64,000 bases of DNA from Kordia aestuariivivens. Lineage in GTDB: Bacteria; Bacteroidota; Bacteroidia; Flavobacteriales; Flavobacteriaceae. The translations under genes were made by a program, and so were the position numbers. The notes beneath the pieces were generated by a model. That model did no database searches. It was not told the DNA's origin and worked only from the letters and a program-made list of their open reading frames with translations. Positions 1 to 64,000 of this stretch are shown here, one piece after another. Positions within the stretch are counted from its first letter, which is position 1, and each line of letters opens with the position of its first letter. Location: the NCBI RefSeq assembly GCF_014397005.1, contig NZ_JACGWS010000006.1:1-64000 (forward strand), written 5' to 3'.

Positions 1-301
1 CTGCACTGATAGAACTTCCGATGAATGTTTTTTGTGTAAACTTAGTATCATCATGTGTTTTGTTTCTGAAAATCCAGATTCCACGTGCTGCAGTTTCTTC
101 ATTAATATGACCGCTAATGCTAATACGCTCTGTTAGTTGGTCCAATCTGAATACGTCTCCGTCTTCTAAGGCTACATTTTGTAATAAGAAGTTTCCATCT
201 GCTAACTGTCTTACTGAACTTTCACTGTTTGTGTTTGTTGTGAAAGAGAATAACATTAAGCTTAACATTGCTAATACTGGTAAAAAGATTTTAGTTTTCA
301 T
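1..301 (-). CDS. Small secreted hypothetical protein, upstream tandem copy (3' part outside window)
   Basis: Partial gene read on the minus strand from an ATG at 301, continuing past base 1. The visible 100 codons start with a cleavable signal peptide (Lys-rich N-terminus, then an Ala/Leu/Met/Phe-rich core ending near SFTTNTN) and continue as a small polar protein. It is a tandem duplicate of the next gene at an exact offset of 465 bases. Over 301 bases only three substitutions are visible (near 131, 143 and 222), and all three are synonymous, so the visible peptide is identical. The duplication extends into the leader: an ATTTAATGGTTTGTA-like stretch follows both starts. I do not recognise the family. 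Export is inferred from the signal peptide; function unknown. Confidence 0.75.
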   Translation of the reverse strand, partial: MKTKIFLPVLAMLSLMLFSFTTNTNSESSVRQLADGNFLLQNVALEDGDVFRLDQLTERISISGHINEETAARGIWIFRNKTHDDTKFTQKTFIGSSISA

Positions 302-382
302 AATTTAATTATTTAATGGTTTGTATAATTTTTAAGTTTGATTTTTTGTAAATATGTATTGTAATTTGAAATGCGGAATAGA

Positions 383-766
383 TTATCTCTGCATGTAACG
401 TTGCATCATTTCATTGATTTCCCCTTGAGCTTGTTCAACAACTTGTAAGTCTTCGCCAGTTAATTCTGCACTGATAGAACTTCCGATGAATGTTTTTTGT
501 GTAAACTTAGTATCATCATGTGTTTTGTTTCTGAAAATCCAGATTCCACGTGCTGCAGTTTCTTCATTAATATGACCGCTAATGCTAATACGTTCTGTTA
601 GTTGATCCAATCTGAATACGTCTCCGTCTTCTAAGGCTACATTTTGTAATAAGAAGTTTCCATCTGCTAACTGTCTTACTGAGCTTTCACTGTTTGTGTT
701 TGTTGTGAAAGAGAATAACATTAAGCTTAACATTGCTAATACTGGTAAAAAGATTTTAGTTTTCAT
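383..766 (-). CDS. Small secreted hypothetical protein, downstream tandem copy
   Basis: Complete 127-residue protein with an N-terminal signal peptide (about residues 1-24) and a mature part of about 100 residues without cysteines. The C-terminus is Gln/Met/Arg-rich (ends MQRYMQR). No catalytic motif or known domain recognised. It is preceded on the same strand by a gene of unknown identity or by the promoter region in the gap that begins at 767, and followed by its near-identical duplicate at 1-301. The central part contains GDVFRLDQL and GIWIFRNK stretches that look like a small beta-rich fold, but this is only an impression. Expression as a two-gene unit from a common or duplicated promoter is plausible because the leader is duplicated too. 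Confidence 0.75.
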   Translation of the reverse strand: MKTKIFLPVLAMLSLMLFSFTTNTNSESSVRQLADGNFLLQNVALEDGDVFRLDQLTERISISGHINEETAARGIWIFRNKTHDDTKFTQKTFIGSSISAELTGEDLQVVEQAQGEINEMMQRYMQR

Positions 767-923
767 AATTTGATTATTTAAATGGTTTGTAATTATTTAA
801 TAGTTTGATTTATTACTTACTCTGTTTAAAGGCTTTTCAGTAACCGCCTCGAATACTATTGCAACAATATTTCATTTGCTAAACAACATCGTAAACATCA
901 CATTTTCAAATGATTACTATTGT

Positions 924-956
924 GATTTATAAATACAATCACCTGATTTATAAATA
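924..956. promoter_or_regulatory. Direct repeat GATTTATAAATA x2, 21-bp spacing
   Basis: The 12-mer GATTTATAAATA occurs at 924-935 and again at 945-956, exactly 21 bp apart (two helical turns). AraC-family regulators commonly bind direct repeats at about this spacing, and two AraC-type regulators are encoded in this window. A similar pair lies at 2268-2300. Regulatory role is inferred. Confidence 0.35.
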
Positions 957-1359
957 TCATGTAGGAGTTTTTTATCCGTTTTCACGTAAATACTGGCTTG
1001 ACAGACGAAAGAAGCGTGATTTTTATAAATTCATAGACTTATAGTGTTCTTTTTGTTTTGCTTAAAAAACAGCGAAATACTAGTAAAATAGAGGATTACG
1101 AAGCCTTTTATTTATAAATACCACTTGTCGCAAACAGAAAATTGTGTGTGATTTTTATGTTTTCCGCGTTTTTTACTTCGATTTGAAAAAAAGGTGTCAA
1201 AAAGTGGTTTTTTTTGGTTGTTTTGAATTGCTTTTTGGAAAGAAATTGTCCTTTTTTCAAAGTTCTCGGTATTGATTTTTAGTTTTTCAGATCCTACGTG
1301 GGTTTTTGAGATGATTCTCTTGGAAAAGTGGTGTGAGTTGATCGTTTTCTATTGTCCAT

Positions 1360-1567
1360 TTTGAAAAAAGCAATAATATATTCTGAGTTGCATCTGGCAG
1401 AAGCCAAAAAAGAAAGAACATTGATATATATTCTAGAAAAAACGATACTGGCTTTGTGATTTTTTTGAAGAAAACAACAATCTATAACGAGTCGCATCTG
1501 GCGGAAGCCAAAAAGTAAAGAAAAGCAATCAGTATTCTAGTAGAAAACTGTCTATTCTACGTCATTT
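1360..1567. repeat. Imperfect tandem repeat, period about 104 bp
   Basis: Two units start with TTTGAA(A/G)AAA at 1360 and 1464. Both contain GCATCTGGC(A/G)GAAGCCAAAAA about 30 bases in and TATTCTAG about 65-70 bases in. A third start (TTTGAAGAAAG) lies at 1568 but then diverges. No open frame runs through the units. Origin unknown; possibly decayed coding repeats. Confidence 0.5.
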
Positions 1568-1700
1568 TTTGAAGAAAGTATTACTATTGATGGACACTGT
1601 TGCCCGTATACTGTACAATGGGACAACAATTTTTAAATATGCTCGGTATTTGAAGTTGAGTTTCATTGTTTTCATTACCATGACTGAAGTTTTTAGGCAC

Positions 1701-1733
1701 AAAAAAAGAGCACTGAAATCAGTACTCCTTTTT
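1701..1733 (-). terminator. Rho-independent terminator-like hairpin
   Basis: Arms GAGCACTGA (1708-1716) and TCAGTACTC (1719-1727) flanked by A7 on the left and T5 on the right. The single non-Watson-Crick position is G-U when read on the minus strand and C-A on the plus strand, so minus-strand transcription is favoured. No solid gene feeds it; a doubtful 73-codon frame ends at 1746. Confidence 0.5.
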
Positions 1734-1968
1734 AGCTTCTATGATTTAAACATTTAATAGATCTGGTAGATATTTGAAATTTTTCATGCAGTATAATTTC
1801 CTGGAATAGGCACGGTATTTTTTAAAAAAAATTAAAACAATGTGTGTATCAATATCAGTACTCACATAGTTACCTATGGTAGGTACAACTTTTAAGTATG
1901 TATTGTGAAGGTGTTCTGTGAGTACTTTTTTTGTGTATTGATATAATTTTGTGATGATTTGACACATA

Positions 1969-1998
1969 CTAATGGCTGCTTTCCCAAACAGCCATTAG
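1969..1998. other. Perfect 10-bp-arm inverted repeat
   Basis: CTAATGGCTG (1969-1978) and CAGCCATTAG (1989-1998) are perfectly complementary around a 10-base loop. No T-run follows on either strand, so it is not a classic terminator. It could be an operator or an RNA stem. Confidence 0.4.
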
Positions 1999-2267
1999 CG
2001 TTGTAATCAAAGTATAGAAGCTGCAATTGCTAATAAATTAGTATTATAATTGCTATATCTAAAAGTTACTTAGGCTTTTTGACACGACCTCTAAGTCTTT
2101 AGCTTTTATTGCTTAAAGCTTTACCAATTACGTTTCATGGGTTTTATTTTTATAGTCTGATTTGTTGTTTTATAGTCTTTTTGGGATTGAACTATTTGTA
2201 GCTTGTTGTAATTTCATAATACAAAGTAATGACCTTATTTGCTATTTATCAAGTGTTTAGCATAGGT

Positions 2268-2300
2268 GTTTGTAAATATCATGCAACGGATTTATAAATC
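2268..2300. promoter_or_regulatory. Second TTT(A/G)TAAAT direct repeat upstream of the TPR-AraC gene
   Basis: GTTTGTAAATAT at 2268-2279 and GATTTATAAATC at 2289-2300; the 9-base cores are 22 bp apart. It lies about 230 bp before the TPR-AraC regulator gene and resembles the pair at 924-956. Candidate autoregulatory site; inferred only. Confidence 0.35.
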
Positions 2301-2530
2301 TCAACAGTATAATTTTACGTGAAACGACCACTATTACTTGCTTTACAAATAGATGTCCGTATTCTTTCAAAAAGTAATATCTTTAGGAGCGTTTATGGAG
2401 GTTTTATAAGAATATTTTGATTAGTTCAATAAAAATGTAGTTTTTATATTACAATTGTTAATGAATTTTAAACATTATATTTATTTTTTAAAACAGTTTT
2501 TATGCCCATTTCAATAAAAATCAAAGAAAA

Positions 2531-4333
2531 GTGAAAGATCACACCCAAAATTTAATTTCTTTTTCGTTCGTACCTACAAGAAAGTATCCTACCTACTTTC
2601 AATTGAGCATTATTTGTATCCTATTTGGTATCACTTCAGCATTTTCACAGGTAAGTTCTGATACTTTTGAAGCTATTAAATCCGATTTCGACGCGTCATC
2701 ACAAAACTCTGAAGAAGCATTAAATGCAGCTACGTTATTTCTGGCGAAAGCCAAAGAAATTAATGATGTCGCACGAATTGTAGAAGGATATGAGTTGTTT
2801 GTTTCAAATTACAGTCATACTGCAAAAGCAATTTTTTATACGGATAGTATTATTTTGTTGACTAAGAATACGAAGCTTGACAATTATCCTGCGGAAGGGT
2901 ATTTGAAAAAAGGAATCCAGTTATATTACAATTCTAAATACAACGATGCGCTGAATAATTTTGCCACTGCTAATGACATGGCGCTGACGAGCAAGAATAT
3001 TAAACAGCAAATTTCCATTAAACATTATATTGGTTTGTTGAAGAATGTGAGTGAAGAACGAGAAGAAGCATTGAAGATTTTTCAAGATAATATTGGATTT
3101 ATACGAAAGAACAATTTTGAAGATAAAGATCCTGAGCAATATTTGAAATCATTATTTGCACTGGCAGATTCATATAATAAAAATCGGGTGTTGGACTCTG
3201 CCGAAGTTGTACATCAACGCGGTATTAAAGCCAGCTTACAACATCCGAATCAGTATTTGTATCCGTGGTTTTTAACTTCTTACGGAATTACGTCTTATTA
3301 TAAGGAGAATTACGCAACAGCAATGGACAGTTTGTTGAAAGCCACTGATTTCCTAAAGAATAACGAAAAAACATTATGCTCCAATTACCTTTATATATAT
3401 AAGTGTTTGGAGAAACAAGGAAAAAATACAGAAGGACTTCGCTATTTGTATAAGGTAGATTCTATTTATGAGCAAAAACCAAAAGTAATTTTTCAGGCCA
3501 GAGATGCGTATGAGTTCTTAAATGCGGAACATAAAGCAGCAAATGATGCAAAACAACAATTGTCTGCTATTGAAAAGTTATTGGTCGTAGATGAAATTAT
3601 TACAGAACGCTATCAAAACTTAGGGAAAAAGATTGTTCAAAAGTATGAAACACCATTAATTATATCTGAAACAGAAGAGTTATTGATTCAAAAAGAAGAA
3701 TTGATCAGTCAGTTACAAGATAAAAACTTCTTATCTGAGAAAAAAGTCTTTGTCCTCATCATTGTTTCAGTGTTGTTAGTATTCATCATTTTTTACTTCT
3801 TCCGAAGAAATGTTGTTTATAAGAAACGATTTAATTCATTGATGGAGGAATATGAACAGAAGAAAGTTTTAAAAGAAAAAGAGAAAGAGGAGAAAAAGAA
3901 AGTGCCTTCTATTGAAAAAATACCTGCATCTGAAACTCAAAAAGAAGCTATCGGATTGCCAAAAGAAATTGTTGATGGCATTTTAGTAAAGCTGCAAAAG
4001 TTTGAAGATACACATCGATTTACCAAAAAGAATTACACACAAACAAAACTCGCAAAAGAGTTAGATACCAATAGTACCTATCTGTCAAAAATTATCAATA
4101 TGACGAAAGGTATGAACTTTGCAAACTACATGAATGAGTTACGAATTGATTATGCAATTACGCAACTTAAAGAGGATAAAGTGTTCCGATCATATACAAT
4201 TAAGGCCATTGCAATGGACGTTGGATTTAATAATGCACAGTCATTTTCCATCGCTTTTCACAAAAAAACGGGCATTAATCCGTCATACTTCCTAAAACAG
4301 CTTGAAAATCAAAAGTCTATTTCAAACAATTGA
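2531..4333 (+). CDS. Membrane-spanning TPR / AraC-type transcriptional regulator (island 1)
   Basis: 600 residues from a GTG start; no in-frame ATG near it would keep the N-terminal hydrophobic segment (about residues 22-40, ending SAFSQ). A long alpha-helical TPR-like region follows, then a transmembrane helix at about 406-425, a Lys/Glu-rich linker, and a C-terminal AraC-type HTH domain at about 500-595 (LDTNSTYLSKIIN, then the second helix pair ending KKTGINPSYF). This architecture suggests a one-component regulator with TPRs outside the inner membrane and DNA-binding in the cytoplasm. It is paralogous to the gene at 21095 (shared LRIDY...LKED.VFRSYTI in the HTH domain). It is followed by a RiPP-like precursor and a peptidase, with a perfect palindrome in between. 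Ligand unknown; the peptide product is one candidate. Confidence 0.85.
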   Translation: MKDHTQNLISFSFVPTRKYPTYFQLSIICILFGITSAFSQVSSDTFEAIKSDFDASSQNSEEALNAATLFLAKAKEINDVARIVEGYELFVSNYSHTAKAIFYTDSIILLTKNTKLDNYPAEGYLKKGIQLYYNSKYNDALNNFATANDMALTSKNIKQQISIKHYIGLLKNVSEEREEALKIFQDNIGFIRKNNFEDKDPEQYLKSLFALADSYNKNRVLDSAEVVHQRGIKASLQHPNQYLYPWFLTSYGITSYYKENYATAMDSLLKATDFLKNNEKTLCSNYLYIYKCLEKQGKNTEGLRYLYKVDSIYEQKPKVIFQARDAYEFLNAEHKAANDAKQQLSAIEKLLVVDEIITERYQNLGKKIVQKYETPLIISETEELLIQKEELISQLQDKNFLSEKKVFVLIIVSVLLVFIIFYFFRRNVVYKKRFNSLMEEYEQKKVLKEKEKEEKKKVPSIEKIPASETQKEAIGLPKEIVDGILVKLQKFEDTHRFTKKNYTQTKLAKELDTNSTYLSKIINMTKGMNFANYMNELRIDYAITQLKEDKVFRSYTIKAIAMDVGFNNAQSFSIAFHKKTGINPSYFLKQLENQKSISNN

Positions 4334-4359
4334 TTACCAGTTTTTTACAATCTGTTTTC

Positions 4360-4387
4360 TATCGTGATATTTGTAAATATCACGATA
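4360..4387. promoter_or_regulatory. 28-bp perfect palindrome upstream of precursor peptide gene
   Basis: Arms of 13 bp, TATCGTGATATTT (4360-4372) and AAATATCACGATA (4375-4387), are perfectly complementary around a GT centre. The element lies 62 bp before the precursor ATG and 26 bp after the regulator stop. No T-run follows, so an operator is more likely than a terminator. Its centre contains TTTGTAAAT, the same core as the repeats at 2268. Confidence 0.55.
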
Positions 4388-4449
4388 CTTCATTATAATT
4401 ACGTATGGTTTTCTTATACATTTACATCGTAATCAAAAATAACTTACCC

Positions 4450-4611
4450 ATGAAAACATTTAAAAGAAATTTAGGAAAATTAAGCTTAGCAAAATTAGTA
4501 ATAGCTAAAGTAGGAAACGTACATAGTATATATGGAGGTTCTATCCCAAAAGAAACTGACAGCTGCCCAATAACATTTAGATGTGGAGGCGACACAATAG
4601 ATACACAATAA
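4450..4611 (+). CDS. RiPP-like precursor peptide, GG-leader type (island 1)
   Basis: 53 residues from the ATG at 4450 (an earlier in-frame ATG at 4405 would add an unrelated hydrophobic stretch). The leader begins MKTFKRNLGKLSLAKLVIAK and reaches a YGG motif near residue 32. A short core follows with two cysteines plus Thr and Ser (contains SCPITFRCGGD). The leader layout (basic N-terminus, L-x-L-x-K-x-x-I, GG) resembles the Bacteroidota natural-product precursors annotated as GG-leader or class I lanthipeptide-like. A TPR-AraC regulator lies upstream and a prolyl oligopeptidase 123 bp downstream. No cyclase or dehydratase gene is adjacent, so modification is uncertain. An unmodified secreted peptide is the main alternative. 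Confidence 0.7.
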   Translation: MKTFKRNLGKLSLAKLVIAKVGNVHSIYGGSIPKETDSCPITFRCGGDTIDTQ

Positions 4612-4734
4612 TATATAGAATTTTATATTTCTCTTTCCCACATTCATAAAATGCTATTTCGGATATCGTGTAAAATATCTTGATTTAGCATTTTATATTT
4701 TATTGCAACTCCTAAACCCTCTACTCATTAATTT

Positions 4735-6912
4735 ATGAAATATCGATCTTTCATTTATATACTCATCTCCTTTGTATTAATTCAATGCAATACGAATAAG
4801 AATCGTCCTAAAGCTGCGCCTATAAAAACCGCAACAAATACGTATTTCTCAAAAAATATTGAAGATCCATATCAATACATGGAAAACTTAAAAGACACAA
4901 CCGTATTGTCTTGGTTGTCTTCTCAAAATAAGTATGCAACTGATATGCTTCAAAATATTTCGGGACGCACACAATTATTGAAAAAGATTGAAGCGAATGA
5001 TAACTTGCGCGCAGAAGCCGTGTTTGACTTAAAAATACTATCGCCCAATGCTTATTACTACTTGAAACATTCAAAAAACCATGAAGCCACTATTCTGTAT
5101 TTTAGAGCAGGAATAGACGGGAAAGAAACTGAAGTTTTTAATTCGGAAAACTACAAATCCGATTCGCAACATACGTATATTATTAATTATTTTCAGCCCA
5201 GCTGGAATGGTAAAAAAATAGCCATTGGTTTTACAAAGAATGATGAAGAATTTTCGGAAGTTGTTGTGTATGATCTTGAAAAACAACAGTTTCACAAAGA
5301 AGTCATTGATCATTGTTGGCCATCTGAACTAGGCGGAATCAACTGGTTGGGAGACGATTCTGGATTTATCTATTTACATATTCCCGATATTGATACAACT
5401 TCACCAAATTATATTTTAAATACTGCAACCGTATTGTATCGTTTGGGCGAAAACCCAAAAGATTTACAGGTTATTTTTTCTAAAAAAACACATCCGCAAC
5501 TTAATTTAACTGCTGCGGATTTTCCCATTGTGCATATTTTTGGAAAAGAACAAAAGTATATGTTTGGTAGAGTTGGCGGCATTGGCTTTAAAGATTATTA
5601 TTATGCGCCAATAACCGAATTAACACAAGAAACCGTGACTTGGAAACCGTTGTTTCAGAAAAAACATAAGGTTGAAAAGTTTATTGCGTATGCAAATGAT
5701 ATTTACTTTTTAAGCGCACAAAAAGCGTCTAATTTCAGTATTTTTAAAACTAGTTTTGATCAGTTAGATTTTGACATGCCAACCGAAGTGATTCCTGCAG
5801 CTGAAGATCAAATTTTAAAAGATTTTACGATTACTACGGAAGGATTGTTTTATACAACTTCAAAAAACGGCGTACTTGCTAATTTATATTGTTTAAAAGA
5901 TAAAAAAATAGACATCGTAACATTGCCAGAAGCTTCTGGAAGTATTAGCTTGGCTACTATTGGGACGAATTTTTCACACTTATGGATTGAGATTGAAAGT
6001 TGGGTGAGTCATAAAAACAGGTATCGCTATAACATACATACGAAAGCTTTTAAGCAAGAAAATATAACGCCTGTTGTAGATTATCCAGAGTTGCGTGATA
6101 TTGTCGTAAAAGAGATTGAAATTACGTCTTATGATGGCGTTAAAGTACCTTTGTCCATCATTTACAAGAAAGGATTGGTGAGAAATGGTGAAAATCGTAT
6201 GTTATTGAACGGTTATGGTTCGTATAATTGGATTAATGCGCCCATGTTGTATCCGTATTTACTGTATTGGATTTCCGAAGGTGGCGTGTATGCTGTTGCA
6301 CATGTGCGCGGCGGCGGCGAAAAAGGTGAACGCTGGCATAAAGATGGATTTAAGTCAAAGAAGCCAAATACCTGGAAAGATTTTATTGCGTGTACTGAGT
6401 ATTTAATTGATGAAAACTATACGTCTTCGGAACGATTTGCCGTTTGGGGCGGAAGTGCTGGCGGGATTACTATTGGTCGCGCTATTACCGAAAGACCCGA
6501 TTTGTACGCAGCTGCCGTAATTAGAGTTGGTTTGTTGAATACGTTACGATCAGAAATTGCACCAAATGGTCAAAATAATATTAAAGAATTCGGAACGGTT
6601 AAAGATTCCTTAGAGTTTGAAGCGTTGTTGCGTATGGACGCGTATCATCATGTTGAAAAGAACACCGCATATCCAGCAGTGTTACTCACCGCAGGACTGA
6701 ATGATTCTAGAGTTGCTGCCTGGCAACCTGCAAAGTTTGCTGCACGAATGCAAGCGGCAACAAATTCGGAGCATCCAATTTTATTGTCTGTAAATTTTGA
6801 CGAAGGTCATGGTTTTGATCGCACCCAAAAAAGTAAGCGAGAAGAACTTGCAGATATTATTTCTTTTGCATTGTGGCAAACTGGAAGTGATCGGTATCGG
6901 TTGATTCAGTAG
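4735..6912 (+). CDS. Prolyl oligopeptidase family S9 lipoprotein
   Basis: 725 residues, the usual length for S9A prolyl oligopeptidases. A lipoprotein signal (ends LIQC) predicts anchoring in the envelope. The N-terminal region has the propeller-type organisation and the C-terminal third is an alpha/beta hydrolase. The catalytic Ser574 lies in GGSAGG, Asp657 in LNDSR and His692 in DEGHGF, spaced as in the family. The family cleaves after proline in peptides shorter than about 30 residues. The gene follows a RiPP-like precursor whose core contains two prolines (SIPK and SCPIT), so a role in trimming or degrading that peptide is attractive, but general peptide scavenging is equally possible. 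The 3' flank carries a GCGCTTCGC stretch and a degenerate repeat. Confidence 0.9.
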   Translation: MKYRSFIYILISFVLIQCNTNKNRPKAAPIKTATNTYFSKNIEDPYQYMENLKDTTVLSWLSSQNKYATDMLQNISGRTQLLKKIEANDNLRAEAVFDLKILSPNAYYYLKHSKNHEATILYFRAGIDGKETEVFNSENYKSDSQHTYIINYFQPSWNGKKIAIGFTKNDEEFSEVVVYDLEKQQFHKEVIDHCWPSELGGINWLGDDSGFIYLHIPDIDTTSPNYILNTATVLYRLGENPKDLQVIFSKKTHPQLNLTAADFPIVHIFGKEQKYMFGRVGGIGFKDYYYAPITELTQETVTWKPLFQKKHKVEKFIAYANDIYFLSAQKASNFSIFKTSFDQLDFDMPTEVIPAAEDQILKDFTITTEGLFYTTSKNGVLANLYCLKDKKIDIVTLPEASGSISLATIGTNFSHLWIEIESWVSHKNRYRYNIHTKAFKQENITPVVDYPELRDIVVKEIEITSYDGVKVPLSIIYKKGLVRNGENRMLLNGYGSYNWINAPMLYPYLLYWISEGGVYAVAHVRGGGEKGERWHKDGFKSKKPNTWKDFIACTEYLIDENYTSSERFAVWGGSAGGITIGRAITERPDLYAAAVIRVGLLNTLRSEIAPNGQNNIKEFGTVKDSLEFEALLRMDAYHHVEKNTAYPAVLLTAGLNDSRVAAWQPAKFAARMQAATNSEHPILLSVNFDEGHGFDRTQKSKREELADIISFALWQTGSDRYRLIQ

Positions 6913-6996
6913 GTGTTAGGTTTTGGGGCGCTTCGCTTTTGGGTTTTAGCAAAATTAAAAATATACTGCTGAAAACTTATAGATTATTCAACAAAC

Positions 6997-7025
6997 AGAT
7001 TACTTCGTCGCTCACTTCTCGTGAT
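6997..7025. repeat. Fragment of a dispersed intergenic repeat
   Basis: AGATTACTTCGTCG followed by CTCACTTCTCGTGAT resembles the right half of the element at 35802-35885 (AGATTACTTCGCCG then CCTCCTCGAAATGAC). It is of the kind commonly scattered between genes in Bacteroidota. Confidence 0.4.
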
Positions 7026-7060
7026 AACTGAAAGTCCAACAATCTAAATATGTCCAAACA

Positions 7061-7092
7061 AAAAAGAGCGCTATTGCTAGCACTCTTTTTTT
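7061..7092 (-). terminator. Terminator of the TonB receptor / DUF5689 operon
   Basis: Arms GAGCGCTA and TAGCACTC around TTGC, flanked by A5 and T7. The one imperfect pair is G-U on the minus strand and C-A on the plus strand. It sits 24 bp beyond the stop at 7116. Confidence 0.7.
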
Positions 7093-7115
7093 GATATATT
7101 GTATGTTTTGGAATC

Positions 7116-8525
7116 TTACATTCCAGTTACTTTTACGTCGTCAACGTGGTATCTTGTTTCTGCACCACCGGCAGCACCTAAATACTTGAATCCAATATGT
7201 ACATCTCCATCTAAACAAGAAATGTTAACATCTGAAGGTACAAAACTACCAAATCCGCTTCCTCCAACTGGAATATTTGCGTCTAGTAATGACCATTCTG
7301 CTGTTGTTGGATCTCCAGTAAAGTCTGTTGAAACATATACTTCTAAGATTGTTCCTGTTTCAAAGTTAGCTGACACATTAAAAGATAATTCTTCTTCTGT
7401 TGTTCCGTCTAAGTTGATTGTTGGTGTTACTAACCAAACTTCCATAGGATCTTCTCCTGTACCGAAAGCAGATATTACCATGTATCTATCTCCACTGAAT
7501 GAACCGTCTTCAAAACGCTCAGAACCACCTGAAACGTTTACGTTTGTCCATCCTAAAGCATCTAATTGTGCTTCGTTTGTGATTGATTCAAAATCTTCTT
7601 CAAAAACAGTTACTGCTGTAGAAGTTGGTCCTTGACAGTTTAAGATATCTGGATCGCAACGCGTAGTTTCTGTAAAATTAATATCAGCTAGCGTATTGAT
7701 TACTAAAACGTTTGTATCATCCCCAAAATCTCTTGTGAAAATTCCTTGAATTGTTCCTTTGTTTTCATCAATTGTTAATGATTTGAAATCAGCAAACGTA
7801 CTTGTTTGTAATACAATTGATCCACCAGCAACACATTCTTCAATGTTTCTGAATCCATCAAAACTATCAGAAGCTTCTCCTGCGTAACTTAATCCTAACT
7901 GGTTTAATCTGAATTGTACATCTTCTAATTGAATTAATGTATTTTCATCAGCAGCAGTTAATTCAGCAACCGTTGTAACTTTTGGTGTAATGTCCTCAAC
8001 TTGTGTTCCACGTACTACGAAATCTTCTAATTCAAATGGTTGAATTTGATCGATATCGTTTCCATTTGGTTTTCCGATAGCATATACTCCATTTTCAAGT
8101 CCGATCGCTAAACCGTTCATTTTGATGTATACTTTTCTACCGAATCCGTAACTACTGAATAATCCAGCTTGGTTAATGTCTACACGAAAACCTAATCTTG
8201 GATCAGCAGCATCGTCAGATCCATCTGTTTTGTTTTGAATTACTAGTTCTTCAAAGAAGTTTCCAGCTTGGTCACTAGATATTACATATCCTTCAATAAT
8301 AATTTCTGCTTCATCAAGCTCAATTACAGCAATATCGTCTCCGCTTGCTGCAGCTTGTTGGTATCTTGCTACCATGTTACTAAAAGTAGCGTTTGCAGTT
8401 AATCCTGGATCAACGACTGTTGTTCCTGTTGGAATTGCAAATTCATCATCTTGAACACAAGAAGTAATAACTAATCCCATGATTGCTGAGACAGCTATTA
8501 AACTAAATATTTTATTTGCTTTCAT
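7116..8525 (-). CDS. DUF5689 domain lipoprotein with choice-of-anchor J-like C-terminus
   Basis: 469 residues from the ATG at 8525; a GTG nine codons earlier is open but would precede the lipoprotein signal. The signal ends VITSC with the lipidated Cys at residue 23. The middle region (about 30-280) looks like the DUF5689 family, including an OB-fold-like stretch around GKPNGNDIDQIQPFE. The last about 150 residues have the jelly-roll pattern of choice-of-anchor J domains (FEEDFES at the start, HVDDVKV near the end). It lies 60 bp downstream of a TonB receptor on the same strand and probably forms a surface-exposed partner to it. A divergently transcribed secreted endonuclease upstream suggests nucleic-acid or phosphate acquisition; that role is inference. 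Confidence 0.75.
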   Translation of the reverse strand: MKANKIFSLIAVSAIMGLVITSCVQDDEFAIPTGTTVVDPGLTANATFSNMVARYQQAAASGDDIAVIELDEAEIIIEGYVISSDQAGNFFEELVIQNKTDGSDDAADPRLGFRVDINQAGLFSSYGFGRKVYIKMNGLAIGLENGVYAIGKPNGNDIDQIQPFELEDFVVRGTQVEDITPKVTTVAELTAADENTLIQLEDVQFRLNQLGLSYAGEASDSFDGFRNIEECVAGGSIVLQTSTFADFKSLTIDENKGTIQGIFTRDFGDDTNVLVINTLADINFTETTRCDPDILNCQGPTSTAVTVFEEDFESITNEAQLDALGWTNVNVSGGSERFEDGSFSGDRYMVISAFGTGEDPMEVWLVTPTINLDGTTEEELSFNVSANFETGTILEVYVSTDFTGDPTTAEWSLLDANIPVGGSGFGSFVPSDVNISCLDGDVHIGFKYLGAAGGAETRYHVDDVKVTGM

Positions 8526-8585
8526 TTGTTCGATTTTATGTTTTTTGTGCACAACTTAAAGTTACGCAATATTTTTTTTGTTTTT

Positions 8586-11366
8586 TTAGAATCTAAAATA
8601 TAAATTTAAGAAGTAAGTTCTTCCTCTACCGTACCAGTATCTGTTTCCAAATACTCTTGTTTCTAAAGCAGAATCATCTCTTAATTCTCTGAAGTTAGCG
8701 TTTCTTCCTTGCTCAAAACCACCAGTTTTGTATTCTTTACCAAATACGTTATTGATACTTGCAAATAAGCCAACATAATAGTCTCCTAACTTCCATGATT
8801 TTCCACCTATAAGATTTACAAGCATGTAATCATCAAATTGTTCTTGTCTTAATAATTCACGTGCCAATTCAGGGTCGTAATCATTGAATGGTTGTCCGTC
8901 AAAGTCAGTGTAGAAGTTACTACTTCTTTGTAATGGACTTACGTCGATGTAAGCATTAGAGAAGAAGTTCGTTGTAGCTCCAAACCACCAGTAATCTGGA
9001 TCTCTATATTCAAATCCTAAAGAGAATGCTCTTTGTGGTCCACCAGCAACTCTATAATCTTTTAATGTTGATTCTCCTAAGTAACGTGTTCCGTCTTCAA
9101 AATCTTCAGAAGATAAATACAAGTCAGGATTGTTAGCATACGTATATTGTCCTAAAGACGCTACACCTTTTAACTTAATCGTAGATGTTGCTTGTACTTC
9201 AATTCCAAGTTCTGCACCGATGTGTTGTTTGTCAACACCTTGTAAAATTTCTTGAACAAATGCTTGATTGTCTCCACCAATTCCATCTGCAAAGAAGAAA
9301 GAGATTTCGTTCGCATCTTGCATTTTTGTATAATAACCAGTTAACCTAGCTTTTATTATTGGAGATCTGTAAATATAACTTGCATCAAACGAAGTAATTT
9401 TTTCTTCACTGATGTTTGGTACGATGTTATGATTTTCTCTTGAGTTAGAGAATGTATTACGGATTGATGGTGCTTTTGTAATGTATGCTCCATTAAAATC
9501 AAATAAATGACGACCTGTCAATTTATACGTTAATCCACCTTTTGCTCCAATTCCTGTAAACGATAGTTTTTCACCTTCTCCAAAAGAGTTATTGGCAAAA
9601 CCACCATTTTGATATAATCCTGTACGTTGGTAGGTTGTATTTTCAACACTAGCAGCTACAAAGAAATCAACTTTTTTGTATTTGAATTGCGCTTGTGCAA
9701 ATCCTCCAATTGTATTTGATTGAATTTCGAAGTTATATCTAAAACGATCTCCTACTCCTACCAATCTGTTTGGATTTCTGATATCGTTTTGTACGCCATT
9801 AGGATTTCCTACTAAGTCATCAGCAAAGTTGTCAACATCTAAATACGCTCTTCCACCAAGTAAATCTGTAATTTCTGCAAAATTTTCAGATGTTAATGAT
9901 GTAAAGTTTGCACCTGCATTTATGGTAATGTTATCATTAATAGAGGTGTTTAATATTGTATTTGCTGTAAATTGCTTGTCATCCGATCTATCTTCATAAA
10001 CGATGTTTATAGCGTTTCCACCTGCAACTAGGTTATTTTGGTTTGCACCATATAAAGCTGCCCAATCAATTTGTCCGTTGTTTATAAATTCCTGTTGTGC
10101 TCCAAACTCTAATGCTGGATTTTCAGGATTGTTTCTAGCAAAGAAACTTGGTAATTTTTGGTAATATGTTGGACTTGGGTTTACACCACTTCCAATTGGA
10201 AATCCACTAACGTCTAAGTCAGTTCCTCCAAAGTCTAAACGACCTCTTCCTTGCTCTCCAAATTGGTACGCAACACTTGTTTGTAACGACGTGTTTTCAG
10301 CAATATTCCAATTATGGTTTAACATTAAGATTGGTTCATCAACTCTACGCACTCTTGCGTTACGCTTTTTACCGTCTTGATATCCCCAAAAGTCATTGTA
10401 TTTAATTCCTTTTAGATCAAATACTTCTTGCGTATTTGCTGAAGATTGTCCTCTTCTGTTTGGTGCATAAATTCCAGTAAAGTTAATGCTATGTCTGTCG
10501 TTCAATTTCTTTTCAACTGAAACGAATAAAGAATTTGCGTCGTAGAAAGTACCGTCGTTAAAACCTTCATCTCCCCATCTTCTTCCTGCAGAAACTGTAT
10601 ACGCCCATCCACTTTCAAGTAAACCAGAAGAATATGTTGCCATAATTCTGTTGGTATAACTTCTGTTTGATGACGAATACGTTACTCTACCACCTTCTCT
10701 ATATTGAGAAGCTCTCGTATTGATATTTGTTGTTCCTAAGATTCCTCCGAAAGTATAATCGTTAGCACTTAGTCCATTTGTAAGTTCTTGATTTCTTACA
10801 ACATCATTTAATCCTCCCCAGTTACTCCATTGTGGTCTTCCATTGAACTGCTTGTTCATTTTAATACCATTGATAAGTACTGTTCCATTTTCGGAATCTA
10901 ATCCTCTTACTCTGAAGAAGGTTGCTCCAAATTCAAAAGCGGCAGTTCTTAAGTATATATCTCTGGAAGATTGTAGTAATCCTGAGATGTTGTCTGCTGC
11001 TGTAGAATCATCATTTAATTCATCATCGGTCAATGAAATAAGTGTAACATCTTCCTGAACGAACCTTTTTAACAGAATTGTTCCCAAGTCAATTGCTTGA
11101 CCATCGACAACGGTTATTGGCATTCTCAAAATAGAGTATCCATCTTTAGTGAATACTATATCCACTTTACCCGCTGCAATATCTGTTAACTTAAAGACTC
11201 CAGATGCGTCCGTAACAACTTCTTTGTTATTGTTACCTGCAACTGAAACCAAAACATTTTGAATAGCATCGTCAGTATTGGCGTCAAGTACCTTTCCGGT
11301 AATTGTGTTTTGTCCACTGACAAACCAAACTGATAGCAATCCAAATAAAAAAATAAGTTTTTTCAT
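8586..11366 (-). CDS. TonB-dependent receptor with CarboxypepD_reg-like domain
   Basis: 926 residues: signal peptide 1-19 (WFVSGQ), a carboxypeptidase-regulatory-like domain at about 20-98 (starts ITGKVLD), a plug at about 110-220 (RVRGLDSENGTVLINGIKM), and a 22-strand-type barrel ending with the aromatic terminal strand FLNLYFRF. It mediates TonB-driven outer-membrane uptake. The substrate cannot be read from sequence. Its operon partner is the DUF5689 lipoprotein downstream, and a secreted endonuclease is divergent upstream with TAnnTTTG-like boxes for both directions in the 137-bp gap. The substrate may therefore be DNA, RNA or breakdown products (inference). Confidence 0.9.
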   Translation of the reverse strand: MKKLIFLFGLLSVWFVSGQNTITGKVLDANTDDAIQNVLVSVAGNNNKEVVTDASGVFKLTDIAAGKVDIVFTKDGYSILRMPITVVDGQAIDLGTILLKRFVQEDVTLISLTDDELNDDSTAADNISGLLQSSRDIYLRTAAFEFGATFFRVRGLDSENGTVLINGIKMNKQFNGRPQWSNWGGLNDVVRNQELTNGLSANDYTFGGILGTTNINTRASQYREGGRVTYSSSNRSYTNRIMATYSSGLLESGWAYTVSAGRRWGDEGFNDGTFYDANSLFVSVEKKLNDRHSINFTGIYAPNRRGQSSANTQEVFDLKGIKYNDFWGYQDGKKRNARVRRVDEPILMLNHNWNIAENTSLQTSVAYQFGEQGRGRLDFGGTDLDVSGFPIGSGVNPSPTYYQKLPSFFARNNPENPALEFGAQQEFINNGQIDWAALYGANQNNLVAGGNAINIVYEDRSDDKQFTANTILNTSINDNITINAGANFTSLTSENFAEITDLLGGRAYLDVDNFADDLVGNPNGVQNDIRNPNRLVGVGDRFRYNFEIQSNTIGGFAQAQFKYKKVDFFVAASVENTTYQRTGLYQNGGFANNSFGEGEKLSFTGIGAKGGLTYKLTGRHLFDFNGAYITKAPSIRNTFSNSRENHNIVPNISEEKITSFDASYIYRSPIIKARLTGYYTKMQDANEISFFFADGIGGDNQAFVQEILQGVDKQHIGAELGIEVQATSTIKLKGVASLGQYTYANNPDLYLSSEDFEDGTRYLGESTLKDYRVAGGPQRAFSLGFEYRDPDYWWFGATTNFFSNAYIDVSPLQRSSNFYTDFDGQPFNDYDPELARELLRQEQFDDYMLVNLIGGKSWKLGDYYVGLFASINNVFGKEYKTGGFEQGRNANFRELRDDSALETRVFGNRYWYGRGRTYFLNLYFRF

Positions 11367-11421
11367 ACTGTAATTTGCAATTAATTATTATTGAGTTAAA
11401 AAAATCTTTAATAACGACGCG

Positions 11422-11429
11422 CAAATGTA
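11422..11429 (-). promoter_or_regulatory. Possible -7 box (TACATTTG) for the TonB receptor
   Basis: Read on the minus strand, the octamer fits the Bacteroidota TAnnTTTG consensus and lies 56 bp before the receptor start. No clear -33 TTTG was found at the expected distance. Confidence 0.35.
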
Positions 11430-11449
11430 CATTTTTTATAATTAATACC

Positions 11450-11457
11450 TACTTTTG
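11450..11457 (+). promoter_or_regulatory. Possible -7 box (TACTTTTG) for the endonuclease
   Basis: Fits TAnnTTTG, 47 bp before the endonuclease ATG and only about 20 bp from the oppositely oriented box at 11422, so the two promoters would overlap in their upstream regions. Confidence 0.35.
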
Positions 11458-11503
11458 GTCTATCTTTTGCATAGATTGTTTAAGTTAACATAACATTCAT
11501 TAA

Positions 11504-12553
11504 ATGAAAAACCTTAAATCCCTAGTTATACTTGCTTTTTTACTAGCGTTTACCCATGGTTGGGCACAGAAAAAAAAGCAATTTAAAGTACAAACGATAG
11601 CTTTTTACAACGTTGAAAACTTGTTTGATACCATTAATGACCCACTGAAAGATGACGAAAAGAGTCCTATGATGGAAATTCAACGTGATCGTTCAAAGAT
11701 TTATGAAGATAAAATTGCGAAACTTGCACGTGTTATTTCTGATATTGGCTATGATGTTACTAAAACATCACCTGCAATTTTAGGAGTCGCTGAAGTTGAG
11801 AATAAGAAAGTACTGGAAGATTTGATAAATCATCCAAAGTTGAAAGATTCTGATTATGGTATTATCCATTTTGATTCCCCTGATAAGCGTGGAATTGACG
11901 TAGGATTGTTATATAAACAAGATGTTTTTCAACCGCATAGCTTTTCTAAACATCCTTTATATTTATATAATGGTGATGATAAAAGAGTATACACAAGAGA
12001 TCAATTGTTAGTTTCTGGTGTATTGGACGGTGACGAAATACATATTATTGTGAATCACTGGCCGTCACGTAGTGGAGGAGAAGCTAGAAGCAGACCAAAA
12101 CGTGTGAAAGCTGCCCAATTGAATAAACGTATTATTGATTCGTTACAGAATGTTGATAAGAACGCAAAAATATTCACTATTGGCGATTTGAACGATGATC
12201 CTTTTAATGAAAGTATGAAAGGAGTACTGAAAACAAAAGATAAGCGTGAAGATGCGAAAGGAAAAGATTTGTTTAACCCAATGGAAGGTATGGCAAGAAA
12301 AGGACTTGGAACACTTGCATATAGAAATGGGTGGAATTTATTTGATCAGATTGTAATGACTGCTCCGTTGTTAGAGAAAGATTTTTCAGAGTATCGTTAT
12401 TATAAAGCTGGAATTTACAATAAAACGTACTTGTCTAATAAACGTGGACGTTATAAAGGATATCCTTTTAGAAGTTTTTCTAGCGGATCGTATACTGGTG
12501 GTTATAGTGACCATTTTCCTGTGTATGTACATTTGATTAAAGAAGTAAAGTAG
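11504..12553 (+). CDS. Secreted endonuclease/exonuclease/phosphatase family protein
   Basis: 349 residues with a signal peptide (1-21, ends THGWAQ). Hallmarks of the EEP (DNase I-like) fold are all present: FYNVENLFD near residue 35, the metal-binding Glu in AEVE (96-99), NHWPS near 187, GDLNDDP (227-233) and the catalytic SDH at 335-337. The gene is divergent from a TonB receptor plus DUF5689 lipoprotein operon. Export and context suggest extracellular or periplasmic hydrolysis of nucleic acid or of phosphoesters; sphingomyelinase- or inositol-phosphatase-like activity cannot be excluded because the fold is shared. A bidirectional terminator follows. Confidence 0.85.
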   Translation: MKNLKSLVILAFLLAFTHGWAQKKKQFKVQTIAFYNVENLFDTINDPLKDDEKSPMMEIQRDRSKIYEDKIAKLARVISDIGYDVTKTSPAILGVAEVENKKVLEDLINHPKLKDSDYGIIHFDSPDKRGIDVGLLYKQDVFQPHSFSKHPLYLYNGDDKRVYTRDQLLVSGVLDGDEIHIIVNHWPSRSGGEARSRPKRVKAAQLNKRIIDSLQNVDKNAKIFTIGDLNDDPFNESMKGVLKTKDKREDAKGKDLFNPMEGMARKGLGTLAYRNGWNLFDQIVMTAPLLEKDFSEYRYYKAGIYNKTYLSNKRGRYKGYPFRSFSSGSYTGGYSDHFPVYVHLIKEVK

Positions 12554-12635
12554 TGTTTAGATGTTAGACCGCTTCGCTGTTAGAATTGAGATATAAGACT
12601 TGTTTGGTATATCAATTTGAAAGCTGTGAAAATAT

Positions 12636-12671
12636 AAAAAAATCCTTATCGTAACTGATAAGGATTTTTAT
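12636..12671. terminator. Bidirectional terminator between convergent genes
   Basis: AAAAATCCTTATC and GATAAGGATTTTT arms around GTAACT, with A- and T-runs outside. It lies between the plus-strand endonuclease and the minus-strand 4-TM gene. Confidence 0.75.
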
Positions 12672-12691
12672 ATAATTTAAGTCTGTTGTGG

Positions 12692-13132
12692 TTATAAGTC
12701 TAACCATACTTTCCAAGGTAATCTAGATAATATTAATAGTAATCCTAAACCATAGAAGGTAGCAATTTTACCAAAAGCTCTCTTGTCTGTTTCTTGTTTT
12801 TTGTGCTTAGACCAACCAATTGTAATTAATATGATTGCTAAGATTCCCACAAAAGGATGTTCTAAAGCTAGTAATCGTTCTGCTGAACTCATTCCGCCCA
12901 TTCCTCTTGATGAAATCATGCTCATTCCGAATGGAGACACGAAATAGAGAATTAATCCAATGACCAATTGTAAGTGTGTAAAGATGAGTGCGAATAGTGA
13001 GATTCGTAAGTCTTTGGAAACAAATTTTTTGTTGGTTGCAAATCCTATGATTGCGTTGACAACAGCTACAATTAAGATGAGAAGGACAAAATATGCCCAG
13101 TATGAGTGTAGTGTTTTTACAGTATCGTACAT
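12692..13132 (-). CDS. Four-helix integral membrane protein, conserved in flavobacteria
   Basis: 146 residues from the ATG at 13132 (an upstream in-frame extension of 16 residues is polar and unlikely). It starts MYDTVKTLHSYWAYF and has four predicted transmembrane helices (about 10-30, 45-65, 88-105 and 118-140). A histidine at the start of helix 1 (LHSYW), one before helix 2 (FTHLQ) and one before helix 3 (EHPFVG) could suggest a haem- or metal-binding role, and homologues are sometimes labelled cytochrome b-like. This is unproven. It stands alone between two terminators, so it is probably monocistronic. Confidence 0.65.
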   Translation of the reverse strand: MYDTVKTLHSYWAYFVLLILIVAVVNAIIGFATNKKFVSKDLRISLFALIFTHLQLVIGLILYFVSPFGMSMISSRGMGGMSSAERLLALEHPFVGILAIILITIGWSKHKKQETDKRAFGKIATFYGLGLLLILSRLPWKVWLDL

Positions 13133-13177
13133 ACGTTTAGTTTTAGTTGATAGACAAAGGTACTTATTTTTATGAAA

Positions 13178-13207
13178 CAAAAAACCCTGTCAATTGACAG
13201 GGTTTTA
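13178..13207 (-). terminator. Terminator of the TonB receptor gene
   Basis: AAAACCCTGTC and GACAGGGTTTT arms around AATT, 29 bp beyond the receptor stop at 13236; the A-run to its left becomes the U-run on the minus strand. Confidence 0.75.
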
Positions 13208-13235
13208 TATTTAGGGTCATTTTATACGTTCTTAC

Positions 13236-15968
13236 TTAGAATGTATAACGTAAGCTAAAGTTCCATGTTCTTCCAAATCCGAAGAATGCTTTGTTGTCCG
13301 TGTTAATTCCGTCAAAAGTAGCATCACCTGGATCAGCAAAAATGTTTGTTTGAGATTCAGCAATGTATGTAGTGTTGAATAAGTTGTTTACATTTAATCT
13401 AAAGAAAATACTGTTTTCTTTTTCTTTTCCAACTAACCACTTGTATGACATACCACCTTCAAATAATGTATATGCTGGTAATTGTAATGAACCGTTGTTA
13501 TCAGCTTCATCAAAATCTTCTGCTCTAATATCAGCGTATAAATCATCAGCTCTGAAACCAGCGATATCAAATTTTAAACGTTCTACTGGCTCAACGATTA
13601 CAGCTAAACGCATTGTCGTTTGTGCAGCATTTCCAACTTTTACATCGTCTAAGAATAATGTATTCTCTCCTACAATAGTGTTATCGTTTGTGTCAAATGC
13701 AGGTCCAGAAACTGATCCTCCATATTCCCAATTACCAAAAGAAGCCATACCTCTGAAAGTTACCATATCTAATGGCTTGTATGTGAATTCTAATTCAACT
13801 CCTGAGTGAATTTGCTCAACACCTACTAAGCTTGAACGACCTTGAACGGTTTCCATAGGATCCGTTGGATCTGGGAATGTTCCGAATACTTGAATGAATC
13901 TGTCTTTCCAAGAAGTTCTGTATATGTTTACGTTAGCGTTGAATTTTTCAGACTTATATCCGTATCCTAATTCAAATCCTAATACTTTTTCGTTTACGTA
14001 ATCTTGATTGATGTCATTTCCAAAGTCAAGAAAAACTGAATCAAATAAAGGTTGCTTAGAGTAGTAACCAGCATTACCAAATACGTTGTGGTTTTCGTCA
14101 ATGTTGTAGTTTAATCCACCTTTGATTGTTCCACCTAAGATGTTTTCCCAGTCAGTACGCTGTCCTTCAGCAACTGTTACTGCAAATAAATCTTCTCTAC
14201 TAAACCCTTGGTTAGATCCAGAGAACTGAACAAATGCAGAGATATCATCTTTCTTATATTCTAATTGACCAAAGATTCCTAACCAACGTACATAACCAAT
14301 GTTATAGTAGTCAATTTTGTCTTCATCATCGATGTCTTTAAATACATTTACGATAGAACCAAAGTCAGAAGCGTATGTGTTTGTTAATACTCTGTTAGGA
14401 TTGTTTACGTCATCATTATCTCTATATGCGTCAGCTCCTAATAAGTTGTCTAGTCTTCTGTAATGGAAACCTTTATAAGTTCTTGCATCAAATCCAACAT
14501 CTAACGTTAAGTTGTCGTTTAATCTTGTATTTAAGTTTGCTAATAAACCAAACCAGTTATGAGAGTTTACAGAAGCTCTTCTTGAAATACCGTTATCTCT
14601 ACTGTCATTGATGAATAAACCATTTTCTTGATCAGTTCTTTGGTATACGTTACCGTCAGAGAATGTTGTAGCTTGTCCACTGTTGTACTGTACAATTCTA
14701 TCCCATAATACTTCACCATTTTGTTGATTTCTGAAGATATCACTTGACGCGAAGTTGAATCCTGGTAATCTTCCGATATCTCCAGTTCCACCACCTCTAC
14801 CAAAAGAAGCGTATGCTACTGTAGATAATTTAGTATCGTCAGAAATGTTCCAATCCCAGTTTATAGATAATACTGGTTTGTGATAAAAGTTTCTTCTCCA
14901 GTTAAACTCTTCACCATTTAATGTACCATGGTTAAAGTTATATTTATCACCAAATTGTAAGTACTGACCAATTGTTGCAGCGTTAAAGAAACTTGTTGTT
15001 CTTTGGTTGTGAACCTGTGGCGCACCAGTTGCTGTAAATTGAATATCGTGTTTTCTGTCTTCGTCAGCCCATCCAAATCCTATGAAATAGTTGTACCCTT
15101 CAAAAGCAGTTCCGTTAATGTATCCGTCTCCAGCAGTTCTACTGAATAATCCAGTAAATGCGAATCCGTTGTCCATTCTTCCTGTTGAATACGAAGCAAT
15201 TGTTTTTAAGTAGTTGTCGTTACCTAATGTAGTTCCAACAAATCCACCTTCGTTTCTTTCAGTTGTTTTTGTTACAATGTTTAATGTACCACCAACAGAA
15301 GAGATTGCTAATTTAGAAGAACCTAAACCTCTTTGTACCTGAATTGCAGAAGCAACATCAGCTAAACCAGTCCAGTTACTCCAGAATACACGACCGTTTT
15401 CCATATCGTTTACAGGAACACCGTTTACTAATACCGCAGTGTTTACTTGATCGAATCCACGAATGTTGATTCTTGAATCTCCAAATCCACCACCAGATTT
15501 TGTAGCATACACAGATGGTGTAGCATTTAATAATTCTGGAAGTTCTTGGTTACCTAATCTTTCAACAATTTCCTCAGCTCTAATTGTAGATACTGCTACT
15601 GGAGTTTCACGCTCTTTCGCGATATCAACAACACCAACAATTACTACTTCATCAAGAGAGTTGTTAGAAACTAATGTAATAGTTCCTAAGTCTACTGTTC
15701 CACCAGTTACATTGAAAGTTACAGTTTTTGTTCCAAATCCTACATAAGATACTTCAATTGTACCTGTAGCACTTTTTACGTTTAATTTAAATTTCCCATC
15801 AAAGTCGGATGATGTTCCATTTGTTGTTCCCTTTACAACTACACTTGCACCTGGTAATGGTCCTGTTTCAGAATCTACCACTTTACCTGTAATTGTTCCC
15901 TGAGAAAAAGCAACAGATGTTACTAAAAACATCGCTACTACAAAAAACAAATTGTTAATCGTTTTCAT
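13236..15968 (-). CDS. TonB-dependent receptor
   Basis: 910 residues: signal peptide 1-22 (TSVAFSQ), CarboxypepD_reg-like domain about 24-100 (GTITGKVVD, then GTTNGTSSDFDGKF), plug about 115-230 (INIRGFDQVNTAVLVNGVPV), and barrel ending WNFSLRYTF. The VIVGVVDIAKERETPVAVS stretch at the start of the plug resembles receptors of the iron or vitamin type more than SusC proteins, and no SusD gene follows. It is monocistronic (terminator at 13178; 156 bp gap to pgi). Substrate unknown. Confidence 0.9.
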   Translation of the reverse strand: MKTINNLFFVVAMFLVTSVAFSQGTITGKVVDSETGPLPGASVVVKGTTNGTSSDFDGKFKLNVKSATGTIEVSYVGFGTKTVTFNVTGGTVDLGTITLVSNNSLDEVVIVGVVDIAKERETPVAVSTIRAEEIVERLGNQELPELLNATPSVYATKSGGGFGDSRINIRGFDQVNTAVLVNGVPVNDMENGRVFWSNWTGLADVASAIQVQRGLGSSKLAISSVGGTLNIVTKTTERNEGGFVGTTLGNDNYLKTIASYSTGRMDNGFAFTGLFSRTAGDGYINGTAFEGYNYFIGFGWADEDRKHDIQFTATGAPQVHNQRTTSFFNAATIGQYLQFGDKYNFNHGTLNGEEFNWRRNFYHKPVLSINWDWNISDDTKLSTVAYASFGRGGGTGDIGRLPGFNFASSDIFRNQQNGEVLWDRIVQYNSGQATTFSDGNVYQRTDQENGLFINDSRDNGISRRASVNSHNWFGLLANLNTRLNDNLTLDVGFDARTYKGFHYRRLDNLLGADAYRDNDDVNNPNRVLTNTYASDFGSIVNVFKDIDDEDKIDYYNIGYVRWLGIFGQLEYKKDDISAFVQFSGSNQGFSREDLFAVTVAEGQRTDWENILGGTIKGGLNYNIDENHNVFGNAGYYSKQPLFDSVFLDFGNDINQDYVNEKVLGFELGYGYKSEKFNANVNIYRTSWKDRFIQVFGTFPDPTDPMETVQGRSSLVGVEQIHSGVELEFTYKPLDMVTFRGMASFGNWEYGGSVSGPAFDTNDNTIVGENTLFLDDVKVGNAAQTTMRLAVIVEPVERLKFDIAGFRADDLYADIRAEDFDEADNNGSLQLPAYTLFEGGMSYKWLVGKEKENSIFFRLNVNNLFNTTYIAESQTNIFADPGDATFDGINTDNKAFFGFGRTWNFSLRYTF

Positions 15969-16124
15969 AAGTTTTATTAGTTTATTTAATGCCGCAAAAA
16001 TCGTATTTATTGTGCATGCATATATTAAGCGAATGTTAAATGTTTTAACATTTTATCAAATTTACATTTTTAACTTATTTGTTTGTTTTGCAACGAATTA
16101 AGATATAAACCGAATTATTAACAT

Positions 16125-17768
16125 TTATTTTCTACTTTTTTTAAAGTATGTTAGGAGTTTTTCCGTAGAAGCATCATGTTTCGCAATTTCGTCATTCTTA
16201 ATATCTGTTAAAATTTTTGTTGCGAGTTGTTTTCCAAGCTCAACTCCCCATTGATCGTAACTAAAGATATTCCAAATAACACCTTGCACAAATATTTTAT
16301 GCTCGTATAATGCGATTAAAGCACCCAAACTTTCGGGCGTAAGCTTATCTATTAATATGGTATTTGTTGGTTTATTTCCTTCAAATATTTTATACGGAAG
16401 CAATTTTTGTAGTTGCGAAGCTTCCATTCCAGCAGCAGATAGTTCTGAAATAACCTCTTCTTTTGTCTTTCCGTTTAATAAAGCTTCTGTTTGTGCAAAG
16501 AAGTTTGCCATCAATTTTTCATGATGATCTTCGTTGTTATTTAATGAATGTACATATCCAATGAAATCTGCAGGGATTAATTTTGTTCCTTGATGGATTA
16601 ATTGAAAGAATGCATGTTGCGAATTGGTTCCAGGTTCTCCCCAAATTAGTGTTCCTGTTTCGTAGTTGACACAATTTCCTTTTCTATCTACACTTTTACC
16701 GTTACTTTCCATGATACCTTGTTGCAGATATGCCGAAAAACGATGTAAGTATTGTGTGTACGGAATGATGGCTTCACTTTCCGCACCATAGAAATTGTTA
16801 TACCATATACTTAACAGTGCTAAAACCACTGGAATGTTTTGATCGAACTCAGCGCTTTTGAAGTGTTCGTCCATATCATGCGCGCCAGCTAATAACTTAT
16901 CAAAATTCTCATAACCTGTTGCTAAACTGACGGATAATCCAACAGCGCTCCATAATGAGAAACGTCCGCCAACCCAATTCCACATTGGAAATACATTGTC
17001 AGCAGCAATTCCGAATTCCTTTATTTTCTCCAAATTGGTTGAAACCGCTACAAAATGCTGTGCAACAGCTTCTTCAGCTGCATGCGTTAAAAACCACTTG
17101 CGAAGTGTCATTGCATTCGTTAAAGTTTCTTGCGTGGTGAATGTTTTTGAAACAATGACAAATAATGTCGTTTCAGGATTCAATTTTTTGATTACTTCCT
17201 GTACATGATCGCCATCTACATTGGAAACAAAGTGTACGTTTAAGTGATTTTTGTAATGTTGTAACGCTTCCGTCACCATTGCTGGTCCTAAGTCCGAACC
17301 ACCAATTCCAATATTGACAACATCTGTAAATGCTTTTCCGGTATGTCCTTTTTTGGCTCCAGAAATAATCGCATCAGAGAATTGTTTTATTTTTTGCTTA
17401 ACAGTGTATATTTCTGGAATGATATTTTTACCATCTACATATACTTTTGCACTTTCATTTTCGCGCAAAGCTGTATGCAACACAGCTCTACCTTCGGTTT
17501 CATTGATGACATCACCATCAAAGTATTTTTGAATGTTTTCTTTTAAGTTAACTTCATCCGCCAACTCCAATAACAAATCCATCGTTTCTTGCGAAATTCT
17601 GTTTTTAGAATAGTCTACATAGAAATCTTTCCATTGAATGGTAAACCGATCTGCTCTTTCCGAATCTGTTTTAAACTGTTCTTTTATCGCAAACGATTTC
17701 GTTGCATGGAAATGCTCCTGAAGTTTTTTCCAAACTTCAGTTTCCGTAGGGTTTATGTTTGTTAACAT
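16125..17768 (-). CDS. pgi: Glucose-6-phosphate isomerase
   Basis: 547 residues, matching the long bacterial/eukaryotic PGI family. It interconverts glucose 6-phosphate and fructose 6-phosphate in glycolysis. The phosphate-binding signature [11 protein letters not shown] lies at about 152-162, and family motifs [22 protein letters not shown] (catalytic His) and DQWGVELGK (catalytic Lys at its end) are intact. It is the last gene of a tight operon, starting 5 bp after the M23 peptidase stop. The pairing with envelope genes is conserved in flavobacteria as far as I recall. Confidence 0.97.
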
Positions 17769-17773
17769 GGTGT

Positions 17774-19066
17774 TTATTTTAGTGCAGTTACTGCTTGTTC
17801 TGTGAGTTCTTCCGCTGGCTCTGGAAGTTGAATATTAATACCGTCAAGTTGTATTTTTAACGGTTGAATGTGTTCTAAGAAAGGTACTTTTAGCTTTTCG
17901 TCAATTGGATCAGCATCGGGTAGTTTTTGTTTGAATGGATCTACTTGACTTCCATTTTTCCAGAAACGATAACATACGTGCGGACCTGACGTGTTTCCTG
18001 TCATTCCAACCCAACCGATTACATCTCCTTGTTTTACAAAATCGCCCACTTTTACTTTACGCTTTTTCATGTGTAAGTATTGCGTGGTGTACGTACTGTT
18101 GTGTTTTACTTTTACATAGTTTCCGTTTCCACCTCTACGAGCAGATTCGACCACAACTCCATTGGCTGTTGAGATAATTGGTGTTCCGCGTGGTGCTGCA
18201 AAGTCTGTTCCTTTGTGTGCTCGGACACGGTTTCCGTATAGTTTTATTCTTCTTTTTAGATTGTATCGCGATGAGATTCGCACGTTTTTGTAACTCACTG
18301 GTGCTTTTAGAAATGCACGGCGTAAGTTTTTAGCATTTTCATCGTAGTAATCCACAATTTGTTTTACACTATCTGTCTCAAATTCAAATGCATAAAACGG
18401 TTCTTTGTTATGTTTAAAGTATGCCGCGTGAATTTTGTCAATTCCCACGAAAGTGGTATCATTTATATATTTTTCGGTATAAACCAACTTAAATTCATCT
18501 CCTTTTTGCAGTCTAAAAAAGTCAATTGTCCATGCATAGATATCCGACATATCAAAAGCGAGTCGTTGACTTAGTCCAGCTTCGTCCAACGCTCCTGATA
18601 ATGAACTTGTAATAATCCCAGAAGCTTCTTTTTGTACAATTTTTACAGGTTTGCTTTCCGTGTATGCATTGATAGAGTCTTTGAATTTTATCACTACATA
18701 GTCAATACTATTTGGCTGATAGATGAAACATTCTGGTCGTTGAAGCGAATCGCCTTTTGTACATAATAAGGTATACGGTTTTCCGGCAGTGATTTTACTG
18801 ATATCAAATGTATCTTTTGTTTGTTCAACAATATTGAAAACGGTTCCGTATCCAATGTTATTCTTTTCAAGAATTTTTCCGAAGCTATCGCCATTTCTTA
18901 CGGTATCTTTTACAACTACATAATCGTTTAAGTGAAACCCAAATTCCATAGGATCTGGAGCTGGCACTTCTATTTGCTCAGTAACTTCTGGCTTTTCTTC
19001 GGTTTCTTTGCAGGCGTTGAAACCTATTAATAATACTATAAATAGTAAAATTTTCTCTATTCTCAT
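17774..19066 (-). CDS. M23-family peptidoglycan metallopeptidase lipoprotein, HxC variant
   Basis: 430 residues from the ATG at 19066, which overlaps the stop of the preceding gene as ATGA; a GTG 16 codons earlier is less likely. Lipoprotein signal ends GFNAC. The central region has LysM/SPOR-like spacing without a clear domain; the C-terminal LytM/M23 domain carries H284-x-x-x-D288 (HKGTD). The usual HxH motif reads H363-V-C365, so one expected zinc ligand is a cysteine. The following YRFWKNG is family-like. It likely cleaves peptidoglycan cross-links at the inner or outer membrane. Whether Cys supports catalysis or marks a non-enzymatic amidase-activator type cannot be decided here. Confidence 0.88.
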
Positions 19067-20028
19067 TGTTTCCTTTCTGTATTGAAGATATGATCTACCC
19101 ATTCTTTTCCCCATTCGTCTTTTTCATTTTCGCTCCAAATTTCAGGAAAAAATATCACTTTTTGAAAGCTTGGCGGTAAATATTCTCTCCAATTCGTTCC
19201 ACCAGTGGCTTCAATGGTCTTTTTTTCTCTTCGCAAATAGCGATATGCAGATCCCATGTGCATTAATGGCCAATTGACATTTGCATTGAGATCAAGGTGC
19301 TTTAGAGCTTCTATTAAGTCTTTATTTTGTTTTACTTCTTGTGGCAACGCTAAGTAACGGTGATATATTGTACTTGTTTTTACTGCTGCTGCAATCCGCA
19401 TAAAACGTGGCGTGTAGCGATATTCAAATTGCTTTAATGTGAGTGTTTTTTCGCCTGTTTTGTTATCGGTTGCCCCTTTTTTCCAATAGATATTTTCGTA
19501 TAAATCATCTAAGGAGTTTTTTGCTGAGAATTGATCGCGTATGGAATGATGCACTAAGTTTTCTAGTGGCGTGGAATAAAATTCGATCATTCTGTATTGT
19601 GCCGATTGAAATCCGCTTGCTGGCAATAACGACATTCTATAATTTAAGAATTGTTCTTTTTCCATACCATTGATCATGATTTCGAAAGAAGATATTAGTG
19701 CCTTGAGGTAATTGTTGATTCTGAGAATGCGTTGTGTAAAAAAATCTGCCGTTTGATGTTTGTCATCAATGATTTGTTTTTGCTCGTGAATGATGAGCTT
19801 AAAGTACAATTCTGTGATTTGATGATACATGATGAAGATTTCTTCATCAGGATAAAACGTGCGTGGTATTTGTAAGCTAAGTAAGGTATCTAAATGAATG
19901 TAATCCCAATAGGTAAGGTATCTTTGGTGTAATAAGCCGTCAAGATAAGAGCCTAAGTCTTGCCCAGAATTTGTGTATTTCTTGTCTAATTTTTCAATTC
20001 TTTCCGCAATTTCTGGTGGAATTTCCAT
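19063..20028 (-). CDS. Tryptophan 2,3-dioxygenase family protein (copy 1)
   Basis: 321 residues with the TDO family landmarks: YHQITELYFK with His69, SGFQSAQYR near residue 146, WPLMHMGSAYRYLR containing the likely haem-ligand His, and ATGGTNW near 282. TDO oxidises tryptophan to N-formylkynurenine. The gene sits in an operon with DUF3108, M23 and pgi genes rather than with kynurenine pathway genes, and overlaps the M23 start by 4 bases. A second family member lies at 25853 beside hpd and hmgA. The substrate of this copy is therefore less certain; an indole-related or other aromatic substrate is possible. Confidence 0.85.
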   Translation of the reverse strand: MEIPPEIAERIEKLDKKYTNSGQDLGSYLDGLLHQRYLTYWDYIHLDTLLSLQIPRTFYPDEEIFIMYHQITELYFKLIIHEQKQIIDDKHQTADFFTQRILRINNYLKALISSFEIMINGMEKEQFLNYRMSLLPASGFQSAQYRMIEFYSTPLENLVHHSIRDQFSAKNSLDDLYENIYWKKGATDNKTGEKTLTLKQFEYRYTPRFMRIAAAVKTSTIYHRYLALPQEVKQNKDLIEALKHLDLNANVNWPLMHMGSAYRYLRREKKTIEATGGTNWREYLPPSFQKVIFFPEIWSENEKDEWGKEWVDHIFNTERKQ

Positions 20029-20030
20029 AA

Positions 20031-20807
20031 TTAATCTACAAGTATTTTAAAGGGATGTTTGAGGCCTTTGAACGCATCTAAGTCAGCTTTTAGGGAACCA
20101 ACTGCTAAACTAGCTTTGATACGAATTGGAACTTTGTTTTCATCATTAGAAACCCATAATGTTAAGCTTTCATTTTCCTTGAAAACGCGTCCTTTTTGTA
20201 CATAAGGTCTGAATTTTAAACAAGGAACTTTTCCAAATTTGGTGTTCATTGTTTCTTCGCCTAAGTATTTTAGTTTGAATTTGAAGTTTTCTTTGTCAAA
20301 AAACATGTTCAACACAATTTCGTCACCTACTTTAATATCAGAAATATCGTAGTTGTTACGCAAGTAATAGAACGCCGAAACCATGTCTTGCACATCTTTT
20401 TCAATGTTGTATTCTGTTTTTGTATTGTGTTTTCGGTTATTGACTAAGGCTTTTTGTTTATTATAGTCAAAATCTATTTCAACATCTTTTGTGTGTCCAC
20501 CTTCGTCTATTTTACGAATAAACTTGTATGGCTTTCCAGTTTCTTTATCAAAATAGCTTTCGTAATTGTCGTTTACTTTAAAAAACCAACTGGCAAAACC
20601 AGTAGTTTTTCCCTTTCCAACAACATGATACACACTTTTTCCGTTGAGATATTCGTCTTTGATTTCTAAGGTAGCATAGCTTGCATTTATGAATCCGTAG
20701 TGAATTCTAAATTTAAACCATTCGCCTGTTTGGAATGCGCTGTCTTTTTTTTGTGCTTGTGATGCGATGCATGTAAGCAAGAATAGTATAGTAAGTGTAC
20801 GTTTCAT
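20031..20807 (-). CDS. DUF3108 domain-containing secreted protein
   Basis: 258 residues from the ATG at 20807 (13 extra codons upstream are open but precede the signal peptide MKRTLTILFLLTCIASQAQ). The mature protein matches the DUF3108 pattern: GEWFKFRIHYGFINASYATLEI near the start, FKVNDNYESYFDKETGKPYKF in the middle and TLWVSNDENKVPIRI near the end. Family members are small periplasmic or outer-membrane-associated beta proteins of unknown function. It is the first gene of the four-gene minus-strand operon, with 2 bases to the TDO start. Confidence 0.85.
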   Translation of the reverse strand: MKRTLTILFLLTCIASQAQKKDSAFQTGEWFKFRIHYGFINASYATLEIKDEYLNGKSVYHVVGKGKTTGFASWFFKVNDNYESYFDKETGKPYKFIRKIDEGGHTKDVEIDFDYNKQKALVNNRKHNTKTEYNIEKDVQDMVSAFYYLRNNYDISDIKVGDEIVLNMFFDKENFKFKLKYLGEETMNTKFGKVPCLKFRPYVQKGRVFKENESLTLWVSNDENKVPIRIKASLAVGSLKADLDAFKGLKHPFKILVD

Positions 20808-21094
20808 GTTTGATGTAAAGGTTTGTAAAAATAATAAAATTCGCATTACTTTCTGTTAATTTATGTTAGCATTACAATTACTATTCCAAAAAAAGATTAT
20901 TTTTTTTCATTCAAGCAACAATTAATCGCTTTTTTATGGATGTTTTTTTAGTCCGTACTTTATAAACTCTTTTTACCTACAGACTTGTATTACAGATTGT
21001 AACGATTAAAAATAATACGCGACACATATTGTATTTAATATTATATTGTATATTTCTGATGATTATACGAGCCGACTTCTTACAACCTACCATT

Positions 21095-22861
21095 ATGATG
21101 AAAAGCATGTATTATATACCAAAAAATATTTCAATTAAGTCGTTGCATTTATGCTTCTTGAGCGCCTTTGCTCTTTTTTCCATGAGTTTAAAAGGTCAGG
21201 AATTGAATACAATGAATGATTCTTTAGTTTCTAAAGAAATACAATTGTTTATTTCGTATTCTGATTCCATTCATGAAATTGAGGAACTGATTTATGATAC
21301 TTTTGACCAAAAAAAAGATACACTTCTGGGTTTAGCATATTGCAATTCTTTTCTGGAAAGAGGAAAAAAACAACAAAATTATGAGGTTCAATATTTTTCT
21401 AGCTATCAAATAGCGTATATAAATTATATGAAATCGGATCATAAACAAGCGGTTCGGTATGCACATATGTCTGTTAAGGTTGCAGAAAAAATGCAAGATA
21501 CCATCAGTAGTTTTAATAGTAATATTTTATTGGGAAGCTCTTGGTATGTGTTAGGAAATTATGATGAAGCACTACAATCGTATCTCGTTGCAAAAGAACT
21601 CGCTACTAAATTACAAGACTTGCAAAGCGAACTTATCTGCCTTGCCAATATAGCAAATACACGTGCAAAACTAGACCGGTATGAAGATGCGCTGAAAGGC
21701 TACAATTCCATTTTGAATATTCTTGATGAAAAAGATAAAGGTACTTTTGATCTGTACGTTTCAACATATTTGAGTTCACTTTTAGGAAAAGTATTGTGCC
21801 TTACTGGATTGGGTAATTTAGAAGCAGCCGAAAAAGCATGTGCTAAAGGCATCGCGCTAGCCGAAGAAAATGGTTTGAATAGATTTGTAGGTGATTTTAA
21901 TATTAATTTGGGCAGCGTGCATTATGAAAAAGAAGCCTATTATAAATCGCTTGGCTTTCTGAGAGAAGGAAAAAAAATATTGCGCAATCATGGAGGCTTA
22001 CAAAACAACTTATACATTACCGATTTTTTTATCGCCAGAAACTTATATAAACTAGAGGAACTTGAAGAAGCAGCTTCTTTACTCGATGGTATTTTTGAAA
22101 GTATTGGAGAAAAATTAATTACTGACAGAGTCGAAGAAATGTATGAGTTAGCTAAAAGAATTGCAGAAATCCAAAATAATAAAGAGAAGCAAATTTTTTA
22201 TTTAGATAAATTAAATAAGATCAATGCAATTAAGACTGAGCGAGAATCAAATGCGAAAGATTTATTGCATAAAGATGACCTAAAAGATATTGTAACCGAA
22301 AATGAAAAATTAGCCAATGAGAAAAGCAAAAGTATCGTTGACAAGAATATTATTTTGATTGGGGCTAGCATTCTATTTGTAGTGGTATTGCTTGTTTTTT
22401 TATCCTATCACAAAAGAACAAAATTGAAAGAACAAAAATTTCTAACTATTATTGAAAATATATCCAAGAATACAATAGCAAAAAAGCAATCTCAAAATCC
22501 TAAAATAAAAGATGAAAAAGCCAATAGTATCCTAGAAAAACTTCAAGAATTAGAAAATACTGATTTTTATCTTTCCAAAAATGCCACATTGCACACCACC
22601 GCAAAATTACTCAATACCAATACGACATATTTGTCAAAAGCTTTAAATGACGTCAAAAAACAATCATTCAATCAATACCTGAATAAGCTTAGAATTGACT
22701 ACGTTTTGGTAAAGCTTAAAGAGGATTCAGTATTTAGATCCTATACCATTCACGCCATTTCCGAAGAAATCGGATATAAAAGCGCCACTACTTTTATTAA
22801 AGAGTTTAAGAACAAAACAGGGCTAAATCCTTCGTATTACATCAAAAAGATTCAAAGCTAA
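21095..22861 (+). CDS. Membrane-spanning TPR / AraC-type transcriptional regulator (island 2)
   Basis: 588 residues from the first of two adjacent ATGs at 21095; the frame is open back to 21029, but the added residues lie before a proper signal-like segment (about residues 18-38). TPR repeats occupy about 60-360 (for example the YDEALQSY and YEDALKGY motifs). A transmembrane helix follows at about 419-440, and an AraC-type HTH at about 490-585 ends KTGLNPSYYIKK. Layout and HTH sequence match the regulator at 2531, so the two are paralogues. Downstream on the same strand are a T9SS protein, a DUF4214 lipoprotein and a Cys/Thr-rich precursor. Regulation of those genes is the natural inference. 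Confidence 0.85.
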   Translation: MMKSMYYIPKNISIKSLHLCFLSAFALFSMSLKGQELNTMNDSLVSKEIQLFISYSDSIHEIEELIYDTFDQKKDTLLGLAYCNSFLERGKKQQNYEVQYFSSYQIAYINYMKSDHKQAVRYAHMSVKVAEKMQDTISSFNSNILLGSSWYVLGNYDEALQSYLVAKELATKLQDLQSELICLANIANTRAKLDRYEDALKGYNSILNILDEKDKGTFDLYVSTYLSSLLGKVLCLTGLGNLEAAEKACAKGIALAEENGLNRFVGDFNINLGSVHYEKEAYYKSLGFLREGKKILRNHGGLQNNLYITDFFIARNLYKLEELEEAASLLDGIFESIGEKLITDRVEEMYELAKRIAEIQNNKEKQIFYLDKLNKINAIKTERESNAKDLLHKDDLKDIVTENEKLANEKSKSIVDKNIILIGASILFVVVLLVFLSYHKRTKLKEQKFLTIIENISKNTIAKKQSQNPKIKDEKANSILEKLQELENTDFYLSKNATLHTTAKLLNTNTTYLSKALNDVKKQSFNQYLNKLRIDYVLVKLKEDSVFRSYTIHAISEEIGYKSATTFIKEFKNKTGLNPSYYIKKIQS

Positions 22862-22960
22862 GCCTACATTTTGTTTAAATTTATAAATATGAACACGTAT
22901 CGTTTGTAGTGAAGTATCAAATATTCATACTTTATTAGGGTATAATTAAAACCCTTTGTT

Positions 22961-23782
22961 ATGAAATTAAAAATCTTTACACTTTCAACACTGTTTTTAT
23001 TTTTTTCGATAAAAACCACTGCGCAACTTACACACGCTCCTTCAACTAATATTGTAGATATCACTTTTTTAATTAGTGATCATCATGACGAGTTAACATT
23101 TGAATTGACTCATAAAAATGAATATTTGATATCATCAGAATTGGATCTTGTTTTTAGAATTAACCTTGATTATCAGTCCGTTCAAGAAATGGTAGGTTAT
23201 TTTGGATTGCAATATAAAATTTACAAGCTATCGCCCGATGGATTTAGACAACTTATAAGAGGTGTTACCGTACCTGTTGTTATTCCTCCTGTCCGAAAAA
23301 ACAGAACACGAGTTTCTTCAGAATCAGAGGAATACCCATTTAATATTTATGATGCAATCGTACTAGAACCAACAAATTACGACGTAAAAATGAATTTAGT
23401 GAAATTTCACACGAGAGCAGACTACTTAGCAAATAATGACAATTACACTATGTATCCTAGAATTAGTTTCCCACTAGTTCATGTTGCTGATCTTTTAACG
23501 AATCGAAATGCACCAGATTCATCATCATCATTAATAACGTATCCAAATCCTAGTATTAATGAAGTGATTATTGACTATGCAAATACAACTCAGAATTTAC
23601 CTGTTGAAGTTGTTATTTTTAATGATAAAGGAATCAAAGTTAGTGCGCATACTTTAATAGGTGTTTCCGGAAACAGTCGTACGTTATATCAATTGAATGT
23701 TTCTCACGTACCTAAAGGAATGTATTTCTACCAGATAAAACGTGGAGATAAGACAGAAGTTAAAACCATCATCAAAAAATAA
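22961..23782 (+). CDS. Short secreted protein with T9SS type A C-terminal sorting domain
   Basis: 273 residues: signal peptide 1-21 (FSIKTTAQ), an unrecognised mature region of about 170 residues, and a C-terminal T9SS sorting domain from about 195 (starts ITYPNPSINEVIIDY, ends MYFYQIKRGDKTEVKTIIKK). It is exported through the outer membrane and probably anchored to the surface or released. The functional part has no catalytic motif I recognise; the PVVIPPVRKNRTR stretch is proline/arginine-rich. It follows the TPR-AraC regulator by 99 bp and has its own terminator at 23805. Confidence 0.8.
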   Translation: MKLKIFTLSTLFLFFSIKTTAQLTHAPSTNIVDITFLISDHHDELTFELTHKNEYLISSELDLVFRINLDYQSVQEMVGYFGLQYKIYKLSPDGFRQLIRGVTVPVVIPPVRKNRTRVSSESEEYPFNIYDAIVLEPTNYDVKMNLVKFHTRADYLANNDNYTMYPRISFPLVHVADLLTNRNAPDSSSSLITYPNPSINEVIIDYANTTQNLPVEVVIFNDKGIKVSAHTLIGVSGNSRTLYQLNVSHVPKGMYFYQIKRGDKTEVKTIIKK

Positions 23783-23804
23783 GCTCTTTATTTACTTACT
23801 ACAC

Positions 23805-23838
23805 AAACCATCTGTTCACTTTAGCAGATGGTTTTTTT
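23805..23838 (+). terminator. Terminator of the T9SS protein gene
   Basis: CCATCTG (23808-23814) and CAGATGG (23825-23831) arms followed by T7, 23 bp after the stop. Confidence 0.85.
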
Positions 23839-23945
23839 ATTTCTTCATTTATAGATATCTACAAATTTATAAATCTGAAAATGCTTGTCTTGTTTTCAGA
23901 AATTAGGTCACATAACTTTGAATTGTCTTGATCGAGATAGGTCGC

Positions 23946-23973
23946 ATCCGAAAAACCTTAACAGAGTAGGAAT
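23946..23973 (+). promoter_or_regulatory. Shared upstream motif, copy a (before DUF4214 lipoprotein)
   Basis: ATCCGAAAAA, then CTTA, then AGAGTAGGAAT ending 23 bp before the ATG at 23997. The same order of blocks, two bases shorter, precedes the precursor gene at 24718. It suggests a common promoter or regulator site for these two genes. It does not match TAnnTTTG. Confidence 0.5.
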
Positions 23974-23996
23974 TCATTCAAAAATCAAAAATATTT

Positions 23997-24611
23997 ATGA
24001 AAAATTCAATTTTCAAATTTCGCAATCTTTCAGCAGTACTTGTAGTGCTTGTAGTATCTTTTTATGTCATTAGTTGTCAAACTGAAGAAATTACCGCTGA
24101 ATCAGAAGACTCAGTTACTTCAACTGAGCAAAAATTTTCAGGAGGTCCATTGAATCCAGATTTTAGACCGCCAAACATTCCTAATCCACCATCAATTGAT
24201 GCACATTGTGTGGTACGATTAGCGTATTTATCGTACTTAGAACGCTGTCCAGAAAATGCTTCTGTGGTAAATTATTGGATCAACATTCTCAATACTAGAG
24301 GTTTTGATGATTTAGCCAAAGGATTTATTACCTCACCAGAAGCGAACTCCAAATGGCACAGTCGGTATTTGTCTTTTTTAAATAGAAACAATGTTACAAG
24401 TCAGCAAATTAATAAGAAAATTTACATTGCTTACAGAGGTTTGCTACTCAGAGAACCTGATGTTTCAGGAGGAATTTATTGGACTAATATTTTATACACT
24501 AGAGGCCTTTTAAATGTAGCAAATGGTATTGGAAATTCTCCAGAGTTTAGAGCGCGATTGAGCAGAATTTCTACCGAATGTAACAATGCAGCAAATCAGT
24601 GTACATTTTAA
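23997..24611 (+). CDS. Lipoprotein with two DUF4214-like repeats
   Basis: 204 residues; lipoprotein signal with Cys27 (VISCQTEE). After a Pro/Asn-rich linker (PNIPNPPS) come two repeats of the DUF4214 pattern (YLSYLERCPENASVVNYWINIL at about 75-96 and YRGLLLREPDVSGGIYWTNIL at about 140-160), each followed by a GFxxLAKG/LLNVANG helix. DUF4214 units are usually found in large secreted or surface glycoproteins; a small lipoprotein with two is unusual. Four cysteines lie in the mature part. The shared upstream motif links it to the downstream precursor peptide, and it could be an immunity, binding or display partner (inference). Confidence 0.7.
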   Translation: MKNSIFKFRNLSAVLVVLVVSFYVISCQTEEITAESEDSVTSTEQKFSGGPLNPDFRPPNIPNPPSIDAHCVVRLAYLSYLERCPENASVVNYWINILNTRGFDDLAKGFITSPEANSKWHSRYLSFLNRNNVTSQQINKKIYIAYRGLLLREPDVSGGIYWTNILYTRGLLNVANGIGNSPEFRARLSRISTECNNAANQCTF

Positions 24612-24672
24612 TCAGCTTATTTTTTTTCATCATATCAATACATCAAATTACGAACAGTTTTTAAAAAGCGGA

Positions 24673-24698
24673 ATCCGAAAAGCTTATAGAGTAGGAAT
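24673..24698 (+). promoter_or_regulatory. Shared upstream motif, copy b (before Cys/Thr-rich precursor)
   Basis: ATCCGAAAA, CTTA, AGAGTAGGAAT, ending 19 bp before the ATG at 24718; counterpart of 23946-23973. The intervening sequences differ, so the match is not part of a long duplication. Confidence 0.5.
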
Positions 24699-24717
24699 AT
24701 CTTAATAGTTATCAATC

Positions 24718-24966
24718 ATGAAAAAACAAAAAATTCAAAAGTTGGGAATTAAAAAATCAACTATTTCTCAATTGACACAGAATCAACTAAATGGTGGAGG
24801 TACATTTACCTGCCATGGTGGTTCTTGCTGTCCTACAGAAGCTGCTACATGTGCAAATACGTGTGCAGCGACCTGTGCTAACACGTGCGCAAATACATGC
24901 GCTACTTGTGGAACAGGTACAGGAGGAGTCAGAACTCGTGATTTCTGTCCAACAATTCAAATATAA
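24718..24966 (+). CDS. RiPP-like precursor with tandem Thr-Cys-Ala core (island 2)
   Basis: 82 residues. The leader (KIQKLGIKKSTISQLTQNQ) ends in LNGGG at residues 25-29 and fits the Bacteroidota GG-leader precursor pattern. The core begins with CHGGSCC, then runs through several TCAN/TCAA tetrapeptides (about residues 41-60) to TCGTGTGG and a C-terminal RTRDFCPTIQI. The regular Thr-x-Cys alternation is what a thioether-bridged or multi-disulfide peptide would show. No modifying enzyme, protease or transporter is adjacent, so maturation would be in trans. A terminator follows at 24994. The repetitive codons are not identical, so protein-level selection is likely. Confidence 0.7.
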   Translation: MKKQKIQKLGIKKSTISQLTQNQLNGGGTFTCHGGSCCPTEAATCANTCAATCANTCANTCATCGTGTGGVRTRDFCPTIQI

Positions 24967-24993
24967 TACTAATCTATCGATTGAATGATTATA

Positions 24994-25027
24994 AGAAGAC
25001 TGTCAATGAATTTTGAGGGTCTTTTTT
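24994..25027 (+). terminator. Terminator of the Cys/Thr-rich precursor gene
   Basis: AAGAC...GGTCTT hairpin with one mismatch in the stem, followed by T6 (25022-25027). Confidence 0.65.
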
Positions 25028-25044
25028 ATCGTTCAAATTAGCGC

Positions 25045-25247
25045 AAAAAAAAACCCGATCTTACGACCGAGTTCCTTTTTTTATTAACCAACCAAAACTT
25101 TAAATTATGAGAATTTCTCTTCTTAAAGTCGCAAAAGGAAACCACTCGCTTTTGCACTGCAAACATATGGCAACATTTTTATTATGCAAGCATAGTATTT
25201 AACTTTAACACAATTTTTACACTCACAACTATACTTCATCGATGTTT
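25045..25247 (-). ncRNA. Putative structured small RNA, copy 1
   Basis: About 200 bp duplicated at a constant offset of 526 bp (copy 2 at 25571-25773). Read on the minus strand it shows three hairpins: GCAAAAG/CTTTTGC (25131-25137 with 25149-25155), ACTTTAA/TTAAAGT (25097-25103 with 25123-25129, inner GAGA/TCTC), and a terminator AACTCGGTC-GTAA-GATCGGGTT (25052-25073) followed by a U-run of nine. The terminator stem contains two G-U pairs on the minus strand that would be mismatches on the plus strand, which fixes the direction. A palindrome TATGCAAGCATA at 25183-25194, conserved in both copies, lies near the presumed 5' end. A 30-codon plus-strand frame exists but is a weaker explanation. 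Confidence 0.5.
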
Positions 25248-25309
25248 CTTATTGAATTCACAACAAAATATGCATTTTACTGTCGATTATTCAATATTAT
25301 TTCAATTTC

Positions 25310-25558
25310 TAATTAACGTGAGTTCGATGTAAGAAATCGTCACTATAAGCCCGAAATATAATAAAATCAACACTTTGTCACTTCGAGCGCAGTCGAGAAG
25401 CTAAAGAACACGACTGTTTTTATTGAATCTCGATAGCTACGCTAGGTATTGAAATCAAAATATATTTTAATTTCAATAATGCTCGATTTGACATTTGTCT
25501 TAAAATACTGAAAAAACAAAATATTGAAAGTAACGTTATATCGAACTCACGTTAATTA
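25310..25558. mobile_element. MITE-like element with 19-bp perfect terminal inverted repeats
   Basis: TAATTAACGTGAGTTCGAT at 25310-25328 is the exact reverse complement of 25540-25558. The 249-bp interior has no open frame of note, is AT-rich, and carries one copy of the TCGAGCGCAGTCGAG dispersed palindrome (25377-25400). Size and perfect ends fit a non-autonomous transposable element. It lies exactly between the two RNA copies. No target-site duplication is obvious because the ends themselves are TTAATTA-like. Confidence 0.55.
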
Positions 25559-25570
25559 AAAAAGGTCATA

Positions 25571-25773
25571 AAAAAAGCCCGATCATAGGATCGAGCTTCT
25601 TTTTATTTATTAACCAACCAAAACTTTAAATTATGAAAATTTCTCTTCTTAAAGTCGCAAGAGGAAACCACTCTCTCTTGCACTGCAAATATAGGACGAG
25701 AATTATACTATGCAAGCATAGTATTTAACTTTAACACAATTTTTATATTCACAACTGTACTTCATCGTTGTTT
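25571..25773 (-). ncRNA. Putative structured small RNA, copy 2
   Basis: Paralogue of copy 1. The hairpin at 25657-25681 reads GCAAGAG/CTCTTGC where copy 1 has GCAAAAG/CTTTTGC, a compensatory base-pair change, and both loops are 11 bases. The terminator stem AAGCTCGATC-CTAT-GATCGGGCTT (25575-25598) again has a G-U pair that only works on the minus strand and is followed by U6-7. The inner stem GAGA/TTTC at about 25634-25645 is likewise G-U-compatible only on the minus strand. The palindrome is extended here to ACTATGCAAGCATAGT (25707-25722). It lies just downstream (minus strand) of the tryptophan dioxygenase gene, so a processed 3' UTR is an alternative. Confidence 0.5.
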
Positions 25774-25852
25774 ATTGATGGATTCTCAATGATATTTCAG
25801 TTTCTTTGATGAATACTCAGTAATTTGACACTTTTGACTTTTAAGATTTTGG

Positions 25853-26797
25853 TTATTTTAGTGTTTTATAGCCTTCTAAATTGGTAATTCCCCAGTTTTT
25901 TACTTCTTCTTCACTCCATAATTCAGGAAAAAAGATTCGTTTTTGATATTTTGGGTGCATATATTTCTGCCAATCGCTTCCGCCTGTCGCTTCTGAATTA
26001 CCTTTTTCAGAATTTATATATTTTCCTGCGGCATGATAATGATGCATTACCCAACTGATGTTTACTGTATGATCGTAATGACGCATTGCATTGATTAAAC
26101 TTTGATCGTTTTGATAATTTCTAGGCAATTGCTTGAATTTCGTCCAAAGATTGATAGTATTATATTCTTTCATGCAATTGATGAGTTCCTTTTTATACTT
26201 TTCATCAAAGTTGACCATCAATTTACTACGCTTGCCTGTTTTGTGATCGTTTCCTGCTACTTGCCAATACATATTGTTATACGCATGTATATATGGCGTT
26301 TCGCGATCAATGGTGGTTCTAAATCTGTAATCTATTAGATTGATTAATTCCGTAGAAGCGATTTCAATTTTACGGTATTGTACCGATTGAAAACCACTTG
26401 CAGGCGTTAAAGTATCGCGGAATTTCATGTATTGCTCTACTTCCATTCCATCGCCCATAATGTCGAAAGAGTTCGATAACATATCAAAGTATCTACTGAT
26501 TCGCATTAAATGCATGACGAATTTTTCGGGCTCAATGTTTTCGACATGCGCAATTTGTTGCATTTCCCAAAGAATCATCTTAAAGACCAATTCATTGATT
26601 TGATGATACATAATAAAAACCATTTCATCAGGCAATTGCGTACGTTGTGTTTGTAATCCTAAAAGCGCATCCAGTTGAATGAAATCCCAATATTTCATAG
26701 GTTCAGCGTGTAGTAATCCTGAAAGATGCACATCGGGATCTTGTCCCATGTCCAAATATTTTTTATCAATGGCTGCTAGTAATTCTTCTCTAGTCAT
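25853..26797 (-). CDS. Tryptophan 2,3-dioxygenase family protein (copy 2)
   Basis: 314 residues with the family marks MYHQINELVFK, SGFQSVQYRKIE, SWVMHHYHAAGKY and ATGGSDW. It is clearly related to the gene at 19063 but distinct throughout. Located 122 bp downstream of hpd and followed on the same strand by hmgA's neighbours in reverse order (hmgA, hpd, TDO are transcribed in that direction), so it belongs with aromatic amino-acid degradation. This copy is the better candidate for genuine catabolic TDO, making N-formylkynurenine from tryptophan. A paired inverted repeat lies between it and hpd, so co-transcription is uncertain. Confidence 0.85.
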   Translation of the reverse strand: MTREELLAAIDKKYLDMGQDPDVHLSGLLHAEPMKYWDFIQLDALLGLQTQRTQLPDEMVFIMYHQINELVFKMILWEMQQIAHVENIEPEKFVMHLMRISRYFDMLSNSFDIMGDGMEVEQYMKFRDTLTPASGFQSVQYRKIEIASTELINLIDYRFRTTIDRETPYIHAYNNMYWQVAGNDHKTGKRSKLMVNFDEKYKKELINCMKEYNTINLWTKFKQLPRNYQNDQSLINAMRHYDHTVNISWVMHHYHAAGKYINSEKGNSEATGGSDWQKYMHPKYQKRIFFPELWSEEEVKNWGITNLEGYKTLK

Positions 26798-26839
26798 CTT
26801 GTGTTTTTTAGGGAAAGAAAGGTGTTAGGTATATAAATT

Positions 26840-26910
26840 GTCAGTTCGAGCGCAGTCGAGAACTAAAAACCATTTCGTTTTATATGCATTTCGACTGCGC
26901 TCAATGTGAC
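26840..26910. repeat. Paired REP-like inverted repeat
   Basis: GTCAGTTCGAGCGCAGTCGA at 26840-26859 and TCGACTGCGCTCAATGTGAC at 26891-26910 can pair into a long hairpin. The TCGACTGCGCTC core recurs at 25377-25400 and 35698-35720. Typical dispersed intergenic palindrome; may also act as a terminator between hpd and the TDO gene. Confidence 0.6.
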
Positions 26911-26919
26911 AAAAGTTTA

Positions 26920-28083
26920 TTATAAAGTTCCACGCGCTTCTTGTTCTCTTTCAATTGCTTCAAATAATGCCTTGAAGTTTCCGACTCCGAATGATTGTGC
27001 GCCTTTACGTTGAATAACTTCAAAGAACATCGTTGGTCTGTCTACAATTGTTTTGGTGAAGATTTGCAACAAATATCCTTCTTCATCACGGTCAATTAAG
27101 ATTCCGTGCTTTCTGAGTTCTTCTACATCTTCATCAATATCACCAACTCTTTCTAATAAATCATCATAATACGTTTCTGGAACATATAAGAATTCCACAC
27201 CTCTTTCGCGCATTTGCGAAACCGTTTCAATGATATTATCTGTAGCAACCGCAATATGTTGTACGCCCGCACCATTATAAAAGTCTAAGTATTCTTCTAT
27301 TTGAGATTTCTTTTTTCCTTCTGCTGGTTCGTTGATTGGAAATTTGATTCTACCATTTCCATTACTCATTACTTTACTCATTAATGCGGTAAATTCGGTA
27401 GAAATATCATCATCCGTAAACGAAATAATTTGCGCAAAGCCCATTACTTTCGCATAGAATTCACACCATTCTTTCATTTTTCCCCAACCTACATTTCCAA
27501 CCATGTGATCGATGAATTTTAATCCAACATCTTTAGGATTGTAGTGTGACTCCCATTTTTTGTAGCCTGGCAAGAAGATTCCGTTGTAGTTTTTACGCTC
27601 TACAAAAATGTGAACCGTTTCTCCGTAGGTATAGATTCCTGAACGTATTACATATCCGTTTTCATCTTCTTCTTTGGTAGGTTTCATGTATGATTTTGCG
27701 CCTCTTTTGGTCGTTTCTTCATACGCTTTGGTTGCGTCGTCTACCCAAAGTGCAACAACTTTTACGCCATCACCATGTAAATCAATGTGTTCGTTGATTT
27801 CGCCACCTTTTCCAAGTGGTGTTGTTAACACCAATCGAATTTTATCTTGTTTTAATACATACGAAACTCTGTCTTTTACGCCAGTTTCTAATCCTGCATA
27901 CGCTTCTGATTGAAAGCCGAACGCCGTTTTGTAGAAATGTGCGGATTGCTTTGCGTTTCCAACATATAATTCTACATAATCTGTTCCTAGTAATGGTAGA
28001 AAGTCTTGTGCGTCTTCAAATAATTTTTTGAGTCCGTATTCTGTATTTTGTAAATCTTTTAAGTTTTTTATTTCTGCTGCCAT
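26920..28083 (-). CDS. hppD: 4-Hydroxyphenylpyruvate dioxygenase
   Basis: 387 residues with two VOC (glyoxalase-type) domains. The Fe(II) ligands are visible as His193 (IDHMVGN), His276 (GVQHIAV) and Glu355 (TMFFEVIQR). It converts 4-hydroxyphenylpyruvate to homogentisate in tyrosine and phenylalanine degradation. It follows hmgA by 113 bp on the same strand, giving two consecutive steps of the pathway. Length and the C-terminal FGVGNFKALFEAIE helix that gates the active site are family-typical. Confidence 0.96.
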   Translation of the reverse strand: MAAEIKNLKDLQNTEYGLKKLFEDAQDFLPLLGTDYVELYVGNAKQSAHFYKTAFGFQSEAYAGLETGVKDRVSYVLKQDKIRLVLTTPLGKGGEINEHIDLHGDGVKVVALWVDDATKAYEETTKRGAKSYMKPTKEEDENGYVIRSGIYTYGETVHIFVERKNYNGIFLPGYKKWESHYNPKDVGLKFIDHMVGNVGWGKMKEWCEFYAKVMGFAQIISFTDDDISTEFTALMSKVMSNGNGRIKFPINEPAEGKKKSQIEEYLDFYNGAGVQHIAVATDNIIETVSQMRERGVEFLYVPETYYDDLLERVGDIDEDVEELRKHGILIDRDEEGYLLQIFTKTIVDRPTMFFEVIQRKGAQSFGVGNFKALFEAIEREQEARGTL

Positions 28084-28196
28084 CTTTTTAATTTTTTAAA
28101 GCATTTGCAATTCGTTTTTTTGTTCATTGTGATAAATAGTTCTTGATATTTACCACATTGCTCGAATATGCGCTGCAATTTTAGTTTTGTGTGTCA

Positions 28197-29366
28197 TCAG
28201 TGTTTCCCGTTTTCTAACCAAGATTTGTAATAATCTTCATCTGCAATTTTCATCGCTTCTTCGGTTACTTGCAATGGCTTGAACGTGTCAACCATCACAG
28301 CCAATTCTTCCGTTTCCATTTTCCCAATGCTTCTTTCTGCTGCTCCTGGGTGCGGTCCGTGTGGAATTCCTGCTGGATGCAACGAAATGTGCCCTGCATC
28401 AATATCGTTTCTACTCATAAAATCGCCATCTACATAGTATAAAACCTCATCACTGTCAATATTACTGTGATTGTACGGTGCTGGAATACTTTGCGGATGA
28501 TAATCATACAATCGTGGTACAAATGAGCAAATCACAAACGCGTCCGTTTCAAAGGTTTGATGTACTGGTGGCGGTTGATGAATTCGTCCTGTAATTGGTT
28601 CAAAATCGTGAATTGAAAACGCATACGGATAGTTATATCCATCATATCCAATGACATCAAAAGGATGTGTTGCGTACACCATTTCAAAAATATCGCCTTG
28701 TTTTTTTACTTTGATAAGAAATTCGCCTTCTTCATTATTGGTTTCTAGCTCGTACGGTCTTCTAATATCGCGTTCGCAAAATGGCGAATGTTCTAAGAGT
28801 TGTCCAAACCAGTTTCTATAACGTTTTGGTGTGTATATTGGTCGATACGATTCTACAATGAACAATCGGTTATCATCTGTATCAAAGTCTATTTTATAGA
28901 TAATTCCGCGTGGAACTAATAGGTAATCTCCATATTTGAAATCAAGATTTCCGAGCATGGTGCGCAGTTTCCCTGTTCCTTTATGAATAAAGATCAGTTC
29001 GTCTGCATCTGTATTTTTATAGAAATAGTCACGTGTAGATGTTGTTGGTGCCGCAAGAATAATGTTGCAATCACTGTTAGTCAACATTATTTTTCTACTT
29101 TCTAAATAATCTTCTACTTGTGGCACTTGAAATCCGCGCAAGCGATACGATTGTATGTTGTTTGCTTTCGCGATTTTTGGTGCAACGCTGTATTGTTTGC
29201 GTATTTCTTTGACTTGTGTGGGTCTGTGTTCGTGGTAACTGTTGGTGGACATTCCGTCGAAACCTATGGTTCCAAAAAGTTGTTCATAGTATAAATCACC
29301 ATTTGGCTTTCTAAATATGGTGTGTCGCTTTGGTGGAATGTTTCCTAATTTGTGGTAAAAAGGCAT
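28197..29366 (-). CDS. hmgA: Homogentisate 1,2-dioxygenase
   Basis: 389 residues; cupin-type ring-cleaving enzyme that opens homogentisate to maleylacetoacetate. Likely iron ligands are His300 (YNHSN), Glu307 (SDEVLYY) and His336 (IPHGPHPG). The QPPPVHQTFE region is conserved. It is shorter than the roughly 440-residue animal and fungal enzymes, as in other Bacteroidota forms. It is the first gene of the hmgA-hppD-TDO set. The following pathway genes (maleylacetoacetate isomerase, fumarylacetoacetase) are not in this window. Confidence 0.93.
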   Translation of the reverse strand: MPFYHKLGNIPPKRHTIFRKPNGDLYYEQLFGTIGFDGMSTNSYHEHRPTQVKEIRKQYSVAPKIAKANNIQSYRLRGFQVPQVEDYLESRKIMLTNSDCNIILAAPTTSTRDYFYKNTDADELIFIHKGTGKLRTMLGNLDFKYGDYLLVPRGIIYKIDFDTDDNRLFIVESYRPIYTPKRYRNWFGQLLEHSPFCERDIRRPYELETNNEEGEFLIKVKKQGDIFEMVYATHPFDVIGYDGYNYPYAFSIHDFEPITGRIHQPPPVHQTFETDAFVICSFVPRLYDYHPQSIPAPYNHSNIDSDEVLYYVDGDFMSRNDIDAGHISLHPAGIPHGPHPGAAERSIGKMETEELAVMVDTFKPLQVTEEAMKIADEDYYKSWLENGKH

Positions 29367-29604
29367 GATTTAATGAATTTAAGTGATTAAAAAAGTTTTA
29401 AACGATTCAAAAAATGCACTTTCTTATTCAGGATTTCTTTTGATAAGATAGTGTAAATGTGCCAATAAGTCGTTCCAAAATGGTTTCATTTACCGTTTAG
29501 TGTTTTGATTTTCAGAAAGATGATTTTTTCATCACTACACAAATATCGGAATTATTTATAGATTTTATACACTTCTAAGATGTGAAATGTTTGCGTTGAA
29601 GTAA

Positions 29605-31830
29605 TTAAAACCAAAACCCAATACTAAAATACAATTGATCTTTCTCAACATCAGGTGTCCAAGCGTATTTTACTTGCAAAGGACCAAAGAAGGTTTCCAT
29701 TCCGTAACCAATAGCATAACCATTAAAATCGGGTTTTGTGAACCATTCGCCACTGTCAAATATATTTTCGCCCGCATTGGCATAGTTTGCTGTAAAGTTG
29801 AAGTGATGTTTGGTAGAAAAATTATAATCGAGCGTAATGCTTCCTTTTACAAAACTATCACCTGCAAAACTTAGAAAGTCGTATCCTAAAAATGAAATAT
29901 AGTTGTTGATAAAGTTGTTTCCAAATCCACCCAATACAAAGTCTAACGAGCTTACGGATGAATCTCCAAGATTGAAACCACCTTCCGAAGAAAGATTGAG
30001 TGATATGTTACTGAATAAAGGTGTTGCATAACCAATTTTTGCGCTGGCGATTGAAAAAGGCTCAAAGTTTTTGTTATAGTCAGATGAATACAGATACCAA
30101 TTGAAATTCCCTGAAAAGAAGATTCCTTTTGATGGAAAGTATTTGTTATTGTAGGTATCGAGTCGTAAGAAACCAAAAGAACTCACAAAGTCACTTTTTT
30201 CAAAAATAGTTTCATTTTCATTACTTGGCACAATCGTTTCCGAAGTAATTTTTAAGCGTTTGTGTTCGGCACCAATTCCAAATACAAATTCTTCTCTAAC
30301 AACCGTTTGCGCGTATAATTGATTGGTGAAATCAGAAACTTTTACATCAATTCTGTTTATCGCAGGGTTTGAATTGTCTTCACGAATTAAATCATAATTA
30401 ATCCCTCTTTCAAATGCATTGAATCTAGATTTTAATCCAAGACTCCAATAGTATCCTTTGTCTATGTAGTATTCAAAGTTATACCGAATGTTGTCTCCAA
30501 TGATAAAATCAAGCGAAGCAACATCATTGTTAAAGAGTATTTTTTTCTTGGTAACATTGATAAGTCCTGCTGTTTTGTAGACATCATCATAATGTGCTGC
30601 CAATCGTAAAAATGTAGTGTTTGGCGCTTCTTTTAGATTGAGAATAATGTCTTCCGTTCCATCTTCATTTTTCCATGTTTTGTACCGAATTCCTGTAAAG
30701 TTTCCTGTTGCCGCTAGATTCCCTATTCCTTCTGTAAATTTTCTAAACGATATTTTAGTGGGCGTTTTGAATCGTAATTTTCCGCGCACATACGAACGTG
30801 TATATTTGTCATTTCCACGCAAGTGAATGTAATTAATTGCTAAAGAATCTTTTGTTTTTACAGGTTTAAGATTCGATTTTTGGTATTGTTGCGCTGCAAC
30901 TGCTTTTAAGGCTTCTAGTTGATTTTTTCCTGCGACTTCTCCACGTTTGATGAGTTCTTTTCCTTTATCAAAAGAAATAACTGAAAAGCCTATAATGTCT
31001 GGACGAATGTAAACATCCGTTTGTTTCTTTTTCTTTTTCATGTCATTGATGGTGCGGAAATTGTTGATTTGCGATAGAATTCCCATCGCAGATTTTAGTT
31101 TGTCTCTGTCAGCCAAATCATCTTGCACATCAACACCAATGATAATGTCTACATTTTTTGCTTTGATTTCGTCAATAGGATAGTTGTTCGTTACGCCACC
31201 GTCAATAAGTAACCGTTTGCCAATTTCGACAGGTTCAAACAGTGATGGAAACGCACCACTTGCCGTAATTGCATCTGGCAAATAGCCTTTGTCCAAAATA
31301 ACTTGTTCTCCTTTTTCTATATCCGAAGCAATACAAAGAAAAGGAATTGGAAGTTTACTAAAATCATCTATATGATCTACATGAAGCAATAATTGCGCGA
31401 GCAAATTGTATACATTTTGCCCTTTTGAAATAGAAGTCGGAAAGGTTACTTTGAAACTATCAAACGGTAAGCTAATCGCGTAGCGTTCCGAATCTTCTTT
31501 TTCGTAAAACGTTTTTGCAGATCGTGGTAATTCATCTTGAATTAGTATTTCCAAATCTGTTTTTTTAAAAATAGAATCTATTTGTTTTCCTGAGTAACCT
31601 GATGCGTACAGCGAACCAATGATTGCGCCCATACTTGTGCCGCCAATGTAATCAACCCGAATTCCTAAGCTATCAATGATTTTCAAGGTTCCGATATGCG
31701 CTAATCCTTTTGCGCCACCACCACTTAAGACCAAACCTACTTTAAGGTCTTGTCCTGTTTTGGGTTCTTCTTGCGCTGTGGCAAAAGAAAAACTTAATAG
31801 CGTGATGCAGATGAGAATCCACTTGTTCAT
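29605..31830 (-). CDS. Patatin-like phospholipase fused to Omp85-type barrel
   Basis: 741 residues: signal peptide 1-19, patatin domain about 30-310, a POTRA-like region about 325-400 (IHLRGNDKYTRSYVRGKL), and a C-terminal BamA/Omp85-like barrel ending LYFSIGFWF. The oxyanion motif SGGGAKG, nucleophile Ser66 (GGTSMG) and Asp210 (DGG) are intact, so the esterase/phospholipase A dyad is present. This layout is that of type Vd (PlpD-like) autotransporters, which place the lipase at the cell surface or release it. It starts 12 bp after the uvrC stop and is probably co-transcribed with it. Confidence 0.92.
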   Translation of the reverse strand: MNKWILICITLLSFSFATAQEEPKTGQDLKVGLVLSGGGAKGLAHIGTLKIIDSLGIRVDYIGGTSMGAIIGSLYASGYSGKQIDSIFKKTDLEILIQDELPRSAKTFYEKEDSERYAISLPFDSFKVTFPTSISKGQNVYNLLAQLLLHVDHIDDFSKLPIPFLCIASDIEKGEQVILDKGYLPDAITASGAFPSLFEPVEIGKRLLIDGGVTNNYPIDEIKAKNVDIIIGVDVQDDLADRDKLKSAMGILSQINNFRTINDMKKKKKQTDVYIRPDIIGFSVISFDKGKELIKRGEVAGKNQLEALKAVAAQQYQKSNLKPVKTKDSLAINYIHLRGNDKYTRSYVRGKLRFKTPTKISFRKFTEGIGNLAATGNFTGIRYKTWKNEDGTEDIILNLKEAPNTTFLRLAAHYDDVYKTAGLINVTKKKILFNNDVASLDFIIGDNIRYNFEYYIDKGYYWSLGLKSRFNAFERGINYDLIREDNSNPAINRIDVKVSDFTNQLYAQTVVREEFVFGIGAEHKRLKITSETIVPSNENETIFEKSDFVSSFGFLRLDTYNNKYFPSKGIFFSGNFNWYLYSSDYNKNFEPFSIASAKIGYATPLFSNISLNLSSEGGFNLGDSSVSSLDFVLGGFGNNFINNYISFLGYDFLSFAGDSFVKGSITLDYNFSTKHHFNFTANYANAGENIFDSGEWFTKPDFNGYAIGYGMETFFGPLQVKYAWTPDVEKDQLYFSIGFWF

Positions 31831-31842
31831 AGGTATGGTAGC

Positions 31843-33633
31843 TTATTTTTTATGAAAGTTATCGTATATTTTTTTTGCTCTACTGTTTCCAACTACGGTT
31901 GCAACTTCTTCTAGTGATGCTTCTGAAATTCGCTTGACCGATTTGAATTTTTTTAATAATTCTACAATCGTTTTTTCGCCAATTCCTGCAATCGTTTCTA
32001 GTTCTGAGTTTAACGCAGTAGTACTTCTTTTATTTCTATGAAACGTAATTCCAAATCGGTGTGCTTCGTTTCGTAGGTGTTGTATTATTTTGAGTGATTC
32101 ACTTTTTTTGTCTAAATATAACGGAATGGAATCGCCAGGATAATAGATTTCTTCCAAGCGTTTTGCAATTCCGATAATCGCTATTTTTCCACGTAAACCT
32201 AAGGCATCTAAACTTTTTAGTGAAGATGAGAGTTGTCCTTTTCCACCATCAATCACAATTAATTGCGGCAACGGTTGTTCTTCTTCTAGTAATCGTTTGT
32301 ACCGGCGATATACTACTTCTTCCATCGATGCAAAATCATCTGGCCCAACAACGGTTTTGATGTTGAAATGGCGGTATTCTTTTTTGCTTGGTTTTCCGTT
32401 TTTGAAAACGACACAAGCTGCCACAGGATGTGTTCCTTGAATGTTAGAGTTGTCAAAACATTCAATGTGTCTTGGTTCTGACGAGAGACGCAAATCTTTT
32501 TTCATTTGCATCATAATGCGATTCACATGCTTGTCTGGATCGGTTAGTTTTATTTGCTTGAAACGTTCCATTCTGTGATATTTCGCGTTTCGCAGCGACA
32601 GCTCTAATATGTGTTTTTTGTCGCCTAATTTTGGAACTGTTATTTTAAATTTTTCTCCAACTTCTACTTCAAAAGGAACATAGAGTTCTTTGGAATTGGT
32701 TTTGAAACGTTGATGAATTTCCGTGATTGCCAATTCGAGCAATTCTTTGTCTGTTTCGTCTAATTTCTTTTTAATTTCTAGCGTGTGCGATCGTACAATG
32801 GAACCTAAGGATAGTTGCAAGAAGTTGACATACCCGAAACTTTCATCCGATATAATCGAAAACACATCTACATTGCTGATTTTTGGATTGACAATCGTCG
32901 ATTTTGCTTGATAATTTTCTAAGATTTCTACTTTTTCTTTTACTTTTTGTGCATCTTCAAATTCCATCGCTTCCGCATGCGCTTTCATTTGCGTTTTGAA
33001 TTGCAATAAGGAATCTTTAAAATTTCCTTTTAAGATTTCACGAATCGCAGTCGTTTGCTTATCATAGTCACCTATGGTTTGATAGTTTTCACACGGACCT
33101 TTGCAGTTTCCTAAGTGATATTCTAAACAGACTTTGTATTTGCCTGCGTTTATTTTTTCTTGAGATAAATCGTAATTGCACGTTCGCAGCGGATAGAGTC
33201 CTTTGATTAATTCTAATAGTGTACGAACCGTTTTAACACTTGTGTACGGACCAAAATATTCTGAACCATCTTTGATGACTCTGCGGGTTTGAAATACACG
33301 TGGAAAGCGTTCATTTTTAATACAAATCCACGGATACGACTTGTCATCTTTCAATAATACATTGTAGCGTGGTTGGTATTTTTTGATGAGATTATTTTCC
33401 AACAATAACGCATCTGTTTCCGTTGCCACGATAATATGTCGTATGGAAGCAATTTTTTTGACCAACACTTTTGTCTTTCCATACTCATGATTTTTGTTAA
33501 AATACGAAGCCACTCTTTTTTTTAGATTCTTTGCTTTTCCAACATACAGAATTTTCCCGTCTTTATCATAGTATTGATACACGCCAGGATTGGTTGGAAT
33601 CGTTTTGAGTTGTAATTGGAGTTCTTCGGTCAC
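31843..33633 (-). CDS. uvrC: UvrABC system protein C
   Basis: 596 residues: GIY-YIG nuclease domain at the N-terminus (NPGVYQYYDKDGKILYVGKA), UVR/UvrB-binding segment near 200-235, UvrC RNase H-like nuclease domain about 370-530 (IECFDNSNIQGTHPVA, VIDGGKGQL) and a C-terminal helix-hairpin-helix pair (IAGIGEKTIVELLKKF). The four-cysteine stretch near 150-180 (CNYDLS, VCLEYHLGNCKGPC) is present. It makes both incisions in nucleotide excision repair. The gene is 71 bp downstream of the Fic gene and 12 bp upstream of the patatin gene. Confidence 0.97.
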   Translation of the reverse strand: MTEELQLQLKTIPTNPGVYQYYDKDGKILYVGKAKNLKKRVASYFNKNHEYGKTKVLVKKIASIRHIIVATETDALLLENNLIKKYQPRYNVLLKDDKSYPWICIKNERFPRVFQTRRVIKDGSEYFGPYTSVKTVRTLLELIKGLYPLRTCNYDLSQEKINAGKYKVCLEYHLGNCKGPCENYQTIGDYDKQTTAIREILKGNFKDSLLQFKTQMKAHAEAMEFEDAQKVKEKVEILENYQAKSTIVNPKISNVDVFSIISDESFGYVNFLQLSLGSIVRSHTLEIKKKLDETDKELLELAITEIHQRFKTNSKELYVPFEVEVGEKFKITVPKLGDKKHILELSLRNAKYHRMERFKQIKLTDPDKHVNRIMMQMKKDLRLSSEPRHIECFDNSNIQGTHPVAACVVFKNGKPSKKEYRHFNIKTVVGPDDFASMEEVVYRRYKRLLEEEQPLPQLIVIDGGKGQLSSSLKSLDALGLRGKIAIIGIAKRLEEIYYPGDSIPLYLDKKSESLKIIQHLRNEAHRFGITFHRNKRSTTALNSELETIAGIGEKTIVELLKKFKSVKRISEASLEEVATVVGNSRAKKIYDNFHKK

Positions 33634-33704
33634 GTGTTGGGTTTTGGTTTTGGGTTCTAGGTTTAAAAATAGTTTTATAGTTTGTGTTTCGTGTTTTGCT
33701 TTTG

Positions 33705-35036
33705 TTATTTTTTGGAGTTTTCTTCTTCTTTTTGTTCTATTTTTTCTTTTAAAAAATCTTTATGTTTTTTGACAGTTTGCGAAACTAAATAATCTATTTC
33801 TTCTTCCGTTAATTGTTCACCGTACTTCTTTTTTAATAAATTTTTTGAAATTATCATTTTTTCGCTCTTTTCTATATAAGAAATAGCGTAATGTTCCGAT
33901 TTAAATTCAAACTTTAGATCAAAACTAAAATTTCCATCAATAATCGTTGATTTGACCTGATCTGCTTTTAATGAAATAGTAAACTCGCTAATCACTGGCT
34001 CTGAAAAGGAATCTACTGAAGGATCTATACTTGTGCTTGAATTTACATGTATATTAACGTAAAACTTTTTAAAAATTTTCGTTTGTTTGAATTTAATTTC
34101 TTTTAAAAGCTTAAATCCTGATTCATTTATAATTTTTTTGACATCTTGGGGATCTTTAATTGTTGCACTATTATTCAAGTATTTAAATCGTTGTTCCAAC
34201 AAAACCACTTCTTTCTCCACATCATCCTCTTCTTCAATAGATTCTCCGTTCGCTCCTGAAATCATCAATTCTAAAGAATGTACTAAGTTTTGTGCGATGT
34301 AGTTGATAAAAGCTTCTATGTTTCCTGCATCCGCCAAACGCAACGCCGCAAAATAATTTTCTTTGTCTTCTGTTTTTATAATGGTTGGTGGAAAACCGTA
34401 TTTCATCAAAATGAAATTCATAATGATTCTTGCCGTTCGTCCATTTCCATCATCAAATGGATGAATTCTTATAAACTTATAATGAAATTCTGCCGCAACT
34501 AATATTGGGTTTATCGTTTCTTCTTCTGTTTTACTTCTATACCAATTTAACAAATCGGTCATTTTTGCAGGCGTTTCTTCTGGTGTAGCAAAACGAAATA
34601 TTTCTCCTGTAACCGTTTTTACATGGTTTGGTGTTTTTTTATATTCACCAACGTGCACTTTCTTTTTTGTTGGTTTTCCGTCTGGAGTTTCTGCATCAAC
34701 TTCGTACGGTTCTTTAAGTAATAATTCATGAATTTGTCGAATGAAGCTTTCGCTTAATGGACGATCGCCTTTTACCAAATCTAAAACCCAATTGATTGCT
34801 TCATTATGTCCTGTAACTTCAATATGATCTTTGAGTGGCTTTCCTTGTGCTGTAATATTAAAAAGCAATAATGCTTTTGTTTCTCCATACGTCAACGTAT
34901 TCCCCTCTAAGTGATTCGAATGGTAATTCCAATCCAACCGAAATTTCTGCATAATGATTGCTTCTCGTTCTGCATCTATCGGACGTAAAACATCTAATTC
35001 GTGTTTGAGTTCTAAGGCTTTTTTTAATTCTTCCAT
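33705..35036 (-). CDS. Fic family protein with N-terminal inhibitory helix
   Basis: 443 residues. The catalytic Fic loop HPFDDGNGRTAR is at 192-203 with the catalytic His192, so AMP transfer (or related nucleotidyl transfer) to a protein is predicted. An SxxxEG inhibitory motif (Ser40, Glu44) lies in the N-terminal helix, as in class II self-inhibited Fic proteins, so no separate antitoxin is required and none is adjacent. The C-terminal 180 residues are not part of the core domain and end in a Lys/Glu-rich tail. Divergent from the 5-FCL gene. Target unknown. Confidence 0.9.
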   Translation of the reverse strand: MEELKKALELKHELDVLRPIDAEREAIIMQKFRLDWNYHSNHLEGNTLTYGETKALLLFNITAQGKPLKDHIEVTGHNEAINWVLDLVKGDRPLSESFIRQIHELLLKEPYEVDAETPDGKPTKKKVHVGEYKKTPNHVKTVTGEIFRFATPEETPAKMTDLLNWYRSKTEEETINPILVAAEFHYKFIRIHPFDDGNGRTARIIMNFILMKYGFPPTIIKTEDKENYFAALRLADAGNIEAFINYIAQNLVHSLELMISGANGESIEEEDDVEKEVVLLEQRFKYLNNSATIKDPQDVKKIINESGFKLLKEIKFKQTKIFKKFYVNIHVNSSTSIDPSVDSFSEPVISEFTISLKADQVKSTIIDGNFSFDLKFEFKSEHYAISYIEKSEKMIISKNLLKKKYGEQLTEEEIDYLVSQTVKKHKDFLKEKIEQKEEENSKK

Positions 35037-35130
35037 AATATCGTTGATGCTAACAAAGTTACTCGCAATTATTCCAAAAACAAAAGCGTATCCAATTTAC
35101 AATCTTTATTTTTGTGTTAAAATTACATTT

Positions 35131-35694
35131 ATGTCAAAATCTGCCTTGCGAAAGAAGTATAAAGCGTTGCGAAATCAACTGACCGATCAACAGTTAGACG
35201 ATTTTAGCATTGCGATTGCAAATCAGTTATTGAAACTTCCCGTTTGGCAAGCACGTTATTATCATTTGTTTTTAACGATTGCCGAACAGAAAGAGGTTGA
35301 TACCGAGTTTATTTTGAATATCCTTTCGGGAAAAGACAAAGATATTATCCTGTCTAAAAGTAATTTTGATGATTATTCATTGACACATTTTTTATTGACA
35401 GATAATACTGCTATTAAAAAGAACGCGTACAATATTCCTGAACCTATTGATGGCATTGAAGTTCCCAGCAACAAGATTGATGTAGTCTTTGTGCCTTTGT
35501 TAGCATATAATACGAAAGGAAACCGAATTGGCTATGGAAAAGGATTTTACGATCGGTTTTTAGCGGATTGCAAACCAGATGTGATTAAGATTGGCTTGTC
35601 TTTTTTTCCTCCTGAAGAGACTGATTTCACAGTAAGTGAGAATGATATTTCGTTGGATTTTTGTGTGACGCCTGAGCGAGTTTTTGAATTTTGA
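35131..35694 (+). CDS. 5-Formyltetrahydrofolate cyclo-ligase
   Basis: 187 residues from the ATG at 35131 (the open frame extends back to 34954 across the Fic start and is antisense there). N-terminal KSALRKKYKALRNQL and the ATP-binding GYGKGFYDRFL motif are typical of the family, which converts 5-formyl-THF to 5,10-methenyl-THF with ATP. It is transcribed away from the Fic gene and followed by dispersed repeats. The folate C1 salvage function is well established for the family. Confidence 0.93.
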   Translation: MSKSALRKKYKALRNQLTDQQLDDFSIAIANQLLKLPVWQARYYHLFLTIAEQKEVDTEFILNILSGKDKDIILSKSNFDDYSLTHFLLTDNTAIKKNAYNIPEPIDGIEVPSNKIDVVFVPLLAYNTKGNRIGYGKGFYDRFLADCKPDVIKIGLSFFPPEETDFTVSENDISLDFCVTPERVFEF

Positions 35695-35697
35695 AGC

Positions 35698-35720
35698 ATC
35701 TCGACTGCGCTCGATGTGAC
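35698..35720. repeat. REP-like palindrome unit
   Basis: CATCTCGACTGCGCTCGATG then TGAC; same core as at 26891-26910, directly after the 5-FCL stop. Confidence 0.5.
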
Positions 35721-35801
35721 AACTGGATAAGTTTTACAACTTCTTTATTTGAATGATTTTAGATACAATTTTCATTCGAAATGACAGCTTACCTTGATCT
35801 T

Positions 35802-35885
35802 GTCATTGCGAGAATTTTGATAAAAATTCGTGGTAATCTGTAGTTAAACAATAGATTACTTCGCCGATTCCTCCTCGAAATGACG
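35802..35885. repeat. Dispersed intergenic inverted repeat (GTCATTGCGAG type)
   Basis: Ends GTCATTGCGAG and CTCGAAATGAC are imperfect inverted repeats. Inside, GTAATCT and AGATTAC form a second stem. It matches the kind of hairpin repeat found between many Bacteroidota genes; a partial copy is at 6997-7025. Confidence 0.55.
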
Positions 35886-35912
35886 CTTTATAAAATTAAA
35901 ACACTCGAAGTT

Positions 35913-36560
35913 TTATTCCGAAATTTCTTCCGTAGCAATTTCTTTAGCTGTTACAGGCTTTTTAGGAAATGCTTTTTTGTTGAAAATAATTAAAAGCAAT
36001 ACGCCAATAGTGATGGCTGAATCTGCAATGTTAAATACAGGATCAAAGAAGCTTAAACGATCGCCACCAAGCCATGGAACCCATTCTGGCCATGTAGTAT
36101 CAATCATTGGAAAATAGAGCATGTCTACCACGTGTCCGTGAAATACAGGTGCGTATCCACCAGCTTCTGGCATAAATGAAGCGACTTCACCTTGGTATAC
36201 GCTTTCGTTGAATATGATTCCGTAGAATACAGAATCGATGATGTTTCCAAATGCGCCTGCAAAGATGAGTGCAATGGCAACAATTAGAATTTTTGAACTT
36301 TTTTTCTTTACAGAATCATATAACCAATACCCAATTGCTGTGATGGCAAATAGTCGAAATAAGGTTAGGAATAGTTTTCCGTAACTTCCAGGAAGTTCCA
36401 CTCCCCAAGCCATTCCTTTGTTTTCGACAAAGAGAATTTTGAACCAACCGAAAACCTCAACAGATTCTCCGAGTGCAAAGTTAGTTTTGATATATATTTT
36501 ACTGATTTGATCAATGAGTAAGATCAAAACAATGATTCCAATAGCTTTTTTTAATGACAT
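35913..36560 (-). CDS. lspA: Lipoprotein signal peptidase (signal peptidase II)
   Basis: 215 residues with four transmembrane helices. It cleaves prolipoprotein signal peptides after lipidation. The catalytic aspartates fit Asp109 (GNIIDS) and Asp180 (FNIADS), and DQISK near 17-21 is conserved. About 50 residues longer than the E. coli enzyme because of the loop between helices 3 and 4, which is usual in Bacteroidota. It lies downstream of ileS and the dksA-like gene, a known neighbourhood, with one unrelated gene in between. Several lipoproteins in this window are its substrates. Confidence 0.96.
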   Translation of the reverse strand: MSLKKAIGIIVLILLIDQISKIYIKTNFALGESVEVFGWFKILFVENKGMAWGVELPGSYGKLFLTLFRLFAITAIGYWLYDSVKKKSSKILIVAIALIFAGAFGNIIDSVFYGIIFNESVYQGEVASFMPEAGGYAPVFHGHVVDMLYFPMIDTTWPEWVPWLGGDRLSFFDPVFNIADSAITIGVLLLIIFNKKAFPKKPVTAKEIATEEISE

Positions 36561-36614
36561 GAATCGTACAATTTCCGTTTGAAAATTCTAATAGTTGGCT
36601 AAAATAAGAATATT

Positions 36615-37235
36615 TTACCCTTTATCAGAAGAATAAGTGATCTTTCCATTGTCTGCTTTTAATTCTATTTTTTTACCTTTTTCGTAGAATACAATTTGTT
36701 GATCCGATTCTTTTTCAAATGTTGGTAGTTTTTGCTTAATATAGTATATGTTTCCTTTTTTAGTTTGAATTTTTGCTTCGCTATGAAAGTTTTCTAGTGT
36801 ATAGTTTCCTGAGATCAACATTGCTAAGAATTTTTTATACTTTCCTGTTACATATATTTGCGTTGCGTCGCCTTCTAACTGTACTTTGAGTTGTTTTGGA
36901 ATGTATATATTCATGCTTACTGAAAATACTTTGTGTGCGCTTAGTTTGTCATTTGGAAGCTCAAAACCTTCTGCCAATTCACAGGAAAGTTGCAGTTGTT
37001 TGTTTTTTGTCGATGTTATAATGTTTAAATCGCGAAAGTATTCACCTTCCATCTTAGTTTCAATTTTAATAACATTGTCGTTTGTACTGAAGATGTTGAG
37101 TTGAAATATTTTATCTGTATTGATTCGGATTTCTTCTATTTCGTGTATGGAAAACGTTTGTTGCGTTACTTTTTGCGCAAAGCAATTCATGTTTACATAT
37201 AAGAGAAAGAATAGTATGTAGAAGGATTTTTGCAT
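36615..37235 (-). CDS. Secreted hypothetical protein, DUF4097-like beta pattern
   Basis: 206 residues with a signal peptide (1-20, ends NCFAQ). The rest alternates short beta-strands typical of the auto-transporter-adhesin or DUF4097 beta-helix type (IEEIRINTDKIFQLNIF near the start, LKVQLEGDATQIYVTG in the middle). One mature Cys. No enzyme motif. It lies between the dksA-like gene and lspA and is separated from the former by a strong terminator, so it has its own promoter. Exact family not established. Confidence 0.65.
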   Translation of the reverse strand: MQKSFYILFFLLYVNMNCFAQKVTQQTFSIHEIEEIRINTDKIFQLNIFSTNDNVIKIETKMEGEYFRDLNIITSTKNKQLQLSCELAEGFELPNDKLSAHKVFSVSMNIYIPKQLKVQLEGDATQIYVTGKYKKFLAMLISGNYTLENFHSEAKIQTKKGNIYYIKQKLPTFEKESDQQIVFYEKGKKIELKADNGKITYSSDKG

Positions 37236-37437
37236 TTTGGGTGTATCGCTTTGCTCTTTTGTTTTTCGTGGATTTGTTTTTTTGTTGTTTGTTCTAGATT
37301 ATTGAACTCGGTTTTGGTAAAACTATAAAATATCCTTCAAATTAAATTGATAACCTTTTTAATTCAGGTTACCGTTTATAGAGATTCCACTTTTCATTGG
37401 GATTAGTTCAACTTACAATTTTGAGTTTCACTAAACC

Positions 37438-37463
37438 AAAAAAGCGCTCAATGAGCGCTTTTT
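37438..37463 (-). terminator. Terminator after the ileS / dksA-like operon
   Basis: AAAAGCGCTC and GAGCGCTTTT arms around AAT, with A-run outside on the left, 18 bp beyond the stop at 37482. Confidence 0.85.
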
Positions 37464-37481
37464 GTATTGTATAATGTGTTT

Positions 37482-37862
37482 TTAGCTTTGCATATTTTTC
37501 GCCTCAATACTAAGTGTAGCGTGTGGCACAAGTTTTAAACGTTCAGGATTGATGAGTTTTCCTGTAGCTCTACAAATTCCGTATGTTTTGTTTTCTATAC
37601 GAATTAAAGCATTTTTCAAGTCGCGAATAAATTTTTCTTGACGAATTGCCAATTGCATGTTTTTCTCTTTAGACATAGTTTCAGATCCTTCTTCAAATGC
37701 TTTAAATGTTGGCGAAGTATCTTCTGTACCATTGTTATGATCGTTCATATATGCACCTTTTAACAATTCTAAGTCCTTTTGTGCTTGATCAATTTTTTCT
37801 TGAATGATAATTCTAAATTCCTCTAGTTGCTTGTCTGAGTATCTTATTTTAGTGTCTTCCAT
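37482..37862 (-). CDS. TraR/DksA family regulator with degenerate zinc finger
   Basis: 126 residues: an N-terminal coiled-coil (about 8-100) and a C-terminal DksA-type motif YGICRATGKLINPERL followed by VPHATLSIEAK. Classical DksA has four zinc-binding cysteines; only one cysteine is present here. Family members bind the RNA polymerase secondary channel and act with ppGpp. The gene begins 3 bp after the ileS stop, so it is co-transcribed with ileS. Whether it modulates transcription without zinc is open. Confidence 0.85.
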   Translation of the reverse strand: MEDTKIRYSDKQLEEFRIIIQEKIDQAQKDLELLKGAYMNDHNNGTEDTSPTFKAFEEGSETMSKEKNMQLAIRQEKFIRDLKNALIRIENKTYGICRATGKLINPERLKLVPHATLSIEAKNMQS

Positions 37863-37865
37863 GTT

Positions 37866-40800
37866 CTACATTTTTTTAATAAACAATATGGTGTTTACGT
37901 CATCGAAAGCAATTTCTGTTCCATTTTCTAGTTGATCTACAAATACTAACTCAGCTGTTAACGTTTCTGCTTTTATATAAGCTAAATTAATAGTGATAGC
38001 TTCTACTAAATGTTCGTCTTTTTGTAGTGTTACGTGGATTTTATCCGTGACTTCAAATCCTGAATCTTTACGTAAATTTTGAATTCTGTTTATGAGCTCT
38101 CTTGCGATTCCTTCTTTACGTAATTCTTCTGTGATTGTTACATCTAACGCTACTGTTATTCCTCCCGAATTGGCTACTAACCAACCTTCGATATCTTGAG
38201 AAGTTATTTCTACTTCTGTAATGTCTAATGTACTATTTTTTCCGTTAATTACAACGGGTATTTTCCCTGTTTTTTCAATTTCAGCAATTTCTTCTGGTCC
38301 AAATTGCATGATGACAGTCGCAGCCGCTTTCATATCTTTCCCAAATTTTGGTCCTAAAACTTTAAAATTGGGCTTTATTTGCTTGACTAATATGCCCGAA
38401 GCATCGTCTAAAAGTTCAATTTCTTTTACGTTTACTTCCGATTTTATTAATTCGGCTACAGCCAAAATCTCCGCTTTGTTTTGCGCATCCAACACAGGAA
38501 TCATGATTCGTTGTAATGGTTGACGCACTTTGATCTTTTCTTTAGCTCTTAACGATAATACTAAGGAAGATATTGTTTGTGCATTTTCCATTTTTCGTTC
38601 TAACGATTTATCTATGAATGATTCGTCGTAGGTTGGAAACTTTGATAAATGTACACTTTCAAAGTTTTCTGTATTTGTCGCTTCCGTTAAGTCTTTGTAA
38701 AGTCTGTCCATGAAAAATGGCGCAATTGGCGCACCTAATTTGGCAACATTCAACATACATGTATACAAGGTTTGGTAGGCAGATATTTTATCAAATTCAT
38801 AATCGCCTTTCCAAAATCTTCTTCTGCTCAATCGAACAAACCAGTTACTTAGCAGTTCTTGTACAAATTCTGAAATCGCTCTTGCAGCCCGTGTTGGCTC
38901 ATATTCCGCATAGAATTGATCAACGCTTTTGATCAACGTATGCAATTCAGAAAGAATCCAACGATCAATTTCTGGGCGTTCCGCTAATGGAATTTTGTCT
39001 TCGCTGTATGTGAAATTATCAATGTTTGCGTATAAACAGAAGAACGAATACGTGTTGTACAACGTTCCAAAGAATTTACGGCGCACTTCTGCAATTCCTT
39101 CTAGATCAAATTTTAAGTTGTCCCAAGGATTTGCGTTTGATATCATGTACCAACGCGTTGCATCGGCTCCATACGTATCTAATGTTGTGAATGGATCTAC
39201 TGCGTTTCCTAAACGTTTGGACATTTTTTGTCCATTTTTGTCTAATACCAAACCATTTGACACTACATTTTTATAGGCAACTGAGTCAAATACCATACTT
39301 CCAATCGCGTGAAGCGTATAAAACCAACCACGTGTTTGATCGACACCTTCGGCAATAAAGTTTGCTGGAAAGCTTTCGTTGTTATCGATTTTTTCTTTGT
39401 TTTCAAACGGATAATGCCATTGTGCATACGGCATTGAACCAGAATCGAACCAAACGTCGATTAAGTCACTTTCGCGATTCATTGGTTTCCCAGAAGGCGA
39501 TACTAACGTAATTCCGTCAACGATATGTTTGTGCAAGTCTACTTGATCATAGTTTTCTTCCGACATGTTTCCAACTTCAAAGGAAGCGTATACATCTTCC
39601 GTTTCAAGACCTGCATTGATTGCTTTTTGGATTTCAGATTTTAATTCGGCCATAGAGCCGATCATAATTTCTTCTTTTCCGTCTTCTGTACGCCAGATTG
39701 GTAATGGAATTCCCCAAAAACGCGAGCGTGAAAGGTTCCAATCGTTTGCACCTGCAATCCAGTTTCCAAAACGACCTTCACCTGTTGATTTTGGTTTCCA
39801 ATTGATCGTTTGGTTTAAGTCGTACATTTTATCTTTTACATCCGTGATTTTTATAAACCATGAATCTAATGGATAGTATAGTATTGGTTTGTCCGTACGC
39901 CAGCAATTTGGGTAACTGTGGACATATTTTTCTACTTTGAATGCTTTGTTTTCTGTTTTTAGCTTGATGGCTAGTTCTACGTCTACTGACTTTTCAGGTG
40001 CTTCTCCATCTGCATAGTATTCGTTTTTTACATATTTACCAGCAAATTCGCCCATTTCTGGTCTAAATTTACCTTGCAAATCTACTAAAGGCACTGGATT
40101 TCCATTATCATCTAAGACTAGTAATGGTGGAATTTCAGGTGTTGCTTGTTTCGCAACTAGTGCATCATCTTGTCCAAATGTTGGCGCTGTGTGTACAATT
40201 CCTGTTCCGTCTTCTGTGGTTACGAAATCACCAGAAATGACTCTGAATGCATGTTCCGCATTTTGATACGGCAATACATAGTCTAGTAATTGCTCATATT
40301 TGATGCCTACTAAGTCTTTTCCTTTGTGTTCGCTTGTAACGAGATATGGTATTTTTTTAGCTTCTTTTGTGTACGCAGCTATTTCTTCTTGTGTTTCCAC
40401 TTTCGTGAATTTACCCGAAAATTGCTTCCCGATAAGGTTTTTAGCCAATACCACATTGATTGGCTCAAAAGTGTATTGATTGTAGGTTTGAACGACTACG
40501 TAATCGATTTTCGGTCCAACGGTTAATGCTGTGTTCGACGGAAGTGTCCAAGGCGTTGTTGTCCACGCTAAGAAATATACATCGCCTGCTACATTTTGTA
40601 ATGCTTCTGGTAATGTTTCTTTGATGGTTTTAAATTGTGCAACCACCGTTGTATCTGTAACATCTTGATAGGTTCCGGGTTGATTTAACTCGTGCGAGCT
40701 TAATCCTGTTCCTGCTTTTGGTGAATACGGCTGGATGGTGTATCCTTTGTACATTAAGCCTTTGTCATAGATTTGTTTTAGCAACCACCAAACGCTTTCC

Positions 40801-41273
40801 ATGTACTTTGATTTGTACGTGACATAAGGTGTTTCCATGTCTACCCAATAACCTGTTCGGCGGGTCATATTGTTCCACACATCTGTGTAACGCATGACAG
40901 CTTTTTTACAGGCTTCGTTATATTCTACAACAGAGATTTTTTTACCAATGTCTTCTTTGGTAATTTTCAATTCTTTTTCGACACCTAATTCTATTGGAAG
41001 TCCGTGTGTATCCCAACCAGCTTTACGCTTTACTTGATATCCTTTTTGTGTTTTGTAGCGGCAGAAAATATCTTTAATGGCTCTAGCTAATACGTGATGA
41101 ATTCCTGGCAATCCGTTTGCTGAAGGTGGTCCTTCAAAAAATACGAATGATTCAGCGCCTTCTCGTGAACTTATACTTTTTTCAAATATGTTGTTTTCCT
41201 CCCAATAGTTCAGTATTTCATCTGCTACTACGGGTAAGTCTAGTCCTTTGTATTCTCTAAATTTATTAGCCAT
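37866..41273 (-). CDS. ileS: Isoleucyl-tRNA synthetase
   Basis: 1135 residues from the ATG at 41273; the frame is open 36 codons further but those residues are not family-like. Class I signatures: PPSANGLPGIHH at 49-60 (HIGH) and KMSKR at 683-687. The editing CP1 domain lies between (for example TTTPWTLPSNTALTVG). The C-terminal part lacks a zinc finger, as in the eukaryotic-like IleS type (about 1050-1150 residues) associated with mupirocin insensitivity; that consequence is family knowledge. A leader of 240 bp with two hairpins precedes it. Confidence 0.96.
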   Translation of the reverse strand: MANKFREYKGLDLPVVADEILNYWEENNIFEKSISSREGAESFVFFEGPPSANGLPGIHHVLARAIKDIFCRYKTQKGYQVKRKAGWDTHGLPIELGVEKELKITKEDIGKKISVVEYNEACKKAVMRYTDVWNNMTRRTGYWVDMETPYVTYKSKYMESVWWLLKQIYDKGLMYKGYTIQPYSPKAGTGLSSHELNQPGTYQDVTDTTVVAQFKTIKETLPEALQNVAGDVYFLAWTTTPWTLPSNTALTVGPKIDYVVVQTYNQYTFEPINVVLAKNLIGKQFSGKFTKVETQEEIAAYTKEAKKIPYLVTSEHKGKDLVGIKYEQLLDYVLPYQNAEHAFRVISGDFVTTEDGTGIVHTAPTFGQDDALVAKQATPEIPPLLVLDDNGNPVPLVDLQGKFRPEMGEFAGKYVKNEYYADGEAPEKSVDVELAIKLKTENKAFKVEKYVHSYPNCWRTDKPILYYPLDSWFIKITDVKDKMYDLNQTINWKPKSTGEGRFGNWIAGANDWNLSRSRFWGIPLPIWRTEDGKEEIMIGSMAELKSEIQKAINAGLETEDVYASFEVGNMSEENYDQVDLHKHIVDGITLVSPSGKPMNRESDLIDVWFDSGSMPYAQWHYPFENKEKIDNNESFPANFIAEGVDQTRGWFYTLHAIGSMVFDSVAYKNVVSNGLVLDKNGQKMSKRLGNAVDPFTTLDTYGADATRWYMISNANPWDNLKFDLEGIAEVRRKFFGTLYNTYSFFCLYANIDNFTYSEDKIPLAERPEIDRWILSELHTLIKSVDQFYAEYEPTRAARAISEFVQELLSNWFVRLSRRRFWKGDYEFDKISAYQTLYTCMLNVAKLGAPIAPFFMDRLYKDLTEATNTENFESVHLSKFPTYDESFIDKSLERKMENAQTISSLVLSLRAKEKIKVRQPLQRIMIPVLDAQNKAEILAVAELIKSEVNVKEIELLDDASGILVKQIKPNFKVLGPKFGKDMKAAATVIMQFGPEEIAEIEKTGKIPVVINGKNSTLDITEVEITSQDIEGWLVANSGGITVALDVTITEELRKEGIARELINRIQNLRKDSGFEVTDKIHVTLQKDEHLVEAITINLAYIKAETLTAELVFVDQLENGTEIAFDDVNTILFIKKM

Positions 41274-41392
41274 TTTTTTCCTGCTGTGTATTGAATTTGC
41301 GAAATTAATGAATTTCATTGAATTGTAATGTTTTAAAAATATAAAAGCTATTAAACTCAAATAGAAATTTCTATAAAGCATAAAGCTTAGGT

Positions 41393-41456
41393 CTTGCTTT
41401 TCAGCAAGATGAATTCAATTCATTGAGATCTCGAATGATTTATTATCAAATCATTC
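41393..41456. other. Two hairpins in the ileS upstream gap
   Basis: CTTGCT-TTTC-AGCAAG (41393-41408) and GAATGATTT-ATTATC-AAATCATTC (41433-41456) are perfect stems between the giant T9SS gene and ileS. They might belong to the ileS leader, but the second lacks an adjacent U-run. Confidence 0.35.
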
Positions 41457-41463
41457 AAATAAA

Positions 41464-41494
41464 AAAAGACCACTTGGGTTTCAAGTGGTCTTTT
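41464..41494 (-). terminator. Terminator of the giant T9SS gene
   Basis: AAAAGACCACTTG and CAAGTGGTCTTTT arms around GGTTT, 20 bp past the stop at 41515. Confidence 0.85.
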
Positions 41495-41514
41495 GTATGC
41501 GTTGTTATTCTGTT

Positions 41515-44500
41515 TTATTGAACGACTAGTTTTTTACTAATTTTTCCTTTTTCAGAATAGATACTTATAACGTATATACCACTTGCTTTGTCATTGATAG
41601 GAATTCGAATGGTGTTTTCGTTGATTCCTTCTTTGATTGAAAGTATTCGTTGTCCTAGAATGGTATGCATATCAATACCTTCTAGTTTGAAGTTGGTATT
41701 ATTTGTAATCACAATTTCATCTGTTTCTGTATCTGTATACATTGTGATTCCGTTTTCTAATATTTCATTGTTGATACTTAGTGGATTTTCTCGTTGGAAT
41801 ACTAATGAGTATTTGTCATTTGTTTCTCCAGCAGGAATTGCTACTTGGAAATCACTTGCTCTTAAATCGTGCGTTGCACCCGTATAGTTGTCTTTTATGT
41901 AGATATTTACACTTGCATCTATGTTTTCAAGTTCGTCTAACATAATTGTTCCACCGCCAGCATTTTCAGCAATTAAACCGATAGGCACTTCTCTTTGTTG
42001 GTATAAGTTGTCTACTGCTTGAATTACATATTTTTCACCTTGAAGTGACCAATACATATCATTTAAAATACCATCAATAGATTCTCCTTCGTATCCTAAA
42101 TCAACTCCATCCGTAGCATTTCTATCAAATGTTAGTAGTATTTGTCTATGGAATCCTGCTGAGGTTGTGTATCCTAAACGGATTTTCTTTCTGTAATCTG
42201 TTCGAATTCCAAATTCTTGATACCAAGCGTTAGCATCATTTTCTGAAGTCGTTGTGCTTTCAGGATATTGAATTGTATTTTCTTCTTGAGAATCTTCTGT
42301 TGCGTTTTCAGGATTTTCAAACATTCCCGGATTGTGTGCATCTATTCCGTCTCTTACGAATACCGTAAAAGTAGAAACATATTCTCGCGTAAAGTTTCTT
42401 TGAGAGTTGTTAAATTCAACCGTTGCGGTTACTCCATTCCCTGCATTACTATCTCCTTGCACAAAGAATCCTTGTCCGACAGAAACAAATTGTCCTGGTG
42501 TTTTATCTCCCGATCCTGTTTGGTTTACTGTAGGATGCGACAATGCTGGTGTTCCTCCACTTAATGTATATGTTGCATAACCACCTTGATAGTCTAAGAG
42601 CGTGTGTGTTCCTCCGCCCCAATGTTCCCAGAAAAATAATGTTCCTGATGTAGCATCGTTGGCAATGTTATCATTGATAAATTCATTGGCATCTAATACA
42701 GAAGGATATGGATTTCCGACTAAGTATAGATTGGTATCATCTAAAGGACTTACTGTAATGACACCATTATTAGGTTTTCCTCTAAATACATAGTTTTGAT
42801 CTTCTCTTTCATCCAAAAATGAAACTCCTTTCATAGTATACCCTTCACCTGGCGAAATGCTTCCTGTATTTCTAACAAATTGCCAAGCGTCGTAATCTTC
42901 ATCCGCACCATTCACATATTTGTAAATCCAACGTGTACTAATTCTAAATGGCGATGTTTCTCCATCTTCATGTGGATTCCAGTCTATTGTTGTTGAAGGT
43001 ATCGCTGGATTTGTACCATCTAAGAATACATCGTCTAATGTATAGGCAAGATTGTTAACTGTTGTATTTATTAAACTTACAGGTGACGACCAATAGTTAT
43101 AAGTATATTTATTAGCAGTTCCTTGCTGATCTTTCTCAATATAACCAGCACTTGTTACTGCTAAATCACTACGTTCTGTTTGTAAAAATTGACTTTCGCC
43201 ATCCAAATCTATGATTCCATTTAGTTCTGTGTACCACGTATTGGTTAGTGCATATCCTACCCCAGATGTTGCGCTAAAAGGCGACGTACTGTTTATTGTA
43301 GGGTTTGTTCCTGTTACAGTAAGTGAAGCTCCTGCATCAACTGTTAATCCTAAGGTTGAATAACTTGCACTTGCAGTAACATTGTTTCGTATTTGAACGA
43401 TGGACCAGTTTATACTAGAAGCCGATGGCGTATCCCAAACTGAACCAAATTCCCATGTAGCATCATCTGTCCAGTTACCGTCTGCAATACTTATGTATGG
43501 CATTGGTGCTGTTTGCGGCTCAATGGTTGTAATGTTTTTCATAAACGCAGTATTTCCGTTTCCTGTTGCGTCTTCTATACGATTTCCTTTGATGCTTGAC
43601 ATGTCATAATACGCAATGAGTGAAGACCAAGGCAAGTTGGCGCCACTTGTAAAATCTTCAAGATCTTTTGGAATTATTTTTCCTCGAACATTTACCCCGT
43701 TTTGTTCTATTTCTTGATGTACCATTTCTCGGAGTTGATCTATGGTAACTGCCGTATTAAAAATTCGCACCTCATCTATTGAACCTTCAAAGAAATTAAC
43801 ATTATCAAAAGTTCCCATTCGGAACGGATTCGTATTTGATGCTAATGGATCTAATCCTCCACCTCCAAAATCTCTACCATTGATATAATAGTCTGCTCTA
43901 CCAGTTGAAGAATTTACGATGATTGCAAAGTGAACCCAATCTCTTATGCTTCCTGATCCTGGTGCACCAGCTCCTCCAGTTAGTCCTTCTTGAATTGTGA
44001 GTGATCCTGAATCTAAAGAAAATCTGAATTGACCTTGTACTCCTAACATTCTTCTAGTAGCATTAACTACTGACTGCCCTGGGTTTTTAATCCAACCCAT
44101 TACTGTATAATCCGTTAGTCCTAGGGTAGTTGGTGTTTTATCTTCTACATAATCATCAATACCATCAAAGAATAACGCACTAGAACCTGTGATTGTTTCT
44201 GGCTCAGCCAATGTAAAATACTGTCCATCACTTAGGTTCACACCTGTAAATGTTAGCACACCTCCTACGTTTGTTCCTATATAGTTTTCATAGGCGGCAA
44301 AACTAGTTCCGTTAGCTATGTATAGTTCTAAATCGTCAAGGTTTGCAACACCACTAGCGCTCATGTCGAACTCTAATTCTACGGTTCCGACATCTGTTGT
44401 GCTTTCACGTGCCAACCATACTTTGTTTAACATTCTTAATGTACGTTCAGGCAAGGTTGTTGTTTGCGTTGTTTCTGCCAAGCCATTATTTCCAACGAGA

Positions 44501-46446
44501 AGGTAACTTGCATTTGATGCAAAAGCGCCTCCTTCTTTTCTCATCGTTAAAATATCTGCTGGACTTATATTGACACTTTTGGATTGTGTTTGCATTAATT
44601 GAGAGTTATCATCTCTTGCAATTCCAAATACGTTGTATCCATATCCTGCGTTTGCAGTACCATCCCAGATAGTGATTCCATTAGAGTCTAAGTAATCGTT
44701 ACTTGTTCCGGTATATCCAAATGGACTGGAAGTATTGCTAGGTGTATCCCAAAAAGCATCGTTAGAACCTAATGTAATTCCATATTTTATAGCTAAGTAC
44801 GATTCTACTTTTTGCAATTCTAATGCTGTTAAATCTCTATCATAGATGATAATTTCAGCAATATCTCCTGAGAATGGATATCCAGAACCTGTATTTCCTG
44901 AACCACTTCGCCTAGCGCCAATTAAGACATCTACTGTGGCTGCCCCCGAAAGCACACCATCATTACGGTCTGCTGGGTCAAGTACTCCATTCATATAAGG
45001 AGTTAGTCTTGTAAGCGGATCTCCTGTATCAGCAACTACTCCCGATGTAAGCTTTGGTTCATTTAAGGCATAAATTGTCCCCCAGCGTACCGCTTGGTCT
45101 GAGGCAGCGCCACTAATTCTTCCAAGTGTGTGGTGTAATACTCTGTCAGTTCCTCCAAACCAAACTTGATAGTTTCGTACATTGTTATTTCCTTTACAAA
45201 GTACAGTTCCTGTTGAAGCTCCATTCGTAACAACCATCGTAATGATAGTCATTTCGTCTGTGAGTGGTTGTAAATCTAATTCGGGTTGATCACCTAAGTT
45301 CAGAAATTGGGTTCCTGAAAATCGTAATATTGGATTAAAGTTTAATCCATCTGTGACAAGTTGTGCATCAGCTGTTCCTTGTGAAGTTGCTGTAAATGAA
45401 TTTGGAGATTGATCTGTCCATAAATCTACATCGGTTCCTGTTACTGTGGTTCCGACATCCGCTTTCATCCAAAGTTGCAAGCTCGAAGATACGTTTGCTG
45501 GAGCTGGTATTGGTAATATTCCATTTCCTGCTATGTTGAATGTATATGATTGTTCTAGTACATCGGGATCATTGCTTGCTATAATGATCTCACCAGTTAC
45601 TGGTCCTGTAAGTGTTGGTGCATAAGTAATTTGAAAAGTGGTCGTTTCTCCAGAAGAGAGTTCTAAGTCTGATGGTTGCGTTGTAACAGTAAATGCAGCA
45701 TCGGTTCCCACTCCAAAACTTATTGGATCTGTAGGCAATATTAAATCCGTAGTATTTCCTGTGTTTTCTATAACAAATGTCCGTAAAACTCCTGTAGTAC
45801 CCGTTTCAACCGTTCCAAAATCTGTGTTATCTCCTACAGCTGGTGTATTCACAGAACCATCTAGAATTTCTACTGTATTTCCACTTACATAAATATCTGG
45901 CGGCAGTGATGAACTTACAATATTTACCGTATAGTCTTCAACTTCTCCATAGTCAAAACCAGTAGCTAACACATCACAAGGATCATTTGGAGTAACATTG
46001 TATTGCATTTGAACTCGCATCCGTGTATTTCCTGGAATTGCACTGAGCGGAACGGTAAAGTTTCCTGAAACAGGAGTTGTTTGATTTGGAATGTCATTAA
46101 ATACTAATTCTGTTGGAGCAAAGAAACCATCCTGATCATAATCAATCCAAACACCAACACCTTCATCATAAGGTCCTCCAAAGGCAGGCGGCCAAGTTTT
46201 CTCGACAGAGACTGTATATGTTGTGTTTTGTGATAAGTTGGTTGGAGTAAGTCCAGTGAAGTCTGTGTATCCTGTAGCAGGTGTAGACGGGCTGGCATTG
46301 TCTAATAATGTAGTAGGTACTAGTGAAGCAAGTTGTACTCTGCTTATGTATTCACCACTAGGGTCATTTCCTACTGAGACACAATATTGTGCACTTGCGT
46401 AGGTAACGGATAGCAATAAAGCTATGAGTGAGTAGGTTTTTTTCAT
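41515..46446 (-). CDS. Giant multidomain T9SS surface protein
   Basis: 1643 residues from the ATG at 46446. Signal peptide about 1-20 (TYASAQ). Domain order: GEVED domain about 60-180 (GVGVWIDYDQDG...YGEVEDYTV), choice-of-anchor D-like Ig domain about 190-310 (GTVETGTTGVLRTFVIENTGN), LamG-like jelly roll about 330-560, a region with GNNGLAETTQTTTLPERTL, a second LamG about 770-930, an uncharacterised region, and a C-terminal T9SS type A sorting domain of about 80 residues (ends GKISKKLVVQ). It has no catalytic residues I can identify and is probably a surface adhesin or matrix protein. It is monocistronic with its own terminator. Confidence 0.85.
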   Translation of the reverse strand: MKKTYSLIALLLSVTYASAQYCVSVGNDPSGEYISRVQLASLVPTTLLDNASPSTPATGYTDFTGLTPTNLSQNTTYTVSVEKTWPPAFGGPYDEGVGVWIDYDQDGFFAPTELVFNDIPNQTTPVSGNFTVPLSAIPGNTRMRVQMQYNVTPNDPCDVLATGFDYGEVEDYTVNIVSSSLPPDIYVSGNTVEILDGSVNTPAVGDNTDFGTVETGTTGVLRTFVIENTGNTTDLILPTDPISFGVGTDAAFTVTTQPSDLELSSGETTTFQITYAPTLTGPVTGEIIIASNDPDVLEQSYTFNIAGNGILPIPAPANVSSSLQLWMKADVGTTVTGTDVDLWTDQSPNSFTATSQGTADAQLVTDGLNFNPILRFSGTQFLNLGDQPELDLQPLTDEMTIITMVVTNGASTGTVLCKGNNNVRNYQVWFGGTDRVLHHTLGRISGAASDQAVRWGTIYALNEPKLTSGVVADTGDPLTRLTPYMNGVLDPADRNDGVLSGAATVDVLIGARRSGSGNTGSGYPFSGDIAEIIIYDRDLTALELQKVESYLAIKYGITLGSNDAFWDTPSNTSSPFGYTGTSNDYLDSNGITIWDGTANAGYGYNVFGIARDDNSQLMQTQSKSVNISPADILTMRKEGGAFASNASYLLVGNNGLAETTQTTTLPERTLRMLNKVWLARESTTDVGTVELEFDMSASGVANLDDLELYIANGTSFAAYENYIGTNVGGVLTFTGVNLSDGQYFTLAEPETITGSSALFFDGIDDYVEDKTPTTLGLTDYTVMGWIKNPGQSVVNATRRMLGVQGQFRFSLDSGSLTIQEGLTGGAGAPGSGSIRDWVHFAIIVNSSTGRADYYINGRDFGGGGLDPLASNTNPFRMGTFDNVNFFEGSIDEVRIFNTAVTIDQLREMVHQEIEQNGVNVRGKIIPKDLEDFTSGANLPWSSLIAYYDMSSIKGNRIEDATGNGNTAFMKNITTIEPQTAPMPYISIADGNWTDDATWEFGSVWDTPSASSINWSIVQIRNNVTASASYSTLGLTVDAGASLTVTGTNPTINSTSPFSATSGVGYALTNTWYTELNGIIDLDGESQFLQTERSDLAVTSAGYIEKDQQGTANKYTYNYWSSPVSLINTTVNNLAYTLDDVFLDGTNPAIPSTTIDWNPHEDGETSPFRISTRWIYKYVNGADEDYDAWQFVRNTGSISPGEGYTMKGVSFLDEREDQNYVFRGKPNNGVITVSPLDDTNLYLVGNPYPSVLDANEFINDNIANDATSGTLFFWEHWGGGTHTLLDYQGGYATYTLSGGTPALSHPTVNQTGSGDKTPGQFVSVGQGFFVQGDSNAGNGVTATVEFNNSQRNFTREYVSTFTVFVRDGIDAHNPGMFENPENATEDSQEENTIQYPESTTTSENDANAWYQEFGIRTDYRKKIRLGYTTSAGFHRQILLTFDRNATDGVDLGYEGESIDGILNDMYWSLQGEKYVIQAVDNLYQQREVPIGLIAENAGGGTIMLDELENIDASVNIYIKDNYTGATHDLRASDFQVAIPAGETNDKYSLVFQRENPLSINNEILENGITMYTDTETDEIVITNNTNFKLEGIDMHTILGQRILSIKEGINENTIRIPINDKASGIYVISIYSEKGKISKKLVVQ

Positions 46447-46615
46447 ATATAAAGTATTTTTAAGGCGCAATAAATTTACTTTGTTTTTTAATTTTAATGT
46501 AATTTTTAGTAATGTAAAGTATTAAATTAGATAAAAGCTACGAATTAGCCGTTAAAAACAATGTGAAATTTGAGAACATTTAATTTTTAATAATCTTTTT
46601 CTGTATTTTTGATAA

Positions 46616-49036
46616 CTAAAAATCGTAATTCAAGCCTAAAATTAGATTTCTTCCGGGTGCAGTAATTCCAGAAGAGTAGGTTCTATATCGTTGATCAGTG
46701 ATGTTTTCTAAGGAAGCTGTAAGATTAATTTTATCTGTGATTTCAAAACTCGATTTTGCATTGAGTGTAAACCACGAAGGTGCATACGGATTTCCGTTAT
46801 CATCAGTTGCGTATAAATATGCTTTACTTCGCTCCGAAGGTGCTAAATTTTCGTAGGTTATGGAACCATTATAATTGGTGAAAATATCAAATTTTAATCG
46901 TTCATTTTTGTATATAAAGTGAACGTTTCCAAATATTGGCGATATATGACGTAGCGGCACTTTTGTTCCATCAGCTTGTTCTTCTTCTCCGCGAGGAATT
47001 GTAAGATCTGCCGTGATTTTTGTTTGCTTATTAAATTTAGCTACAAATCCAAATTCAAAACCATAGGTAAATACTTTTGAAGCATTTTGAATTGCCTGTA
47101 CATTACTCAATTCTCCATTGTATAAAATTTCAGTTTCTCCATTGAGGCTGAAGTCTTTACGAATCAACGCATCATCTAATATGGTATAAAAAGCTGTAAA
47201 GTTTAAGTCGAAACTGCTTCCGATTCTTTTTTGGATGCCAAATTCTGCACTGTATGCATGCTCTGGCGTTAGGTTTGGATTTGGCACAACTACTGAGCCT
47301 GGCTCAGAATCAAATACTTTTCCAATATCATCAATGTTTGGTGCTCTAAAGGCAGTTCCTATGTTTGCTGTAATTTGCCAGTTTTTTGGCAACCAACTAA
47401 ATCCTACGCTTCCTGTAAAGGCACCTGTGTTTGTAGTAGCTTCCGTGAACGGAAATGGAAAAAATGTAGTGTCAAAATCTGTATCAATGAGGATGTGGTT
47501 GTAGCGCAACCCAGATTGAATGGTAAATTTAGGATTTAATTTATATTCTAAACTAGCGTACGCCGCCATTGATTGCCACGTAGCTCCATCTGGATAGCGT
47601 GAAGGTGCTGCAGTGACTTCGCCTGTATCAATGTTTCTATCAAATGCGTTAGAATGCACTTTGTTGTATACATATTCCAAGCCATAAAATACTTTGGTTT
47701 TTGGATTGAATGTTTTTTCAAAGTCTAAGTTTGAAGAGATTGCATCTACTTTTTCTTCTGTTACATTTAGAATTACATCTTGAAAGAGGCGACTGTTTCT
47801 ACTTTCTTCAAAACGTTGATATGCGTTGGTAAACTTTACATTATCATAGTAGGTATTGTTTCCTTTTTTTTGTGTTTGAAAGTTTCCCATAAACCATTTT
47901 TGTGGTCCATAATGCCAATCACCATAACGCAGTGAACCGTCTCGGTATTGAAGCAAACGATCATATCGTGGAAAGTTTGAAGTTGTTGAGTAATGCAATC
48001 CTAAGTCGAATTCCCAAATATCATCAGGCACTAGTTTTATCCGTTGTGCTACATTGAGTTGGCTGTATCCTGTAAATTTTTGAATTAATGGATTGCCATT
48101 AGCTACTACAGCATCTTCGCCGTTAATTGTGGTTACATATTCTGGTCGTAAATAGGCATCATCACCATTTTTTCCCATGCGTAAATCATCAAAATCACTA
48201 TGACTTATACTCGTTAAGAATGCCCATTTTTTTATTCCAATGTTAAAATCTATATGACCTGTTTTTTCTGTATTTACAGAGGCATAACGCAAGCCTGCAC
48301 TACCAGAAAAGATTGTTTCTTCATTCCATGAGAGTTTTGGTGTTTTTGTGTAAAAATTCATTACACCACCAACAGCATCACTTCCATATATGACAGAGCC
48401 TGGCCCTAATATTACTTCGGTATTATTTACATTGAAAGGATCAATAGAGATTACATTTTGGATGTTTCCACCTCTAAATATTGCATTGTTCATACGAACA
48501 CCATCTACCGAAAGCAATAGTCTATTTGTAGAAAATCCTCTAATCATTGGGCTTCCGCCACCGAGTTGACTTTTTTGAACAAATATTTTTCCGCTTTTTT
48601 CTAGTAAATCAGCCGCAGTTTGTGGAGATGAGTATGCAATATCTTGACTGCTGATACTGACTATTTTCTTGGGTACTTCTTTTTTGTTTTGTTGCCATTT
48701 GGAAGCTGAAATCACAATTTCTGATAGTTCATCTGAACTTCGTATGAGATATACTATATTTTTGTTTTGTAGTATTTCTGCTTTTGTTTTTGTGGATGGC
48801 AAATAGGAGATATGCTGAAAAGTAATTTTTTCATCATCAGAAAACATAGAAATATCTATTTTTCCGTATGCATTCGTGATTCCGCCTTTAGACTGATCCG
48901 CATTATATACGCCAACATTAGATATGTTTCTATCGTTTACAATGTCTTTTACTTGAATTTCTTGACCAAAAAGAGCTGTAGAAAAAATAAAAGAAATTAT
49001 AAGCGCAATACCTTTTATTTTATTTGAATACTTCAT
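46616..49036 (-). CDS. TonB-dependent receptor downstream of recO
   Basis: 806 residues from the ATG at 49036; the frame is open 27 codons further into recO, but the signal peptide (KIKGIALIISFIFSTALFGQ) begins here. A short CarboxypepD_reg-like domain (about 22-95) is followed by plug (KEVPKKIVSISSQDIAY, then SPMIRGFSTNRLLLSVDGVRM) and barrel ending LILGLNYDF. The plug resembles receptors for haem, colicin-type or metal substrates rather than SusC. The start overlaps the recO stop by 17 bases. Substrate unknown; iron or haem is a guess. Confidence 0.88.
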   Translation of the reverse strand: MKYSNKIKGIALIISFIFSTALFGQEIQVKDIVNDRNISNVGVYNADQSKGGITNAYGKIDISMFSDDEKITFQHISYLPSTKTKAEILQNKNIVYLIRSSDELSEIVISASKWQQNKKEVPKKIVSISSQDIAYSSPQTAADLLEKSGKIFVQKSQLGGGSPMIRGFSTNRLLLSVDGVRMNNAIFRGGNIQNVISIDPFNVNNTEVILGPGSVIYGSDAVGGVMNFYTKTPKLSWNEETIFSGSAGLRYASVNTEKTGHIDFNIGIKKWAFLTSISHSDFDDLRMGKNGDDAYLRPEYVTTINGEDAVVANGNPLIQKFTGYSQLNVAQRIKLVPDDIWEFDLGLHYSTTSNFPRYDRLLQYRDGSLRYGDWHYGPQKWFMGNFQTQKKGNNTYYDNVKFTNAYQRFEESRNSRLFQDVILNVTEEKVDAISSNLDFEKTFNPKTKVFYGLEYVYNKVHSNAFDRNIDTGEVTAAPSRYPDGATWQSMAAYASLEYKLNPKFTIQSGLRYNHILIDTDFDTTFFPFPFTEATTNTGAFTGSVGFSWLPKNWQITANIGTAFRAPNIDDIGKVFDSEPGSVVVPNPNLTPEHAYSAEFGIQKRIGSSFDLNFTAFYTILDDALIRKDFSLNGETEILYNGELSNVQAIQNASKVFTYGFEFGFVAKFNKQTKITADLTIPRGEEEQADGTKVPLRHISPIFGNVHFIYKNERLKFDIFTNYNGSITYENLAPSERSKAYLYATDDNGNPYAPSWFTLNAKSSFEITDKINLTASLENITDQRYRTYSSGITAPGRNLILGLNYDF

Positions 49037-49739
49037 GTAACACTTCCATTGATTTTGGTTGCCTAAATCCTTGCAAATGTAATTTAAAATATTGAATGAG
49101 TATTGCAAGAATTTCATTTCTTCTATGAGAAGACAACATTATAGTGTTCTGTTCATCAAATTTTATGCCTAAAAGCCGTTTAAAGTATGTTAAAGTTTCA
49201 CCTGTGACGCATTCGTTCATCGTACTGCTGTCAAAGAATTGACCTTCTTGCAGATCAAAATAATTTTTATCCATGTTTATTGTTTCAGGATAGAACCCAA
49301 AGTACTTTGTGAGATTGATTAGAAAAACCAGGTGAAAGTTTGCAATTTCAGTATGCATATCTAACCATTGTAGTGCATTTTCTATAAATTCGAATAAAGT
49401 TTCGTTTTTTTCTTCTTCCTGAATGGAATAGTTTAAAATTTCAGATAGAAATAATACAATAGAACTTTTGGTTATTGTTGTGTAAATTGAAGTATAAGGA
49501 TATACCGTTTTTACATCTTTAATGTATTCTAAGCTTCCTTTGTTTTTGTGATTGGCAACGATTTCAAGTTGCATCAACGGTTGAAAATAAGCTATTTTTA
49601 GCTTTCCTTTTTTTGATTTGAGAATTCCGCGCAGTAAGTAACTTTTGATTCCATCAGAAGCGGTGAGACATTTAGCAATAATGCCAGTATCGCCATATTT
49701 TATGGTCGCAATTACGATTGCTTTTGTGGTCACTAACAT
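49020..49739 (-). CDS. recO: DNA repair protein RecO
   Basis: 239 residues. OB-fold N-terminus (TTKAIVIATIKYGDTGIIAKCLT) and C-terminal helical domain typical of RecO, which loads RecA with RecR in the RecF pathway. It starts immediately after the porZ-like gene's stop (no spacer) and its end overlaps the TonB receptor start, so all three are probably in one transcript. No CxxC zinc knuckle is seen, as in many Bacteroidota versions. Confidence 0.9.
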   Translation of the reverse strand: MLVTTKAIVIATIKYGDTGIIAKCLTASDGIKSYLLRGILKSKKGKLKIAYFQPLMQLEIVANHKNKGSLEYIKDVKTVYPYTSIYTTITKSSIVLFLSEILNYSIQEEEKNETLFEFIENALQWLDMHTEIANFHLVFLINLTKYFGFYPETINMDKNYFDLQEGQFFDSSTMNECVTGETLTYFKRLLGIKFDEQNTIMLSSHRRNEILAILIQYFKLHLQGFRQPKSMEVLHEVFK

Positions 49740-52043
49740 TTAACGAACAACCATAACTTTGGTTACTTTGGTTTCTGTACCATCTTGATTGGCAATGAGT
49801 ATTAAGTATACACCTGAAGCAACTTTGTGTTTTCCGAAAGCTGTTAAATCCCAAAGTAAAGTTCCACCATCTGAAGTTGTTTCATATACTAGGTTTCCTT
49901 CGATGTCCGTAATTTTTACATTGGCATTGTTTATGAGTCCCGTAATTGTTAGGTTTCCGCTGAATCCAGGTCGTACAGGATTTGGATATACATATACATT
50001 GTCTAAGGTTTCTTTTGGTCCAGTAGCAGTTCCTTGATAGGATAGAAGTCCTTTAGCAGTGGCAATATATACGCGTCCAGTTTCTGAATCGATTTCGATA
50101 TTATTGACAACATTTGTTGGTAGTGGCGAGTTGTCTTTTGTAAAATGTGCTAAGGTTTCTGTTGCATCTGACGACATATAAAATACACCAGAAGCTGATG
50201 TAGCAATCCATTTGTTATTAGAACCATCTACTTCAATGTCCGTAACAGTTTGCTCAAAGAGTAATTCTTTTGGCACACCATCTTCATCTACAATAATGAT
50301 ATCATTAGATTGTGGATTACCGTCATCAAAAATATTATCTGCGCCAAAGTATACTCTGATTCCTTTTACCGTTCCTATCCAAAGATTACTTGTTTTGTCA
50401 ATAGCCAAGGCTCTTACATCTGTTGTTGGCAAGTTTCCTTCTTCTTCTTCACTAAGCTTTGTAAAACGAGAACCATCACTTCGTGTTTCATCAAACGCTA
50501 ATACTCCGTGTGATTGTGTTGCAATAAATTTGATATTATTGTCAGAAATTTCAATTTTTGAGAGACCGTTTTCACCATTAACAGGATTACTGATAGCTTC
50601 TGATATTGAGTATGAATCCCATTGTCCGCCACTGCGCAATACTTTTATACCGTTTTCAATTTTAGAGTTCAACACCCATAAATCGCCGTTTGCGTCATAT
50701 TTTGTTTCTCCAATACGAATATCAATATAGGTTGGAACTCCAATATCTAACGATTCTAAGCCACTATTGGTAACATTCAATATTTCTGTTGGAACATTGT
50801 CTTCAATTTTGAGTATTCCAGAAAAGAACGAACTGATGAATACTTCGCTTGTATTGGAAGGGTTTACCGTAGCATGCACCAAACTAACTGCATCAAATTC
50901 TGAAGTATATGGTATGTTTGTCCAGCCCGACTCTTGCAAGTGACTTACGCCTCTACGATCTAACGGATATGGATTATAACCTGCGTTGTAATCGCCATAT
51001 ACAACCCATAATTCATTTGGAATTGCTGTGATAGAGAATGTATTGTTTAATAATGGTCCGTCTGGCAATATTTGGTTTGCCGCACTTGGCATTGGAAAAG
51101 AAGCTTCTAAAATTCCTTCTGTTTCAGTTCCTAAGTATATAGTATTGTCTAAGAGTAATGCTGAATTAAATTCTAAATCAGGATACTCATCTAAGACATC
51201 TACACCTAAAACTTCATTCAAATCAGTGTCATATATATGTACTTTACTATCATGAACTAAAGTCATGTATGTATCATTTACTTTTAAATCTTCTAAGATC
51301 GTTGCGTATTGAGGAATTTGAAGTTGTGGTGTAAAACTTGTTCCGTTGTATTTATAGATTCTTCGGTTGTTGTTTACCGCGTATAAATCTTCGCCAAAAG
51401 CGATAATTCCTTGCCAGTTTGATGTAATTACACGTTGCCATTCGGCAAAATCAATTAAATTATCATTATCTACTACTGCCCTAAACACACCAACATTTGT
51501 GGCTGCATAGATAAACTCTCCAAGAATAGTTGTTTGTCGTACTTCTATTTGACTTCCATTAGGGCCAATAAAATAGGTGTCTCCAAATTCTAGGACATTA
51601 ATATTATAGAGAGAAATACCGTAGTTTGTGGAAATGTATAATATTCCATTGTATTCTAAGATGTGATTTAAGTTCTTCTTATTTGGCGGAATAGTAGGCT
51701 TGTCAACAATATCTACTACTTTTCGTATTTCTTCTGTGTCTGCGTCAAATACTTCAATAAGTCCAGTATTGTAGCCAATCACATATTTTTGAGCCGATTC
51801 ACTAAAATATGCTGTACTTACTTCCTCACCTGATAATCCATTGACGGTAGAAAATTTTTCTATTTCATTTGACTGCAAGTCATACGTAAAAAATGCATTT
51901 TCTGAAGCTCCATATATTTTATCAGAACTAAGTGATATATCAATTACATTATTATATGAGTAATGACCGAGCCAAGAATTAAAAGATTGTCCATTTACTG
52001 ATATATAGGACAGCAGCAATAGAAGATACAAGCCTCTTTTCAT
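49740..52043 (-). CDS. porZ: PorZ-like T9SS component
   Basis: 767 residues: signal peptide 1-18 (YISVNGQ), two beta-propeller-type regions of two-component-regulator propeller repeats (about 30-650; for example LWIGTVKGIRVYFG and KWIATSASGVFYM), and a C-terminal T9SS type A sorting domain (VYVYPNPVRPGF to the end TKVMVVR). Length and layout match PorZ, a surface component of the T9SS attachment complex that helps the sortase PorU link cargo to A-LPS. Location beside recO is, to my recollection, common in flavobacteria. A generic propeller-type T9SS cargo is the alternative. Confidence 0.75.
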   Translation of the reverse strand: MKRGLYLLLLLSYISVNGQSFNSWLGHYSYNNVIDISLSSDKIYGASENAFFTYDLQSNEIEKFSTVNGLSGEEVSTAYFSESAQKYVIGYNTGLIEVFDADTEEIRKVVDIVDKPTIPPNKKNLNHILEYNGILYISTNYGISLYNINVLEFGDTYFIGPNGSQIEVRQTTILGEFIYAATNVGVFRAVVDNDNLIDFAEWQRVITSNWQGIIAFGEDLYAVNNNRRIYKYNGTSFTPQLQIPQYATILEDLKVNDTYMTLVHDSKVHIYDTDLNEVLGVDVLDEYPDLEFNSALLLDNTIYLGTETEGILEASFPMPSAANQILPDGPLLNNTFSITAIPNELWVVYGDYNAGYNPYPLDRRGVSHLQESGWTNIPYTSEFDAVSLVHATVNPSNTSEVFISSFFSGILKIEDNVPTEILNVTNSGLESLDIGVPTYIDIRIGETKYDANGDLWVLNSKIENGIKVLRSGGQWDSYSISEAISNPVNGENGLSKIEISDNNIKFIATQSHGVLAFDETRSDGSRFTKLSEEEEGNLPTTDVRALAIDKTSNLWIGTVKGIRVYFGADNIFDDGNPQSNDIIIVDEDGVPKELLFEQTVTDIEVDGSNNKWIATSASGVFYMSSDATETLAHFTKDNSPLPTNVVNNIEIDSETGRVYIATAKGLLSYQGTATGPKETLDNVYVYPNPVRPGFSGNLTITGLINNANVKITDIEGNLVYETTSDGGTLLWDLTAFGKHKVASGVYLILIANQDGTETKVTKVMVVR

Positions 52044-52203
52044 TTGTTTATTTTTATTTTATGAATTCTATTAAATGGAATTTACCAAAATCAAAGAGGT
52101 TTTTTTAACCAATTTAGGATGACTGATTTCATGTTTTTAGAATATTTTATCAAATATATTTAATAATAACGTAAATGAATTAGTTATCATATATTATTGT
52201 AAT

Positions 52204-52241
52204 AAAAAAAGCTTCCTGTATTTTCAACAGAAAGCTTTTTA
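52204..52241 (-). terminator. Terminator of gdhA
   Basis: AAAAAAGCTT and AAGCTTTTTA arms with CCTGT/ACAG inner pairing, 21 bp past the stop at 52262. Confidence 0.75.
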
Positions 52242-52261
52242 ATCTATTTTAACGATTATAG

Positions 52262-53605
52262 TTACACAACTCCTTGTGCAATCATAGCATCCGCTACTTT
52301 TACGAAACCAGCAATGTTAGCTCCTTTTACGTAGTCGATATATCCGTTTTCATCAGTTCCATACGTTTCACATGCTTCGTGAATGTCAATCATGATTTGT
52401 TTTAATTTAGCATCTACTTCTTCACGTGTCCAATTGTAACGTAACGAGTTTTGCGTCATTTCCAAACCTGAAGTTGCTACTCCACCAGCATTAGATGCTT
52501 TTCCTGGAGCAAATAAAATCTTTTTATCATGAAATACTGCAATTGCATCTGGTGTAGAAGGCATATTTGCTCCTTCACTTACACAGATACAACCATTAGC
52601 TACTAATGTTTTTGCTTCGTCTTCATTCAACTCATTTTGTGTTGCACATGGCAACGCAATATCACATTGTACGCTCCAAGGTCTTTGTCCTTCATGATAT
52701 GTTGCAGATGGATATTGACCTACATATTCTTTAATTCTTGCTCTTTTTACATTCTTAAGCTCCATGATGAATGCTAATTTTTCAGCATCAATTCCATCAG
52801 CATCATGAATATACCCAGAAGAATCGGACATTGTTACCACTTTTGCACCTAATTCAGTTGCTTTTTCAGCTGCGTATTGCGCTACATTCCCAGAACCAGA
52901 AACTACAACTGTTTTCCCAGTGAAAGAAGTATTTTGTGTTTTTAACATACTTTGTGCAAAGTACACATTTCCGTATCCTGTTGCTTCCGGACGAATTAAA
53001 GATCCGCCCCAAGTAATTCCTTTTCCAGTAAGAACTCCTGTAAATTCGTTTCTTAATTTCTTGTACATCCCAAACATGTATCCAATCTCACGTCCACCAA
53101 CTCCGATATCTCCCGCAGGAACATCTGTGTTTGGCCCAATGTGTCTGAATAACTCCGACATGAAAGCTTGACAGAAACGCATAATTTCTATATCAGATTT
53201 TCCTTTTGGATTAAAATCTGATCCACCTTTTCCACCTCCCATAGGAAGTGTTGTTAAACTATTTTTAAAGACTTGCTCAAACGCTAAGAATTTAAGAATA
53301 CTTAAATTTACACTTGGATGGAAACGCAATCCTCCCTTATAAGGTCCGATTGCAGAATTCATTTCAATTCTATATCCACGGTTTACTTGAGTTTCTCCTT
53401 TATCATCTATCCATGATACTCTGAACATTATAACACGTTCAGGCTCTACCATTCTTTCAAGTATTTTTGTTCCTTTATATTTTGCTTTTCCTTCAATATA
53501 AGGGATTACAGCTTCTGCAACTTCCTGAACTGCTTGTAAAAATTCAGATTCGTGCCCGTTTGTCTGCTTTACCAAGTCTAAAAAGTCTTTTACTTTTGCT
53601 TCCAT
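52262..53605 (-). CDS. gdhA: NADP-specific glutamate dehydrogenase
   Basis: 447 residues, hexameric small-type GDH length. Substrate-binding GPYKGGLRFHP (Lys90) and catalytic PMGGGKGGSDF (Lys126) are intact; the Rossmann domain has SGSGNVAQYAAEKA. It reversibly makes glutamate from 2-oxoglutarate and ammonium. NADP specificity is inferred from the family length and sequence style. A -7-like box (TATATTTG on the minus strand, 53662-53655) lies upstream. Confidence 0.95.
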   Translation of the reverse strand: MEAKVKDFLDLVKQTNGHESEFLQAVQEVAEAVIPYIEGKAKYKGTKILERMVEPERVIMFRVSWIDDKGETQVNRGYRIEMNSAIGPYKGGLRFHPSVNLSILKFLAFEQVFKNSLTTLPMGGGKGGSDFNPKGKSDIEIMRFCQAFMSELFRHIGPNTDVPAGDIGVGGREIGYMFGMYKKLRNEFTGVLTGKGITWGGSLIRPEATGYGNVYFAQSMLKTQNTSFTGKTVVVSGSGNVAQYAAEKATELGAKVVTMSDSSGYIHDADGIDAEKLAFIMELKNVKRARIKEYVGQYPSATYHEGQRPWSVQCDIALPCATQNELNEDEAKTLVANGCICVSEGANMPSTPDAIAVFHDKKILFAPGKASNAGGVATSGLEMTQNSLRYNWTREEVDAKLKQIMIDIHEACETYGTDENGYIDYVKGANIAGFVKVADAMIAQGVV

Positions 53606-53654
53606 AAACGAAGTTTGATTAACATATTGTTATTAATATCATTATTTGATCATG

Positions 53655-53662
53655 CAAATATA
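53655..53662 (-). promoter_or_regulatory. Possible -7 box (TATATTTG) for gdhA
   Basis: Matches TAnnTTTG on the minus strand, 50 bp before the gdhA ATG; no clear -33 element. Confidence 0.4.
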
Positions 53663-53815
53663 CATTTAATTAAAAAAAAACACTCTTTTTTTTATAATTT
53701 GATAATTCATTCAGTATCTAAAAATATTAAACACTATTCTACTGAACATCTTGTGTCTATTGAATAATAAACAATAGTTAATACACTTTTTGTTTTTTTG
53801 TTTTAAGGGTTTTTA

Positions 53816-53823
53816 TATATTTG
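53816..53823 (+). promoter_or_regulatory. Possible -7 box (TATATTTG) for the outer-membrane-type protein gene
   Basis: Matches TAnnTTTG; a TTG at 53790-53792 lies 23 bp upstream as a candidate -33 element; the ATG follows 33 bp after the box. Confidence 0.45.
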
Positions 53824-53855
53824 CTGTGTAGCCTCAAAAAATACTGGTTTATAAC

Positions 53856-54644
53856 ATGTTAAATAGAATCTGCCCTATCTTCCTACTTTTCATGCTGATG
53901 TGTGTCGGAACGATGAATGCCCAATTTGGATTTTCCCATGAAATTGGCTTCGTTATCGGACCGAATGCTTTTCAATCAGATTATGGTGAGCGTAGTGATT
54001 TTGAGACGAACATAGGAAATGTTGGTCTTGAATTTGGTATTGTACATTATTTGAACTTCTCATATCGTGCCGAATGTAATTGTTTTACTCGTTACACATA
54101 TTTCAATGATCACTTCAAAGTGAGAAACGAATTAACGTTTACGACTGTAAATCTAGAACATTTTGGAAGGTACGTTGGAGATGATAAAGTATCATTAACT
54201 GCTGACCAATTACGTGCAATGCATGGAAATACACGTGTCCTAAACTTAGGAACACAATTAGAATTTTTCCCAAGAAGTATTCGTGAATTTGAAAGCGGTG
54301 GCTATTTGCTAGCTCCTTATGCTGCTTTAGGTGTTCAATACAATTATTATACACCAACAGTAGAATCTGATTTAGGACGACTTACCGACCCCGGTGTGTT
54401 GCCCATAAAATATCAAGATGCATATCAAAATGAATCTGGCTCTACTTGGTCTATTGTCGCCAGTTTTGGAACGCGGTATAAATTTACAGAAACATCCGAT
54501 TTATTATTTGATGTCCGTTGGAGATATTATTTCTCAAACTGGGTTGATGGATTAAATCCAGATGAAAATCTGTATCCTGAAAATAAAGCAAACGATTGGG
54601 GATTCATTATTAATGTTGGATACATTTATTACTTGAATTTCTAA
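53856..54644 (+). CDS. THC0290_0291-like outer-membrane family protein
   Basis: 262 residues with a signal peptide (1-22, GTMNAQ). Repeated amphipathic beta-strands and aromatic-rich hairpins suggest a small outer-membrane barrel or beta-sandwich. The start (FGFSHEIGFVIGPNAFQSDYGER) and the end (NDWGFIINVGYIYYLNF) match what I remember of the flavobacterial THC0290_0291 family, whose function is unknown. Two adjacent cysteines flank an Asn (ECNCF). It is monocistronic: own promoter and terminator. Confidence 0.7.
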   Translation: MLNRICPIFLLFMLMCVGTMNAQFGFSHEIGFVIGPNAFQSDYGERSDFETNIGNVGLEFGIVHYLNFSYRAECNCFTRYTYFNDHFKVRNELTFTTVNLEHFGRYVGDDKVSLTADQLRAMHGNTRVLNLGTQLEFFPRSIREFESGGYLLAPYAALGVQYNYYTPTVESDLGRLTDPGVLPIKYQDAYQNESGSTWSIVASFGTRYKFTETSDLLFDVRWRYYFSNWVDGLNPDENLYPENKANDWGFIINVGYIYYLNF

Positions 54645-54657
54645 AATATATAGTTTA

Positions 54658-54696
54658 CAAAAAATCCTGCTCAAATTGAGCAGGATTTTTGTTTTT
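54658..54696 (+). terminator. Terminator after the outer-membrane-type protein gene
   Basis: AAATCCTGCTCAA and TTGAGCAGGATTT arms with a very short loop, followed by TTGTTTTT. Confidence 0.85.
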
Positions 54697-54716
54697 ATAA
54701 CAGTTTCTAAAAAGTA

Positions 54717-54835
54717 TTATTCCTTTATAAATTTGCGAACAGCAACACGGTTTTCTGTATCGGTTAGCTTCAAAAAGTAAACACCATCTTCAAGTGAACT
54801 CACAGGTAAAGTGTTTGAAAAATTAATTAAAATAA
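54717..54835 (-). pseudogene. Remnant of a T9SS type A sorting domain
   Basis: Read on the minus strand, an in-frame stretch of 39 codons ends in a stop at 54717-54719 and includes LPVSSLEDGVYFLKLTD and ENRVAVRKFIKE. This is the terminal part of a T9SS type A sorting domain (Gly-Val-Tyr-Phe, then the basic last strand). Upstream of it, two consecutive in-frame TAA codons (just right of 54835) end the frame. The rest of the gene is gone. It lies in the promoter region of the sensor kinase gene at 54879. Confidence 0.65.
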
Positions 54836-54878
54836 CTTATTAAAAAATCAGTATTTTAGTTAAAACTAACTATAAAAA

Positions 54879-57590
54879 ATGCGTTTGAAGATATATAGCA
54901 GCAAAACACTTCTGTTTTTTTGTATTTCGCTTCTGTTTACCACAATCACTTGCAGCCAAAACTCTTATTATTTTAATTTCAATACAAATAATGGTTTGCC
55001 AAGTGCACAATGCTATCATACGTATGAAGATAGTAAAGGGTATTTGTGGTTTACAACTGATAGAGGTATTTCAAAATATGATGGCAATACTTTTTACAGT
55101 TATTTGGTGGAAGATGGTTTGGCAAATTTGGTAAACTTTAAGTTTTATCCAGATCCTTTAAAAAAAGATGCTTTTTGGGTAAATGGTTTTGACGGCTCTT
55201 TTAGTTATTGGAACGGAGAAAAATTTTCGCCTTTTACATTCAATTTAGACTTACTAAAACTAAAATCTAAAGGATCGTGGTTTCAAATTTTTAACATTAA
55301 AAAAAACACCATTTATTTTTTTGAAGTCTTTGCTAAGAATAAAACACAATGTCCAGAAATCTATTACAAAATTAATACAACTACGGGAAAAATAGATTCA
55401 TATACATTCACAAAAGATACGGAGGTAGGAAAAAATTTAAGCAGTGAAGTATTATATACTTTAAAGAATTGCGGTAATGAAACACGCACGTCAAATTTTC
55501 TCATCCACTCACTCTTTGATCAAAAAGGCAACTATTGGGAACTTACTAGAGAAGGTGCTTTTTTTTATGAAAAAGGAGATACGCTAATAAGTCCAACGAC
55601 CTATTTTAAAAACATTCCAATTTCTTCTTTATATGAAGATTCTAAAGGAAGTTATTGGTTTACTTCTTTAAACAATGGAGTGTTTTATGTCCCTTCATTA
55701 GTCGTAAAAAAAATAAACTTACATGAATTTAGTGATTCTTTTTGCAACTTGATAAAAAATTATAACGATGCGCTCATCCTTAGTTTTAATGAACAAGGAA
55801 AATCAATTATAATCTCTCCTGAAGGGAAAATTTTCAAGATTGATTTGTATAAAGAAGATAACGATACGCAGATTTCTAAAAAACTAAACTTAATTACAAC
55901 AGATCTCGAAGATGTATTGCCGTATAGTTATAATCAATTTAGAATCACAAAAAAGCATCTATTGGTAAAACGAGGAAGTAGTTTCCTTGTCAATGAGTAT
56001 CTCAGTGGAAAACAAATATCAAGCAAACAATACGATATTAAAACGACTAATTTTCTAAAAGATACGCATGGAAAATTATGGATTGGAGCTATTGACGGAT
56101 TGTACTCTTTGACAATAACGGATAGTTTACAACTTGTAAAAGAACCATTTCTTGATACTGAAATTCCTATAAGAGTTAATGATATCACTCAAAGTTCGGA
56201 AGGATTTTGGATTGCTACTTTATCACGTGGATTGTATTTTAAAAAAGAGACAAGCTATAATCTATATCAAATTCCGAGTTTAAGAAACCAATCCATTCAG
56301 AGCTTATGTCAAGAAAATGATACTACTTTATGGATAGGCACAAATAAAGGATTGCATAAAGTAAAATATAACTACACTAACGAAAAACCAAAAATAAAGT
56401 CGTCTGAGATATTTACCATTGATGATGGATTACCTTCAAACTTTATCAATGATATGATTCTTTGGAATGATAAATTATACATTGCTACTGACAAAGGTGT
56501 TGGTTATTTTAATCCTTCCGAACTCATAAAAAATGCGCGCGAGCCTAAACTTGTCATTGATAAAATCTTCATTAATGGGAAAGAAGTAGAATATAAATTA
56601 TCCTATAATAAACTTACGTTTAATGAGAATACCATTACGATCAATTTTACAGGAATCATTCACCACAAACCTGTACATCCAAACTATTTTTTTCGGTATA
56701 AAGTGAATGACTCCGATTGGAATTATACGAATAGCAGCAGTATTAATTTCAACACTTTGCCGCATGGAATCTATAAAATAAGCGTTCAATGTCAAAATAA
56801 TTCAGGCAATTGGAGCGTTCCTAAAACGGTACAATTTATCATTCCGCCACATTTTACAAGACATTGGTTGTTTATAACTACGCTTCTTTTTATTATTGGC
56901 TTTACAACGATCAAACTCATACGTTGGCGTATTCATATCATAAAGAAAAGAGCCAAACAAAATATTGCCTTTAAAGAAGCACAATTGGCAGTATTAAGAA
57001 ATCAAATGAATCCACATTTTGTGTTCAACTCTTTAAACACTTTACAAGATTATATTTTTGAAGGAAATGCGATTGGTGCAAATGATTATATTACGAGTTT
57101 TTCTTCTTTAATGCGAAAAAGTCTTGAGTTTTCAAAACTAGAAAGCATTACATTACAAGAAGAAATAGCTTTTATTAAAAATTACCTATCATTAGAGCAA
57201 CAACGCTTTCAGGGAAAGTTTCGGTTTGAAATACATCAATCTTCAAGCATTGAAGGCAGTATTCTGATTCCTCCTTTATTGGTACAACCGTTGGTAGAGA
57301 ATGCAATTAAACATGCGTTTAAAAAAAATCGTTCCGAAGAAGGAATGATTGAAGTAAATTATAAACCGTTAAATCAAGATACCATTTTAATTGAAATCGT
57401 TGACAATGGCGATGGTTTTCAATATAAAAAACCGCCTCACACGTCAAATACACATACTTCTTTGGGCATAGAAATCATTCAAGAACGAATTCGTTTGATC
57501 AATGAAAAAAAAGGGGTAACAATTGCGCATTTAAAATACTTAGTTAAAAGTAAAGGAACACATATTCAATTAATACTTCCAAAATATTAA
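54879..57590 (+). CDS. Sensor histidine kinase, propeller-Y_Y_Y-LytS type
   Basis: 903 residues: signal peptide (1-26), periplasmic two-component-regulator propeller repeats (about 30-590; for example YLWFTTDRGISKYDG and LWIGTNKGLHKVKY), a Y_Y_Y domain about 600-670, one transmembrane helix about 680-700, then a cytoplasmic LytS-type kinase with the phospho-acceptor His713 in NPHFVFNSLN and the ATPase N-box PLVENAIKHAF. Its partner is the LytTR regulator five bases downstream. A resemblance to hybrid polysaccharide sensors is limited because there is no receiver or AraC domain. Just after the pair are two GG-leader peptides, so peptide-linked signalling is a reasonable hypothesis. Confidence 0.9.
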   Translation: MRLKIYSSKTLLFFCISLLFTTITCSQNSYYFNFNTNNGLPSAQCYHTYEDSKGYLWFTTDRGISKYDGNTFYSYLVEDGLANLVNFKFYPDPLKKDAFWVNGFDGSFSYWNGEKFSPFTFNLDLLKLKSKGSWFQIFNIKKNTIYFFEVFAKNKTQCPEIYYKINTTTGKIDSYTFTKDTEVGKNLSSEVLYTLKNCGNETRTSNFLIHSLFDQKGNYWELTREGAFFYEKGDTLISPTTYFKNIPISSLYEDSKGSYWFTSLNNGVFYVPSLVVKKINLHEFSDSFCNLIKNYNDALILSFNEQGKSIIISPEGKIFKIDLYKEDNDTQISKKLNLITTDLEDVLPYSYNQFRITKKHLLVKRGSSFLVNEYLSGKQISSKQYDIKTTNFLKDTHGKLWIGAIDGLYSLTITDSLQLVKEPFLDTEIPIRVNDITQSSEGFWIATLSRGLYFKKETSYNLYQIPSLRNQSIQSLCQENDTTLWIGTNKGLHKVKYNYTNEKPKIKSSEIFTIDDGLPSNFINDMILWNDKLYIATDKGVGYFNPSELIKNAREPKLVIDKIFINGKEVEYKLSYNKLTFNENTITINFTGIIHHKPVHPNYFFRYKVNDSDWNYTNSSSINFNTLPHGIYKISVQCQNNSGNWSVPKTVQFIIPPHFTRHWLFITTLLFIIGFTTIKLIRWRIHIIKKRAKQNIAFKEAQLAVLRNQMNPHFVFNSLNTLQDYIFEGNAIGANDYITSFSSLMRKSLEFSKLESITLQEEIAFIKNYLSLEQQRFQGKFRFEIHQSSSIEGSILIPPLLVQPLVENAIKHAFKKNRSEEGMIEVNYKPLNQDTILIEIVDNGDGFQYKKPPHTSNTHTSLGIEIIQERIRLINEKKGVTIAHLKYLVKSKGTHIQLILPKY

Positions 57591-57595
57591 ATAAT

Positions 57596-58351
57596 ATGAT
57601 TACTGCGGTTATTATAGAAGACGAGCCTAGAAGTAAAAATTTACTTCAACAAATGATTCTAAATTATAGTGATGGAATCAACATTGTAGGAACTGCCGAA
57701 AAAGTACAGGATGCAATTACGCTGATAAAAAAAGTAAAACCCAAATTAGTTTTTTTAGATATTGAATTAACGGATGGCAAAGGTTTTGACGTTTTAGATC
57801 ACTTTTCTCCAACCGAATTTGTGACTATTTTTATTACTGGTTATGATAATTATGGTATTGAAGCCATGAAAAGAGAAGCACTAGATTATATCCTAAAACC
57901 ACTTTCTTTAAAAGAATTGCTTAGCGCCATTAAAAAAGCAAAAAAGAGAATTAAAGAACAAGGAATTCTTTCAAAAATATATCATACCAAAGACATTGAC
58001 ACTTTACAAAATGAAGTACTTATTGTAAAAGATGGAAAACAGCATAAAGTACTACCGTTTCATACGATACTTTATTTGGAAGCGTACGGGAAATATACCA
58101 AATGGCATACGTTAGATCATGAAGTATTTATTACCAGAAATGCACTTAGCTATTATATGAATTTTTTATCAGATGATTTTTTTCAAATTCACCGATCGTA
58201 CATTATAAATCTTCAACACCTTATTTCTTGGGAAGAAGGTGCTCACAGTACTGTAACTATTTATCCTAATCACCAACTTTCCATTTCTACCAGGAAGAAA
58301 ACTGCTTTTCTAAAACATCTTCAAAAAGTAGCACGCTTACACCAAAAATAA
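57596..58351 (+). CDS. LytTR-family response regulator
   Basis: 251 residues: receiver domain 1-120 with acidic pocket EDE at 8-10 and phospho-acceptor Asp55 (LVFLDIEL), Lys near 107 (ILKP), and a LytTR DNA-binding domain about 145-245 (ILYLEAYGKYTKWH, HRSYIINLQHL). It starts 5 bp after the kinase stop, so the pair is co-expressed. LytTR regulators often control peptide or bacteriocin and virulence genes in other phyla (family knowledge); the two precursor genes begin 88 bp downstream. Confidence 0.95.
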   Translation: MITAVIIEDEPRSKNLLQQMILNYSDGINIVGTAEKVQDAITLIKKVKPKLVFLDIELTDGKGFDVLDHFSPTEFVTIFITGYDNYGIEAMKREALDYILKPLSLKELLSAIKKAKKRIKEQGILSKIYHTKDIDTLQNEVLIVKDGKQHKVLPFHTILYLEAYGKYTKWHTLDHEVFITRNALSYYMNFLSDDFFQIHRSYIINLQHLISWEEGAHSTVTIYPNHQLSISTRKKTAFLKHLQKVARLHQK

Positions 58352-58439
58352 GAACGCTTGTTCCCTTTCCTGTTGTCTTTTTTTTCTTTTAAATAATGGA
58401 TGCTTATTATCGTATCTATAAACTTTAAATATTTTAATT

Positions 58440-58577
58440 ATGAAAGAAAAAAAGAATCTCAAAAGCTTAAAGCTTAACAAAAAAAGAATCTCAAAAACAC
58501 ACAATTTTTTTGGAGGAAAAGAACACAGTAATCATTGTCATACAAGAGCCGAAACCTTAGATTATTGTAATTCCTAA
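58440..58577 (+). CDS. RiPP-like precursor peptide, His-rich core (island 3)
   Basis: 45 residues. Leader is strongly basic (KEKKNLKSLKLNKKRISK) and ends in FFGG at residues 23-26; the 19-residue core is KEHSNHCHTRAETLDYCNS with two cysteines and three histidines. The L-x-L-x-K-x-x-I-S pattern and GG boundary match the other precursors in this window. Cys plus Ser/Thr could form thioethers, and His-Cys-His could bind metal. Located 88 bp after a LytTR regulator and 60 bp before a second precursor. Confidence 0.65.
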   Translation: MKEKKNLKSLKLNKKRISKTHNFFGGKEHSNHCHTRAETLDYCNS

Positions 58578-58637
58578 TTGTAAACCAATAACAAAACCTT
58601 AAAAAACTATATTATTTTAATCTTAAAGCTTAAAACC

Positions 58638-58817
58638 ATGAAAACAAAAAAATCTAGACTTTCGTTGCAACAAAATGTGATTTCACAATTGCAACAAAAC
58701 ATTAAAAATCAAATTATTGGTGGGCAAAGTGGTTCAGCTTGTGACTGCCCTCCACCAGACGAAACTTTTGAAACCACCTGTGCATATTCAGGTCGTGGAC
58801 TTGGATGTCCTAAATAA
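58638..58817 (+). CDS. RiPP-like precursor peptide (island 3, second)
   Basis: 59 residues. Leader KTKKSRLSLQQNVISQLQQN ends IIGG at 26-29; core of 30 residues starts QSGSACDCPPP and ends GRGLGCPK, with four cysteines. The leader shares the L-x-L...ISxLxx pattern with the precursor at 24718. The gene follows the first island-3 precursor by 60 bp and is followed by a perfect 18-bp-arm hairpin. No modification enzyme is adjacent. Confidence 0.65.
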   Translation: MKTKKSRLSLQQNVISQLQQNIKNQIIGGQSGSACDCPPPDETFETTCAYSGRGLGCPK

Positions 58818-58863
58818 GTTTATGAAAAGACGACTGCCTAAAAAGTAGTCATTAAAACCTAAA

Positions 58864-58910
58864 TGAGGTAATCTGTTAAATTCAAGTTGTTGATTTAACA
58901 GATTACCTCA
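58864..58910. terminator. Perfect 18-bp-arm hairpin between convergent genes
   Basis: TGAGGTAATCTGTTAAAT (58864-58881) and its exact complement at 58893-58910 enclose an 11-base loop. It lies 46 bp after the peptide gene and 48 bp before the end of the convergent enoyl-CoA hydratase gene. A U-run is absent on both strands, so termination is possible but not certain; an RNA-stabilising 3' stem is an alternative. Confidence 0.5.
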
Positions 58911-58958
58911 AAATTAAAATTCTTCTTAATAATATTAAAAGCTTTTAAAAAGACTTTT

Positions 58959-59741
58959 TTACTTTCCAGGAAAATCAGCTTTGCGCTTCTCTAAGAAAGC
59001 TGTGGTTCCTTCTTTAAAATCTTCGGTGCCAAAACAGTTTCCAAATTCCTCAATTTCAGTTTCATAACCGTTTACGCCATCTTCAAAGTTTGCATTAATC
59101 GCTTTGATTGCACCACGAATGGCAACTAACGAATTTCGCATGATTTTGCTTGCTAATTTATGTGCTAATGGCAATAATTCTTCTGGTGTTGTCACATGAT
59201 TGACCAATCCACATTGCTGTGCTTCTTCTGCGCCAATCATTCCTGCGGTCATAATCATTTCCATGGCTTTTCCTTTGCCAACTAATTGTGGCAAACGTTG
59301 TGTTCCGCCATATCCTGGAATCACGCCCAAAGAAACTTCTGGCAAGCCCATTTTTGCGTTATCACTGGCAATTCTAAAGTGTGAAGCCATCGCCAATTCC
59401 AATCCGCCACCAAGCGCAAATCCGTTTACGGCAGCTATCACTGGCGTTCCTAAATTTTGGACGAAATCGAACAACAACTCTTGTCCTTTTGCAGCTAATT
59501 TTCCACCATTTTCTACTGAGAAATGAGCAAATTCACTAATATCAGCACCCGCAACAAATGCTTTTTCGCCACTTCCTGTTAAGATAATTACTTTTACATT
59601 TTCATTCGCGTTTAACGCTTCAAAAGCATCGTGTAATTCTTCAATAGTAGCACGGTTTAATGCATTTAATTTTTTTGGACGATTAATCGTAATCGTTGCA
59701 ATTCCGTTTTCCTGCTGTACAAGTATGTTTTCGTAATTCAT
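58959..59741 (-). CDS. Enoyl-CoA hydratase/isomerase family protein
   Basis: 260 residues, crotonase fold. Both catalytic glutamates of true hydratases are present (GGGLELAMA and GLPEVSLG followed by IPGYGGTQRL), so hydration of trans-2-enoyl-CoA in beta-oxidation or a related pathway is predicted. It is the last gene of a minus-strand run that begins with the BNR-repeat gene; only 4 bp separate it from the histidine kinase stop-start junction. The chain-length preference cannot be told from sequence. Confidence 0.92.
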   Translation of the reverse strand: MNYENILVQQENGIATITINRPKKLNALNRATIEELHDAFEALNANENVKVIILTGSGEKAFVAGADISEFAHFSVENGGKLAAKGQELLFDFVQNLGTPVIAAVNGFALGGGLELAMASHFRIASDNAKMGLPEVSLGVIPGYGGTQRLPQLVGKGKAMEMIMTAGMIGAEEAQQCGLVNHVTTPEELLPLAHKLASKIMRNSLVAIRGAIKAINANFEDGVNGYETEIEEFGNCFGTEDFKEGTTAFLEKRKADFPGK

Positions 59742-59745
59742 GATC

Positions 59746-61200
59746 CTAGTTTTTTGGGAACGTTACTATAAATGTGGTTCCTTTATTTTCTTCTGATGTA
59801 AAAGTAATACTTCCGTTATAAGTTTCTACTATATTTTTTACCATTCCAAGCCCAAGTCCCATTCCACTTGTTTTAGTTGTAAATTTTGGTTCAAATATTT
59901 TAGGTGTATTCTCTTTCGTGATTCCGATTCCGTTGTCTTTTACGGTAATCACCACATTTTCATTTTGTTCAAATACGCGTACATCAATATGTGGTGTACG
60001 ATCATTTGGAATGGCTTGAATAGCATTTTTGACCAAGTTTGTAATGACACGGATTAATTGTGTACGATCAAACTTTGCAATAATTTCTTCTTCTTCGCTT
60101 GAAAAATTGATGTAATCTTCATTAAAAATATCCATTGCCAAACGCGTAATTTTTACCACGTTCAACATTTCGTTTTGCTGTGCAGGCATTTTTGCAAAGT
60201 TTGAAAACGCAGAAGCAATACTACTCATGGTATCAATTTGCTGAATCAATGTTTTTGTGTATTCATCTACTTTTTGATGAATGTTTGGATCTTCTGGATC
60301 AAATTTTCGTTGAAAACTTTGTACGGTCAAACGCATTGGAGTCAACGGATTTTTAATTTCATGCGCCACTTGTTTTGCCATTTCGCGCCAAGCTTGTTCA
60401 CGTTCGCTCATGGCTAGTTTTACAGCACTTTCATCAAGTTCATCAATCATTCCGTTATAGGCTGTTATTAAGTTGTAAATTTCTTCTCCTGCACCATCAA
60501 TGATGATTTTTTCATTTCGTTTATTAAATCGGGTTTGATCGAGTTTTTCTCCAATACTTTTCAGCGAACGCGTAATGTATCTAGAAATAAAGTATGCGAA
60601 AACAATCGCGATTAAAAGCATTAAAATATACGTATATCCTAAACGCTTCAAGAATTCTCTCAATTCCATGTCACTGAACGAGTTATCTCGCTCGTATTGC
60701 AAATTCAAAATTCCTAGCGGTTTAGATTTTGCGTCGGTAATAATGATGTAAGAAGATTGAAAATCTCCTTTATCCGTCACAATTTCTTCCACGTAACGTT
60801 TGTCAACTGTTGCCCGTAAATTATTAAGAATTTCAGCTGATAAACATTCTGTGATATTGTCGTTTCGAATAGAAGTATCTGAAGTAATAATAAAGTCTCC
60901 TTCCGGATCGTACAAGTTGAAAGCTACATTGTGAATGTCGGCAATTTTATAAATTTCATCTTTAAAAATTAAGCCTAAATTCTCCGTACTCACCACATAC
61001 GTAGTTTCTTTGTTGATCAAATATTCTACGTTTGATCGTACTTGATTTTCTTTTCGTTCGAGTCGTTGTTTGTGATAATCGTTGGATTGATCACGGTATT
61101 GATAAATACTCACCAAAGCAATTAAAATAGAAGCTACTAAAATTAGTAGAATCATATAGGCAAATATTCGGGAACGTAATGAAAGTCTTGTAGGCTTCAT
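59746..61200 (-). CDS. Sensor histidine kinase with periplasmic sensor and HAMP
   Basis: 484 residues: TM1 about 12-34, periplasmic domain about 35-188, TM2 about 189-207, HAMP about 208-260, then HisKA with phospho-acceptor His280 (AHEIKNPLTPMRL) and HATPase (VITNLVKNAIQ, DNGIGI, GMGLGLGMV). The L-T-P sequence after the H-box is of the NtrB/NtrY type. No response regulator is adjacent, so it is an orphan kinase here. It is embedded in a metabolic operon with HemJ and enoyl-CoA hydratase. Confidence 0.9.
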   Translation of the reverse strand: MKPTRLSLRSRIFAYMILLILVASILIALVSIYQYRDQSNDYHKQRLERKENQVRSNVEYLINKETTYVVSTENLGLIFKDEIYKIADIHNVAFNLYDPEGDFIITSDTSIRNDNITECLSAEILNNLRATVDKRYVEEIVTDKGDFQSSYIIITDAKSKPLGILNLQYERDNSFSDMELREFLKRLGYTYILMLLIAIVFAYFISRYITRSLKSIGEKLDQTRFNKRNEKIIIDGAGEEIYNLITAYNGMIDELDESAVKLAMSEREQAWREMAKQVAHEIKNPLTPMRLTVQSFQRKFDPEDPNIHQKVDEYTKTLIQQIDTMSSIASAFSNFAKMPAQQNEMLNVVKITRLAMDIFNEDYINFSSEEEEIIAKFDRTQLIRVITNLVKNAIQAIPNDRTPHIDVRVFEQNENVVITVKDNGIGITKENTPKIFEPKFTTKTSGMGLGLGMVKNIVETYNGSITFTSEENKGTTFIVTFPKN

Positions 61201-61245
61201 AAATGTTTATTTATCTTCTGTGCTTGGATCAATAATCAAGCCAAG

Positions 61246-61791
61246 TTATGCTTCCGGATTTTTCTCTCGGACTCGTTTATATAACTTAAATCCTAGCATG
61301 AGTACAATTCCTAATACTAAAATTCCGATCACACCAAAAATCCAATTGATTGCACTTTTTAGAATGACTAAAAATACAACTGCAAAGAGAATAAACGTAG
61401 CGCCTTCATTCCAAATTCGCATAAAATTTGAGGTATACTTTACTTCATCACGCTGCAATTGCTTAAACATTTGATGGGTTTTAAATTGATACAGAAATAG
61501 CAAAAATACGAACGCAAGTTTTACATGCATCCAACCTTGATCTAACCAACTTGGAATTAAAATAAGTAACCAAATCGCGAAAATAGTTGCCAAAATAGCC
61601 GAAGGCCACGTGATGATAAACCACAAGCGTTTTGCCATTAATTTGAGTTGTTTTCCTAAGATTTCTTTCTCTGGCGAAGGTTTATGAAACGCTTCAATTT
61701 GATATACAAATAGTCGTGGAATGTAAAACAATCCTGCAAACCACGTCACAACAAATATGAGGTGTAATGATTTTATATAGTTGTACTCCAT
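61246..61791 (-). CDS. HemJ / CopD family membrane protein
   Basis: 181 residues with about four transmembrane helices. The N-terminal IKSLHLIFVVTWFAGLFYIP is the signature of the HemJ-type protoporphyrinogen IX oxidase family, which is often labelled CopD family in flavobacteria; the conserved His in it is thought to bind haem. HemJ oxidises protoporphyrinogen IX in haem synthesis in many bacteria lacking HemG/HemY. The downstream region ends KRVREKNPEA. It starts one base before the stop of the BNR gene, so it is co-transcribed with it. Not certain whether haem synthesis or copper function applies. Confidence 0.85.
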   Translation of the reverse strand: MEYNYIKSLHLIFVVTWFAGLFYIPRLFVYQIEAFHKPSPEKEILGKQLKLMAKRLWFIITWPSAILATIFAIWLLILIPSWLDQGWMHVKLAFVFLLFLYQFKTHQMFKQLQRDEVKYTSNFMRIWNEGATFILFAVVFLVILKSAINWIFGVIGILVLGIVLMLGFKLYKRVREKNPEA

Positions 61792-64000
61792 TTAGTCTTC
61801 TATAAATAGATAGTTTAGTTTTTTCGCGTTAAATGCATCATTAAACGCTTTAATTTCGGTGTCAACCAAGGTATTGAAGGTATTCAATTCTTTATTAATT
61901 TCTTGCGATAATTCATTTTTCACAGCAATATCTTGTTCGGTTGGTGCAAAATCGCCCATACTTACCAATGAATTTAAGTGCCCTAATTTGTTCGTCAGAC
62001 GAATTGGGAAATTCAACGGGTCTTGTCCACTACGGTTTTTTGTTTGATATAATGCTTCTTCAATCGTTGTGAACTTTTTCTTTAATTCTTTGGCTTGTTC
62101 TACCAAATCTTTCACGTTCTCGTCGTCTTTATATTGCGCTGCAAAAGAAGTTAATTTTGCATTAATCTTTCTAATTTTCTTGATGGATTTGTGTGCGTTG
62201 TCCATTGTAGCATTGACATCTTTGATAAAATCGAACTGCTTTTGCATATCAAGCAAGGTGCTTTCGGCTCTTGGATCTGCTAAAATGGTTAACGGTTTTG
62301 TAATTTCAACTGCATCAACACCTTCTTTTTTTACCGTCAATTTCACTTTGTATTGACCTGGAACTGCTTTTGGACCTTCTAAACTTGCCCACCATAAAAT
62401 CATTCCTTCTAGCTTTTCAGTTCCTTTATAGCTCATGTTCCACACAAACTGATTTGCTCCTTTTTTAACTTCAAGCTTGTCTTTCTTTTTATTTTTTGTG
62501 CTGAATGTTTTAATAACTTCTCCACTAGCGTCAGAATAAGTCAACGAAACCTCATCTTTTTCATCGTAATCATTCAGATAGAAATACGTCATGACACCAT
62601 TTGGATGATTTGTTCCTTCTGTTTTGCTTCCTTTTTCGGAGCCACCACGCATTCTGTATGTATCTTTTGGTGTGTAAAGAATATTCTTATTTTTCTCAAT
62701 GTTATATTGTTGATGAATCACGGTTAAATCGTCAATAATCCACAAACTTCTCCCTTGTGTTGCCACAATTAAATTGTTGTCTTTGATGGTTAAATCTGTA
62801 ATGGGAACGATTGGAAGATTCAACTGAAATGGTTGCCAATTTTTTCCATCGTTAAACGAAATATACATGCCTGTTTCCGTTCCTGCGTATAACAATCCTT
62901 TACGTTTTGGGTCTTCACGAACCACTCGTGTAAAATGTTCTGCGTTGATTCCATTCGTGATTTTTGTCCACGATTTTCCGTAATCAGTTGTTTTGTATAA
63001 ATACGGCGCAAAATCGCCCGTTTTGTATTTTGTTCCTGCTATATAACACGTTCCTGCGTCAAACGTACTTGGTTCTACCGTGTTGATCATCATCCATTCA
63101 GGCATTCCATTTGGCGTGACATTGTTCCACGTTTTTCCACCATCTTGCGTAATATGAAGCAATCCATCATCACTTCCAACCCACAAAAGACCTTCTTTCA
63201 CAGGTGATTCTTGCGCAGCAAAAATAGTACAGTAATATTCTACGGAAGTATTATCCTGTGTGATCGGTCCACCAGAAGATTTTAGTTTTTCTGGATCGTT
63301 TCTGGTTAAATCTGGACTGATAATGTTCCACGATTGCCCTTCATTTTCTGTGACATGCACACGATTTGAAAATGTATATAATCTATTCGGATTGTGTTTT
63401 GAAAAGATAATTGGAAAATTCCATTGAAAACGATATTTCATGCCTTCTGCGCCATGTCCCATCGGATTGTCTGGCCACACATTGATTGCTCTAACGGTTC
63501 CTGTTTTGTGATTTTTTCTTGTGAGGAAACCATCATAACTTCCACCATATACAATGTCATTATCTTTTGGATCTACCGCAATATGAGCCGATTCGCCACC
63601 TGCTGTGCTTTCCCAATCGTCATCCGAAATAGAACGTCCGTCAGTTCTGTGTGGAATTCGTATGGTAGAATTATCTTGTTGTGCCACATAAATTCTATAT
63701 GGAAAACTATTATCAGTTGTCACTCTATAAAACTGCGAAGTTGGTTGATTGTGATAGGTACTCCACGTTTCGCCACCATCATAAGTAACTTGCGCGCCAC
63801 CATCATCACCAATAATCATACGTTTCGGGTTTTCGGGTGCAATCCATAAATCATGATGATCGCCATGTGGTGCATTGTATGTACTAAATGTTTTTCCACC
63901 ATCAGTACTTTTATGATAGCGAACATTTAATACATACACAACATCTACGTTTTCTGTATCTGCATACAAACGTGTGTAATACCAAGCACGCTGACGCAAT
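61792..64000 (-). CDS. VPS10/BNR-repeat protein (5' part outside window)
   Basis: At least 735 residues visible; the start lies beyond base 64000. Many BNR/sortilin-like repeats (STDGGKTFSTY, TYDGGETWSTY, TQDGGKTWNNV, TTDYGKSWTKI, FNDGKNWQPF) form a multi-bladed propeller. A C-terminal helical region about 610-735 ends in KLNYLFIED. Large flavobacterial proteins of this type are usually secreted and annotated as glycosyl hydrolase-like or WD40/YVTN/BNR proteins without proven activity. No catalytic residues can be assigned here. A T9SS sorting domain is not seen at the C-terminus. Confidence 0.8.
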   Translation of the reverse strand, partial: LRQRAWYYTRLYADTENVDVVYVLNVRYHKSTDGGKTFSTYNAPHGDHHDLWIAPENPKRMIIGDDGGAQVTYDGGETWSTYHNQPTSQFYRVTTDNSFPYRIYVAQQDNSTIRIPHRTDGRSISDDDWESTAGGESAHIAVDPKDNDIVYGGSYDGFLTRKNHKTGTVRAINVWPDNPMGHGAEGMKYRFQWNFPIIFSKHNPNRLYTFSNRVHVTENEGQSWNIISPDLTRNDPEKLKSSGGPITQDNTSVEYYCTIFAAQESPVKEGLLWVGSDDGLLHITQDGGKTWNNVTPNGMPEWMMINTVEPSTFDAGTCYIAGTKYKTGDFAPYLYKTTDYGKSWTKITNGINAEHFTRVVREDPKRKGLLYAGTETGMYISFNDGKNWQPFQLNLPIVPITDLTIKDNNLIVATQGRSLWIIDDLTVIHQQYNIEKNKNILYTPKDTYRMRGGSEKGSKTEGTNHPNGVMTYFYLNDYDEKDEVSLTYSDASGEVIKTFSTKNKKKDKLEVKKGANQFVWNMSYKGTEKLEGMILWWASLEGPKAVPGQYKVKLTVKKEGVDAVEITKPLTILADPRAESTLLDMQKQFDFIKDVNATMDNAHKSIKKIRKINAKLTSFAAQYKDDENVKDLVEQAKELKKKFTTIEEALYQTKNRSGQDPLNFPIRLTNKLGHLNSLVSMGDFAPTEQDIAVKNELSQEINKELNTFNTLVDTEIKAFNDAFNAKKLNYLFIED

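Follow-up and report, generated by a model that had tools for sequence, protein, structure and literature searches.

A small RNA gene conserved in Flavobacteriaceae and present in tandem in Kordia, with a start-codon complement and candidate mRNA targets

A stretch of about 200 bp occurs twice, at an offset of 526, in the 64,000 nucleotides of the Kordia aestuariivivens genome analysed here (the window), and the question it raises is whether the repeat encodes an independent RNA and on what such an RNA might act. A first-pass annotation had read it as a duplicated minus-strand small RNA, each copy ending in a strong terminator with a U-run. The repeat was upheld, positions 25076-25308 matching 25602-25834 (233 nt, 82% identity), and pairwise comparison of the 186-base RNA region gave 88% identity between copies a and b. 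Including their upstream boxes, the copies occupy 25045-25230 and 25570-25756 on the minus strand. The transcript bodies, whose 5' ends are approximate, were placed by folding and by a covariance model (R1, built from 22 Kordia copies) at 25045-25155 for copy a (model match 25045-25172, 146.5 bits) and at 25570-25681 for copy b (25569-25698, 155.5 bits). Start-to-start distances are 524-526 nt in the window; seven sister genomes have 273-280 nt, G009 has 374-377 and G002 has 4352. The window's copies flank an insertion-like spacer of 245 bp (25312-25556, outside the RNA and assigned to neither strand) with perfect 17-bp terminal inverted repeats; this spacer is MITE-like, contains a TTCGAGCGCAGTCGA repeat and has partial relatives elsewhere in Kordia.

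All parts of the two genes lie on the minus strand and were found in the same order. Sequence reading and pattern search predict a promoter for each copy, with a -7 element TATGTTTG at 25160-25167 and a -33-like CTTG at 25187-25190 in copy a (25160-25190 overall) and with TATATTTG at 25686-25693 and CTTG at 25713-25716 in copy b (25686-25716), the two elements being 19 nt apart in both. Further upstream stands a GTTAAAG box, operator-like in copy a (25203-25209) and repeated in copy b (25729-25735). Fold and covariation define hairpin 1 (25131-25155 with a UGGU loop in copy a, 25657-25681 in copy b), and folding places hairpin 2 at 25096-25130 and 25622-25656, its inner part holding a start-codon complement, UUCUCAUAA in copy a and UUUUCAUAA in copy b. 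An antisense core (25084-25114 and 25610-25640), complementary to TTAACCAACCAAAACTTTAAATTATGA, overlaps hairpin 2 and is nearly invariant in the 22 Kordia copies, and its flanks drift. Both copies end in an intrinsic terminator followed by a U-run, as first described, at 25045-25082 and 25570-25604 by fold and by the structure cells of the 22 copies. The linker GGUUGGUUA was unpaired at 0.8-1.0 in folds of both window copies and of one other genus; in these same folds the CAU stretch was mostly paired, which speaks against start-region pairing.

The differences between the two copies preserve this structure. The stem GCAAAAG/CTTTTGC (25131-25137/25149-25155) of copy a is replaced by GCAAGAG/CTCTTGC (25657-25663/25675-25681) in copy b, a compensatory exchange of an A-U for a G-C pair in hairpin 1, and the other differences leave the pairing intact through G-U in the minus-strand RNA: hairpin 2 changes from GAGAAAUUCUC to GAGAAAUUUUC, and the terminator from CUCGGUC to CUCGAUC opposite GAUCGGG. 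The initial observations on all three stems thus held. Minus-strand folds of both copies were more stable than 200 of 200 shuffled sequences (z -3.19 and -3.29). Fold energy alone leaves the strand undecided, because stable folds were obtained for the plus strands too (z -2.31, equalled by 4 of 200 shuffles, and z -3.79, equalled by none). The strand is fixed by the pairs themselves, the genus copies containing 62 G-U cells and no A-C cell; the pairing therefore holds for a minus-strand RNA.

The covariance model from homologues that the first-pass annotation had proposed as a check bore out the structure, with covariation above shuffled controls both in Kordia and in hairpin 1. Across 22 copies from 11 Kordia genomes, 99.7% of the structure cells were paired, 12 cells showed a change in both partners (1.9 on average after shuffling, reached in 0 of 500 shuffles) and double changes affected 6 pairs (shuffled mean 1.7, 0 of 500). 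Within the genus, the compensatory change in hairpin 1 was found in three of the 22 copies (G000b, G002a and G002b), and because a rough tree joins these three (support 0.85) it probably represents one event. The strong covariation of hairpin 1 stems from other genera. Over 38 distinct segments of this hairpin, 93.6% of the cells were paired (78.7 when shuffled); double changes numbered 42 (12.7 when shuffled) and extra pair types 17 (10.6). This hairpin was parsed in 114 of 128 distinct sequences, the 14 dropped being seven weak opposite-strand hits and seven true relatives not caught by the search expression, five of them from Capnocytophaga.

The RNA was found in all 11 Kordia genomes searched, with two full copies in nine of them, three in G009 and one in G010, and G003 carries an extra 97-base piece at a contig end. 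In the family Flavobacteriaceae, 299 genomes were sampled; the best R1 match reached E<=1e-6 in 77 of them and E<=0.01 in 144, many of the weaker matches among these 144 probably being chance or terminator hits. An exact search with the core yielded at least 119 stretches from named relatives, including Maribacter, Arenibacter, Allomuricauda, Zobellia, Cellulophaga, Croceitalea, Robiginitalea, Galbibacter, Capnocytophaga and others. R1, run on 80 of these loci (in three of which the RNA is cut by a contig or locus end), gave 89 matches, 82 to the RNA, covering 80 of 80 loci, and seven weak hits on the opposite strand. Because the named loci were fetched through the core itself, its conservation among them follows from selection and is therefore better judged on covariance hits, where all 28 of the non-Kordia loci taken from the top hits had UUUUCAUAAUUUAAAGU..GGUUGGUUA. 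A broader model applied to 395 genomes of the class matched 14 of them at E<=1e-5, eight within the family and six, more weakly, outside. With it, diverged homologues in the same gene order were recognised in four of the five listed genomes of genus g128, where GGUU(A/G)GUUAAUA comes after a core that reads (U)UUUCAUAAUUUAUAGU in three genomes and CAUAGU in one; in the one g128 genome folded, stem 2 still forms and the linker was unpaired at 0.56-0.95. Ribosomal protein bL27 of G498, compared in order to place g128, did not discriminate, being about 87% identical (counted by eye) to the best PDB chain (7jil_W, attributed to F. johnsoniae) and to Kordia alike. Outside the family, locus L549 has a similar CATAATTT..TTGGTTAGT stretch upstream of a terminator, so that, as judged from sequence, the RNA family is possibly wider than the Flavobacteriaceae. 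L549, L546 and L550 are weak class-level matches with TTGGTTAGT or GGTTAGTTGAT before a terminator, and are perhaps remote relatives.

Outside Kordia, a TAnnTTT(G/A) box was detected by pattern search in 89 of 92 loci and a GTTAAA direct repeat upstream of it in 71 of those 89; in tandem arrangements each copy keeps its own upstream boxes. The locus thus has the features of an independent bacterial small RNA, namely conserved secondary structure with covariation, its own promoter (predicted) and intrinsic terminator at the sequence level, and no conserved open reading frame. The initial reading of a real minus-strand small RNA is supported by covariation against controls, by the G-U signal for the strand, by promoter-like boxes and a terminator at fixed places, and by occurrence in many genera, and we are nearly certain that the window contains two adjacent sRNA genes. 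The Rfam search suggested at the outset found no family at its gathering score over the RNA, nor in the loci of 12 relatives; the only matches in the whole window are two DUF805b motifs (RF02914) elsewhere, at 23938-23972 before a DUF4214 gene and at 24665-24697 before a GG-leader precursor gene. Whether the RNA is Flavo-1 or 6S-Flavo had been left open, and it is neither: no Rfam family matches at its gathering score, and these two are absent even at E<=5 over 24900-25900. Near-matches (MicC, GibS, leaders) were set aside as falling below gathering scores and resting, by eye, largely on the terminator. The combination of GGTTGGTT with a terminator was likewise rejected as a general module, since a crude terminator rule flagged 4 of 19 sites in the Kordia sample (two of them the sRNA copies, two looking like chance) and 0 of 19 in G224. 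An operator-like sequence, GTTAAAGTNNGTTAAA, had 24 matches in 17 of 18 genomes, 16 of them at the sRNA, with one match for the reversed control. It was discarded as a regulon marker, as the other eight matches, named by eye, lie before ParA-like genes (four), inside a transketolase-like ORF (three) and elsewhere (one); at L518, L523, L531 and L534 it stands about 86-92 nt before the ParA-like gene.

The surroundings of the gene vary. Of 88 rows examined, 82 were genuine, and in 73 of these the nearest downstream ORF is of DUF3108 type and on the same strand. The upstream neighbour is of HPPD type in 37 rows and of patatin/Omp85 type in 28; Pfam was used to name the window's own proteins and similarity to name the others. 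In the window the DUF3108 gene lies 4.2 kb from the RNA, beyond genes on the opposite strand. Ten of the 11 Kordia genomes hold two or three copies, and in G010 the single copy stands directly before DUF3108. A GG-leader precursor gene adjoins the RNA on the other strand in G000, G002, G005, G006 and G009, most of which also have a DUF4214-like gene. In G002, whose copies are 4.35 kb apart, the first copy is accompanied by the precursor and DUF4214-like genes and the second by DUF3108, and in G005, G006 and G009 the precursor gene comes next and DUF3108 is not within the 1.5 kb fetched. Given these varied neighbourhoods in Kordia, the RNA can do without a DUF3108 gene in cis, and comparative sequence data establish the gene, its strand, its structure and its conservation together with this independence from neighbouring genes.

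Three other accounts of the conserved element were weighed against these data. A plus-strand small protein of 31 amino acids (MKISLLKVAKGNHSLLHC...) would explain why the corresponding ORF is kept, by rule, in 16 of the 22 Kordia copies with conservative changes, and peptide conservation on that strand had been named at the outset as the observation that would speak against an RNA. The ORF is nevertheless broken in six of the 22, loss by frameshift with the RNA kept having already been seen, and in 92 sequences of other genera it has 8 residues or fewer in 63, 9-20 residues in 13 and runs open to the end of the stretch in 16; together with the 62 G-U against no A-C cells this makes a protein scarcely credible, and the peptide was rejected as the conserved feature. 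The RNA could alternatively be cut from a read-through transcript of the upstream HGD-HPPD-TDO operon as a 3'-end derived sRNA, and it does lie on the same strand as that operon; in many rows the model start comes about 100-110 nt after the HPPD stop, and in the inspected Kordia loci the nearest copy has its linker 236-238 nt after the TDO-like stop. This origin seems improbable in view of the almost constant TAnnTTT(G/A) box and the frequent GTTAAA repeat, of the upstream boxes at each tandem copy, and of the change of upstream neighbour between HPPD and patatin/Omp85 types. A cis-acting leader or attenuator of DUF3108 would fit the prevailing gene order, in which that gene often begins about 90 nt past the terminator and still adjoins the RNA in G010 and at one G002 copy, but it is very improbable, because opposite-strand genes intervene in the window, a precursor gene replaces DUF3108 as the next gene in G005, G006 and G009, and in 52 of 79 loci a separate conserved element, TTTGGAAnAA..TTGTTT, precedes DUF3108. 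This element (e.g. in L092 and L119) is a possible alternative-sigma promoter.

We return to two tandem genes for one independent sRNA, which we are somewhat inclined to regard as acting in trans on the start regions of its targets. A predicted TAnnTTTG promoter of its own, preceded by the GTTAAAG box, would drive minus-strand transcription of each gene as far as the intrinsic terminator. The RNA of about 110 nt would consist of hairpin 1 with an exposed UGGU loop, hairpin 2, the unpaired GGUUGGUUA linker and the terminator. Hairpin 2 would present UUUUCAUAA, the complement of UUAUGAAAA, and its core (loop 2) and the linker could pair with a target start region 5'-AACCAACC..UUAUGAAAA, i.e. AACCAACC..ATGAAAA, which would block initiation as for the Bacteroides FopS RNAs. 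From the sequences we rate such pairing with target mRNAs as an evenly balanced proposition. More tentatively, we suggest that in Kordia a group of mRNAs for GG-leader lanthipeptide-like precursors is among the targets.

The latter suggestion comes from a search of the 11 Kordia genomes for the 23-mer complement with up to three mismatches, which gave 48 places besides the sRNA (3 for the reversed control), 46 of them with an ATG in register. Short GG peptides were flagged by rule at 33 of the 48 (31-35 by eye; among the 33, one is no precursor by eye and one is doubtful, and three further places are precursor-like, two of them truncated). Precursors recognised by protein model alone paired more strongly with the core than 334 other genes (mean -17.0 vs -14.4 kcal/mol, p=0.001; 28 parsed of the 30 best precursor loci, picked blind to the start region), but against shuffled cores this preference had p values of only 0.009-0.037. 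Since the precursors are paralogues with shared start regions, and G004 and G006 hold orthologues, the 48 places are not independent, and paralogy and the shuffle controls together make the link a modest one; it may be Kordia-specific or a by-product of the shared paralogue start regions. The leader model for class I lanthipeptides (NF038153) has 126 matches in the genome of K. aestuariivivens at E<=1, 33 of them over the cut-off. The GG-leader, Cys-rich precursor peptide encoded in the window (24718-24966) scored 18 bits against a cut-off of 22, being one of three below the cut-off among five precursor peptides scanned with NF038153, two of which were above it.

Among 372 Kordia gene starts, 50 reached -16 kcal/mol (35.8 when shuffled, 1 of 24 shuffles as high), with no clear excess at -18 to -22 kcal/mol (4-5 of 24 shuffles as high), and 371 gene starts of G224 showed no excess of complementarity. 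SusC/TonB-receptor starts were tried as targets and rejected, there being no enrichment and one of 29 usable starts below the 5th percentile. Outside the genus, a search of 30 genomes with the equivalent 23-mer gave 12 places besides the sRNA (control 3; 48 in the 11 Kordia genomes), and the 11 places fetched are mixed genes with no common family apart from one outer-membrane-like pair. Further candidate targets, seen in two Kordia genomes (L303, L309), are MFS-transporter starts of the form TTAACCAACCAAAAA..ATGAAA. Precursor genes lie beside the sRNA locus and, in G002, between the copies. The boldest proposal is that a family-wide anti-start-codon sRNA, duplicated in Kordia, became a switch over the large lanthipeptide-like precursor set; we consider it unlikely, and if it is true, one RNA would silence a whole peptide armoury.

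The conserved module of UUUUCAUAA plus GGUUGGUU might instead be the site of an RNA-binding protein, as a decoy or chaperone handle, and not an mRNA seed. In favour of this, the 3'UTR of an Hsp20 gene (so named by Pfam at one locus) has TTTCATrATGGTTGGTT..GTTGGTTAGT directly ahead of a terminator in five genomes of five genera, and two other gene ends have a like module, all among the matches listed; nor did the Kordia and G224 samples show any broad complementarity to gene starts. The module nevertheless retains the start-codon complement, the Hsp20 version is equally compatible with a second sRNA of the same seed, and its shape is partly a matter of design, as the search pattern already required TTTCAT and GTTGGTT; hence we hold protein binding to be rather doubtful. 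The module was seen at L390, L391, L393, L394 and L395, 30-43 nt after the Hsp20-type stop, and also at L404 and L406; it is possibly a 3'UTR-derived sRNA with the same seed.

As an sRNA proposed to pair with start regions, the window RNA belongs to a kind already known, and its family is absent from Rfam. Among the papers listed by our literature searches, none named the RNA or the locus. Rfp18 of Flavobacterium psychrophilum is likewise described as a genus-conserved flavobacterial sRNA with strong predicted structure (PMC9723704), predicted to pair with several mRNAs via one stem-loop; the targets named in that account are metalloproteases, two such mRNAs falling in the deletion strain. Compared by description only, the window RNA is a possible ortholog of Rfp18. 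FopS of Bacteroides thetaiotaomicron is presented as multicopy, with a canonical promoter and with translation blocked in vitro, and FopS and GibS are described as pairing with translation initiation regions (PMC11697453), as proposed here. This likeness rests on the description, in which FopS is about 65-70 nt long, carries its seed at the very 5' end and has mainly SusC targets, whereas the window RNA has an internal seed and SusC is not enriched. The Rfam model of GibS (RF04182) scored 24.8 bits, below its gathering score of 115. Flavo-1 (RF01705) and 6S-Flavo (RF01685) are also reported as Bacteroidetes RNA families (PMC2864571), but the window RNA does not match them. BatR, another terminator-bearing sRNA of B. 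thetaiotaomicron, again likened by description, is said to cover the initiation regions of cell-surface genes but to rely on 5' processing, in a different taxon (PMC10861873).

The family described here would be a ready addition to Rfam. To our knowledge, few sRNAs of Bacteroidota outside Bacteroides have a known function. Translation in this phylum is described as proceeding largely without Shine-Dalgarno sequences (PMC6847099), and an RNA so strongly conserved, bearing a start-codon complement and encoded at one locus in many genera, would offer a tractable model for sRNA action there. If the link to the precursors is true, it would moreover help to explain the silence of many peptide precursors in one genome.
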